Origin: Rhodothermaceae bacterium
GTDB lineage: Bacteria > Bacteroidota > Rhodothermia > Balneolales > Cyclonatronaceae
Assembly: GCA_020201275.1 (NCBI GenBank)
Contig: JAIVHB010000005.1
Location: 1-44,286 of the forward strand
DNA length: 44,286 nt
Direction of reading: 5' to 3'
Shown here: piece after piece, positions 1-44,286 of the stretch
How the letters are laid out: each line of letters opens with the position of its first letter
Numbering within the stretch: the first letter of the stretch is position 1
Translations under genes and position numbers: made by a program
The notes under the pieces: model-generated
What the model was told of the DNA's origin: nothing
Databases searched by the model: none
The model's input: only the letters and a program-made list of their open reading frames with translations

Positions 1-45
1 ACTGCCCGAAATTATCCGCGATCTATTAATTCTCCAACGCTCCCC

Positions 46-68
46 GGCGGCTTTTTAAAAAAGCCGCC
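46..68. repeat. GC/AT palindrome at left edge
   Basis: GGCGGC followed by five T, six A and GCCGCC forms a near-perfect 23-bp inverted repeat. It lies downstream of the minus-strand peptidase gene. The T tract is inside rather than after the GC arms, so this is not a standard intrinsic terminator in either direction. It may mark the edge of the repeat block that follows. Confidence 0.5.
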
Positions 69-73
69 ACATG

Positions 74-206
74 GTTCGACTTCGGTCGTCGCTCCGCCCT
101 TCGACTCCGCCCTTCGACTCCGCCCTTCGACTCCGCTACGCTGCGCTCAGGACTGCGCTCAGGACTGCGCTCAGGCCATGCCCCGACCTGCGCTCACCAT
201 GACGTT
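74..206 (+). repeat. Interspersed repeat copy 1 with two internal tandem arrays
   Basis: The stretch carries the words CTTCGACT, TGCGCTCAG and ATGACG in the order seen in the copies near 3.3 and 7.9 kb. It contains a 13-bp unit (TCCGCCCTTCGAC) three times at 93-131 and a 12-bp unit (CTGCGCTCAGGA, last base changed in unit 3) three times at 141-176. It occupies the space just past the stop of the first peptidase gene. No convincing gene lies within bases 1-213. Confidence 0.7.
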
Positions 207-213
207 TATTAAA

Positions 214-2634
214 TCAGTTCGCGGCTGTTTCCGTTACAGGTTCGGCGTTTTTCACATAGTGATCGAGCCAGGTCAGGGTTTCCCAAAGCATGTGAAGCAC
301 CGATTCACGTGCCCGGTATCCGTGGCTTTCATGAGGCAGCATCACCAGTCGCGTGGTTCCGCCCAATCCGGCAATGGCCTGGTACAGGCGTTCGCTCTGA
401 AGCGGGAAGGTTCCTGAATTGTTGTCGGCCTCGCCGTGGATGAAAAGTATCGGCGTTTTGATCTGGTGCGCAAAGAAAAATGGCGACATTGTGATATACA
501 ATTCGGTATCATCCCAGATGGTACGTGCTTCGGCCTGAAAACCGAACGGAGTAAGGCTGCGGTTATATGCACCGCTGCGGGCGATTCCCGCTTTAAACAG
601 ATCGCTGTGGGCCAGCAGATTAGCCGTCATGAACGCGCCGTAGGAATGTCCGCCCACAGCAACACGGTTTGGATCGGTTACTCCACGTTCTTCACCCATA
701 CTGATGGCCGCTTTGGCGTTCATTATCAATTGTGCGATAAAGGTATCGTTGGGCTCTTCGCCATCCTCACCAATTACCGGCATCGACGCGTTGTCAATTA
801 CGGCGTAACCCTGGGTTACCAGCCACTGCGGACCCCAATATCCGATGTTGGTGAAGGAATAGGGAGACCCGGTTACCTGTCCGGCTGCATCGGCACTGCC
901 GAACTCGCGCGGATAGGCCCAGATTACAGTCGGCAGCGGTCTCAACCCGTCTTCCCGCTCATATGATACAAACTCCCGGGTTACGTCCTTGTACTGGGGA
1001 GTGGGATGTTCGAAATGAGTGAGCTGCCGCATTGAACCATCACTGAGATTGCGGAGAAAGAAATTTGAGGGTTCCGTGGTGCTCTGTCGGGTTGTAATAA
1101 CCTCCAGGTTTCCCTCATCCTTCATGGTCACTACCATCTCGTAGTAGGGCGGTTCAGATTGCCAGAGCCGTTCTGTATCCCCGGTTTCGGTATTGTAGGT
1201 GTCAAGAAATGGCCGGTTGCCGTCGGGTGATGCCCCCATGCCGGTCATGAACAGCGTTTTATTGTCGGAAGCAAACAACAGGGTAGCCTGACCGTCGTCG
1301 CCGATCTGCATCATGGGTGTGCCGGGATCGTTGTACCGGTCTTCATAATTGCGTTCACGCAGCAGGGTTTGCCCCGATGCCGGGCTGTCGGGGCTTACCG
1401 CCCAAATACGTTCCGTGCGTGTGGCCCGCCAGTTTTCGCGAACCATGGCAAAATTGCCGAGACCCCACCAGAGTCCTCCAAAACGGTCCTGCAGCCTGGC
1501 AAGTTCAACCGGCTTGCCGCTGAATGGGGCATCCATCATGTAGACCACATCCCGGATCTCGGCTTCTGTTCTTGGATCGCCGCCGTCCTGAGCCTCAACC
1601 CAGGCAATCGATGCAGGTGCATCATTCCGCCAGGTTATGGAGCGCCGGCCCTCATTGGTGGAATTGAACCCGAGCGGGACTTCCGTAAGCAGAGGCAAGC
1701 TTTCTACGGTGTAAACTGTTCTGCCGGCCCGGTCGGTAATCTCGGTTGTCTGCGGAAACCGGAATGCAGGAACGATGTAGCTGTAGGGCCGGCTAAGCGT
1801 TGACAGCATCAGATAATTGCCATCGGGCGAGGGCGACATCGTACTGATCACGCCGGTGCGGTTCAGGCTGGTAACCCGGCCATTCATGTCTGCAGCAACG
1901 ATTTCGGATGTGAAGTAATAGTCGAACAGATCTTCATGATGTGTGTTCTGAAGCATATCCTGGTACGTTCTGGCAGGTGTGGTACGTCCCAGGTTTTGCT
2001 GTATTACCGGCCCTGAAGGGGCAAGGGGCGCTACGGGAACGGGACCACGGTTGGCGGGGATTCTTTTCACATAGAGCATCGCGCCATCGGGATGCCAGGT
2101 ATGGCTGGCCCCGTAGAATGCGTCGTTAACCATAAAATCGACGAGTCTGCGGGCGCTGGCATCCCCGGTTTCGGCAACCCAGAGTTCGATCCCGTCATTG
2201 GTGGTATGCGTAAATGCAATTCTGCTTCCATCGGGCGACCAGCGCATATTGCCAAGGCGTGGATTCGCCGGCAGACCTGTAATATCACGGGTGTTACCGG
2301 TTTCGATATCGAGCAGGCTCATGCCGTAGACAAAACTGCCACGGCTGCCACCGTTTGTGGCGGGGTTTACACGGATACCGGCCAGGCGCAGTTCAGGTTG
2401 GGCAAGCTCTTCGATTGAGGGCAGGCTGGGCCGGTCCATCAGCAGCATGGTTGAGCGGGTGGGGTCGAGACTGGTACCGGGTGAGGGGGCGCCGTCAACC
2501 AGATCTATAAGCTCCTGAGGTGGCAGCTGGTAGGTTATATTCACATCATCATGCTGGGCCTTCACAGGCAGAATGGCCGCAAAAACAAATACAACGGCTG
2601 TCAGTTTGGTGATGATTAATTTATTCTTGTTCAT
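214..2634 (-). CDS. Secreted S9 peptidase, glutamyl-endopeptidase-like (S9D)
   Basis: This is an 806-residue exported serine peptidase of the prolyl oligopeptidase clan. The N-terminus has Lys residues, a hydrophobic stretch (VVFVFAAILPV) and then KAQ, which reads as a Sec signal peptide. The middle holds repeated WSPDGS-type beta-propeller strands. The C-terminal alpha/beta-hydrolase domain has nucleophile motif GGHSYGAF (Ser at about residue 664), an acid in HGEADNN and a histidine in PHESHGY. The opening YQLPPQELIDLVDGAP and the C-terminal motifs match my memory of the plant chloroplast glutamyl endopeptidase family, so cleavage after Glu is a reasonable inference. It is probably periplasmic or surface-exposed. 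A second S9 gene follows upstream on the same strand after an 880-bp gap, so the two are unlikely to share a transcript. Start is ATG at 2634. Family call is strong; substrate is inferred. Confidence 0.93.
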   Translation of the reverse strand: MNKNKLIITKLTAVVFVFAAILPVKAQHDDVNITYQLPPQELIDLVDGAPSPGTSLDPTRSTMLLMDRPSLPSIEELAQPELRLAGIRVNPATNGGSRGSFVYGMSLLDIETGNTRDITGLPANPRLGNMRWSPDGSRIAFTHTTNDGIELWVAETGDASARRLVDFMVNDAFYGASHTWHPDGAMLYVKRIPANRGPVPVAPLAPSGPVIQQNLGRTTPARTYQDMLQNTHHEDLFDYYFTSEIVAADMNGRVTSLNRTGVISTMSPSPDGNYLMLSTLSRPYSYIVPAFRFPQTTEITDRAGRTVYTVESLPLLTEVPLGFNSTNEGRRSITWRNDAPASIAWVEAQDGGDPRTEAEIRDVVYMMDAPFSGKPVELARLQDRFGGLWWGLGNFAMVRENWRATRTERIWAVSPDSPASGQTLLRERNYEDRYNDPGTPMMQIGDDGQATLLFASDNKTLFMTGMGASPDGNRPFLDTYNTETGDTERLWQSEPPYYEMVVTMKDEGNLEVITTRQSTTEPSNFFLRNLSDGSMRQLTHFEHPTPQYKDVTREFVSYEREDGLRPLPTVIWAYPREFGSADAAGQVTGSPYSFTNIGYWGPQWLVTQGYAVIDNASMPVIGEDGEEPNDTFIAQLIMNAKAAISMGEERGVTDPNRVAVGGHSYGAFMTANLLAHSDLFKAGIARSGAYNRSLTPFGFQAEARTIWDDTELYITMSPFFFAHQIKTPILFIHGEADNNSGTFPLQSERLYQAIAGLGGTTRLVMLPHESHGYRARESVLHMLWETLTWLDHYVKNAEPVTETAAN

Positions 2635-3517
2635 GGCGTAACTATGTTGAGGTGAAGTTGGCTCAAAAAAACTGTATACCCGGATTACAGGGCCGTCCGG
2701 CTGGTTAAATTAGGGTATGTTTAGATTAGGTGATATCATAAGTATATACAAATGTATTGGGGTAAAAAGATGTTACTTGTGGCAGTATTCCATGCATACT
2801 CTGCATATGGATGGCGAAAGCAAGGAGAAAAGACGTGGAGGTAACCAGGTAACAAGGATCCTGCTAAATGGATTTGTTTTTCGTTCTTCATCCACATAAA
2901 CTTATTGAAACTTCAGCGGGTGTGTTTTGTTAATAGCAACGGTTCACTGTTTATAAAAACGACCCACCGTTTATAGCAGGTTGTTATCAATGGTAGCATA
3001 CATTTCGGTTTAAAGAGCCTGTTCTGGCGCATAATTACTGTAATGGAGTTATACACCCATATCATTCCCTCACATTATCCCGTGCCACCGGATTATAGGA
3101 ATAAATGGCCTGTTAACCGGTTACATCGGTGGGCTCGAACGCAAAGCCGCTCTTCTGCAGCACGAGGGCATACCCATGCAGGCCAGCCTGTTCGGGTGGT
3201 CATTTTAATTATTGGCCTGGCAGATACAAGACAGTGAAAAGGCAGAAGTTAGAAGGCGTGAGGCAGAAGTTGGGGGGGTTGAGCTGTGCAGTGCGCGGCA
3301 CTGCACACATACTTCGACTTCATCCCGGAGTACCGGGACTGCGCTCTGTATGACGGGGTGAGCACTTCCAAACTCAATTGCTCAATTGCTCCGTAGATCC
3401 CTAACTCAAAAACCGGGCTGTTCAAAAATCCCGGTAAATCCCCGGGATCACGCACAAATCCCCACTTCCCTATTCTACTGTTCACTACCTCCAGCTTTCC
3501 CACGTCCAAAATCTGCT
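2635..3517. other. Intergenic stretch between two S9 peptidase genes
   Basis: No ORF here looks like a protein: the short open frames have no family resemblance and run through the repeat element. On the minus strand TACATTTG (2756 down to 2749) fits the TAnnTTTG -7 consensus of Bacteroidota and could serve the upstream peptidase gene about 115 bases away, but I find no matching -33 element. The segment 3285-3392 is a copy of the interspersed repeat, followed by low-complexity CAATTGCT repeats and CCGGG-rich sequence. Confidence 0.55.
3285..3355 (+). repeat. Interspersed repeat copy 2 with two hairpins
   Basis: A hairpin with 10-bp arms (TGTGCAGTGC, loop GCG, GCACTGCACA; 3285-3307) is followed by CTTCGACTTCATCCCGG, a second hairpin (TCCCGG/CCGGGA) and TGCGCTCTGTATGACGG ending at 3355. 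The downstream CACTTCCAAA is also shared with the copy at 7.9 kb. Confidence 0.8.
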
Positions 3518-5677
3518 TCAACGACCGGTATAGCGGTGGAAAAATTCGGCCATCCTAAGCAGCCTGTCTAACCGCTGCACTATATTGCCGCTGCGCGATA
3601 ATTCATGGCTGGCACCGGGGTATCTCACAAATTCAACCGGTTTTTCCAGGATTTTGAGGCTTTTGTACATCATTTCACTCTGGCTCACACCGGTGCGCAG
3701 GTCCACATCCCCGTGCAGAATGAGCAGGGGGGTATCGATCTGGTCCACCCAGGTGTAGGGCGACTCCCTGTCAAGTACAGCCTTCACATCTGCATCCCAG
3801 GGATAGCCATCGAAACGATCGGGAATAAGGCGCCAGGCGTTGCCCTCGCCCATAAAGGTGGTCAGCTCATATACGCCCCGTTGGGCGGCAGCGGCACTGA
3901 AGCGGTGGTCATGCGCAACAATCCAGGCAACGAGATACCCTCCGTATGAACCTCCGGTTACCACCATCCTTTCAGGGTCGGCCCAAGTCTCAGCTGCAGC
4001 CCGGTCGGCAGCGGCAAGCACGTCGTTCATGGGGCCGAACCCCCAGTCATTGTGATTGCCATGCTGGAAATCACGGCCGTACCCGCCCGAGCCCCGCGGA
4101 TTGGCGTAGACAATACCATATCCCATGGCGGCAAACAGCTGGAATTCGTGCCACATCGTTGCCTCGCCCGGGCCCCACATGGCCGAAGGCCCGCCGTGGA
4201 TCTGCAGCAGCAGTGGGTATGATTCATCCTCATCGAAAAATGCAGGCTTCATTATCCAGTATTCAATTACGAAACCGTCGGATGTGGCCAGGGTATGCTT
4301 TTCCGGGAAACTCAGCCTTTTTTCACCGAGCCAGACGCTGTTATGGGTTGTAATCCTCTCCGCACGGCTCATGTCGTCGCGGGCGACGTATATTTCGAAG
4401 GGATTGGCCACCTCAGTAAGTACAAAGGCTATTTGGTTTCCGCGGATGTCATAGTCGCGGATACCCGTATCGTTTGAGCTGAGCTGCCGGTGTTCGCCAG
4501 TCCGGATGTCAAAACGGTACAGCGGAAATCCGCCGTTGGCCGGTGCCACCGCATAGATGTGGCGGCTGTTGGAAGACCATTTGATGTTGCCGGCCGAACG
4601 GTCGAAATTTTCTGAAATGAAGCGGTACGATCCATCACGTGCATCAAGTATGCCGATCATGGTTTGGGCATACCCGCGGTCGGTCTGGTCGGATGCGAGA
4701 AAAGCAATATAGCGGCCGTCGGGCGAGTAGACGGGGTTGAACAGGCTGTAATCGGGGATATCCAACAGAACGCTAAGACCTGACTCGTCGCGACCGCTTG
4801 CGTAAAGGGTACTCCGTGTTACCCGGTCGGGATGAAGGGTATCATCGGCCGGACCCTGAAAAACGATTCTCATACCATCGGGCGACCAGCTGCCGGCCGA
4901 ATAGGATTGGTAACCCCGTGTAACAGCGACCGGTTTGCCATTCCCGTCTGCCGGAACAGTTAACAGGTGGCTGAACGTAATTTCAGGCTGCAATCCCGTT
5001 TCGGACAAAAAATTGAGGCGGTTGATAATACGGGGGTTCTGCTGGTCCTCATTTTTTCGGAGCCAGGCCCGAATTTCATCCAGGTTTCCGTCCGGATCGG
5101 GTTTGGTCTCACCGGGTTCGAAAGGTATTCCGAGTACCGGCTTTTCGTGATCCCATGAATGGCGTTCAGAAGATAGCAGTTCATCACCGGCAATCTGATT
5201 ATAGTCGATTGAGGTTGAGAACAGGATACTTTTGCCATCGGGCGACCAGGCCGGTGAACCAGCACCGTATTCGTAATCGGTTAGCTGCCGGGCTTCCCCT
5301 CCCGTCATGGACAGCAGAAAAATCTGCGGTTTATCATTTACGGCCCTCGTGAAAGCTACAGTCTTTCCATCCATACTCCATGCAGGCTGTGTGGCGCTCT
5401 CTTTTCCGTAGGTCAGCTGTCTTGGTTCCGAGGTACCGTTGGCAGCAACAAGAAACAGCTGAGTGTCATATCTGTATTCCCCCTGGTTTTCCTCATCATC
5501 CTGGACACGTTGGAGCGTGTAAATGATATACTTCTCATCGGGTGAAATTCCGACCGATCCGGGCTGCCTGATCTGCAGCAGCTCTGTAGCGGTTATCGGC
5601 TGGTTTCCGGTTTGTGCCTGCAGGGCAAATGCAAAACTTATTAGGATCAGGGTGATAATAAAAATTCGATATTTCAT
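3518..5677 (-). CDS. Secreted S9 prolyl oligopeptidase-family peptidase
   Basis: This is an exported dipeptidyl/acylaminoacyl-peptidase-like enzyme of about 719 residues. I chose the ATG at 5677 because it begins a clean signal peptide (MKYRIFIITLILISFAFA, then LQAQ). The frame is open to a GTG at 5716, which would put 13 polar residues ahead of it. The N-terminal half is a TolB/DPP-type beta-propeller with several SPDG(K/R) strands (SPDEKYIIY, WSPDGKSILF, YSPDGRYIAF). The catalytic domain carries GGSYGGYL (Ser at about residue 577), acid in HGDVDLRTG and His in GASHELSRSG. It should release short peptides or N-terminal residues in the periplasm. Although it neighbours the other S9 gene, the two proteins are from different S9 branches, so this is not a recent duplication. 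Exact specificity cannot be read from sequence. Confidence 0.92.
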   Translation of the reverse strand: MKYRIFIITLILISFAFALQAQTGNQPITATELLQIRQPGSVGISPDEKYIIYTLQRVQDDEENQGEYRYDTQLFLVAANGTSEPRQLTYGKESATQPAWSMDGKTVAFTRAVNDKPQIFLLSMTGGEARQLTDYEYGAGSPAWSPDGKSILFSTSIDYNQIAGDELLSSERHSWDHEKPVLGIPFEPGETKPDPDGNLDEIRAWLRKNEDQQNPRIINRLNFLSETGLQPEITFSHLLTVPADGNGKPVAVTRGYQSYSAGSWSPDGMRIVFQGPADDTLHPDRVTRSTLYASGRDESGLSVLLDIPDYSLFNPVYSPDGRYIAFLASDQTDRGYAQTMIGILDARDGSYRFISENFDRSAGNIKWSSNSRHIYAVAPANGGFPLYRFDIRTGEHRQLSSNDTGIRDYDIRGNQIAFVLTEVANPFEIYVARDDMSRAERITTHNSVWLGEKRLSFPEKHTLATSDGFVIEYWIMKPAFFDEDESYPLLLQIHGGPSAMWGPGEATMWHEFQLFAAMGYGIVYANPRGSGGYGRDFQHGNHNDWGFGPMNDVLAAADRAAAETWADPERMVVTGGSYGGYLVAWIVAHDHRFSAAAAQRGVYELTTFMGEGNAWRLIPDRFDGYPWDADVKAVLDRESPYTWVDQIDTPLLILHGDVDLRTGVSQSEMMYKSLKILEKPVEFVRYPGASHELSRSGNIVQRLDRLLRMAEFFHRYTGR

Positions 5678-5801
5678 TAATGGCCGGGTGGTTGATTGTT
5701 TATGTTGGATGCGCACTGACTATGGCAGAGAAAAACATTGGTAAATACGGTAATCTTATGTCCGGGTCAAATGTTGCTTCTTATTGTAATAAGGCTGAAA
5801 A

Positions 5802-6089
5802 TCAGGAGTTTTGAGAACTGCCGGGCCTGTTGAGGTTGGCCTCTGTAGCTCCCCATCCGCCACCTGATTCCGAACATAATCTGTAATGTTCAACCTGCGG
5901 ATGTTTTTCCAGTATAGAATGAACGAGCCTTCGCAGCGTACCGGTTCCCTTGCCGTGTATAATCCGGATCGTGAAGATGTTTCTGGTAAGGCACTCATCG
6001 ATATAGTCGGGAATTAGATATTTGATCTCAGCCGGACGGAAGAGATGCAGATCAAGTGTGCCATCGATAGGTAATTCCACTGGTTCCAT
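5802..6089 (-). CDS. Small Smr/MutS2 C-terminal domain protein
   Basis: This 95-residue protein is almost entirely one Smr domain. It has LDLHLFRP (the conserved LDLHG-type start, here with Leu-Phe after the His), then IIHGKGTGTLR (HGxGxG nucleic-acid-binding loop) and the C-terminal GGWGATE. Smr domains act as DNA-nicking or, in MutS2/SmrB, RNA- or ribosome-linked nucleases; stand-alone versions are poorly characterised. It sits 124 bases upstream of the chosen start of the S9 peptidase gene on the same strand and is divergent from the porin gene across a 325-bp gap. There is no signal peptide, so it is cytoplasmic. Start is ATG at 6089. Function beyond the domain is not assignable. Confidence 0.85.
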   Translation of the reverse strand: MEPVELPIDGTLDLHLFRPAEIKYLIPDYIDECLTRNIFTIRIIHGKGTGTLRRLVHSILEKHPQVEHYRLCSESGGGWGATEANLNRPGSSQNS

Positions 6090-6414
6090 AACATGAGAAA
6101 TTACCTGATGAGCAAGTCAATTAAAAGCTGACCGCCAGTGTTTTTGCGAATGGTAAAGTCCTTTATATTGATGGTAATGTAAATTTGTAAAGTACCACCC
6201 GGTAATCCGCACAATATTTGACAAGTTACAGTCATAATTATCAGGGAATAATAAGCGGGTTTTAAACGGTTTTTTTTCACTTTAATGGGGAAATGGAAAT
6301 AAAAAAAGTGGGGCTGTACATTAATTGGCGAGATTTAGTCAATAACGATCAATTAAATTGAGTAATTATAATAGACTCATTATATTTGTTCAATAACATT
6401 ATTTTATCATCTAC
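6090..6414. other. AT-rich divergent intergenic region
   Basis: The region separates the Smr gene (minus) from the porin gene (plus). It is much more AT-rich than its flanks, has runs of A and T (for example near 6270 and 6300), and contains the candidate porin promoter at its right end. I see no ORF or RNA gene in it. Confidence 0.5.
6358..6388 (+). promoter_or_regulatory. Candidate Bacteroidota-type promoter of the porin gene
   Basis: TATATTTG at 6381-6388 fits the -7 consensus TAnnTTTG exactly, and TTG at 6358-6360 lies 20 bases upstream, the spacing known for the -33 TTTG box of Bacteroidota primary sigma promoters. Transcription would begin near 6394, about 20 bases before the GTG at 6415 and 45 before the alternative ATG at 6439. 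Confidence 0.5.
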
Positions 6415-7611
6415 GTGAAATTTAGTTTCGATCAACAAATGTTTGATATAAGTCGTATTAAAGGCCCGGTTCTGATACTGCCTATCTTATTACTCCTCTT
6501 CACACTGCTAACTGGGAACCGGGCCTTTTCTCAATCTGATCGTGCACCGGTCATAACCCTGGGCGATGATGTACGCTTCCGCCTGGGTGGAACCTTCCAG
6601 CCCCGATTCACCTATGATCAGTTTGGCGGTGTGGATGATGCCGGTAATGAAGTCAGTACCGCCGCTTTTGGTATTCGCCGCGCCAGGCTTCGTTTATATG
6701 GGCAAATCGGAAGTGATATCGTGATCTTCTTCCAGATGGAAGGTTCCGGTACAAGTACCCAGTTAATGGATATCAGGGTAGCTTACCGGCTCTACAACGA
6801 CTGGTTTATCAGGGCAGGACGTTTTGTTGGCGCACAGCCCCGTGTTTTCGCCATCACATCACACAGCAGCCTCGATGTGATCGAACGTCCTGCAATCGGC
6901 GAAGTCTGGGCCCGTGGCACGCTTGGTGCCGACGGCCGCGACTATGGTGTTGAGCTGTACTATAAAACATCGGATGCCGAACTCCGCCTGTTTGCACATA
7001 ATGGTGCGAATAACGACAATTTCCGCCCTAATACGGGTGGAAACAGACCTTCTGACAACAGGGGCTTTAATCCGGCCTTGTCTGCCTACGCTTCATACAA
7101 CCCATCATTCTTTGACGGACTTGAAGTTGGTCTTTTCGGGGGCTACAATCCTTCGGAAAACAGCAACACAGCCTATGCCTCACCGTTTGAAGGCCGCAAA
7201 TATTCAAACTATTCGGGTCATATCTATTGGGGTGCAGATCCCGGTTCACAGCCTGTAAGGATCAAGGCTGACTATTTAGGTATCCGGTACAAATCGTTTT
7301 TGATGCCCGGAACTGATGGTACCTTCCCTCAGACTTTCCAGCAAACAGTATCAGGCGCGTCGCTGTTTGCATCGGTCATGCCTTCGAAAGCCGTTGAAGC
7401 CTTCACAAGAGTTGAATATATCGATTTTGGTCATATGGATGACACTTACGATACCTTCCTTACATTCGGTGCCACATATAGTATGAGCGCGGCAAGAGGT
7501 AAAGCATTCGGTAACGCCAGATTAACCCTGGCTTGGTCTGGTCGCTATTACAACGAATCCCAGTATCAGCCCCGCAACACCATAACCCTGCAGTCACAAT
7601 TCTTCTTCTGA
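6415..7611 (+). CDS. Phosphate-selective porin O/P family protein
   Basis: This 398-residue outer-membrane beta-barrel has a signal peptide (hydrophobic core VLILPILLLLFTLLTG, then NRAFSQ). The mature start (VITLGDDVRFRLGGTFQPRF) and the block FGIRRARLRLYGQI are typical of the OprO/OprP porin family, and the chain ends in aromatic QSQFFF, the expected C-terminal barrel signature. Such porins pass phosphate or other anions across the outer membrane. The length is normal for the family. No phosphate-uptake genes lie nearby, so the substrate is only the family default. The first possible start is GTG at 6415; ATG at 6439 would still leave a full signal peptide and is an equally good choice. A candidate promoter lies just upstream, and an inverted copy of the interspersed repeat follows the stop. 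Confidence 0.85.
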   Translation: MKFSFDQQMFDISRIKGPVLILPILLLLFTLLTGNRAFSQSDRAPVITLGDDVRFRLGGTFQPRFTYDQFGGVDDAGNEVSTAAFGIRRARLRLYGQIGSDIVIFFQMEGSGTSTQLMDIRVAYRLYNDWFIRAGRFVGAQPRVFAITSHSSLDVIERPAIGEVWARGTLGADGRDYGVELYYKTSDAELRLFAHNGANNDNFRPNTGGNRPSDNRGFNPALSAYASYNPSFFDGLEVGLFGGYNPSENSNTAYASPFEGRKYSNYSGHIYWGADPGSQPVRIKADYLGIRYKSFLMPGTDGTFPQTFQQTVSGASLFASVMPSKAVEAFTRVEYIDFGHMDDTYDTFLTFGATYSMSAARGKAFGNARLTLAWSGRYYNESQYQPRNTITLQSQFFF

Positions 7612-7647
7612 CCTCCAAACGTCACCTGAGCATGGCCTGAGCGCAGC

Positions 7648-7741
7648 CGTCATCCAGAGCGCAATCCCCCAATCCGTCATCCAGAGCGCAATCCCGGCTT
7701 GCCGGGATGAAGTCGAAGGATGTCGCGCTATGAAATAGCGC
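7648..7741 (-). repeat. Interspersed repeat copy 3, inverted, with partial duplication
   Basis: Read on the minus strand this gives CATCCTTCGACTTCATCCCG, a CCCGGC/GCCGGG hairpin, ATTGCGCTCTGGATGACG, matching copy 2 at 3.3 kb. The 21-bp end CGTCATCCAGAGCGCAATCC plus C occurs twice in tandem (7648-7668 and 7675-7695). The outer hairpin here is GCGCTAT-GAA-ATAGCGC (7725-7741), in the place occupied by the TGTGCAGTGC hairpin in copies 2 and 4. Confidence 0.75.
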
Positions 7742-7914
7742 TGCAGCGTTCACCAGGTGAAATCATTTAAAAGGAGTGTTCGTGCCCATTCATCACACTC
7801 AAATGCAGCCCCCCGGCCCGCTATAATTTAACTCAGGTTAATGAACACTCTCTGCTTTTCTGAACACTTCGAACACTTCGAACATTCTAAACACTCTTCA
7901 GTCCCAAATTAAAC

Positions 7915-7988
7915 TGTGCAGTGCGGCGCACTGCACACATACTTCGACTACATTTCCTGCTGCGCACGAAATTGCGCTCAGTATGACG
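7915..7988 (+). repeat. Interspersed repeat copy 4
   Basis: A perfect hairpin (TGTGCAGTGCG, one-base loop, CGCACTGCACA; 7915-7937) is followed by CACATACTTCGACTACAT and TTGCGCTCAGTATGACG (ends 7988), then CACTTCCAAA. The first 33 bases and the tail match copy 2 closely; the central hairpin segment has diverged. Confidence 0.8.
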
Positions 7989-8011
7989 TTATGGGTCGCC
8001 ACTTCCAAATT

Positions 8012-8067
8012 CCCTAGTTCTATTGTTCTATTGTTCCCTAGTTCTACTGTTCTATTGTTCCCTAATT
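8012..8067 (+). repeat. 24-bp tandem repeat
   Basis: CCCTAGTTCTATTGTTCTAT+TGTT (8012-8035) is repeated with one substitution (8036-8059) and then starts a third, truncated unit (CCCTAATTC). Internally it is built from GTTCTATT microrepeats. It directly follows repeat copy 4. Confidence 0.75.
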
Positions 8068-8101
8068 CCCACCCCCCCGTCTCTTTATCCTCATTTTTTT
8101 A

Positions 8102-8109
8102 TATATTTG
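8102..8109 (+). promoter_or_regulatory. Possible -7 box upstream of PTPS/FolE2 genes
   Basis: TATATTTG matches TAnnTTTG exactly and lies about 110 bases before the first pterin gene. I find no -33 TTTG at the right distance, so the call is weak. The leader between here and the gene shows no recognisable preQ1 riboswitch. Confidence 0.3.
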
Positions 8110-8217
8110 TGATGAAGAGGGTTCTGAAAAGCGTCAATATAACCGCACGCCGGGAACAGGCGGAACCGGATTTGTGTTGTGCTCATCTCATTACATAATC
8201 ACAAGAAACGATATACT

Positions 8218-8637
8218 TTGATCTACGTAACCCGTAAAACACATTTTAATGCTGCCCATCGTCTACACAATCCGAAAAAATCGGATATATGGAACGAGAA
8301 GGTTTACGGGAAATGCAACCATCCCAACTGGCACGGCCACAATTATGTGCTGGAAGTTACCGTTGCAGGTGAGCCCGATATTGACACCGGTTATGTGGTG
8401 GATCTCGGTACGCTTAAAAAGGTTATCGAAGACCGTGTGATCAACAAATGCGATCACCGGAATCTGAATCTTGATGTCGATTTCCTTGCTGGCATTATTC
8501 CGACATCCGAAAACCTGGTCCGGGCATTTTTCCTGGAACTGAAAGATGAAGTTGAAAAAATTTCATCGGTGGGATCGAAACTCCACTCCGTTCGGTTATA
8601 CGAAACAGAGCGCAATGTCGCTGAGTACAGACCGTGA
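8218..8637 (+). CDS. 6-pyruvoyl-tetrahydropterin synthase / QueD family
   Basis: This protein of about 140 residues is a T-fold enzyme acting on 7,8-dihydroneopterin triphosphate. Zinc ligands are in HFNAAHRL and in HPNWHGHNY, with a catalytic-type Cys in YGKCNHPN. The later KCDHRNLNLDV and PTSENL blocks and the terminal VRLYETERN are standard. The spacing and words (YGKCNxPNxHGHNY, DHxNLDLDV) resemble animal PTPS more than E. coli QueD, whose loop is shorter. So the product could be 6-pyruvoyl-tetrahydropterin (biopterin route) or 6-carboxy-tetrahydropterin (queuosine route). I start at TTG 8218 because IYVTRKTHFNAAHR is the usual N-terminus; the frame is open to ATG 8179, adding 13 residues without family resemblance. 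FolE2, which makes the substrate, begins 51 bases downstream, so the two form one unit. Confidence 0.87.
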   Translation: MIYVTRKTHFNAAHRLHNPKKSDIWNEKVYGKCNHPNWHGHNYVLEVTVAGEPDIDTGYVVDLGTLKKVIEDRVINKCDHRNLNLDVDFLAGIIPTSENLVRAFFLELKDEVEKISSVGSKLHSVRLYETERNVAEYRP

Positions 8638-8688
8638 CTGGCTTTACTCTCACAATTGTAATTCGACATACTAATACAGACCATAAAC

Positions 8689-9588
8689 ATGATCACTACC
8701 AATTTGAAAAGAGTTTACGACCCGACTTTTGTCGTAACACCCGAATATAAAGAATCACTGCCGGATCTGCAGAACGGTCCTGCCTCACTTATTGAAGGAG
8801 CCAATGTGCCCATTCAGCAGGTGGGCATCTCCAACTTCAAACTGCCTCTGGTTTTCCCGACAAGAAACGGCAAAAATATTACCCTCGAAACCTCTGTCGA
8901 CGGCTATGTGAGCCTTGATGCGAACCAGAAGGGCATCAATATGAGCCGCATAATGAGGAGTTTCTATAAGTTCAAGGATGAAATTTTTCATCAGGATGTT
9001 CTTGAATACATACTGCGGATGTATAGGGATGATCTGGGCAGTAAGTCCAGTTATCTGCACCTCACGTTCAATTATCCAATGCTGCTAGATAGTTTGCGTT
9101 CCGACATGCAGGGTTATCAGTATTATGCTGCCAGCCTTGAGGCCAGCATGGATGAAAAGGGTGTTATGCGCCGTTTTATGCACCTTGAATTCGTGTACAG
9201 CAGCGCCTGCCCCTGCTCTTTCGAGCTCGCAGAACATGCCCGTGAAACACGCGATGTTGCCGCCATTCCCCACAGCCAGCGCAGTGTAGCTTACCTTACC
9301 GTGGAGCTGAAAGATGCCATGTTCGTGGAAGATATTGTGGAATTATGCCGTGAAGCCCTGGTAACCGAAACCCAGGTCATGGTAAAGCGTGAAGACGAAC
9401 AGGCATTTGCAGAGCTGAATGGTGCACATCAGAAATTTGTGGAAGATGCAGCAAGGCTGATGTATCAGGTGCTCGACCGCCATCCCAACGTGAAGGATTT
9501 CGTTGTAAGGTGCGTGCATATGGAAAGCCTGCACAGCCACGATGCGGTAAGCCGAATAGCGAAAGGCATACCCTGCGGACTCCGGTAA
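8689..9588 (+). CDS. folE2: GTP cyclohydrolase IB (FolE2)
   Basis: This 299-residue protein belongs to the type IB GTP cyclohydrolases, which convert GTP to 7,8-dihydroneopterin triphosphate with a metal other than strictly zinc. The N-terminal half has IQQVGISNFKLPL, TSVDGYVSLDANQKGINMSR and EYILRMY, and the middle has the active-site Cys motif SSACPCS. The C-terminal half holds AIPHSQRS and VEDIVELCREAL, all typical of FolE2. Length is normal. Together with the PTPS/QueD gene just upstream it covers the first two steps from GTP toward biopterin or queuosine. The remaining queuosine genes (queC, queE, queF) are not in this window. It is convergent with the histidine kinase gene beyond. Confidence 0.93.
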   Translation: MITTNLKRVYDPTFVVTPEYKESLPDLQNGPASLIEGANVPIQQVGISNFKLPLVFPTRNGKNITLETSVDGYVSLDANQKGINMSRIMRSFYKFKDEIFHQDVLEYILRMYRDDLGSKSSYLHLTFNYPMLLDSLRSDMQGYQYYAASLEASMDEKGVMRRFMHLEFVYSSACPCSFELAEHARETRDVAAIPHSQRSVAYLTVELKDAMFVEDIVELCREALVTETQVMVKREDEQAFAELNGAHQKFVEDAARLMYQVLDRHPNVKDFVVRCVHMESLHSHDAVSRIAKGIPCGLR

Positions 9589-9598
9589 GACCCGGTTG

Positions 9599-9632
9599 AA
9601 ATCTGTTTGAACGTACGTACTTGAACAGATTT
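9599..9632. terminator. Hairpin between convergent folE2 and histidine kinase genes
   Basis: Nine-base arms AAATCTGTT (9599-9607) and AACAGATTT (9624-9632) flank a 16-base loop containing ACGTACGT. There is no T tract on either side, so this could be a weak or Rho-assisted end for both convergent genes, or simply a structured spacer. Confidence 0.35.
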
Positions 9633-9685
9633 AAAAGGAAGTGCTCATCAGGTTCCGTTACTGGAGTCTGTTGAGCCACCTCAAT

Positions 9686-12436
9686 TTATTTTTTTGATTT
9701 GGGTCTGTCAGGCAGGTTTACCGTGAATGTGCTACCCTTACCGGGTTTACTATCTACAGCTATTTTACCACCGTGTTTCTCGGTGAATTCCTTACATATC
9801 TGAAGTCCCAACCCACTGCCTTTTTCACCGTTGGTACCGCTTGAGCTCGGTTTATAATCGATCCTGAACAACTTAAGCCGCTCCTCTTCCCGCATACCGA
9901 CACCGCTGTCTTTTACTTCGATATCCACGCTGCCTTCCTGGCATTTTACACCGACCGTAATATGGCCCCCCGGTCGTGTAAACTTGATGCCGTTGGTAAT
10001 CAGGTTTCGGAGTATGGAATGCAGCATTTCACGGTCGGCGTATACAGTAGTCCCATCCGGAACATCATTACGAAGTTCGATCTTTTTGTTATATGCAGGA
10101 CCGGCAACTACCTGGTAGGTCTGCTCAAGCAGCATCCTCAGGTCAACATTGTCGGGTGAATGGTTTATCTGGTCGCGCTGTGTTCGCGACCATTCAAGAA
10201 GGTTTTCAACCATGGAATAGGTAGAAATGGTATTATCGTAGAGCAGCCCGATATACTCTTTCAATTCACTTTCAGAGAAATTGTTACCCTCATTCAGGAT
10301 CATCTCAAGCATACCGATACTTCCTGCAAATGGATTCCTCAGGTCGTGGGCAAGTATTGAAAAAAGCTTGTCTTTCTGCATGTTGATGTCGTTCAGCTTT
10401 CGGTTGAGCCGCCTCACCTGCTCTACTTTTTTCTTCCGGTCGGTAATATCCAGTGAATAGCCTGTTGTTCCAATAATCTTTCCGTTTTGGTCTTTAACAG
10501 GCGACTTGTACGTCTCAAACCAGACTTCACCCGAACCAACATTCATCTTTTCCTGGTTAACCCGGGTTTTGCCTTTCCTGATCACATTCTGATCTTCTCT
10601 GATATACTTGCGTGAACGTTTTTCCGGATTGATGTCGAGTTCGGTCTTGCCAATCATCTGGTGAACACTGTCAAAGTTGCAGGCACGCGCAAACTTATTA
10701 TTGACCAAAATGAACTTGCCTTCAAGATCTTTCAACCAGATATAGCCGTTCTGATTTTCAATTAATGCCGACAGGTAGGCCTCCCGCTGCCGCAGTGCTT
10801 CTTGTGCATTTTTCTGTTCGGTGATGTCACGTATATGTCCGTACCATACAATATTGCTGTCATTTCCATGCTGAGGTGTTGAATCCGCCTGAATCCAGAT
10901 CCAATTCTCCTCCCGGTTTTTGATGCGGAATTCTCCGTGCCACCTGCACATATTTTGTGCTGAACCACGTATGGATGTGAAGAGTGCGGGTATGTCGTCG
11001 GTATGAATTCTGCTCAGAACCTGTCTGAAATCGGATTTGATTAATTCGGCCTTAACTCCGGAAAGCTCTTCGATACTGTCGCTGATGTAGGGTATATGAA
11101 AAGTTCCATCCGGGGTTAAAATAAAAGTGTAGATGGCCCCCGGAATATTTTTGGTCACATGTTGCAGGCGTTGATTGTTAACTACCTGCTGGGTGATATC
11201 CCTTACTACGAACAGCACTTCATCATTGTCGCTTTTTACAACCCTTGCCTCATAATTTCGGGTCGATCTGTCTATGACAAGCTCATATTCAAAAATCACC
11301 CTGTTGCCACTCCTGAAAACCTCTTCTATATGATCAAGGCAAAGTGTTGCAGCCTCATCAGGCAGGATATCACGTATATGCTTGCCAGGAATTTCTTCCG
11401 GTGGTATCAGCAGATCGCCCGGCTCCGACGCATGTGCATCCAGGAATGTGCCATCACGCGACAGCCTGAATATAAGATCCGGCAGGGCATCCAATAATGC
11501 TTTGTTGCGGGTTTCACTTTTTCTGAGCAGAAGCTCACGTTGCTTTCTGTTCTCTGTATTGGCCAGAAGATCGGCAAACAACCTCAAAATCTGTATCTCG
11601 TCAACATCCCACTTTCGATAACCGATCACAGAATCCAGCCCGACAAATCCAAGACATTCAGAATCGAAAATCATGGGAATTGTAATACTCGATTTAATGC
11701 CCTGATCTTCAAGAAGTTTTTTCAGGGTTTTATCTGTGTCAGGCAGGTCTTCCACTGAATGGATATACACATTCTCTCCGGCAATGTGGCTGTTAACCAG
11801 GTCACCCAGATAATTCAGGGGCTGATTCTGCAAATTCTGAATTTCCAGACTGATTCCATCCGCACACCATTCATGCGTGTTGGTGAAAAGCCGGTTATTA
11901 AAATCGTACCGGAAAACATTTACCCTGTCGGCACCTGTAAACTGGCCGATATCAGCAAGGGCCTCATGGGTGCGCCTTCCCATATCTGATGTCGGTACGC
12001 TGGCAAAATCCATAGCAATACGGGTTACCATTTTGTGCATGTCAAAATGGTTGCCAGTCGTCTTGAAATCTTCTGATCGGGCTGATTCTTCATTGAGCAC
12101 AAGCAGGCAGGATGAGGTTTTGCTCCCGTTTCCCGGTATTCTGCTGCATTTTACCTGATACCGGCACTCACCATAGTCACTTTTCCCCGTATATGTGAAT
12201 TCGGTTGTCTGGTATCCTTTCTGAAGGTTACGGATGGCATTGAAATACAGACTTTTATCATCGCACCCAAAAACGTCCATCCAGATTTCACCTATCATCC
12301 GGTGATCCATAATGCGGGCAGTGCCTGGATTTTGGTGATAACACTGCATGATCATTCCGTTCTGATCTGCGAGAAAAATCAGATGTTTACCCGGTGATGT
12401 AGAATAGTCGTTATGTGCAGCCTTGTATAGTTGCAT
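9686..12436 (-). CDS. Multi-PAS/GAF sensor histidine kinase
   Basis: This is a soluble kinase with no membrane segment. From the ATG at 12436 (917 residues): a PAS-like domain (about 15-110), a GAF domain (about 145-300, with GADRVNVFRYD and SSITIPMIFDSECLGFVGLD), three more PAS domains (about 315-425, 430-550, 555-670, ending in DITQ, DITEQ and DITDRKK), then HisKA with the H-box ILAHDLRNPF (His about 697) and a HATPase with NLITNGIKF, KDSGVGM and GSGLGLQICKEF. An in-frame TTG at 12508 would add 24 residues. I prefer the ATG because AAAGG lies 5 bases ahead of it. It lies 193 bases downstream of a shorter paralogue on the same strand. Neither has a receiver or an adjacent response regulator, so the partner is encoded elsewhere. 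GAF/PAS sensing of a cytoplasmic ligand or redox state is likely but unspecified. Confidence 0.9.
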   Translation of the reverse strand: MQLYKAAHNDYSTSPGKHLIFLADQNGMIMQCYHQNPGTARIMDHRMIGEIWMDVFGCDDKSLYFNAIRNLQKGYQTTEFTYTGKSDYGECRYQVKCSRIPGNGSKTSSCLLVLNEESARSEDFKTTGNHFDMHKMVTRIAMDFASVPTSDMGRRTHEALADIGQFTGADRVNVFRYDFNNRLFTNTHEWCADGISLEIQNLQNQPLNYLGDLVNSHIAGENVYIHSVEDLPDTDKTLKKLLEDQGIKSSITIPMIFDSECLGFVGLDSVIGYRKWDVDEIQILRLFADLLANTENRKQRELLLRKSETRNKALLDALPDLIFRLSRDGTFLDAHASEPGDLLIPPEEIPGKHIRDILPDEAATLCLDHIEEVFRSGNRVIFEYELVIDRSTRNYEARVVKSDNDEVLFVVRDITQQVVNNQRLQHVTKNIPGAIYTFILTPDGTFHIPYISDSIEELSGVKAELIKSDFRQVLSRIHTDDIPALFTSIRGSAQNMCRWHGEFRIKNREENWIWIQADSTPQHGNDSNIVWYGHIRDITEQKNAQEALRQREAYLSALIENQNGYIWLKDLEGKFILVNNKFARACNFDSVHQMIGKTELDINPEKRSRKYIREDQNVIRKGKTRVNQEKMNVGSGEVWFETYKSPVKDQNGKIIGTTGYSLDITDRKKKVEQVRRLNRKLNDINMQKDKLFSILAHDLRNPFAGSIGMLEMILNEGNNFSESELKEYIGLLYDNTISTYSMVENLLEWSRTQRDQINHSPDNVDLRMLLEQTYQVVAGPAYNKKIELRNDVPDGTTVYADREMLHSILRNLITNGIKFTRPGGHITVGVKCQEGSVDIEVKDSGVGMREEERLKLFRIDYKPSSSGTNGEKGSGLGLQICKEFTEKHGGKIAVDSKPGKGSTFTVNLPDRPKSKK

Positions 12437-12629
12437 TGAGCCTTTACCGGCGTTTAAGTCCTTGAAAGATGAGTACGGAACGTATATAGAGTAGCAATGC
12501 TGGTGCAATAATATTAAATAATTTTAATATAAATTCTGATAAAATGTTCCCGAATACTCAGTAATTGTTTGGTCCGATACCCGATAATTCACACCCGAAA
12601 TAAAAGCGGTGTGAATGTGTGTAGTCGGA

Positions 12630-14105
12630 TCAGACTGCCTTACTGCCAGGCAGAGTAAATCTGAACGTACTACCTTTACCGGGCTTGCTGTCTACTACAA
12701 TGGCCCCGCCGTGCCGGCTCACAAATTCACGGCACACATGCAAACCGATACCGGTTCCTTTTTCCCCGTCCGTTCCCTTGCCTATATATTGATAATCGAT
12801 ATCGAAAATTCTTTTCTGGCTGTTCTTCTTAATACCAATGCCGTTATCGGTTACAGAAATTTCGATGAACCTGCTCTTAACTTCAGCCCTTACCTCGACT
12901 ATACCGTCCTGATCAGTGAATTTTATGCCGTTAGACAGCAGGTTTTTCAGTATCGTTCTGAGCATATTCTTGTCGGCATACACAAATGTGCCCTTCTTAA
13001 TGCGGTTCAGAAGCTGGATGTTCTTTTTCCCGGCAATGTAATTCAGGGCAAAAAAACTCATCTCGGCAATGTAATGCAGATCGATTCGCTCGGGCGAGAA
13101 ATTGATCCGGTTCTGCTGGGTCAGCACCCATTCAAGCAGGCTTTCCAACAGCTGGTATGTCGATTGCGACTGATTATAGATCATCTCCAGCATTTTTCGT
13201 AAATCATCATTGCTGAAAGAATCGAGATCATCGAGCACCATCTCGAGCAGGCCGAGGCATCCAGCAAAGGGACTGCGGAAATCGTGTGCAATAATGGAAA
13301 ACAGTTTGTCTTTCTGAATGTTGGAATTGCGCAGTTTCACATTCAGTTTTCTGGTTTTCTGTATTTCCTGCTTTTTTGCTGTAATATCCTGAATGGATAC
13401 GGTAATGCCATCGCTGTAGTTCTGAATGACCACCTGCAGCCACGATCTGTTACTTTTTTTCCCCTTGGCCGATATTTCGTATTCAAGGGCCGAACCGGTT
13501 CCCAGCACTTCCACCATTTTCTCAAACTGTGCTGCCGGCAGGCTTCCGGGAGCACTTTCAAGCAGGCGTGTTCCCGTGAGGTCATCCTTGTCTGTACCCA
13601 AAATGCTGCAGGCTTTGCGATTGGCAAATGTAAATCGGAGATCGGTTACCATTCCCGACCGGTCATATACCGGCTTAAAAGACATCACTGCATTCGGTGA
13701 GCGGTCGAGCAGATCTTTTAACAGCCTGACATTTCTGTCATCAGCCGGCCTGTTTTTTACAAGAATATGGTAGACCGGTTGAGCCGGTTCCGGCAAGGCT
13801 ACTTCAGTAACGGATACTTCAAAATATCTGAGTTCATTCCCGATGTACCCGGAAACCGTTGACTGGTGTCCGGAAGATGATAAACTGTCACTGAAAAGGG
13901 ACCTGGCGATTTCATCGCTAACACCGGCAGGAAAGACACTGGAAAAATGTTGAGAAACATAACAAGCTTCCGCTCCGAAGTTGTTATCTGAAGTACCCAT
14001 ACCGGAATAATCATCTGAACGCAGGTATAAAATCTGCCCGTTAGTATCGAGCAGACAGAACACGTCGGATAGTGCAGAAATTTCTCGGCTGTGGTGAGTT
14101 ATCAC
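12630..14105 (-). CDS. PAS sensor histidine kinase, paralogue of the next gene
   Basis: This is a 491-residue soluble kinase. It has two PAS-like domains (about 10-120 and 130-245, the second ending ITAKKQEIQK), then HisKA with IIAHDFRSPF (His about 274), and a HATPase with NLLSNGIKF, TDNGIGI and GTGIGLHVCREF. The segment around the H-box (KDKLFSIIAHD, then SPFAGCLGLLEMVL) and the end (SKPGKGSTF) are very close to the neighbouring kinase (KDKLFSILAHD, NPFAGSIGMLEMIL, SKPGKGSTF). This points to tandem duplication followed by divergence of the sensing domains. Start is GTG at 14105, the first in-frame candidate ahead of a PAS-like region; no strong ribosome site is visible. No output domain or regulator lies beside it. 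Confidence 0.88.
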   Translation of the reverse strand: MITHHSREISALSDVFCLLDTNGQILYLRSDDYSGMGTSDNNFGAEACYVSQHFSSVFPAGVSDEIARSLFSDSLSSSGHQSTVSGYIGNELRYFEVSVTEVALPEPAQPVYHILVKNRPADDRNVRLLKDLLDRSPNAVMSFKPVYDRSGMVTDLRFTFANRKACSILGTDKDDLTGTRLLESAPGSLPAAQFEKMVEVLGTGSALEYEISAKGKKSNRSWLQVVIQNYSDGITVSIQDITAKKQEIQKTRKLNVKLRNSNIQKDKLFSIIAHDFRSPFAGCLGLLEMVLDDLDSFSNDDLRKMLEMIYNQSQSTYQLLESLLEWVLTQQNRINFSPERIDLHYIAEMSFFALNYIAGKKNIQLLNRIKKGTFVYADKNMLRTILKNLLSNGIKFTDQDGIVEVRAEVKSRFIEISVTDNGIGIKKNSQKRIFDIDYQYIGKGTDGEKGTGIGLHVCREFVSRHGGAIVVDSKPGKGSTFRFTLPGSKAV

Positions 14106-14242
14106 AATTGTTTGTTCACTTCAGGTGAATTCAGGTCTTTTAGGGTACTAATCCGCATAAATTTTGCAGTTCAGTATTTTGTACCTGATTGCCAAGCAGC
14201 TAGTTCCCGTACAAGAGCACCGGAATGCGTTTTTTGTTCACT

Positions 14243-17200
14243 CTATCCGAATGCTGATGTGAGCAGTCTCTCATGCTCTGCCTGATGAATTTTCTGAGAA
14301 CCGGCTGCCGGCGATGCGGAGGCCGGCCTTCCTTCATAGCGGATTGTAATGTCGCCTGTAATCCGGTCAAACCTCGGCTTTATAAAGTTCCAGGCGCCCA
14401 TATTTCGGGGTTCTTCCTGGCACCATACGACCTGGCTAACTTTTTTGTATTCTTTCAGAACAGCAGTTATGTCTTTATCTGGGAAAGGATAAAACTGTTC
14501 AAGCCGAACAATGGCTGTGTCTTCAATCTTTCCATCCATACGGTGGTTGTACAGATCGTAATAAACTTTACCGGAACAGAAGATGATGCGTTTTACATCG
14601 TCGGGATTAACATACTCGTCCGGGATCACCGCATTAAACGTGCCTTCGCCCAGTTCGCTGGTACTGGAGACTGCCAGGGGATGTCTCAGGAGGCTTTTCG
14701 GGGTCATTATGATGAGCGGCTTCTTCTTTTTCTGAAGTGCCTGCCTGCGCAAAATGTGGTAAAACTGGGCCGGTGTGGTACAATTGGCAACCTGCATATT
14801 ATCTTCAGCGCATAACTGAAGAAACCGTTCGAGTCGCCCCGACGAGTGCTCGGGACCCTGTCCCTCATAACCATGCGGGAGCAGCAGAACAAGGCTGCAT
14901 TTCTGACCCCATTTTGCTTCACTGGCCGCGATGTACTGATCAATGATGATCTGGGCACCGTTTACGAAGTCGCCGAATTGCGCTTCCCATAATACAAGTG
15001 CTTCGGGTGCCGCGGTACTGTAGCCGAACTCAAATCCAAGGGCGGCAAACTCGCTCAGCAGGCTGTTGTATACCTTGAAGTGCGCCTGCTCATCGGCCAG
15101 ATTATTTAGCGGAATGTATTCCTGGCTGGTATTGGTACCGTGCAGAACCGAATGCCTGTGGCTGAATGTTCCCCGCTCACTGTCCTGCCCTGCGAGCCTG
15201 ATGGGTACATTTTCAATGAGCAGTGTTGCGAAAGCAAGTGCTTCGGCATAACCCCATTCAATTTTCTTCTCATCATTCTCAACAATTTCATTCCTTTTCG
15301 CCAGAATCCTGAGCAGTTTGGGATTGGCATCAAAATCATCTGATACCTTGTTCATACGATACGCCAGCTCTTTAAGCCGGTCAACAGGGAATGTCGTATC
15401 AGACAGTTCACCCCAGTCTTTTTGGGTCTGTTCGTCGCGTTCGAGAAGTTTTTTGTTCAATTCGTATGTTGGCAGGCTTTTGGCCTCATCGAACGCTTCT
15501 TCAAGCAAGTCCTCAAATTCCCTGAACAGGTCATCGACCTCTTTCTGGGTAAGTTCGTTTTTACGCAGCAGTTCGGCGGTATAGATTTCCCGAACACTTT
15601 TATGCCCTTTGATCTCGCGGTACAGGCTGGGTTGTGTAAAACCGGGTTCATCACCCTCGTTGTGCCCGTGCTTGCGGTAACAGATGAGGTCGATGATCAC
15701 ATCCTTGCCGAATTTCTGCCGGTAATCAAGGGCAAGGCGCATGGCGTGAACTGCAGCCTCGGGATCGTCTCCATTGATGTGGAAAATTGGTGCAAGGATC
15801 ATTTTTGACAAATCACTGGCGTACTGCGTCGACCGGCCGTCTTTTGGCAGAGTGGTAAATCCGATCTGGTTGTTGATGATCAGGTGAATCGTACCACCGG
15901 TCTTGTAACCGTCGAGCTGCGACATATTCAGGGTTTCGGCTACTACGCCCTGGCCTGCAAAAGCCGCATCGCCGTGAATGAGAAGCGGGATAACCTTTCG
16001 TGAGGCGTCGGGATCGCTCATCAGATCCTGTTTTGCCCGTACAGCCCCTTCAACAACCGGGTTAACCGATTCCAGATGGCTTGGATTGGGCATCAGCACC
16101 AGATCGATCTTTTTGCCGGATGTGGTCTGGAATTCACCACGGGTGCCGAGGTGGTATTTCACATCTCCGGTACCCTGAGCCGATGCAGGGTCAATATTGC
16201 CCTCAAATTCGGAGAAGATCTGCCTGTAGCTTTTATTCATCAGGTTCACAAGCACATTCAGCCGGCCCCTGTGGGCCATACCGAATACAATCTCATCCAC
16301 ATTGTACTCCGCGCATTTTTCTATCATGAAATGCAGGGCAGGAATGGTTGTATCGGCACCTTCAAGGGAAAACCGCTTGTGACCTACATATTTTTTATGC
16401 AGAAACTCCTCAAAAGCCGATGCCTGATTGAGTTTGTGCAGAATATCCTTCTTTTCATCCTTGGAAAGGTTGGGTGAATTCGTGGTCGACTCCATCTTTT
16501 CGATGAGCCAGTTGCGCTCATCCAGATTGAGAATGTGCATGAACTCCGCCCCGATGTGGCGGCAGTATGTTTCACGCAGCAGTTTAACGATTACCCTCAG
16601 TTTGGCATTCTCAAAGCCTCCCAGGCCACCGCAGTAGAATTCCCGGTCGAGGTCCCACATGGTGAGGCCATGATATTCAAAATCGAGCTCGGGATTGTGG
16701 CCCGGACCATGTTTGAGCGGGTTCAGATCTGCCAGCATGTGCCCGTGGGTGCGGTACATGCTTATCAGGTGCATCACAGCGATGGCTTTCTTGGTCGCTT
16801 CCGAAGTACTGCCCTTGCCATCGAATAATCCGGTATATATATCCCTTCCGTATGGAATAGGGTCGTAGGGGATGTTCAGGTCGGCGAATATCTGGTCGAA
16901 GAAATCCAGATCGCCGATAAGCAGGTCGTTGATCTTCTTCAGGTATGATCCCGACTCCGCTCCCTGAATGATCCGGTGATCGTATGTTGAGGTGACCGTC
17001 ATCACACGGCTTATACCGAGATGGTTCAGCAACTCGGGCGCCATACCCTGGAACTCGGCGGGGTAGTTCATCGCCCCCGTGGCTATGATGGTGCCCTGCC
17101 TGTTCATCAGCCTCGGCATTGACGATACCGTACCAATCGTACCGGGGTTGGTTATACTGATGGTGGTCCCTTCAAAATCGCTGACCTCCAGTTTTCCTGT

Positions 17201-17896
17201 TTTAGCCCGTTCGATAACATCCTGGTAGGCATACAGGAATTCGTAGAAGTTCATCTTGTCGACACCCTTGATGTTCGGAACAACCAGGCTGCGGGATCCG
17301 TCGCGGCCTTCCACATCCACAGCAATACCGAGGTTCACCTGTGCCGGTATGGCCCTGTGAGGTGCACCAGTTTCATCTTCATGGTAAAAATGGTTCATCA
17401 TGGGGAACGCTTCAAGCGCTTTGATGATGGCCCAGGCGATGAAATGGGTGAGGCTTGCTTTGGGTTCGCCGCGCTGTTCAAGGTAGCTGTTGATGATGGC
17501 GCGGTCTTCCATCAGCATTTTTACGGGGAGTACCCGCAGGGAGGTAGCCGTGGGGATCATCAGGCTTTCCACCATATTGTCGGAAATCTTGGCCGCAACG
17601 CCTTTTATTTTCGTAAGCCCGGTACCCTCAGGCAGAACGGGTGCTTTCTTCGCGGGCTTCTTTTTCTCTTGGGGCTCCGCCTTTTCGGTCGGGGTCGCTT
17701 CTTTTTCCTTTACAGCAGGGGCGCCGTTTGTTGGGGCGGGTTTTTCTTCCGGTTCAGGTTTGCGCTGAACGCCTTCCAGTTCATCAAAATAACTGCGCCA
17801 GTGGTCGGGTACGGATGAATTGTCTTCATTGTACTGCTTGTAGAGTTCTTCAACCAGTGCTGCGTTGGGACCGAATAGGGCTTCTAAATTTTTCAA
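14243..17896 (-). CDS. kgd: Fused 2-oxoglutarate dehydrogenase E1/E2 (Kgd/OdhA type)
   Basis: This 1217-residue cytoplasmic enzyme combines two TCA-cycle activities in one chain. Residues 1-40 are the OGDH N-terminal helix (FGPNAALVEELY). Residues 41-90 are a Pro/Ala/Glu/Lys linker with no lipoyl domain. Residues 90-340 are an E2 succinyltransferase core with YDHRIIQGAESG (His about 307). From 370 on comes the thiamine-diphosphate E1 with YRTHGHMLADLNPL, HGDAAFAGQGVVAETLNMS and NNQIGFTT. This architecture is best known from actinobacterial Kgd/OdhA, which borrows the lipoyl domain of pyruvate dehydrogenase E2 and is regulated there by OdhI. It also exists outside actinobacteria. The start is TTG at 17896; the predicted N-terminus matches the family exactly, and no better start exists before the upstream stop. 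No sucB or lpd lies adjacent, as expected for a self-contained fusion. It is divergent from pepF. Confidence 0.95.
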   Translation of the reverse strand: MKNLEALFGPNAALVEELYKQYNEDNSSVPDHWRSYFDELEGVQRKPEPEEKPAPTNGAPAVKEKEATPTEKAEPQEKKKPAKKAPVLPEGTGLTKIKGVAAKISDNMVESLMIPTATSLRVLPVKMLMEDRAIINSYLEQRGEPKASLTHFIAWAIIKALEAFPMMNHFYHEDETGAPHRAIPAQVNLGIAVDVEGRDGSRSLVVPNIKGVDKMNFYEFLYAYQDVIERAKTGKLEVSDFEGTTISITNPGTIGTVSSMPRLMNRQGTIIATGAMNYPAEFQGMAPELLNHLGISRVMTVTSTYDHRIIQGAESGSYLKKINDLLIGDLDFFDQIFADLNIPYDPIPYGRDIYTGLFDGKGSTSEATKKAIAVMHLISMYRTHGHMLADLNPLKHGPGHNPELDFEYHGLTMWDLDREFYCGGLGGFENAKLRVIVKLLRETYCRHIGAEFMHILNLDERNWLIEKMESTTNSPNLSKDEKKDILHKLNQASAFEEFLHKKYVGHKRFSLEGADTTIPALHFMIEKCAEYNVDEIVFGMAHRGRLNVLVNLMNKSYRQIFSEFEGNIDPASAQGTGDVKYHLGTRGEFQTTSGKKIDLVLMPNPSHLESVNPVVEGAVRAKQDLMSDPDASRKVIPLLIHGDAAFAGQGVVAETLNMSQLDGYKTGGTIHLIINNQIGFTTLPKDGRSTQYASDLSKMILAPIFHINGDDPEAAVHAMRLALDYRQKFGKDVIIDLICYRKHGHNEGDEPGFTQPSLYREIKGHKSVREIYTAELLRKNELTQKEVDDLFREFEDLLEEAFDEAKSLPTYELNKKLLERDEQTQKDWGELSDTTFPVDRLKELAYRMNKVSDDFDANPKLLRILAKRNEIVENDEKKIEWGYAEALAFATLLIENVPIRLAGQDSERGTFSHRHSVLHGTNTSQEYIPLNNLADEQAHFKVYNSLLSEFAALGFEFGYSTAAPEALVLWEAQFGDFVNGAQIIIDQYIAASEAKWGQKCSLVLLLPHGYEGQGPEHSSGRLERFLQLCAEDNMQVANCTTPAQFYHILRRQALQKKKKPLIIMTPKSLLRHPLAVSSTSELGEGTFNAVIPDEYVNPDDVKRIIFCSGKVYYDLYNHRMDGKIEDTAIVRLEQFYPFPDKDITAVLKEYKKVSQVVWCQEEPRNMGAWNFIKPRFDRITGDITIRYEGRPASASPAAGSQKIHQAEHERLLTSAFG

Positions 17897-18137
17897 GGAT
17901 ATGGGCTTCAGGTTACCGGCTGGCAGATTATACGGCAGCCAATTAATACGGGATTAGTTGATTTAGCTGAAAGCGGTTTTTCCGGTTAGCAGTGTAAACG
18001 TGCCTGTGTAAATTAATAACCTTAAAATTAAGCAATAGCATCATAAAAAACGATAGGATTGATGGCATCAGATGCTTTATATGGTGGGCTCAGATTGCGT
18101 ATATTTCGCAGCAAAATGAAGGTATAAATTTATTCTG

Positions 18138-19928
18138 ATGAACCCTGTGAAAGAGAAATCCGGTGCCGAGTCTGTAACCTGGAATCTGGCCGACCTCTAT
18201 ACATCCGTTCACGATCCGCGCCTGGCGGCAGACCGGCAGGAAGTACTGGCCGAAGCCGACCGGTTTGCCGATCTCTATAAAGGAAAAATCGCCGATCTCA
18301 CGCCAGCGGCATACAGCGACGTCCTCAAAACCTACGAAGCCATTCTCGACAGGGTTGGCCGGATAGGGTCATATGCCTACCTGCTCTGGTCAACCAATAC
18401 CGAAGATGCGGCATATGGCAAGCTGATGCAGGAAGCCAATGAACTCAGTTCTGAAATGTCGCAAAAAATGGTCTTTTTTGATCTGGAATGGCTCAAGTTT
18501 CCTGATGAAAAAGCCCGCGAATTTACCGACAGCGAAGAGCTGCGTCCGTACCGGCACTATCTGGAAGCCTCACGGCGGTATAAACCCTTCATGCTTGATG
18601 AGAAACAGGAACAGGTTCTCTCCGCGAAGTCGGTAACCGGCAAACAGGCGTGGATCCGTTACTTTGATGAAACACTGGGCGCTGCCCGTTTTACACTCAA
18701 CGGGCAGGAACTTACGGAGCAGGAGGTGCTCAGCAAGCTGCATGAACCCGACAGAGATTTGCGCATGGAGGCCTCGAAATCGTTAACAGAGGGTTTCAGG
18801 GGTATGAAACGTTCCCTTACGTTTGTCTTCAATACGCTCCTGGCCGATAAAAAGACCAACGACAAACTGCGCGGTTATCCCTCCTGGATCAGTTCCCGGA
18901 ATTTGTCGAACGAAATTGAAGACTCAACGGTAGAAACTCTGGTCGGGGCAGTTACCAACCGGTATGCAACCGTGCAGCGGTACTACAGGCTCAAGTCGAA
19001 CCTGCTCGGGCTCGACAGCATGAAAGAGTACGACCGGTATGCGCCCCTGCTAAAAGCGGAAACCGTTGTAAAATGGGATGATGCCCGTGATATGGTGCTG
19101 AGATCCTACGGTGCCTTTCATCCGGAGATGGGCCGCATAGCATCGCTCTTCTTTGAAGAAAACTGGATCGATGCGGCAATCCGCCCCGGTAAAAGGGGAG
19201 GGGCCTACTCGGCATCGACCGTGCCGTCGGTACATCCCTATGTGTTTATGAACTACGACGGCCGAATCCGCGATGTGCAGACACTTGCGCACGAGCTCGG
19301 TCATGGTGTGCATCAGTACCTGTCGCGCGATCAGGGTGTTCTGCAATCCGGCACACCTCTTACAACAGCTGAGACGGCATCGGTGTTCGGCGAAATGCTC
19401 GTTTTCCAGAACCTTCTGCAAACACTTGATAATCCGCGCGACCGGCTGGCCCTGCTGCTTGGTAAAATTGACGATACCGTTGCCACCGTTTTCCGGCAGG
19501 TGTCGATGAACCGGTTTGAACATGCCATACACACCGCCCGCCGAACCGACGGAGAGCTCACCACCGAACAGTACAGCACCATCTGGAGAGAAACCCAGAC
19601 CAGCCTCTACGGCGATTCTGTTGAACTGACCAGCGACTACGACATCTGGTGGTGCTACATACCGCATTTTCTTCACACCCCGGGCTATGTGTATGCCTAT
19701 GCTTTCGGGGAGTTACTCGTTCTGGCTCTCTACGAAGTCTACTCACAGGGACGGAACGGATTTGCCGACCGTTACATGGATATGCTAAGAGCAGGCGGAT
19801 CCGACTGGCCCTCTAATCTTGTCGGAACATTTAACCTCGACATCGATTCACCCGATTTCTGGAACAAGGGTCTTGATGCCATCGATCAGATGGTTACACA
19901 GGCAGAACAACTGGCGCAACAAATCTGA
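18138..19928 (+). CDS. pepF: Oligoendopeptidase F (M3 family)
   Basis: This 596-residue cytoplasmic zinc metallopeptidase cleaves oligopeptides of roughly 7 to 17 residues. The zinc motif LAHELGHGVHQ (HExxH, His about 385 and 389) is followed by TAETASVFGEML, which supplies the third ligand, Glu. The N-terminal WNLADLY and the C-terminal LHTPGYVYAYAFGELLVLALYE are family hallmarks. Length and start (ATG 18138) are normal. The gene is the first of three closely spaced plus-strand genes (gaps of 25 and 13 bases). With the two exported S9 peptidases it completes a protein-to-amino-acid route: outside cleavage, uptake and internal hydrolysis. TATATTTC near 18100 resembles a -7 box with one mismatch. 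Confidence 0.94.
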   Translation: MNPVKEKSGAESVTWNLADLYTSVHDPRLAADRQEVLAEADRFADLYKGKIADLTPAAYSDVLKTYEAILDRVGRIGSYAYLLWSTNTEDAAYGKLMQEANELSSEMSQKMVFFDLEWLKFPDEKAREFTDSEELRPYRHYLEASRRYKPFMLDEKQEQVLSAKSVTGKQAWIRYFDETLGAARFTLNGQELTEQEVLSKLHEPDRDLRMEASKSLTEGFRGMKRSLTFVFNTLLADKKTNDKLRGYPSWISSRNLSNEIEDSTVETLVGAVTNRYATVQRYYRLKSNLLGLDSMKEYDRYAPLLKAETVVKWDDARDMVLRSYGAFHPEMGRIASLFFEENWIDAAIRPGKRGGAYSASTVPSVHPYVFMNYDGRIRDVQTLAHELGHGVHQYLSRDQGVLQSGTPLTTAETASVFGEMLVFQNLLQTLDNPRDRLALLLGKIDDTVATVFRQVSMNRFEHAIHTARRTDGELTTEQYSTIWRETQTSLYGDSVELTSDYDIWWCYIPHFLHTPGYVYAYAFGELLVLALYEVYSQGRNGFADRYMDMLRAGGSDWPSNLVGTFNLDIDSPDFWNKGLDAIDQMVTQAEQLAQQI

Positions 19929-19953
19929 ATACAACTAACCTGACAGGAATACT

Positions 19954-21450
19954 ATGACGGATAATCAAAACGCCCGGCCGGACGATGTGATTGCCGATGA
20001 CCGGCGGGAAAAGGAGGCCTTGCAGCGCTTCAAGCTGGCCGTAAAAGACCTGGTCGGCCTCTTTCGTCATGCCGTTAAGGCCGATACGGTATATATGTGC
20101 TGGGTTAACCGCAAAAGGAATCAGTTTGTATTCGAAACTGTATCTACTCAGCATGAAAACACTATTTTCGAAGACAGGCTTCCATTCGACGCTCATTTTC
20201 TGGCCGCATACCGGGATGTGAATAAAATCGTTGAGCTTGAGGTTGGTACCGATATTTCGCCGGAGGAACTCAGCCATTATTTTGAAACGGTTCCCGTAAG
20301 CAACATCACACTCATACCTTTTGTGAGCAAGGGCGAAACGGTTGCAATTACCGTGGTCGAAACCCGGGGGACATCCGACGATCCTGTTTCTGTTGAAAGT
20401 GCCGATGCCTATGTGGGCGCACTCAGCAATCTTCTGTTTACATACCTTGAGCTCAGCGATATGAGTGAGCGGGAGAAGGGATGGGAGAAATATGAAGATC
20501 AACTCGATCAGATTAACGACAGGCTGGAACGCGTTCAGATGATTGAGAACCTGGCCAGGCTGTTGCTCGAACAGGTACCCGGTGGTATTGTTCATGTGGC
20601 AGCCAGGGGTATGGATTCGTGGAATCATGTTTTTTCAGCCGGCGAGTGCCCCACAAGACCTGCTGCAGGTCTTCATATAGAGGAGAAATCGCTGGCCTGG
20701 GTAGCCCTTGAATCCGGAAAACCTGAATTTGCAATACACTTCAATGGTACACCCCGCCGTCTGAACCAATTTGAACCACTTGCCACTGGCGCTTCGCTGG
20801 CAATACCGCTGCTGATCAATGAACGCAGGCAGATAGTGATGGTTGTGAACCACGCCAATCCGCTGCTCTTCAAAGATTCCTGTAAACACAGGCTGATCAA
20901 CCTTGTAAGGGTTGCGGCTCTTAAACTTCAATCGGGCCGGGTACGAATCAGTGTGGACGATGATCTGCTCAGCAATGAATTCTCGGCATACCGGCTCGAA
21001 CTGATCGAAAAGGTGATCGATCTGGAACTTGAACATCTGAAAAATGATAACGGGCTGCATACCTGGGTCGGTTTCGCTACACCGGAAAATCTTGCGGGCT
21101 TGCGTACCCGCTACAGGCTGGAATCGCTCAGAGTTATCCAGAATATGTCGGTACTGCGGCTCAACCCGAATGCCCAGGGAGCTAACGGACTCGTGGGTTT
21201 GTATACGGAATATTTATTCCTGATCATTGTACAGGACAAACGCGAGGATGCTCTGGCAAAATTTGAAAATTCACTGCGTGCCTCATCCGGCTCTCCGATG
21301 ATTGTAGAGGGTGATGAGCCGGTAAAATTTCAATTTCAGACTGGCTTCATAAAACTCGATCATACCTACAAAGATTCATATGATGTTATAAAGTCGGCAA
21401 AGGAAAAGCTGAACGATCTGATCCGCTCAGGCGCAGTCGGCAAGGCTTAG
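19954..21450 (+). CDS. GAF-domain protein with a probable degenerate GGDEF domain
   Basis: I do not recognise a named family for this 498-residue protein. Residues 20-165 resemble a GAF domain (VKADTVYMCWVNRKRNQFVFETVS, split strands, then ITLIPFVSKGETVAITVVE). A short charged helix (165-190, EREKGWEKYEDQLDQI) leads into a second GAF-like domain (195-325, with SLAIPLLINERRQIVMVVNH). Residues 335-485 look like a GGDEF fold. DDDLLSNEFSAYRLELIEK sits where the fold's opening helix is, and LVGLYTEYLFLIIV aligns with the canonical RYGGDEF strand-turn, followed by EDALAKFENSL and a late FQTGFIKLD strand. If so, the signature is lost and it cannot make c-di-GMP. There is no signal peptide. CAGGAA precedes the ATG. 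It lies between pepF and deoB in an apparent operon. The fold assignment is inference. Confidence 0.7.
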   Translation: MTDNQNARPDDVIADDRREKEALQRFKLAVKDLVGLFRHAVKADTVYMCWVNRKRNQFVFETVSTQHENTIFEDRLPFDAHFLAAYRDVNKIVELEVGTDISPEELSHYFETVPVSNITLIPFVSKGETVAITVVETRGTSDDPVSVESADAYVGALSNLLFTYLELSDMSEREKGWEKYEDQLDQINDRLERVQMIENLARLLLEQVPGGIVHVAARGMDSWNHVFSAGECPTRPAAGLHIEEKSLAWVALESGKPEFAIHFNGTPRRLNQFEPLATGASLAIPLLINERRQIVMVVNHANPLLFKDSCKHRLINLVRVAALKLQSGRVRISVDDDLLSNEFSAYRLELIEKVIDLELEHLKNDNGLHTWVGFATPENLAGLRTRYRLESLRVIQNMSVLRLNPNAQGANGLVGLYTEYLFLIIVQDKREDALAKFENSLRASSGSPMIVEGDEPVKFQFQTGFIKLDHTYKDSYDVIKSAKEKLNDLIRSGAVGKA

Positions 21451-21463
21451 AGAATAGGGTCAT

Positions 21464-22624
21464 ATGGGAAATTTTTACCTGATCATAATCGACGGCCTTG
21501 GTGTTGGTGCCCAGGAAGATGCAGCAGATTACGGCGATGCAGGCAGCAATACGCTCGGGCATGTTTCAGAAGCAACCGGTGTAAAGCTGCCCAATTTTGC
21601 CCGTCTCGGCCTCGGCAATATCATCCCGCTGCCGTCGGTACCACCGGCCGCTAACCCGGAAGCCGCTTTCGGAAAAATGCGGGAACGATCGTCCGGCAAG
21701 GACTCCACAACGGGCCACTGGGAACTGGCAGGTATCCAACTCGAAAAAGCCTTTCCCACTTACCCCAATGGATTTCCGGATCAGGTTACAGATGCGTTTT
21801 CGAAACATATCGGTCGGGGTATTCTAGCCAATAGGGCTGCATCCGGAACGCAGGTCATCGAGGAATTCGGTGATGAACACGTGAAAACCGGAAAACCAAT
21901 AGTCTATACGTCTGCCGACAGCGTGTTCCAGGTTGCCTGCCATGTGGATGTGGTCCCCATTGAACAGCTGTATGAATGGTGTACCACTGCCCGTGAAAAA
22001 GTGATGACCGGCCCCCACGGTGTGGGTCGGGTCATAGCCAGACCATTTGCCGGTAAAACGGGTTCATATTACCGGCTAAGCGACCAAAGGCACGATTTTT
22101 CGTATATACCACCAGAACCGAACCTGCTTACAGTACTGCAGGCAGCCGGTATTAAAACATACTCGGTTGGCAAGGTTATCGATCTGTTTGCCGAACGCGG
22201 ATTTACCCAATTCCGCAGAACCAAAAGTAATGATGAGGGAATTGCCCAGTTGCTCAGTGTTATGGCGGCTGTTCAGAACAGTTTCATCTTTGTCAATTTA
22301 ATCGACACGGATCAGCTTTACGGCCACCGTAATGATGTTGCCGGTTATGCCCTGTGCCTTGAAAACATCGACAGGGCCCTTCCGGCACTCCTGGGTAAAA
22401 TGGAACCCGGCGATGTTATGCTTTTCACCGGCGATCACGGAAACGATCCTGCTGCACCGGGAACCGATCACACACGGGAGTTTGTGCCACTGCTTGTGTA
22501 TCCTGCTGATGCCTGTAATAGTGTGGATCTTGGTACACGTCGTACTTTCGCTGATGTTGCAGATTCTGTTACAGATTTTTTCAATATTGAGGGAACATTC
22601 GGCGGTAAAAGTTTTATAAAGTAA
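21464..22624 (+). CDS. deoB: Phosphopentomutase
   Basis: This 386-residue enzyme interconverts (deoxy)ribose 1- and 5-phosphate in nucleoside salvage. It belongs to the alkaline-phosphatase superfamily. Visible metal-binding and catalytic elements are the N-terminal IIIDGLGVGAQEDA, the nucleophile region SSGKDSTTGHWELAG, the VNLIDTDQLYGHRND block, and FTGDHGNDP followed by DHTREFVPLLVY. Length is close to the usual 390 residues. AGGG lies a few bases ahead of the ATG, and the previous gene ends 13 bases upstream, so it is probably co-transcribed with pepF and the GAF gene. No purine nucleoside phosphorylase or deoC is nearby. Confidence 0.94.
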   Translation: MGNFYLIIIDGLGVGAQEDAADYGDAGSNTLGHVSEATGVKLPNFARLGLGNIIPLPSVPPAANPEAAFGKMRERSSGKDSTTGHWELAGIQLEKAFPTYPNGFPDQVTDAFSKHIGRGILANRAASGTQVIEEFGDEHVKTGKPIVYTSADSVFQVACHVDVVPIEQLYEWCTTAREKVMTGPHGVGRVIARPFAGKTGSYYRLSDQRHDFSYIPPEPNLLTVLQAAGIKTYSVGKVIDLFAERGFTQFRRTKSNDEGIAQLLSVMAAVQNSFIFVNLIDTDQLYGHRNDVAGYALCLENIDRALPALLGKMEPGDVMLFTGDHGNDPAAPGTDHTREFVPLLVYPADACNSVDLGTRRTFADVADSVTDFFNIEGTFGGKSFIK

Positions 22625-22845
22625 CGATTTGAAAACTGTTCATAAGGAAGTGTAAAATATTTTTTGTTGTTACAGCATTGAGTAACATTCATCACTGTTT
22701 TTCGTTGAATGGGACTGTACGATATCCAAATAAAGAGCCCAATGGATTATCATAAAGATTTGCCCTATCTTTTCTCTTTATATTTCAGATGTATGCAGTG
22801 CCTGGTATTCTTAAATCATCCTATTAACCAAGTACATTTTTATTA

Positions 22846-23730
22846 GTGGCTAAGCGAAAGAAAAAAGAAGTAAAAAATCCTTCACCGAGCGGAATATCAA
22901 CCAGAGAATCACAATCCCTTGATCGTTATTTACAGGAAATCGGTAAAGTAAGCCTGATTACCCCTGAAGAAGAGGTAGAGCTCGCAAAACAGATACAGGC
23001 AGGTAATCAGTTAGCACTTGAGAAACTGACCAAAGCCAACCTGCGGTTCGTGGTTTCGGTAGCAAAGCAATATCAAAACCAGGGGTTGTCACTTGGCGAT
23101 CTGATTAATGAAGGCAACCTGGGTCTGATCAAAGCAGCCAAACGGTTCGATGAAACGCGTGGGTTTAAATTTATTTCCTACGCGGTATGGTGGATCCGCC
23201 AGTCTATACTTCAGGCTCTCGCTGAACAAAGCCGTATTGTAAGGCTTCCACTGAACAGGGTGGGTGCTCTCAACAAAATTGGCAAGGAGCTCTCCAAACT
23301 GGAGCAGGAATACGAAAGAATGCCTTCCGCTGCAGAACTGGCTGAAAGCCTTGAGATGACGGTATCCGAGGTTTCTGATACGCTCAAAATTTCGGGTCGG
23401 CACCTGTCGGTCGATGCACCGTTTGCCCAGGGTGAAGATAACCGGCTTCTTGATGTTCTCGAGAATGAAGAAACACCCAATCCTGATACTGAACTGATGG
23501 GTGAGTCGCTCAAGGTAGAGATTGAACGGGCCCTCTCCAAACTAACCAAACGTGAGGCAGAGGTTATCCGCCTCTATTTTGGAATCGGTCGCGAACATTC
23601 GCTTACGCTTGAGGAAATTGGCGAGCGGTTTGATCTCACACGTGAACGTGTACGCCAGATAAAGGAAAAAGCCCTCAGGAAGTTACGCCATCACAACCGC
23701 AGCATGGCGCTGAGAGCCTATCTTGGTTGA
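22846..23730 (+). CDS. rpoD: Primary RNA polymerase sigma factor (short RpoD/SigA)
   Basis: This 294-residue group-1 sigma factor has the short form typical of Bacteroidota and relatives, lacking region 1.1. After a basic start, [20 protein letters not shown] is region 1.2. Region 2 spans about 55-125 ([40 protein letters not shown]). Region 3 is about 130-215. Region 4 ends with [20 protein letters not shown], the -35-recognition helix-turn-helix. It should direct housekeeping transcription. It starts at GTG 22846; no in-frame ATG fits region 1.2 better. The 221-bp leader has TTTG at 22759 and TATATTTC at 22779, which resemble promoter boxes but are 16 bases apart, less than the usual spacing. 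A strong intrinsic terminator follows the stop, so it is a monocistronic unit. Confidence 0.95.
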
Positions 23731-23738
23731 TAGTGAGA

Positions 23739-23764
23739 AAGCCGGTTATTCCGGCTTTTTTTTT
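23739..23764 (+). terminator. Intrinsic terminator of the sigma factor gene
   Basis: AAGCCGG, loop TTATT, CCGGCTT, then an uninterrupted T run. It begins 8 bases after the stop codon. This is a textbook Rho-independent terminator. Confidence 0.9.
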
Positions 23765-23948
23765 ATCCGGTTAAATGCCTTAAGTTTTTGATATTTTATA
23801 ACATTGTCAGGTTTCTTTTTCTTTTTTCAACATTAAAATGTTATTTAGTTAACAGTCTCAAATAACAAATTACGGGTTCATACGTAGAGAATATCGTACC
23901 ATAAGTAACGTTATATCACGTATAAGACAAGCCAAACACGGATTAATT

Positions 23949-23956
23949 AAAGGTGG
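23949..23956 (+). promoter_or_regulatory. Shine-Dalgarno sequence that sets the lipoprotein start
   Basis: AAAGGTGG lies 5 bases ahead of the ATG at 23962. An in-frame GTG at 23953 sits inside this site, so translation almost certainly starts at 23962, which also gives a proper lipoprotein signal. Confidence 0.6.
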
Positions 23957-23961
23957 CAGTC

Positions 23962-25551
23962 ATGAAACTCAGATTTAAATTAAACACCATACTGTTAGTT
24001 GCCTTATTCGCGGCAACAGGCTGCTATACGCAGCTCGAAACAACCAGGGTTGCGGATCGGCCGGTATCAACCTATTCCGGCGAAACCTATGCCGATCAGT
24101 ACACTACTGAAGATTATGCCTACGAAGAGGGATATCAGGATGCGCTTCAGGATGCTGGTGTTCAGTTTCGCGACTACCGTACAACCGGCACCGCTTATGT
24201 AGGATTCTACTCTAACCGCCGTTTCAGCCCGGGTTTCTATACCTATGCCGGCTATCACAGCGGGTATTACAGCAGCTACCACCCGTTCTACAACGATCCG
24301 TTTTACTACGATTACTGGGGTTGGTACCATCCCGCATCGTACTGGTACAGCCCATACTCCTATTACTCCCATTACAGCTATTACCGTTATCCGAACTACT
24401 ATGGTTACGGTGGTGGCTTTTACTTTGGTCGCCCGGTTATAGTCTATAACAATTACTATTACAGCAGGCCCGGCATTACAAGGGCAAGTGGCCCGCGTGC
24501 CAGCGGTGTAAACCGCGGAATCGCCTCGGTAAACCACAGAGGCAGTAATGTTACCCGTACCCGTACCGGTGTGGACAGGTCTTTAGCTGCAACCGAGCGT
24601 GACCGCACTTCCAGAACAGCTGTTACCCCAGACCGTGTAAGAACACGATCCGGCATAGCAACACAGGCCACACGTACCCGCGACCGGTCAGAAACGGCTA
24701 ATATCGGTACACGTACTCGTACCACTGGTTCGGGCGTGACATCGAACCCTTCGCGCACCAGTACCAGAAGCAGTGGCGTTGAAACACGCACACGTACCCG
24801 AACAGGATCTGCAACAACAGCCCCGGATCGTACACGCACAGGTTCAGGTACAGCAGCCCCTGCACGAACCAGAACAGGATCGGGCACTGCCGCACCAACC
24901 CGTACGCGAACAGGTTCCGGTACAGCCGCACCCGCGCGTACCAGAACAGGATCGGGTACAGCTGCACCGACCCGTACACGCACAGGTTCCGGTACAGCCG
25001 CACCTGCGCGTACCAGAACAGGATCGGGTACTGCAGCACCGACCCGTACACGCACAGGTTCCGGTACAGCCGCACCTGCACGTACCAGAACCGGATCGGG
25101 CACTGCCGCACCATCCAGACCAAGCAGCAATACCGGTACAGCAGCCCCCGCACGAACCAGAACAGGATCTAGCACTGCAGCCCCACCTGCACGTACCCGC
25201 TCGGGTTCAGGTTCTGAAAGCAACAGGAGCCGGAACAATGAGTCGGCCTTTTCTGTACCCGCCAACAGCCGGATCAACATGACGTCTGTTCGTGAAAGAA
25301 CACCTGCTGCCAGTTCCCCCGTACTTGCTGCTCCCCAAATCAGGAGCAATACCACATCTTCACCAATTTCAAGGCCCTCTGTAAATACCAGTAACTCAAA
25401 TACCCGTCAGTCTGCAACTGTGAATACCCTGCAAGGGGTTGCCAGAACTGCAATTGCCAATACATCGAATTCTGTAAAAAGAAAGGCCACTACCCCGTCG
25501 GGCAACAACCGGGAGACTACAGGCCGTACCCGTGGCAACCGAAATAATTGA
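23962..25551 (+). CDS. Tyr-rich surface lipoprotein with Arg/Thr-Gly-Ala repeat tail
   Basis: This 529-residue predicted lipoprotein has a signal peptide ending in the lipobox ATGC (MKLRFKLNTILLVALFAATG, then Cys). Residues about 75-170 are extraordinarily rich in Tyr, Gly, Ser and Trp (YYSSYHPFY, YYDYWGWYHP, YYGYGGGFYF). From about 290 to 408 the chain is ten units of a 12-residue repeat, mostly (A/T)RTRTGSGTAAP. The surrounding sequence is also basic and low in complexity. The tail should be disordered and strongly positive, perhaps binding polyanions such as lipopolysaccharide, nucleic acid or exopolysaccharide; that is inference. I know no named family for it, although Tyr-rich lipoproteins of this style are common in the phylum. 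It sits between the sigma factor terminator and a hairpin at 25569, so it is probably its own transcript. Confidence 0.8.
   Translation: MKLRFKLNTILLVALFAATGCYTQLETTRVADRPVSTYSGETYADQYTTEDYAYEEGYQDALQDAGVQFRDYRTTGTAYVGFYSNRRFSPGFYTYAGYHSGYYSSYHPFYNDPFYYDYWGWYHPASYWYSPYSYYSHYSYYRYPNYYGYGGGFYFGRPVIVYNNYYYSRPGITRASGPRASGVNRGIASVNHRGSNVTRTRTGVDRSLAATERDRTSRTAVTPDRVRTRSGIATQATRTRDRSETANIGTRTRTTGSGVTSNPSRTSTRSSGVETRTRTRTGSATTAPDRTRTGSGTAAPARTRTGSGTAAPTRTRTGSGTAAPARTRTGSGTAAPTRTRTGSGTAAPARTRTGSGTAAPTRTRTGSGTAAPARTRTGSGTAAPSRPSSNTGTAAPARTRTGSSTAAPPARTRSGSGSESNRSRNNESAFSVPANSRINMTSVRERTPAASSPVLAAPQIRSNTTSSPISRPSVNTSNSNTRQSATVNTLQGVARTAIANTSNSVKRKATTPSGNNRETTGRTRGNRNN
24826..25185 (+). repeat. 36-bp in-frame minisatellite (10 units) with 72-bp higher order
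   Basis: Ten contiguous 36-base units encode (A/T/D/S)R(T)RTGSGTAAP. Units 2 to 8 alternate between an Ala-first and a Thr-first version, giving a 72-bp higher-order period. Units 1 and 9 are diverged at the N-terminal part of the unit and unit 10 carries Gly-to-Ser at one place. The length is a multiple of three, so copy-number change would keep the frame. Confidence 0.9.
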
Positions 25552-25568
25552 TAAAAGTATTAAACACT

Positions 25569-25594
25569 GAAACCGGCTCAAATGAGTCGGTTTC
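25569..25594 (+). terminator. Stem-loop after the lipoprotein gene
   Basis: GAAACCGGCTC, loop AAAT, GAGTCGGTTTC: eleven pairs with one G-U. It begins 17 bases after the lipoprotein stop and ends 24 bases before the next ATG. No T tract follows (CTATATAAAA instead), so it may be an mRNA-stabilising or attenuating structure rather than a full terminator. Confidence 0.5.
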
Positions 25595-25618
25595 CTATAT
25601 AAAATTAATTTCCCCGTT

Positions 25619-26912
25619 ATGAAAAAAATTGCAACACTGGGATTGTTATGCCTGATACTGGCAGGAACCGTTAATTCGCAGAACAGGTTTGATGCACTCC
25701 GCTTCAGCACCGTTTATCCCTCTCAGGATGCGGCAAATTTAGGCCTGGCCGGTTCATCGGTTGCCAGTTTTCATGACCTTGGTTCCGCCCTGCAAAACCC
25801 GGCATCGCTGGCCCTTTCCAAAACCAATTTGTTCAGTTTTGGCATCGGTTCAAGGCAGGTTAGTGTCCGGTCTTAACAGCAGCAGTTCGATTACCGATGC
25901 ATACCTTATCAGCGATTTCTATGGTGATGTCGCTTTTAACGCATTTGCAATTGATGTTGATGACAACACCGGTGATGAGTTTTCAGTGCTGAGGCTGTTT
26001 ACCGATGAACCATTCGATGGTATTTACCAGAATGGCCGCCAGACAGAGCGCGGACAGCTGGGTGAATTCAGTTTTTCTGCAGCTACCGAATTTCAGGAAA
26101 ACCTGTTTATGGGCCTCACCATATCCCTTCCGCTTGGCAGTTATTCATACCGAAGGGTATTCCTGGAGGAAGATCTGGATAACGTGCATGACGATACCGG
26201 AAATTCCTACGATGTCGATAATATTTTCTCGGTCGATCGCATCAATTCGGATATTTCCGGATACGGCGCAAGGCTGGGCATGATATACCGTATCAGCCCA
26301 CAATTTAATATCGGGTTGAGTTATACAACGCCTATGGTACTGAACATCGAGGAGTCATACAGAACATCAATAACCACCACATTTGATAATGGTGATTTCT
26401 TTGAAGACGAACTGATCGGAAGTATTACCTATAAAGTGATAACGCCTTCACGGTTTGTGATGGGCGGATCGGCATTCAATATTGGTATAGCAGATCTGCA
26501 CGCATCGATCGAGTATGTTGACTACACCGGGGTTAAGCTGAGAGATCTCGACGAGGCCATAGAATTCGAAGAGGAGGACCGCATACTCGAAGAATTTGAT
26601 AATGTATTTAACGTGAGGCTCGGTGCCGAATTGAAGCTAGGTGATGTGCTGAGGCCAAGATTCGGACTGGCATTTATGCCCAGCCCGCTCAAAACGGTCG
26701 ATATGCAGAAGTCGTTTCTCACGGCCGGACTCGGGATAATAGCGGGACCCAATTTCCAGATCGACCTGGGGCTTCAGTATGGTGTCTGGGAAGACGAGAA
26801 TACATTCTATAATCATTTCGATTACCTGGGAACAGGTCAGCTGCGTGCCGTGGGTGCATCGCAGACGGTCGACAGGATTAATTTCATGCTTGGAATGAAA
26901 ATGAATTTCTGA
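25619..26912 (+). pseudogene. FadL/OmpP1-like outer-membrane barrel, frameshifted
   Basis: Two overlapping frames make one barrel protein. The first (25619-25876) has a signal peptide (MKKIATLGLLCLILAGTVNSQ) and the N-terminal hatch-like block ANLGLAGSSVASFHDLGSALQNPASLAL, typical of FadL/PorV-type transporters. The second frame is meaningful from about 25868 (GLNSSSSITDAYLISDFYGD) to the aromatic C-terminus NFMLGMKMNF at 26912. Moving between them requires skipping one base (or losing two) near 25855-25876. Together they would give about 430 residues, normal for the family, which moves hydrophobic compounds across the outer membrane. Without correction the product stops after 85 residues. 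It may be a true lesion, a programmed shift or a sequencing error; I see no classic slippery run at the junction. A bidirectional terminator follows. Confidence 0.8.
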
Positions 26913-26932
26913 ACCTGATCACAATTAGTTTC

Positions 26933-26966
26933 AAAAAAAAAGCCCGGTAGTACGGGCTTTTTTTTT
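26933..26966. terminator. Bidirectional intrinsic terminator
   Basis: A nine-base A run, AGCCCG, loop GTAGTA, CGGGCT and a nine-base T run form a symmetric terminator. It serves the barrel gene on the plus strand and the convergent Usp gene on the minus strand. Confidence 0.9.
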
Positions 26967-26987
26967 GAATATGTTGCACATCTGAGG

Positions 26988-27869
26988 CTATTTGTCTGTA
27001 CGTACCGGATTGACACTCAGAACAGCGGTTTCAACATGCCTTACAACATTTGACGCCGTACTTCCCATCATCAAATAATCAAGGCCTGTGCGCCCGATAG
27101 TTGCCATAACCAGAAGATTATAGTTGTTCTTCTGGGTCACTTCAAGAATGGCCTCATGAGACGATTTTTTTGATGACACTACTACCGGTCTGACAGAATC
27201 CTTCATATCTCCAAACTTCTTGATAACCAGTTTTTCAAGGCTTTTCATCCTCACATCCTCGGTAATTTTCACCTTATTGATGGCTTCCTGGTCATTAACT
27301 CTTGATATATGAAGCAGATCAATTTCAGCTTTTGCAGCCTGGGCTATCTTTTTGGCAATATCAAATGCCTCATAAGAATTTTCGGAAAAATCTGTTGTCA
27401 GTAATATTTTTTTGACTGGCGACAGCTCCGATCCCTCTTCAACGATAAGTACTGGTGTATGGCTGAGCCTGAGTACTTTTTCAGCAACTGATCCTAATAA
27501 AAGACGGGTAAAACCGGTACGGCCGTGTGTGCTCATCACAATCAGGTCGAAATCCTTGGCCGCTTCAACTATGGCGTGAGCCGGGTTACCGATACCGATA
27601 TGACCTTCGGTGAGAAAGCGGGCATCTACAAGTTCCACAGCCTCTTCTTTCAGTCTGTTCTGAATTATTTTTTCAACATTTACAAGATTATCCTGTGTGG
27701 TTACTCCACTGCCCAGATAGTGAAAACCATCAAGATCAGTGAGTGGTATATAGGCGTGAAATGGAGTTATTGTACCTTCAAATAGTTGTGCAAAAACTTC
27801 AGCTGCTTTCAGTGCCTTCTTACTTAATTCGGAGAAATCCAGCGGTACAAGAATTTTGACTATTTTCAT
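26988..27869 (-). CDS. Tandem universal stress protein
   Basis: This protein of about 293 residues has two Usp domains (about 1-145 and 150-290). Each has the ATP-binding GxxGx9G(S/T) signature: STHGRTGFTRLLLGSVAEKV in the first and TIGRTGLDYLMMGSTASNV in the second. Both begin with the expected strand (KILVPLDFSELS; KILLTTDFSENS). It should be a cytoplasmic nucleotide-binding stress protein; clients are unknown. The start is ATG 27869: GGAGG at 27879-27875 lies 5 bases ahead, and an in-frame TTG at 27881 overlaps that site. It is divergent from the DUF432-MscS pair with a 177-bp AT-rich gap, and convergent with the barrel gene. Confidence 0.92.
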   Translation of the reverse strand: MKIVKILVPLDFSELSKKALKAAEVFAQLFEGTITPFHAYIPLTDLDGFHYLGSGVTTQDNLVNVEKIIQNRLKEEAVELVDARFLTEGHIGIGNPAHAIVEAAKDFDLIVMSTHGRTGFTRLLLGSVAEKVLRLSHTPVLIVEEGSELSPVKKILLTTDFSENSYEAFDIAKKIAQAAKAEIDLLHISRVNDQEAINKVKITEDVRMKSLEKLVIKKFGDMKDSVRPVVVSSKKSSHEAILEVTQKNNYNLLVMATIGRTGLDYLMMGSTASNVVRHVETAVLSVNPVRTDK

Positions 27870-27874
27870 GATGG

Positions 27875-27879
27875 CCTCC
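27875..27879 (-). promoter_or_regulatory. Shine-Dalgarno site deciding the Usp start
   Basis: GGAGG on the minus strand, 5 bases upstream of the ATG at 27869. It lies within the extension that a TTG start at 27881 would imply, which makes the ATG the likelier start. Confidence 0.6.
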
Positions 27880-28046
27880 AAGCGATTAGTGCTTGTTTTC
27901 TTACAAGGTACATAATTATAACGTATTCACTGGTACAATTTCATATTTCTAACTTAGAATATCAAATAAATCTGTGCCTTTGTTTTAAAATGTACAGGCT
28001 ATATTCTATTTTCATTTAACATCCATCCACAATACAAGAAGTGAAT

Positions 28047-28829
28047 ATGTCGACACCCATTTGGGGAGAACATCAGACCAATGAAAACAAAATCGGCACC
28101 ATACGTATCGGTCCGCTCACCATTCTTCACAAGGCTGTGGCGAATGAGGTATGGATAAGCCATAGCACTACAGATACCGGCGACAAGGAGATTACCCGCG
28201 AAGATGAATATGACTGGTCGAGGTGGGCACTTACCGGCGATGAGAATACCGCGATAAGGCTTCAGCCGGTATTTCCCGACCGGACGGTTATCGTTTTACC
28301 GGAATTCCCATTTCGCCTTGTACCGGGTGCGGATGTAAAGATCTACACCAGAATCCCGGTTAATGTGCTCATTAATGCTTCCGGCAAGGCTAAACGCCAG
28401 CTTACCGAGGTACCGTCGGTAATTATGGCGAAGACCTGGTTTGGGGCTTTTACCGAAGGGGAGGCCTGTTTTTGGCTCACAACCCGGGCCAGACGGTCTG
28501 TTGCCGGTGAGATTTTTCTTCCTCATCTGGTGGTGTGTCCCATTCATATCAGGAACCGTTCAGACGAAGAGCTGCACGTTGAAAAACTGGCTATAAGGGT
28601 ACAGAGAATGAGTATTTTCACCCTGGACAATAAGCTCTGGTCCGACAATATTGAAATACTCCATAAAGGGGATGGCGATCACAGTGATGTACACATGACC
28701 GGTAAAATACCCGATGAGGCTAAAGGTGCAGAACTGATTGCGGCTCCCAGATCGCCACAAAAGAAAAGTTTTGCCGAACGCACTTTTAAAATTCTGCATG
28801 AACTGCCGGGAATCGGTATTAAATTTTAA
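28047..28829 (+). CDS. DUF432 family protein next to MscS
   Basis: This 260-residue protein matches my memory of the DUF432 family, whose function is unknown. It has no signal peptide or membrane segment. Visible features are IWGEH near the start, EYDWSRWAL, PVFPDRTVIVLPE and PFRLVPGADVKIYTRIPV. The stretch SVIMAKTWFGAFTEGEACFWLTTRARR is followed by LVVCPIHIRNRSDEELHVEKLAIRV, which reads as beta-rich. An MscS channel starts 11 bases after its stop, and this pairing with mechanosensitive channels recurs for DUF432 genes as I recall. The link suggests a cytoplasmic modulator or accessory of the channel; that is inference. Start is ATG 28047, with a GTG two codons earlier at 28041. Confidence 0.78.
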   Translation: MSTPIWGEHQTNENKIGTIRIGPLTILHKAVANEVWISHSTTDTGDKEITREDEYDWSRWALTGDENTAIRLQPVFPDRTVIVLPEFPFRLVPGADVKIYTRIPVNVLINASGKAKRQLTEVPSVIMAKTWFGAFTEGEACFWLTTRARRSVAGEIFLPHLVVCPIHIRNRSDEELHVEKLAIRVQRMSIFTLDNKLWSDNIEILHKGDGDHSDVHMTGKIPDEAKGAELIAAPRSPQKKSFAERTFKILHELPGIGIKF

Positions 28830-28840
28830 ATCAGTCAACC

Positions 28841-29701
28841 ATGGAATTTTCAGATGTAATAAAGCCGGAACTGCTGGCTGATATTTTAAAAGTACTTGTT
28901 GTACTTGTTATTGCGTTTCCGCTGCTCATCTTCCTTAGAAGGTATCTCCGCAAAGTGGCCTCAAAACACTACGGAGAACACTATGGTATGCTCATCGGCA
29001 AGGTATTCTACTATGTCGGGGTCATCATTCTGATCATCAGTATTCTCGTTGAATTCGGCCTTAGCCTGACTCCCATTCTCGGTGTGGGCGGTATTCTGGG
29101 AATTGCACTTGGATTTGCCTCACAGACCAGTGTGTCGAACGTAATCAGCGGTTTTTTTCTGATTGCCGAGAAATCTTTTGAGGTTGGGGATGTAATCACA
29201 ATACAGGATACCACGGGCGTGGTCTTTTCAATCGATACGCTGTCGGTTAAAATCAGGATGTTCGATAACCGGTATGTTCGTATCCCCAACGAGATGATGC
29301 TTAAAAGCCAGGTGACCAATATTACCCGATTCCCGATCCGAAGGCTTGAGTTCCGTATTTCCGTGGCGTACAAGGAGGACATGACCAGGGTGCACGATAT
29401 AATGGTCGACCTGGCGAATAAAAATCCGGTTGCACTGCAGGAGCCGGCGCCCCTGATTATTTTCGACAGTTTCAACAGTTCTTCCATCGATTTTTCTTTT
29501 CACGTATGGTGCGAAAAATCGGAGTTTCTACAACTCCGGAATACACTATACTTTGACATTAAAAAACGTTTCGATGATGAGGGAATAGAAATTCCGTTCC
29601 CGCATGTATCGATCTACTCGGGTTCAGCGACAAATCCTTTCCCGGTCATGGTAATGAACAGTGAGCAGATGCAGTCCCTTTCTCCCGGCACAGAGGACTG
29701 A
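28841..29701 (+). CDS. Small-conductance mechanosensitive channel (MscS family)
   Basis: This 286-residue inner-membrane channel has three transmembrane segments: about 12-32 (ILKVLVVLVIAFPLLIFL), about 48-68 (VFYYVGVIILIISILVEF) and the pore helix about 75-115 (GVGGILGIALGFASQTSV, then SNVISGFFLI). The Gly/Ala packing of the pore helix and the following EVGDVITIQDTTGVV and VRIPNEMMLKSQVTNITR of the beta domain are diagnostic. The cytoplasmic vestibule ends with EGIEIPFPHVSIYSG. It opens on membrane tension during osmotic downshock. Length matches E. coli MscS. It is translationally close to the DUF432 gene ahead and convergent with the ABC permease gene 40 bases beyond. Confidence 0.95.
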   Translation: MEFSDVIKPELLADILKVLVVLVIAFPLLIFLRRYLRKVASKHYGEHYGMLIGKVFYYVGVIILIISILVEFGLSLTPILGVGGILGIALGFASQTSVSNVISGFFLIAEKSFEVGDVITIQDTTGVVFSIDTLSVKIRMFDNRYVRIPNEMMLKSQVTNITRFPIRRLEFRISVAYKEDMTRVHDIMVDLANKNPVALQEPAPLIIFDSFNSSSIDFSFHVWCEKSEFLQLRNTLYFDIKKRFDDEGIEIPFPHVSIYSGSATNPFPVMVMNSEQMQSLSPGTED

Positions 29702-29740
29702 GCATGAGTTCCCGGAGGTTGGATCAAGCTACAGCGTGGA

Positions 29741-32287
29741 TCAGATCTCTTCTGAGCGGATGATGTCGAGCGCAGGCTGCCCGTAAAATGTACGGCTGCT
29801 GAAAAGCCCTATGCCGACCGTAAGCCCGACAACGATGAGCATGAGCAGAAGCAGGGGCAGAAGGTCTGGTCTGAAAGGGGCTTCAAAGAAGAAAACAGCT
29901 AGTAGCCATGTCGTACCAACCGACAGTACGGTGCCCGTGAATGCAGCAAGCAGGCCCAGAAGCGTGTATTCTATGGCCATGATGCGGGTTACGGTCTGCT
30001 TTGATGCTCCAAGCGTTTTAAGCAGAATACTCTCCTTCATCCGCTGAAACCGGCTGGTTATTACAGCACCGATGAGAACAATTATCCCGGTAAACACACT
30101 GAAAAGGGCCATAAATTGTACGACAAAGGTCACCTTCGAAAGAATAGAATCGGCTGTTGCCAGTACCATGTCCAGGTCGATTATCGAAATATTGGGATAG
30201 TTTCGAACGATTTGCTGCTGGAACCGGGCTGATGTCTCTCGGGAGTCGGTACGTGTAAGGATAACCATGAACTGGGGTGCCGGTTCAAGAATGCCTTTCG
30301 GAAAAACAAGAAAGAAGTTTGGCGTTGGATTCTGCCAGTCAACTTCCCTCAGGCTGGCAACCTCTGTTTGAACAGGAACCCCCTGCAGATCAAATAAGAT
30401 GGTATCGCCAACCGAAATGTTCAGATTCTCGGCAATACCCGTTTCGAACGATACCGGTACCGGTGAACCGTCGTCACTATAACTCCCGATCCACGCGCCT
30501 GCTGTAATGGTCTCGGAACTGATCAGTGAATCGCGATAAGTGGCCCTGTACTCCCGCTGAAGCGCCCAACGTGATGAACGCTCTGTGGTATCTTGCCTGA
30601 TGCTCTGATACGACCTGCCATTGATGCTCTCAATGCGCATGGTTACAACCGGAGTAACCTCGATCAGGGGCAGGCCTTCGGCACGTATGAGATCGGAAAC
30701 GGGCCCGGCCTGATCCGACTGTACATCGAACAGTACCGTATTGGCCTGTCCGCTGGTGCCGAATATCCTGATCTCATCCAGGAGCACCCGCTGCGACAAA
30801 TAGAGTACGGCCAGCAGGAAGGTTCCGAAGCCGATTGTCATAATAAGCATGCGGGTCTGGTTGTTCGGCCTGAACAAATTTGCAAGCCCCTGCCTCCAGA
30901 CGTAGCTCCAACCGTTGGGAAAGTATTTCCGGATCAGGAAGACGATCAGCACAGCCACCAGCGAAAGCAGGGCAAGTGTGAGACCGATCGTTCCTGTAAA
31001 AAAGAGAGACTGAATCCAGCTGCCGGTCTGCAGGCGGGCGAAGGTAAGGATGAATGCCACCAGAAGAACAATCACCATGAGCCTGAGCAGATTGGTTTTG
31101 TGACCGGTGGCGGGTTCATAAGACGATCGTATAGCTGCCAGGGGCGATATATCACGGATTCCGGCCAGCGGAAGCCAGACGAAAAGCAATGTTACGATGA
31201 GCCCCACAACCAGGCCGTAAATTACAGCCCTGAGCGAAAGCGCCGATGATACATCCACGGGAATAAAATCCTGAACAACTGCTGGTATAAGGGTCTGAAG
31301 TGCCCCACCAAGCAGAATGCCGATTCCGGCCCCGGTCAGGCCCATAATAAGTGAAAGGCTGGTATAGAGAAACAGAATGGCCGGCAGTTTAGCCCCAAGG
31401 CAGCGAAGCACAGAAATCGACTTTTTACTCTGTTTGATGTATACGTGGATTGAGCTTGCCACCCCCACGCCGCCCAGCAAAAGGGCGATGAAACCTACCA
31501 GGTTGAGGAACCCTGTCAGATTCCGGAACGAACGGCCGAGTGATGCCCTGCGCGACTCAACCGTTTCAACCCTGGCCCGGTTGCGATCCAGCAGAGGCCG
31601 CAGCTTGTCACGGAAATCCCCGCTTGTACTGATTTCGGGATTCTTAATGTGTGTGAGATAGGTTACCTGGCTCCCCCGCTGCAAAAGAGCTGTGCCCAAA
31701 ACTGTTTCCAGCGGTATGAAAACCCGCGGGCCGATTACACCCTGTGCGGCGGTCTCCCCTGGTACACCCCGTACAATCCCGCCAATCAGGTAGTCGAATG
31801 TACCGATGCGTATCGTATCGCCGGGCTGCACATTGTACTGCAATTGAAGGCTTTCATCGACCAAAGCCATGTTCTCATTCTGATACCGGTTCAAGGCTTC
31901 AGCTGGTTCGACATCGATACTGCCATAAAAGGGGAAATTTCCCCTCATGGCACGTATCTGGCTCAACCTCGAATCGCCGGTTTTTGGCAGAAATACCATA
32001 GACCCGAACCTCACCTCTTCTGCCAGTTCTCCGCCGAGCGAATCAGTAAGTGCAAGAAGCTCTTCATTGAATGGTTCCCTGGCCTGCAGAGTGATGTCGG
32101 CTCCAAGCAGACTTTTTGACTGGTCATAAATGGCCATGTTCAGATTGTCGCCGAAAGAGGTGATAGATACCAGGGCCGCCACACCGAATATGATACTTGA
32201 CACGAAGAGCAGGAGCTTACTGTAGTTGGAGCGGAGCTCCCGGCCACTCATTTTCAGCGACCATAAAAACATCTGAAGGGGTTTCAT
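29741..32287 (-). CDS. ABC transporter permease, YbbP/FtsX family
   Basis: This 848-residue inner-membrane protein of the FtsX-like permease superfamily has about ten helices. One helix is near the N-terminus (LLLFVSSIIFGVAALVSI) and is followed by a large periplasmic domain (about 45-250). A first FtsX block with three helices comes next (about 255-380), with further helices at about 400-500. A second periplasmic domain (about 510-725) and a second FtsX block (about 730-840) complete it. The opening WSLKMSGRELRSNYSKLLLF is characteristic of YbbP-like proteins. Its ATPase ends 10 bases upstream on the same strand, and a TesA-like esterase diverges from that, the same arrangement as ybbA-ybbP and tesA in E. 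coli. The substrate is not established; lipid or envelope-component handling is plausible. Confidence 0.9.
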   Translation of the reverse strand: MKPLQMFLWSLKMSGRELRSNYSKLLLFVSSIIFGVAALVSITSFGDNLNMAIYDQSKSLLGADITLQAREPFNEELLALTDSLGGELAEEVRFGSMVFLPKTGDSRLSQIRAMRGNFPFYGSIDVEPAEALNRYQNENMALVDESLQLQYNVQPGDTIRIGTFDYLIGGIVRGVPGETAAQGVIGPRVFIPLETVLGTALLQRGSQVTYLTHIKNPEISTSGDFRDKLRPLLDRNRARVETVESRRASLGRSFRNLTGFLNLVGFIALLLGGVGVASSIHVYIKQSKKSISVLRCLGAKLPAILFLYTSLSLIMGLTGAGIGILLGGALQTLIPAVVQDFIPVDVSSALSLRAVIYGLVVGLIVTLLFVWLPLAGIRDISPLAAIRSSYEPATGHKTNLLRLMVIVLLVAFILTFARLQTGSWIQSLFFTGTIGLTLALLSLVAVLIVFLIRKYFPNGWSYVWRQGLANLFRPNNQTRMLIMTIGFGTFLLAVLYLSQRVLLDEIRIFGTSGQANTVLFDVQSDQAGPVSDLIRAEGLPLIEVTPVVTMRIESINGRSYQSIRQDTTERSSRWALQREYRATYRDSLISSETITAGAWIGSYSDDGSPVPVSFETGIAENLNISVGDTILFDLQGVPVQTEVASLREVDWQNPTPNFFLVFPKGILEPAPQFMVILTRTDSRETSARFQQQIVRNYPNISIIDLDMVLATADSILSKVTFVVQFMALFSVFTGIIVLIGAVITSRFQRMKESILLKTLGASKQTVTRIMAIEYTLLGLLAAFTGTVLSVGTTWLLAVFFFEAPFRPDLLPLLLLMLIVVGLTVGIGLFSSRTFYGQPALDIIRSEEI

Positions 32288-32297
32288 ATCAGCGGGA

Positions 32298-33002
32298 TCA
32301 CCCTTTCTGTGCGGTTTTGTAAAGAGAAGGGGTATTGACCGTATCCGAGATTACCTCTCCCGAACGCAACCGGAGTATACGCTCCGTGAGGCCGGCCAGA
32401 TCGAGATCGTGCGTTACAAGGATCAGGGTGGTCCCGGAATCACGGTTCAGGCTGAACAGCAGGTCGGTGATGCCCGAAGAGGTATCGTCGTCAAGATTTC
32501 CGGTGGGTTCATCGGCAAACAGAATCTTTGGCTTGTTGATAAATGCCCTGGCCAGTGCTACCCGCTGTTGTTCACCACCGGATAGTTGCGAAGGATAGTG
32601 ATGGATACGATCGGCGAGGCCCGTCTTATCCAGCAGATTGAAAGCCCGGTCGTAGGCACCACGCTCCCCCCGGAGTTCTGCAGGCACCATTACATTCTCA
32701 ATCGCTGTAAGTGTTGGGAGAAGCTGAAAATTCTGAAATACAAAACCAATGTTGCGGTTTCTCACCTCGGCGCGCTGATCTTCCGACAATATCGACAGGT
32801 TAATGCCCTCAAGAACCACCTGGCCCGATGTGGGCTGGTCCAGACCGGCACACAAACCAAGCAAGGTCGACTTTCCGCTTCCCGACGGGCCAACAATAGC
32901 CACGGTCGAACTGTCTTCAACACTGAACGAAACATTTTTTAATACGGTAAGAGAACGGTTGCCGCTGGTATAGGTCTTCGTCAGATTTTCAATTTGTAAC
33001 AT
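32298..33002 (-). CDS. ABC transporter ATP-binding protein, YbbA/LolD type
   Basis: This 234-residue cytoplasmic ATPase has Walker A GPSGSGKST, the Q-loop in NIGFVFQNFQLLPTLTA, signature LSGGEQQRVALARA, Walker B ILFADEPTGNLD and the switch His in VTHDLDLA. It belongs to the MacB/LolD/YbbA subfamily that drives FtsX-type permeases by mechanotransmission rather than substrate passage through the membrane. It overlaps neither neighbour but is followed after 10 bases by the permease, so the two form an operon. ATG at 33002. A divergent promoter region of 169 bases separates it from the esterase gene. Confidence 0.94.
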   Translation of the reverse strand: MLQIENLTKTYTSGNRSLTVLKNVSFSVEDSSTVAIVGPSGSGKSTLLGLCAGLDQPTSGQVVLEGINLSILSEDQRAEVRNRNIGFVFQNFQLLPTLTAIENVMVPAELRGERGAYDRAFNLLDKTGLADRIHHYPSQLSGGEQQRVALARAFINKPKILFADEPTGNLDDDTSSGITDLLFSLNRDSGTTLILVTHDLDLAGLTERILRLRSGEVISDTVNTPSLYKTAQKG

Positions 33003-33171
33003 GAACTGTCTGGTTAATTATATTGTTTTTAATGCCTGAATCGGGTGGATTACAGTTAATTTGTTCTGTTATGTAATTTTAGCTGAATAATTATCGTTCA
33101 ATCCGGTGTATACACATGCAGCTGTCTTTATGTAACTGCGTGTGAAAATGTAACGTTCTTATTGTGCCACA

Positions 33172-33792
33172 ATGATTATCCTTTTTTTACTCCTGCTTAC
33201 AATATCTGGCCGTTACACGGCAGATAACGAACCTGTTAATATACTTTTCTTCGGCGACAGTATTACTGCAGGCTACGGCATTGATCAGGACCAGGCATTT
33301 CCGGCACTGATTCAGGAGAAGCTCGATTCACTCAACTGGAACGCGCGTGCAATTAATGCCGGGCTGAGCGGGGAGACCTCATCGGGTGGTCTGCGCCGTA
33401 TAGACTGGCTGCTGCGCCAGCGTATCGATATTATGGTGCTTGAACTCGGCGGCAACGACGGCCTCAGGGGGATCGACCTGAATTTGACCCGTTCCAACCT
33501 TCAGGAAATAATTGACAAAACCCGGTCTGTTTACCCGACTGCAAAAATTGTTATTGCCGGTATGCAGGTGCCGCCGAATCTCGGACAGGATTACACGAAT
33601 CAGTTCCGGACCATGTTTTTTGATCTGGCTGAAAAAAACAATCTGAATATCATTCCATTTATTCTTGAGGATGTTGCCGGAATACCTGAACTGAATCTGC
33701 CCGACGGTATACATCCAACGCCTGAAGGCCATAAAATTATGGCAGAAACGGTCTGGAATGTAATCCGACCCGTGGTTAAGAAAATGCTCTGA
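33172..33792 (+). CDS. tesA: TesA-like SGNH esterase/lysophospholipase
   Basis: This 206-residue enzyme has a short hydrophobic N-terminus (MIILFLLLLTISG) that could act as a signal sequence, so a periplasmic location is likely. The SGNH blocks are complete: block I FFGDSITAGYG (Ser 30), block III ELGGNDGLRG (Asn in GGND) and block V LPDGIHPTPEGH (Asp 178, His 181). It should hydrolyse thioesters or carboxyl esters such as lysophospholipids or acyl-CoA. Divergence from a YbbA-YbbP pair repeats the E. coli tesA arrangement and hints at a shared job in lipid or envelope turnover. Start is ATG 33172. No obvious terminator follows. Confidence 0.9.
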   Translation: MIILFLLLLTISGRYTADNEPVNILFFGDSITAGYGIDQDQAFPALIQEKLDSLNWNARAINAGLSGETSSGGLRRIDWLLRQRIDIMVLELGGNDGLRGIDLNLTRSNLQEIIDKTRSVYPTAKIVIAGMQVPPNLGQDYTNQFRTMFFDLAEKNNLNIIPFILEDVAGIPELNLPDGIHPTPEGHKIMAETVWNVIRPVVKKML

Positions 33793-34172
33793 GAACATTC
33801 CGTATCCGCATTTAACCGGATATGGGTCAGAAACTACCATGCACCGGTTTAGCGGCACCGCCCATCCCGGGGGGTGTTCTGCTCCGGGATTATGACACCT
33901 TATTCGCGGGTAATTACAGTGCATATCCCTAAAGTTCGATCTTGATATGCAGGCCTATCGTTCCGCCCCCTGGTCATAAACCGGCGCATATCCCTGTAAG
34001 TTCATGAAGTAAAAGGATACATACAGGGTGCACGAAGATTGGGGGCCGATCAGTCATCATTTTTTCATTTTTCGGGAAACAAAAGGGTGCAGATTCTATT
34101 CTATTAATGAATTCTAATCTTTTCGGTTAACGGGACCACTTTATATAGAAGCCGGAAGATCAGAGAGAGAGT
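33793..34172. other. Intergenic region with hairpins and a direct repeat
   Basis: There is no gene in these 380 bases. Shortly after the esterase stop, CCGTATCCG and CGGATATGG form an imperfect stem (about 33801-33828) without a T run. ATCCCGG and CCGGGAT form a second stem (about 33866-33891). A direct repeat, GCATATCCCT followed by AAGTTC, occurs at 33921 and 33986. The right part is AT-rich and presumably holds the promoter of the three-kinase operon. Confidence 0.5.
33921..34003 (+). repeat. Paired direct repeat upstream of the kinase operon
   Basis: GCATATCCCTAAAGTTC at 33921-33937 and GCATATCCCTGTAAGTTC at 33986-34003 start 65 bases apart, near six helical turns. They lie 170 to 250 bases before the first kinase gene. 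This could be a pair of operator sites; no protein is known to bind it. Confidence 0.4.
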
Positions 34173-35093
34173 GTGAAAATAACGGCATCAGTTCACCAAT
34201 TAGTTGGGCCATATATGAGCATCCAGTTACTGGAAAAGGGAAAAGAGAGAAAAAAACGTGCATTATCCGCATCCGAGGATTCGGGAAAACGCAGTGTTAC
34301 CAATAACACCGGGGAACATTCCAATGAGCAGGAGTCAGACAAGCTGCGTAACGAGGTTGGCCGGCTCAGGGGATTGATCAGGCAGAAAGATGATGAAATC
34401 TCAAGGCTCAACGATCAGAACCTGCATTTTCTGAACAGTGCAGCCCATGACCTTCGCAACCCGCTCGGCGTAATTCAAATGTACTGCGAATTCATGCAGA
34501 CCGAGCCGGGTGAAAGTGTTGATGAATCGCTCCGGGAATTTATCAGTGTTATTACAAGCACCGGCAGGCAGATGCAGGGCATCATCAACAACATGCTTGA
34601 CTATTCCAAGATGGAGTCGGGCAGTATAGGTCTTGAGATGATTCCGGTTGAGATGGACCATCTGCTGAGCAAGGCAATATTGGTAAGCACCAAAAAGGCA
34701 GCATCACATAATATTACACTGGTCAACGATTCGGCTGAAACCGGTATGGTTCTAACTATTGACGGGCACCGGATAGAACAGGCTGTTAATAATCTGATTG
34801 ATAACGCCATTAAATTCTCGAAACCGGGCAGCACGGTCCGGATCAGCTCGGACATGGCCGACAATGGATTCTACGTAATTGTAAGGGATGAGGGACAGGG
34901 AATTCCGGAAGCGGATCATCACAAATTGTTTAAACCGTTCAGTAAAACCCGTGTTCTGCCACTGAACGGTGATTCCAGAACAGGTTTGGGACTTGCCCTG
35001 GTTAAAACAATTGTCGAAAAGCACAACGGTTCGGTCGGCTTTGAGAGTGAAACGGGTAAGGGTTCTGAATTTTACTTCTGGCTTCCGGTCTGA
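34173..35093 (+). CDS. Soluble histidine kinase, first gene of the signalling operon
   Basis: This protein of about 306 residues has no membrane segment and no recognisable sensor domain. After a basic, low-complexity stretch (KGKERKKRALSASED) comes a coiled coil (about 50-85, RNEVGRLRGLIRQKDDEISR). HisKA follows with NSAAHDLRNPLGV (His about 92), then HATPase with NLIDNAIKF, RDEGQGIPEAD and TGLGLALVKTIV. The coiled coil may let it dimerise or dock on a partner. Start is GTG 34173 after an AGAGAGAGA stretch; ATG 34215 is an alternative. The next gene, a hybrid kinase with an N-terminal receiver, starts 21 bases after its stop, so that receiver is a natural phosphoryl acceptor. Confidence 0.87.
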   Translation: MKITASVHQLVGPYMSIQLLEKGKERKKRALSASEDSGKRSVTNNTGEHSNEQESDKLRNEVGRLRGLIRQKDDEISRLNDQNLHFLNSAAHDLRNPLGVIQMYCEFMQTEPGESVDESLREFISVITSTGRQMQGIINNMLDYSKMESGSIGLEMIPVEMDHLLSKAILVSTKKAASHNITLVNDSAETGMVLTIDGHRIEQAVNNLIDNAIKFSKPGSTVRISSDMADNGFYVIVRDEGQGIPEADHHKLFKPFSKTRVLPLNGDSRTGLGLALVKTIVEKHNGSVGFESETGKGSEFYFWLPV

Positions 35094-35114
35094 TGACCCG
35101 GAAAGGGCAGATTG

Positions 35115-37988
35115 ATGATGACTGATGTGATCAAAATACTCGTTGTTGACGATAATCCGCATATGCTGAAGGGGATTACCCGCCTTTTCAGGATAAACGG
35201 GTTTGAGGTTGTGGAAGCCATGAACGGAACAGGTGCCATTGAACTGGCGCGGAGCGGCCGTCCCGATCTCATTCTGCTCGATGTAAACCTGCCCGACATT
35301 AACGGTATCGAAGTTTGCCGCCGCCTGAAATCTGATCCAGATACGGCGAATATTTTCATTGTGCATCTGTCTGCCATGCACACAAACAGCAGCAGTCAGG
35401 TAGAGGGTCTTGAAGCGGGTGCCGACGGCTATATTGTGCAGCCGATCAGCAATCAGGAACTGCTTGCCCGCATACAATCACTTTCAAGGATCATATCGGC
35501 CGAAAAGGAACTGCACAGCCGTAAACAGGAATTTGAGGCACTAGTACAGAACGCGCCCGACCTGATTGCACGTATCGACCGGAACCTTGCTTATAGTTAT
35601 GTGAATCCGGTTGTTAGCCAGGTTTTTGGCAGGAAACCGGATGAAATTCTGGGACATACCCACCAGGCGGCTGGCCTGACAGAACCGGCATACCGTCATC
35701 TGGAGGCAGCGGTATCTTCTGTATTGTCGGGAGAAACCGAAAAAATGATTGAGCTTGAATTCACTCAGGGTGAATCATCCTCATGGTTCCAGGTACGGCT
35801 TGCTCCCGAACGGGATGTGCACGGGCACATTCATTCGGTTCTGTGCATATTCAGCGATATAACTGAACGGAAAATTGCCGAAGAGGAAATCCGGCTGCTG
35901 AACAAGGACCTTGAAAACAGGGTTGAACTCAGAACAGCCGAGCTGGCACAGACAAACCGGGAACTTGAGGCAGAAATTGCTGAAAGGGAGAAAACGGAGA
36001 CAGCTCTCAGAACAAGTGAGGCCCTGATGCGTCAGATTACCGACAATATGAACGATATTGTTCTGGTAACCGACAATGATGGCATTTTAACATACATTAC
36101 GCCGTCGGTGACCACCTCTCTGGGTTTGGAACCCCGTGAATGCATTGGGCAGCCGCTTAGCCGGTATTTTGACAAAAGTGACAAGGATAAGATCGAAGAG
36201 ACCGTTGCGGTTATCAGCAGGACAGGCTTTTCGGGCAGCAGTGAGTTCAATCTTACCCATAAAAACGGCACAAATTACTGTTTCGAAATAATTTCAGGTC
36301 CTCTGCTCGACGATCATAATGGTATAGTGGGCGTTATTGGAGGTGCCAGGAACATCACTGAACGGAAACACTCGGAAGAGGCCCTCCGGAACAGAACAGA
36401 TGAACTTGCGCTGGCCAATTTAAAACTGGCAAAGGCTTCAAAACTCAAAGATGAGTTTCTTTCGAGTATGAGCCATGAGCTCAGAACACCCCTGATTGCC
36501 GTGCTTGGTATCTCGGAAGCGCTTCAGGAAGAAGTGTATGGTACGCTTACCGAAAAACAGCACAAATCGCTCAAAACCATTGAGGAAAGCGGCAGGCATC
36601 TGCTCTCTCTTATCAACGATATTCTGGATATATCTAAAATAGAGGCCGGCAAGATGGAGCTGCAATATGCCCCCATCCATGCAGACTCGCTTTGCCAGTC
36701 GAGTATTCAGTTTGTGCGCCATTCAGCACAGGAAAAAAACCTTGATCTGCAGCTTCATATTGATGAAAACACAGACAGGGTACTGGGCGATGAACGGCGC
36801 CTGAAACAAATTCTGGTCAATCTGCTGGGCAACGCCGTCAAATTTACAGAAGAGGGTGGCAGAATCGGACTCGATGTAAGGACTGATATTGAATCGGATG
36901 CCGTAGAATTTGTGGTTTGGGATACAGGAATCGGTATAGCCCCTGAGCAGATGGACAGGATGTTTCAGCCCTTCGTTCAGCTCGATTCCAGCCTTTCGAG
37001 GCAATACAGCGGTACTGGCCTGGGCCTGTCGATTGTGCGTAAACTGATCGATATGCATGGCGGAAGTATAAATCTGGAGAGCCGGGAGGGTGAGGGAAGC
37101 AAATTTACAGTGCGGCTTAACAGATACACCGAATCGGATGCCCAGGGAATGAATGAGATCGGACAAATAATGGATATTTCGGATTTTCCGGTAAACAGGA
37201 ATATCCTGGTCATTCAGGAATCAGAATCGGAGTACAGCCAGATTAACCGGTATTTGCTTGATGCGGGAATTTCTGCGAGCTTTATGCAGTCGGCAAACGG
37301 ATATCTGGAGCATGCCGGAAATCTAAATCCTGATCTGATAATCCTGGATTATAACCTGCCCGATGATGCCGGGATCGTGGTGAAATCACTGCGCGGGACA
37401 GAGGTTTTGGCAAACACACCGGTTATAGTGGCCTCCCTGGTCAAATCGGCCTCTGCGGAACTGGCCGAACCTGATGTCGCATTTCTTACCAAACCCGTAA
37501 TGCGCCAGCAGCTTTACCATACCCTGCGCGATCTTTCTGAAAATCGGGATAATGGCGATCACCTGCGATTGAACGGCCCTGAAAAAATTAACCATAAGGC
37601 AGAACCGGTGTTCAAAATCCTGCTTGGCGACGAAAACGACAGAGTAATCAGATATTTCACTGAATACACAAAAAACAGAAACATTGAGTTGGTCACGGCC
37701 TCGTCGGGTGAAGAGGTCGTCAGGTTTGCCGCAGATTTCAGCCCCGATGTTATCATTATGGATTATTCACTTGCCGGACTGGATGCGTTGGCGGCTACAA
37801 AAATAATCAGGGAGAACCATCTTCCGGGCGAGGTTAAAGTAGTAATCACAAATGGCCAGGATCTGCCGTGGTCGGAAGAAAATGCACAATCGGCTGGTGC
37901 CGATCACTATTTAATCAAGCCTGTTTCATCAAAACGGTTAGACAAAATCATTCAGCCTGAAGGCATACTCATGCCATCAGATCATTAA
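35115..37988 (+). CDS. Hybrid kinase: REC-PAS-PAS-HisKA-HATPase-REC-REC
   Basis: This 957-residue cytoplasmic phosphorelay hub has seven domains. REC1 (about 7-120) has phospho-Asp 56, but the conserved Lys is Gln 109 (GYIVQPIS). PAS1 (about 140-260) ends SDITERKIAE. A coiled coil (about 260-300) leads to PAS2 (about 300-425, ending ARNITERKHSE). HisKA has SSMSHELRTPL (His 454). HATPase has NLLGNAVKF, DTGIGIAPEQMDRMF and GTGLGLS. REC2 (about 695-815) has Asp 745 and Lys in FLTKPV, but its acidic pocket reads IQESES. REC3 (about 835-955) has Asp 883 and Lys in YLIKPV. No HPt or DNA-binding output is present. Start is ATG 35115 behind AAAGGG; a TTG precedes it in frame. It is flanked by kinase genes at 21 and 8 bases, so all three are co-transcribed. 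Confidence 0.92.
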   Translation: MMTDVIKILVVDDNPHMLKGITRLFRINGFEVVEAMNGTGAIELARSGRPDLILLDVNLPDINGIEVCRRLKSDPDTANIFIVHLSAMHTNSSSQVEGLEAGADGYIVQPISNQELLARIQSLSRIISAEKELHSRKQEFEALVQNAPDLIARIDRNLAYSYVNPVVSQVFGRKPDEILGHTHQAAGLTEPAYRHLEAAVSSVLSGETEKMIELEFTQGESSSWFQVRLAPERDVHGHIHSVLCIFSDITERKIAEEEIRLLNKDLENRVELRTAELAQTNRELEAEIAEREKTETALRTSEALMRQITDNMNDIVLVTDNDGILTYITPSVTTSLGLEPRECIGQPLSRYFDKSDKDKIEETVAVISRTGFSGSSEFNLTHKNGTNYCFEIISGPLLDDHNGIVGVIGGARNITERKHSEEALRNRTDELALANLKLAKASKLKDEFLSSMSHELRTPLIAVLGISEALQEEVYGTLTEKQHKSLKTIEESGRHLLSLINDILDISKIEAGKMELQYAPIHADSLCQSSIQFVRHSAQEKNLDLQLHIDENTDRVLGDERRLKQILVNLLGNAVKFTEEGGRIGLDVRTDIESDAVEFVVWDTGIGIAPEQMDRMFQPFVQLDSSLSRQYSGTGLGLSIVRKLIDMHGGSINLESREGEGSKFTVRLNRYTESDAQGMNEIGQIMDISDFPVNRNILVIQESESEYSQINRYLLDAGISASFMQSANGYLEHAGNLNPDLIILDYNLPDDAGIVVKSLRGTEVLANTPVIVASLVKSASAELAEPDVAFLTKPVMRQQLYHTLRDLSENRDNGDHLRLNGPEKINHKAEPVFKILLGDENDRVIRYFTEYTKNRNIELVTASSGEEVVRFAADFSPDVIIMDYSLAGLDALAATKIIRENHLPGEVKVVITNGQDLPWSEENAQSAGADHYLIKPVSSKRLDKIIQPEGILMPSDH

Positions 37989-37996
37989 GCACAATT

Positions 37997-39493
37997 ATGG
38001 AATACACAAGTACGATTTTAATTATCGACGACGAGAAAAGTGCAAGGGAAACGCTTGAGGCTCTGCTTGCCAATGAAAGTTACATCCTGCACTTTGCCAA
38101 AAACGGAACAGAAGGCCTTGAAATGGCCGTGGATCTGAATCCGGATCTGATCCTGCTCGACGTTATGATGCCGGGTGTAAACGGTTTTGAGGTCTGCAGC
38201 CGTTTACGGTCGAACCCAATGATGGCCGAGGTACCGATAATTCTTGTAACCGCCCTCGACGACCGTGATTCCCATCTGCATGGAATAGCATCCGGTGCCG
38301 ACGATTTCGTTACAAAGCCGTTCGACCGGCTGGAGCTGCGTGCCCGTATCAGGAATATCACCAGACTGAACCGGTACCGGCGGCTGGTATCTGAGAGATC
38401 CAAGTTCGAATGGGTGGTTGAACAGACCAATGAGGGCTACATCCTGCTCGATAATAACGACAGGATACAGTATGCCAATCCCCAGGCGAGAATATATCTT
38501 GGCCTTACCGATAATGAAGAACCGCCCTATCATGGCACGTTCCTGGGCAGGGCCGGTAAGGAATACGGTGTAGAACCATCGAATCTTTGGGAAGGCTGGC
38601 CTGCCAGCGCCGACCCAAAATACAACAGGTATCTTGTTCGCCCTGAAACGGATAATGCACGGGCACTGTGGCTTCAGGTTGAATCGCTTGTGTTGCCATC
38701 AGGATCGGGTTCCGAGCACCTGGTGAGGCTGCGGGATGTGACCGCAGAAATCACCCTTCAGATCGAGATGCACTCCTTCACACAGATGGTTCATCACAAG
38801 CTGAGAACACCGCTTACGTCCCTGTACGGCGGCATACAGTATCTGGCTGAGGAATCGGCCAATCTGAACGGCGAAGAGATAGCCGAAATGGCAGAAATCG
38901 CATTTAAGGGAATCGACAACCTGAGGCAGGAGGTCGAAGAGATTTTACAGTACGTGCATGTAGGACGTATGCCAACAAGCGGTGATGGATTCAGCCTGAC
39001 ACAGGTTACAGCCATGGCCGAATATCTCGGTAAGGAACTTGCAATGGACCACATCCACACCGCGATACATGGTTCCTTGTCAAAGTTCAGTATCAGGCTC
39101 ATGCCGCAGGCTATGGAACAGATACTGCGGGAACTGCTGCAGAACTCGAAAAAATTCCATCCCAAAGGCAAGCCCGATGTAAACATCATATTCGAACCGA
39201 CCGACGACGGGCGGGTACGCATCACAGTTAAAGATAACGGGCAAAGCCTCTCGCCCGAACAACTTCGGCATGTTTGGAAGCCATACTACCAGGCCGAAAA
39301 GAGTCAGAGCGGCCGCATACCGGGTATGGGCCTCGGCCTTTCGATGGTAGCCAGTCTGGTATGGGGGGTTGGGGGAACCTGCAATCTATATAATCGTGAA
39401 GATGCCAACGGTGTTGTTGTGGATATTAAAATCCCGCTCGACAGCATTGAAAAAAATAAACCGGCACGACGGAAGGCAAAAGCTTCAGTATAG
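37997..39493 (+). CDS. REC-PAS-histidine kinase with altered H-box
   Basis: This 498-residue protein has a canonical N-terminal receiver (about 5-122; DD pair, phospho-Asp 55, Thr in VTALDD, Lys in FVTKPFD). A PAS-like domain (about 135-250, EQTNEGYILLDNNDRIQYAN) follows, then HisKA (about 255-330) with MVHHKLRTPLTSL, where Lys 268 replaces the acidic residue that normally follows the phospho-His (His 267). The HATPase (about 365-480) has ELLQNSKKFHPKG, KDNGQSLSPEQ and MGLGLSMVASLV. Receiver-first kinases of this shape usually act as relays whose kinase activity is set by receiver phosphorylation. The gene starts 8 bases after the hybrid kinase. Its 3' end overlaps by 9 bases the end of a truncated trkA remnant on the other strand. 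Confidence 0.9.
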   Translation: MEYTSTILIIDDEKSARETLEALLANESYILHFAKNGTEGLEMAVDLNPDLILLDVMMPGVNGFEVCSRLRSNPMMAEVPIILVTALDDRDSHLHGIASGADDFVTKPFDRLELRARIRNITRLNRYRRLVSERSKFEWVVEQTNEGYILLDNNDRIQYANPQARIYLGLTDNEEPPYHGTFLGRAGKEYGVEPSNLWEGWPASADPKYNRYLVRPETDNARALWLQVESLVLPSGSGSEHLVRLRDVTAEITLQIEMHSFTQMVHHKLRTPLTSLYGGIQYLAEESANLNGEEIAEMAEIAFKGIDNLRQEVEEILQYVHVGRMPTSGDGFSLTQVTAMAEYLGKELAMDHIHTAIHGSLSKFSIRLMPQAMEQILRELLQNSKKFHPKGKPDVNIIFEPTDDGRVRITVKDNGQSLSPEQLRHVWKPYYQAEKSQSGRIPGMGLGLSMVASLVWGVGGTCNLYNREDANGVVVDIKIPLDSIEKNKPARRKAKASV

Positions 39494-39778
39494 CGTTAAG
39501 GACTTCCAAAAAGCCGGGCTGGTCCCTGATGCCACGATATTCACCTCGTCAACGTCGGTAGCGGCTACAACCAGATCGGCTTTGTCGACACCTGCTAGTA
39601 GCAGATCGGTAACCGAGGTGCCGCTGCCTGTAACCGGTAGTATGTCGAACCGGCTGGAGCAGTGCTGCAGGGCGGCTTCGCTCTTGTCGGGTTTGGTTAC
39701 GTTGAGTTTCTCCCGCGACAGCATCCCGACCAGATTATTGTCAACGTTTCCGGCGGTGCCAATAATTACAATGTTCAA
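39485..39778 (-). pseudogene. Truncated trkA remnant (first RCK/TrkA-N domain only)
   Basis: The 97-residue frame starts like TrkA, the NAD-binding subunit of Trk potassium uptake: MNIVIIG, REKLNVTKPDKSEAALQ, VTGSGTSVTDLLLAGVDKADLVVAATDVDEVNIVA. It then departs into SGTSPAFWKSLTLY and stops. TrkA normally has about 450 residues, so more than three quarters are missing. The nucleotide loop is also damaged: where TrkA has GxGxVG, this reads GTAGNVDNN. The start is TTG at 39778. The break point lies against the end of the convergent kinase gene, as if a deletion or rearrangement fused the two. It is divergent from a K+ channel gene that is also broken. Function is very unlikely. Confidence 0.78.
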
Positions 39779-39851
39779 AGTAATTAAATCATGATATATT
39801 CAGGATCACATATACATGATAATTAAATCTGGCGCATAGTATACCGGGTCA

Positions 39852-41376
39852 ATGAAATTTGTGAGCTCACAGTTAGTCTATTTTTTTCAGAAAAGGGATA
39901 CAAAAACCAACATCAGAAGCCTGGCCAAATTTTTGGCTGTCCTGTTAATGCTGGTAATCGCGTACAGTCTTGTGTTTCATGCCATCATGGTTATGGAAGG
40001 CAAGGATTACTCATTCGTAAGCGGCTTTTACTGGACCCTTACCGTGATGTCGACACTTGGATTGGGGGATATTGCATTTGAATCCGATCTGGGCCGAATA
40101 TTTTCCATAATTGTGCTGTTATCAGGTGTTGTTTTTCTGCTGGTGTTGCTGCCCTTCACATTTATCCAGTTTTTCTATGCCCCCTGGCTCGAGGCGCAGA
40201 AACAGAGCAAAGCCCCCAGAGAACTGCCCGATACTACCAGAAACCACGTTTTGATTGTGGGTTACGACAAGGTGATGGAAACGCTTATTGAAAAGCTTAA
40301 CAGCTATAATATTCCCTACTATCTTCTGATTAATGATCTTACAAGGGCCCTTGAACTACATGACATAGGTTTCAAGGTTGTTCTTGGCGATTATGATGAC
40401 CCGCAGACGTACCGGCAGATACGGGGAGACAGGGCAATCATGCTGGTGGCGGCACAGAACGATATGGTGAATACCAATATCACATTTACCAGGAAGATTA
40501 GATGAGCTTATTATCGGTGAAGCCCCGGTACTTGACACGCCGCTTGTCGGGAAAACGCTTGCCAGCAGCCGGATCAGGGAAGTTGTGGGGGTGAATGTGA
40601 TCGGATTCTGGGAACGGGGCAAATTCCAGACACCTAAACCGGACACCCTTATCAACGAGCACACCATACTGGTGATGGCCGGTACGATTGAACAATTGAG
40701 AAACTATAATGAGTTCTTCGGAATATTCCATGCCGTTGAGGGTGGTGTGATGATTATTGGTGGCGGACGTGTAGGCCGCGCCTGTGCGAAAGCGCTCGAG
40801 GCAAGACAAATGGACTATACCATTGTGGAAAAAAACCCGGAAATGATTAAAAATCCGGATAAATATATACTGGGTGATGCAGCCGATTATGAGGTTTTGA
40901 AAAAAGCCGGCATTGATAAGATTCATACGGTAATCATAACTTCGAATGAAGATGAATTAAACATTTACCTTACCCTTTACTTCAGAAAACTCCGGCCCGA
41001 TCTGAAAATTACCAGCCGATCGACGCTTGAGAGAAATGTTTCAACCCTGCACCGCGCAGGCGCCGATTTTGTATTGTCGTATGCATCGATGGGGGCAAAC
41101 GCGATCTTTAATGTAATGGACAACAATGAGGTTCTGATGCTGGCCGAAGGCCTCAATGTATTCCGGTATATCACGCCCCGCAAGTTTATCGGAAAAAATC
41201 TGATAGAAACAGACATCAGGGAAAAGACCGGCTGCAGCGTGATCGGGATTCAGAAAAATGATAAAATTGATATCAATCCTTCCCCCAAAAAACCATTCGA
41301 AAAGGATACAGTGATGATACTGATTGGCACCCTTGAATCGGAGCGGAAGTTTATAAGCTATGTATCAAATAAATAA
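39852..41376 (+). pseudogene. TrkA-domain potassium channel, frameshift and internal deletion
   Basis: The first frame (39852-40505) encodes TM1 (FLAVLLMLVIAYSLVFHAIMV), a pore loop with filter TLGLGD, TM2 (IFSIIVLLSGVVFLLVLLPF) and the start of an RCK domain (HVLIVGYDKV to DMVNTNITFT). It then stops four residues on. The second frame resumes at about 40492 (GRLDELIIGEAPVLDTPLVG) and runs through a full second RCK domain (MIIGGGRVGRACAKALE, DAADYEVLKKAGIDKIH) to 41376. In homologues I recall, roughly 50 to 60 residues separate the NTNxTFT and DxLxIAE blocks. Here they are adjacent and out of frame, so the lesion looks like a deletion of about 160 to 180 bases, not a single-base error. The first product alone would keep the pore but lose gating domains. 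Family call is firm. Confidence 0.85.
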
Positions 41377-41382
41377 AGGAAA

Positions 41383-41406
41383 GATCTTACCCGAAGGTCG
41401 TTTTTT
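41383..41406 (+). terminator. Weak terminator after the K+ channel gene
   Basis: GATCTT, loop ACCCG, AAGGTC (six pairs including a G-T) followed one base later by six T. It begins 7 bases after the stop of the channel gene. The stem is short. Confidence 0.35.
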
Positions 41407-41548
41407 GAACATTGCAATATTCTAATGTTTTTGTACGGGTTAAGGTGTAACAAACATCAGTTCAGAATATTATTAGGTAAAGCGGGCAAAAAAACGAGAT
41501 CTGAAGTGTTTTTTAAACCGAGAGTAGAATTTAAATCAGTCATCAATC

Positions 41549-42136
41549 ATGTATCCGACAAAAGCATTATTTCCAAGAGTCTATTACTTTGAGAAACCGA
41601 AGTCACAATATCGGAGTATAAAGCCTCAAAGCATGCGACTGGTAGAGGAGCATGAATTGAAATCAACTGGAATAACGGATCTTGATCAAACAGAAGGTAT
41701 GATTGATTTAAAAAAATACGCCGGCGCAAACGGTGAAGTATTAACTTCCAACAAAAAAGAGGTTATGCGCACACTTCATATTGAGGATAACGCCGAGATA
41801 AGGCTTATTGTAAAATGCTTCCTGAGGAAAAACTTTGCAGTTGAATCGGTAGCAACGGGGCAACAGGCACTGGAAATCATCAAGCAGAAGAAATTCGATC
41901 TGATCATCGTCGATATTAATCTCGGCGACGGACCAGATGGTATTGAAACTGCAAGACTGATCAGAAATGTGGAAGGATACGCTGATACACCCATTATTGC
42001 AGCAACAGCTAACCTCTATACCGATGTTAGAGACAACTGCATTAAAGCGGGTATTGACGCATTCATACAGAAACCTTTTCTGAAAATTGACCTGGTAAAC
42101 ACCATCAGTCAGGTTATCTACAACAGGGGAAACTGA
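41549..42136 (+). CDS. Stand-alone response regulator receiver protein
   Basis: This 195-residue protein has a C-terminal receiver domain (about 72-192). It has the acidic pair in HIEDNAEIR, phospho-Asp in LIIVDINLGDGPDG, Thr in AATANLYT and Lys in FIQKPF. It is followed by no output domain. The first 70 residues are polar and of unknown nature (YYFEKPKSQYRSIKPQS, VEEHELKSTGITDLDQ). If that segment is real coding sequence, it may be a flexible docking tail. An in-frame ATG near 41764 would start just before the receiver and is an alternative start. It could accept phosphate from the kinases of the operon at 34-39 kb, but the broken K+ channel gene lies between. The next gene begins 79 bases downstream. 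Confidence 0.85.
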   Translation: MYPTKALFPRVYYFEKPKSQYRSIKPQSMRLVEEHELKSTGITDLDQTEGMIDLKKYAGANGEVLTSNKKEVMRTLHIEDNAEIRLIVKCFLRKNFAVESVATGQQALEIIKQKKFDLIIVDINLGDGPDGIETARLIRNVEGYADTPIIAATANLYTDVRDNCIKAGIDAFIQKPFLKIDLVNTISQVIYNRGN

Positions 42137-42215
42137 ATTGGAAAACTATTAACCAGATGAAACCTTATTCAGGATATTAAACTGATAGCGGGTAACATCC
42201 CAAATACAGATCAAG

Positions 42216-42941
42216 GTGCGTAATTTAAATCCAAATATTGAGCTCGAGCAGCAGATCGATCGCTATGTGAGCGGCGAACTGAATCAGGATCAGGTAGACG
42301 AACTATGGACCCAGCTCATTCAGGAGCCATACTATGCTGAATACCTGAAAACGGTTGCCAACATCAGCCATATCATCAGCAGCTCGAAAATCCGCAAAGT
42401 TGAAACTGAGGAGATCAGATCAACAAATGTCTGGTATGCCTTTGCCGCTACCGTGGTTCTGGTAATTGGTCTGATGTCCACAATGCTCATCTACAAGGAC
42501 GCATCGGTTAACCGGTTCGATGCCATGAGCAACCTGGAAATGCACAACGTGCGCTCTACAGTTATCAGTGCCGATGAAGTTGAGGCAGGTATTCAGCATG
42601 GAATTGGCCTTGCGGTTACAGGTAATACTGATCAGGCCATCACACACCTTTCTGATCTTTACGAGAAGGTGAGCCTTGCCGACGTACGCAGCGATATTCA
42701 GCTTAATATCGGTATCATTCAGTATAACAGCTCACGCTACGAGGAAGCGAAAAACACCTTCCAGCTAATTACTGAAACCAGCAGCGACGACAAGCTGATG
42801 ATGGAGAAGGCCCTCTGGTACAAGGCCAACACCTTCCTGAAGCTCGGATCCGTTGAGGAAGCTAAACAACTTATCCGTCAGGTGCACGACATCGACGGAG
42901 CTTACAGAAGAATAGCAGCAACCTACCTGGCAAACCTGTAA
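42216..42941 (+). CDS. Anti-sigma-like N-terminus, one TM helix, periplasmic TPR domain
   Basis: This 241-residue membrane protein has a cytoplasmic N-terminal helical segment (about 8-60; IDRYVSGELNQDQVDELWTQ) that resembles the N-terminal helices of anti-sigma factors. One transmembrane helix follows (about 73-92, FAATVVLVIGLMSTMLIY). The outside part (about 110-240) has TPR-like helices (GIGLAVTGNTDQAITHLSDL, NSSRYEEAKNTFQLI, ANTFLKLGSVEEAKQLI). Such proteins commonly pair with ECF sigma factors and with CHAT proteins in this phylum, as I recall. Here a CHAT gene is convergent, but no ECF sigma gene is in view. Start is GTG 42216. A strong terminator follows the stop. Confidence 0.75.
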   Translation: MRNLNPNIELEQQIDRYVSGELNQDQVDELWTQLIQEPYYAEYLKTVANISHIISSSKIRKVETEEIRSTNVWYAFAATVVLVIGLMSTMLIYKDASVNRFDAMSNLEMHNVRSTVISADEVEAGIQHGIGLAVTGNTDQAITHLSDLYEKVSLADVRSDIQLNIGIIQYNSSRYEEAKNTFQLITETSSDDKLMMEKALWYKANTFLKLGSVEEAKQLIRQVHDIDGAYRRIAATYLANL

Positions 42942-42967
42942 GCAGACAAACACTTACACCGTATTAC

Positions 42968-43007
42968 AAAGAGCGTGAATAAGCATATTATTCACGCTCT
43001 TTTTTTG
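42968..43007 (+). terminator. Strong intrinsic terminator
   Basis: AAAGAGCGTGAATAA, loop GCATA, TTATTCACGCTCTTT and further T: fifteen pairs with a continuous T tail. It begins 27 bases after the stop of the TPR protein gene. The A run on the left makes it usable from the other strand too. Confidence 0.92.
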
Positions 43008-43405
43008 TGCGCCCATATGAGCGCATGCACCGGTAATGCCTGGTTTGCAGCAGAGCCTGCCGTAAGTGGGGGGAGGGAACAGGCAAGGTTTAAACTATAC
43101 CATGAAGCCGGTACTGGCAGGCATCAGCATAGTCGTCGTATTTGATGTCATTCAGTGTGATGTTGCCATGAGCACACTCACAGTCACGATCATCACACCC
43201 ACATCAGATACAGCGTCTGATCTACACAGTGCAGACCGGGCCGGGGCTTGCCTATGTTAGGACCCGTGTGACAACAGGTGCACCCGGGTTAGTTTTTGGG
43301 AGTGATAAGACCATCAGCTCAGACCATCATCTCGTCGGGATCACTTCCCACTACCCGCATGTATTCCGGAAGCGGAAGACACTCCCCTTTAAACCTGTAC
43401 AATTA
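43008..43405. other. Gene-poor stretch with possible decayed coding sequence
   Basis: Nearly 400 bases lie between the terminator and the CHAT gene. On the minus strand, directly after the CHAT stop, a 27-codon frame (about 43397-43317) reads YRFKGECLPLPEYMRVVG and on. Further along, the interval 43204-43094 between two stops reads CGCDDRDCECAHGNITLND, then IKYDDYADACQYRLHGIV. It has protein-like composition and five Cys but no start codon. These may be remnants of a small gene once downstream of the CHAT gene. Plus-strand frames here are not protein-like. Confidence 0.35.
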
Positions 43406-44286
43406 TCACTCTTCTTCAATGTGTACGGCCTGCACCGTAAATCGGAACATCACGATCAGAATAAGACCGGTAATCATGTAGGTAAAGTACCTTTTTTTGT
43501 GTACAAGCGGACGGACATCACCATACAGCACGTATGAGCCCCATAGGTATGGATCGCTGTTGTTTTTATTGATATAGTCCATTTTAGCCAGTTGCATGGC
43601 CTGATCCTTGTTCATCCCCCTGTTGAGATAAGTATAGAAACTAACCGCTATTTCAGAAGCTGTCTGGTCCCTGATCTGCCACAGGTTCATAACCAGGCTT
43701 TGTGCACCGGCATAGGTGAACGCCCTGCTAAGGCCGGTGATGCCGCTGCCCTGTATGTAGCTGCCGGAACCCGATTCACACGAGCTGAGCATCACCATTT
43801 CATTGCTCAGGTTCAGCTCGAATAACTCGTAGGCGTAAATGCGTCCGTCGTTATCAGGATTGCTATCGCCTTCATCATTATTCAGATAGATAAGCGAAAA
43901 GAGCGGGTCGTTATGAAAAACCTCACTGTGTGAAGCGATGTGCAGAATTTTTGAATCTGCTGCATGATCACGGAAATTCCTCTCCGTGCTTTCACTGCCC
44001 ACTTTTGAATGTATATTTGTAAGGTTGGTAATGGCCGCACTGATCTCATTCACCTCGATTTCAGCATAGGGAAGCGGAGAGAGTTCCCGGATTCCGTAGG
44101 GTGTCTGAACGGGTCTGCTAAAGCTCGATACTCCAAAACCCGTAAAATCGCGATTGTGAGCAAACTGACGATCCCTGTTCGTATGATTATTCAGATCAAG
44201 AATGGAATTGAGATAGCTGATGGAAAAATCTTCAACCAAATACCTTGCTGAGCCAAAACTTATTGAGGACGCGACCGGCTCTACCG
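43406..44286 (-). CDS. CHAT-domain (caspase-like) protein, N-terminus beyond window
   Basis: The frame is open to the window edge, so only the last 292 residues or so are visible. The TTG at 44239 is internal, since the sequence before it (ISFGSARYLVEDFSISY) is continuous with the CHAT fold. The catalytic His is in KILHIASHSEV and the catalytic Cys in VMLSSCESGSG. GLSRAFTYAGAQSLVMNLW and the last block NDPYLWGSYVLYGD are standard. The C-terminus adds a transmembrane helix (YFTYMITGLILIVMFRF) and a short acidic end. CHAT peptidases usually follow TPR repeats, which would lie outside the window. The membrane anchor and the convergent anti-sigma/TPR gene suggest a cell-envelope signalling role. 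Substrate is unknown. Confidence 0.88.
   Translation of the reverse strand, partial: VEPVASSISFGSARYLVEDFSISYLNSILDLNNHTNRDRQFAHNRDFTGFGVSSFSRPVQTPYGIRELSPLPYAEIEVNEISAAITNLTNIHSKVGSESTERNFRDHAADSKILHIASHSEVFHNDPLFSLIYLNNDEGDSNPDNDGRIYAYELFELNLSNEMVMLSSCESGSGSYIQGSGITGLSRAFTYAGAQSLVMNLWQIRDQTASEIAVSFYTYLNRGMNKDQAMQLAKMDYINKNNSDPYLWGSYVLYGDVRPLVHKKRYFTYMITGLILIVMFRFTVQAVHIEEE

Follow-up and report, generated by a model that had tools for sequence, protein, structure and literature searches.

In a recently solved virulence relay of pathogenic Leptospira, the PAS hybrid kinase LvrA phosphorylates LvrB, which then phosphorylates LvrC; LvrB is a REC-controlled kinase and works a coiled-coil switch through its receiver (PMC5863495, PMC13269768). 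PakF of Sphingomonas, a REC-controlled kinase of the HWE/HisKA_2 type, is phosphorylated by the upstream kinase KipF (PMC5898713, PMC5863495) and autophosphorylates (PMC5898713, PMC12148442). HWE/HisKA_2 kinases carry an HRxxN motif and, in the N-box, Glu at the position of the first Asn (PMC5898713, PMC12148442). In HisKA proteins, the acidic residue after the phospho-His (H+1) is the general base and contacts the N-box Asn, as in CpxA (PMC3904827). Loss of this residue killed the kinase activity and not the phosphatase activity of CrdS, HK853, and two others, and autophosphorylation was abolished in every HisKA kinase tested in that study (PMC3510030), as well as in Agp1. Thr/Asn at H+4 is needed in HisKA proteins for phosphatase activity alone (PMC3510030). 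DrBphP, with His at both H+1 and the N-box position, acts as an ATP-requiring phosphatase (PMC8292422).

Herein, we analysed a window of 44,286 nucleotides on contig C139 of a 3.4-Mb draft genome, where the ORF map places three kinase genes, K1, HY, and K3, consecutively on the plus strand. Like LvrA and LvrB, HY and K3 are a PAS hybrid kinase and a REC-controlled kinase encoded side by side, neither with a DNA-binding domain, and K3 resembles LvrB in being a receiver-first kinase; a helix predicted in K3 may correspond to the long signalling helix of LvrB. However, LvrB is an active autokinase of the order REC-DHp-CA without PAS, whereas K3 has a PAS domain, Lys after the phospho-His, and an N-box Glu. 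The receiver of LvrA is followed by a second kinase module, where HY has two tail receivers instead, and the third, sensorless kinase K1 is not part of the LvrA-LvrB system. GacS/RetS-type multikinase networks and ShkA-type pseudo-receiver hybrids also share features with the trio, namely several signal-integrating kinases with receivers, and tandem receivers with deviant switch residues. Unlike the tandem kinases of C139, which have no linked exit, those systems have scattered genes and a known HPt/regulator exit.

Gene order and domain content of the kinase locus

K1 (34215–35093) is a sensorless protein with a coiled coil followed by HisKA (AAHDLRNPL) and HATPase_c; its phospho-His is followed by the canonical Asp, and its N-box Asn is also canonical. 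The ORF is open from a GTG at 34173, and the start is probably the ATG at 34215, because the ORF of the sister species begins at the equivalent ATG. HY (35118–37988) has the domain order REC1-PAS-PAS-HisKA-HATPase_c-REC2-REC3, with canonical HELRTP and NLLGN boxes in the HisKA and HATPase_c domains (36447–37121). Its ORF is open from a TTG at 35112, and the sister start is the codon equivalent to 35118. K3 (37997–39493) has the order REC-PAS-HisKA-HATPase_c and is a member of a cross-phylum family. All three genes lie on the plus strand. Checking of the coordinates confirmed the predicted gaps of 21 bases between K1 and HY (counted to the ATG at 35115) and 8 bases between HY and K3. Domain calls with Pfam profiles likewise agreed with the original prediction of three HisKA-HATPase transmitters and four receivers, with neither an HPt nor a DNA-binding domain in the three proteins; the PAS domain of K3 had been overlooked.

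With no HPt domain within the three-gene set, the locus does not encode a classical HPt phosphorelay. A genome-wide search with the Hpt profile returned one sub-threshold match alone (21.2 bits against a cut-off of 24.6), in a 130-aa ORF outside the kinase locus (L001, G000:C226:11003-11236, minus strand). It is possible that this candidate is shared among the many hybrid kinases of the genome. Promoter and terminator consensus scans gave matches no more numerous than in shuffled sequences.

Conservation in a sister species

We compared the locus with one congener, the public Balneolaceae MAG DLM2.Bin41, referred to here as the sister species. Most of the region from 25.5 to 44 kb aligned with a sister contig at 80–86% DNA identity, and the three kinases, for which loss of synteny in close relatives had been named as a refutation, occurred there in the same order. 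The dN/dS values against the sister were 0.12 for K1, 0.10 for HY, and 0.028 for K3, indicating that these are genuine genes under purifying selection and not chance ORFs. The K3 proteins were 95% identical. Within HY, the DHp domain (99%) and REC1 (92%) were the most conserved parts, and REC3 (79%) was the least conserved. The complete trio was absent outside the genus, and no other full-length K3 was found in the 60 genomes searched in the order or among 395 genomes sampled evenly across the phylum.

Switch residues of the HY receivers

REC1 of HY (35136–35477, plus strand) retains the acidic pair (DD), the phospho-Asp, and Ser, and has Gln in place of the switch Lys (codon 35439–35441). REC2 (37203–37523, plus strand) has Gln-Glu for the acidic pair, followed by Asp, Ser, and Lys, with the Asp and Lys retained. 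Both the Gln of REC1 and the atypical acidic pocket of REC2 had been predicted, and both were identical in the sister species. REC3 (37617–37949, plus strand) keeps Asp-Glu, Asp, and Lys; it proved to be degenerate too, which had been missed, with Asn at the Thr/Ser position and Arg for the Lys in the sister. The phospho-Asp is retained in all three receivers. The REC2-equivalent receivers of other hybrids with tandem tail receivers were also atypical, and one of them (L079) has His for the phospho-Asp.

The Gln of REC1 was not unique. It also occurred in a genome of the same class (G341), in the motif GADGYIVQP, and among the plasmid homologues of REC1, the best three carry Glu, His, and His in place of the switch Lys. 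Across 198 genomes of the phylum, Gln in the context GAD[GA]Y was rare, with 2 sites versus about 90 with Lys. In G341, the best match to K1 outside the genus, a sensorless kinase of 267 aa with 39% identity, is encoded 15 bases upstream of a REC(GADGYIVQP)-PAS-kinase-REC hybrid. Based on the G341 Gln and the Glu/His/His of the plasmid homologues, REC1 can be assigned to a receiver subfamily without the switch Lys, which occurs together with a K1-type kinase in at least two cases.

A swapped pair of catalytic residues in K3

Pfam placed REC at residues 7–119 of K3, HisKA at 260–319, and HATPase_c at 371–482, which is the LvrB-type architecture of an N-terminal receiver and a DHp-CA transmitter in a single protein. 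The receiver (38015–38353, plus strand) has the canonical DD/D/T/K residues, as do the receivers of nearly all family members, and a predicted long helix leads from it to the PAS/kinase core. In the AlphaFold model, this helix spans residues 111–142, with the PAS domain between the helix and the DHp; the domains are sound, and the pTM (0.45) and the inter-domain confidence are low. A fold search with this model of low inter-domain confidence gave LvrB among the best matches.

In K3, phospho-His267 is followed by Lys268 (38795–38800, plus strand) where ordinary HisKA kinases have the acidic general base. This Lys (codon 38798–38800) had been predicted and was identical in the sister species. 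A second substitution, overlooked earlier, is Glu379 (39131–39133, plus strand), which stands at the first N-box Asn position (ELLQN383SKKFHP). In an alignment with HK853, Lys268 falls on Glu261 and Glu379 on the first Asn of the HK853 N-box. The Thr at H+4 is retained in K3 (HKLRT) and most homologues, and the ATP boxes are conserved.

The H+1 and N-box residues were then scored in all kinases of the retrieved loci. All 42 K3-family members had Lys/Arg at H+1, and the N-box residue was Glu in 39, Gln in 2, and Asn in 1; these last three retained the Lys. In the other HisKA kinases, H+1 was Asp/Glu in 136/136 and the first N-box residue was Asn in 130/136. Six family members had Ala at H+4 (HKLRAP). 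Thus, the Lys after the phospho-His is present as predicted, but it is not an oddity of this copy: it is a signature of the K3 family in three phyla, and a lesion of a single copy was rejected for that reason. Since one ancestral swap gives the same table, the counts within the family are compatible with one event or few and do not represent independent covariation.

As to the class of K3, HisKA (PF00512) matched 13 of 14 members and HATPase_c all 14 (Pfam, E <= 0.1), and neither HisKA_2 nor HWE_HK matched any of the 14; the H-box of K3 is HKLRTP and not HRxxN. HisKA_2-like motifs that could serve as a control were not found in the retrieved loci. An assignment of K3 to the HWE/HisKA_2 kinases was rejected by the Pfam profiles. 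Judged by single residues, the family falls outside HisKA as defined by an acidic residue after the phospho-His, and inside HWE/HisKA_2 as defined by Glu for the first N-box Asn (39/42; definition in PMC12148442). K3 and the HWE/HisKA_2 kinases share a basic residue after the phospho-His and this Glu (PMC12148442), whereas K3 differs from them in its HisKA H-box order (HKLRTPL) and its Pfam matches. DrBphP, like K3, is a HisKA protein with a non-acidic H+1 in which the first N-box Asn is absent (PMC8292422); it has the pair His/His, Glu at H+4, and a phytochrome input, whereas K3 has Lys/Glu, Thr at H+4, and a receiver input.

Distribution and neighbours of the K3 family

Relatives of K3 were sought in GTDB species genomes. 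Full-length relatives with 41–47% identity were found in Thiomargarita, Parabeggiatoa, other Thiotrichales, and Anaerolineae/Caldilineaceae, and whole-genome searches showed up to five copies per genome. In the class of locus L071, 14 of 199 genomes were positive. Directly behind a same-strand hybrid kinase lay 11 of the 20 K3 genes of Chloroflexota, with gaps of −8 to 150 bases, and none of the 15 readable K3 genes of Beggiatoa-type bacteria. At L071, a sensor kinase gene is followed by a REC-PAS-PAS-GAF-kinase-REC-REC hybrid and then by K3, which matches the three-step plan of the C139 trio.

The kinase and tail of HY (residues 411–958) matched the L071 hybrid with 43% identity and 412 bits (tblastn); the kinase with both tail receivers gave 365 bits with L079 and 363 bits with L161, and the best match among 60 relatives in the order reached 35% identity and 235 bits, values from two different search tools that compare in rank order alone. 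Because the HY tail is nearest to K3-linked Chloroflexota hybrids, the HY tail and K3 look like a co-inherited unit of the Chloroflexota type. In the tree, the Balneolota K3 pair formed an isolated branch, arising at an open node among members from Chloroflexota and Gammaproteobacteria. This isolated position points to lateral acquisition of K3, with a donor that the tree does not fix.

In HGW-Chloroflexi-6 (L079:7847-12517), a three-receiver hybrid kinase is followed by a REC-HD-GYP protein (REC-HD_5) in the K3 slot. The receiver of this protein is 63% identical to that of K3, which argues that the K3-type receiver is the target of the hybrid regardless of the fused output. L079 would then be an output swap behind the same hybrid, with c-di-GMP hydrolysis in place of a kinase.

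Other neighbours differed between the groups. Five Chloroflexota K3 genes (L158, L159, L162, L169, and L171) are followed by a REC-kinase with ordinary H- and N-boxes, and the relay may have one further step there. At two Beggiatoa-type loci (L068:3403-5397 and L069:11536-13362), K3 adjoins a 608–664-aa protein starting with MLPLxKVVLFKHGVGxFEREGQ, a possible recurrent partner of K3 in such genomes.

The 41.5-kb receiver and the probable insertion site

A stand-alone receiver (41549–42136, plus strand) had been proposed as the exit of the circuit. Its orthologues (39–58% identity) are spread over the order, are present in genomes that lack K3, and have conserved neighbours of their own. At the six best-readable loci, a TPR gene and a convergently oriented CHAT gene follow the receiver, with no kinase trio; at a seventh locus (L202), the contig stops behind the receiver. 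A two-RCK K+ channel lies upstream of the receiver at some loci. The receiver is thus part of an older receiver-TPR-CHAT cassette (convergent CHAT, often with the K+ channel), present at 41549–44239 of C139 and at L198-L201, L203, and L204, and not part of the kinase set. By this order-wide synteny it was rejected as the relay exit.

The end of K3 is abutted by an N-terminal trkA remnant (39485–39778, minus strand; 97 aa; TrkA_N, E 3e-9). At L199 and L202, a trkA-like gene is divergent to the K+ channel, and the C139 remnant has the same orientation. It is absent from the sister species, in which the same stretch consists of low-complexity repeats. Since the remnant abuts K3, the kinase set was probably inserted at this trkA scar, beside the older cassette, and the nearness of the kinases to the receiver would be a by-product of that insertion. 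Between the two, the two-RCK potassium channel gene of C139 (39852–41376) is split into two ORFs, with about 60 residues missing and the frame shifted; the sister channel (L052:15115-16806) is an intact ORF of 563 aa. The split reflects either real decay or an assembly error in the draft genome.

Discussion

According to the above results, we give a probability of about 50% to a multikinase relay of the LvrA-LvrB kind, in which HY controls K3 through its receiver and K3 is a kinase with a relocated base. The steps that we infer are as follows. K1 and HY would autophosphorylate on their ordinary HisKA histidines, and REC1 of HY, which keeps the phospho-Asp and has no switch Lys, would be the input or docking domain for K1. 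HY would hand phosphoryl groups to the canonical K3 receiver, which would switch the K3 transmitter through the long helix. K3 would then work as a kinase in which the Glu at the first N-box position has taken over the role of general base from H+1, where Lys now stands, and the output of K3 would reach an unlinked response regulator.

Several lines of evidence favour this relay. K3 genes of Chloroflexota often stand directly behind a hybrid kinase, the HY kinase and tail are closest to Chloroflexota hybrids, and the REC-HD_5 receiver of L079 marks the K3-type receiver as the hybrid's target. The K3 receiver is canonical in nearly all members, K3 has a dN/dS as low as 0.028, and phosphorylation from LvrA through LvrB to LvrC is a precedent shown by biochemistry. 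The G341 gene pair, with a K1-like kinase in front of a REC-PAS hybrid, also favours the relay. The Beggiatoa-type K3 genes, none of which lies behind a hybrid in the 15 readable cases, speak against it, as does the lack of a linked cognate regulator. The original prediction of an integrating circuit without its own output therefore holds in part: the hybrids upstream of K3-type kinases in Chloroflexota and the LvrA/LvrB precedent support the circuit, but not the exit proposed for it.

The residues of K3 fit two readings, a kinase with different wiring and a protein devoted to phosphatase activity. HWE/HisKA_2 kinases autophosphorylate, so a functional example of the Lys/Glu pair exists in another superfamily, which favours an active kinase. 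The effect of losing the acidic H+1 (PMC3510030) and the phosphatase DrBphP argue against a kinase, and a relocated base is further weakened by the fact that the swap is one family trait and that three members combine Lys with N-box Asn or Gln. Tentatively, and at somewhat less than even odds, we consider K3 to represent a distinct HisKA class with the base moved from H+1 to the N-box, that is, an HWE/HisKA_2 arrangement in a HisKA scaffold, which would have spread over Chloroflexota, Beggiatoa-type Gammaproteobacteria, and Balneolota as a terminal receiver-gated relay step.

The main alternative, unlikely though well short of far-fetched, is that K3 is instead a receiver-gated phosphatase without autokinase activity, with HY toggling the stripping of phosphate from an unlinked regulator. 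DrBphP gives such a protein a precedent, with a non-acidic H+1 and an altered N-box in an ATP-needing phosphatase (PMC8292422), and the division of labour between the H+1 acid, needed solely for the kinase, and the H+4 Thr/Asn, needed solely for the phosphatase (PMC3510030), agrees with the Thr and the conserved ATP boxes of K3 and most homologues. However, the N-box residue is not random but specifically Glu, as in active HWE kinases, and Ala at H+4 in the six HKLRAP members would be expected to impair a pure phosphatase.

We regard as improbable a phosphate-buffering or purely allosteric complex, in which K1, HY, and K3 would influence one another through direct contacts between the kinases, pseudo-receivers of HY would hold the kinase in a ShkA-like clamp, and phosphotransfer between the gene products would be minor. 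Pseudo-receivers that inhibit hybrid kinases are known (PMC12632262), all three HY receivers are off consensus, and one homologous REC2 lacks the Asp; yet neither the HY receivers nor the canonical receiver of K3 have lost the phospho-Asp, and receivers altered at DD, T, or K can still be phosphorylated (PMC12632262). An exit through the receiver at 41549–42136 is very improbable, because the order-wide cassette without K3 and the position of the kinases at the trkA scar outweigh its location 2 kb downstream on the same strand and the presence of both kinases and receiver in the sister species.

Descriptions of HisKA kinases present the acidic residue after the phospho-His as strictly conserved and as indispensable for autophosphorylation. 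A family under selection in three phyla, with Lys at this position and a possibly compensating Glu in the N-box, asks whether the general base moves between domains; the alternative lesson would be that receiver-gated phosphatases evolved from kinases. REC-controlled kinases have so far been characterised in few bacteria such as Leptospira, and the K3 family adds to them a wide set with syntenic hybrid partners.
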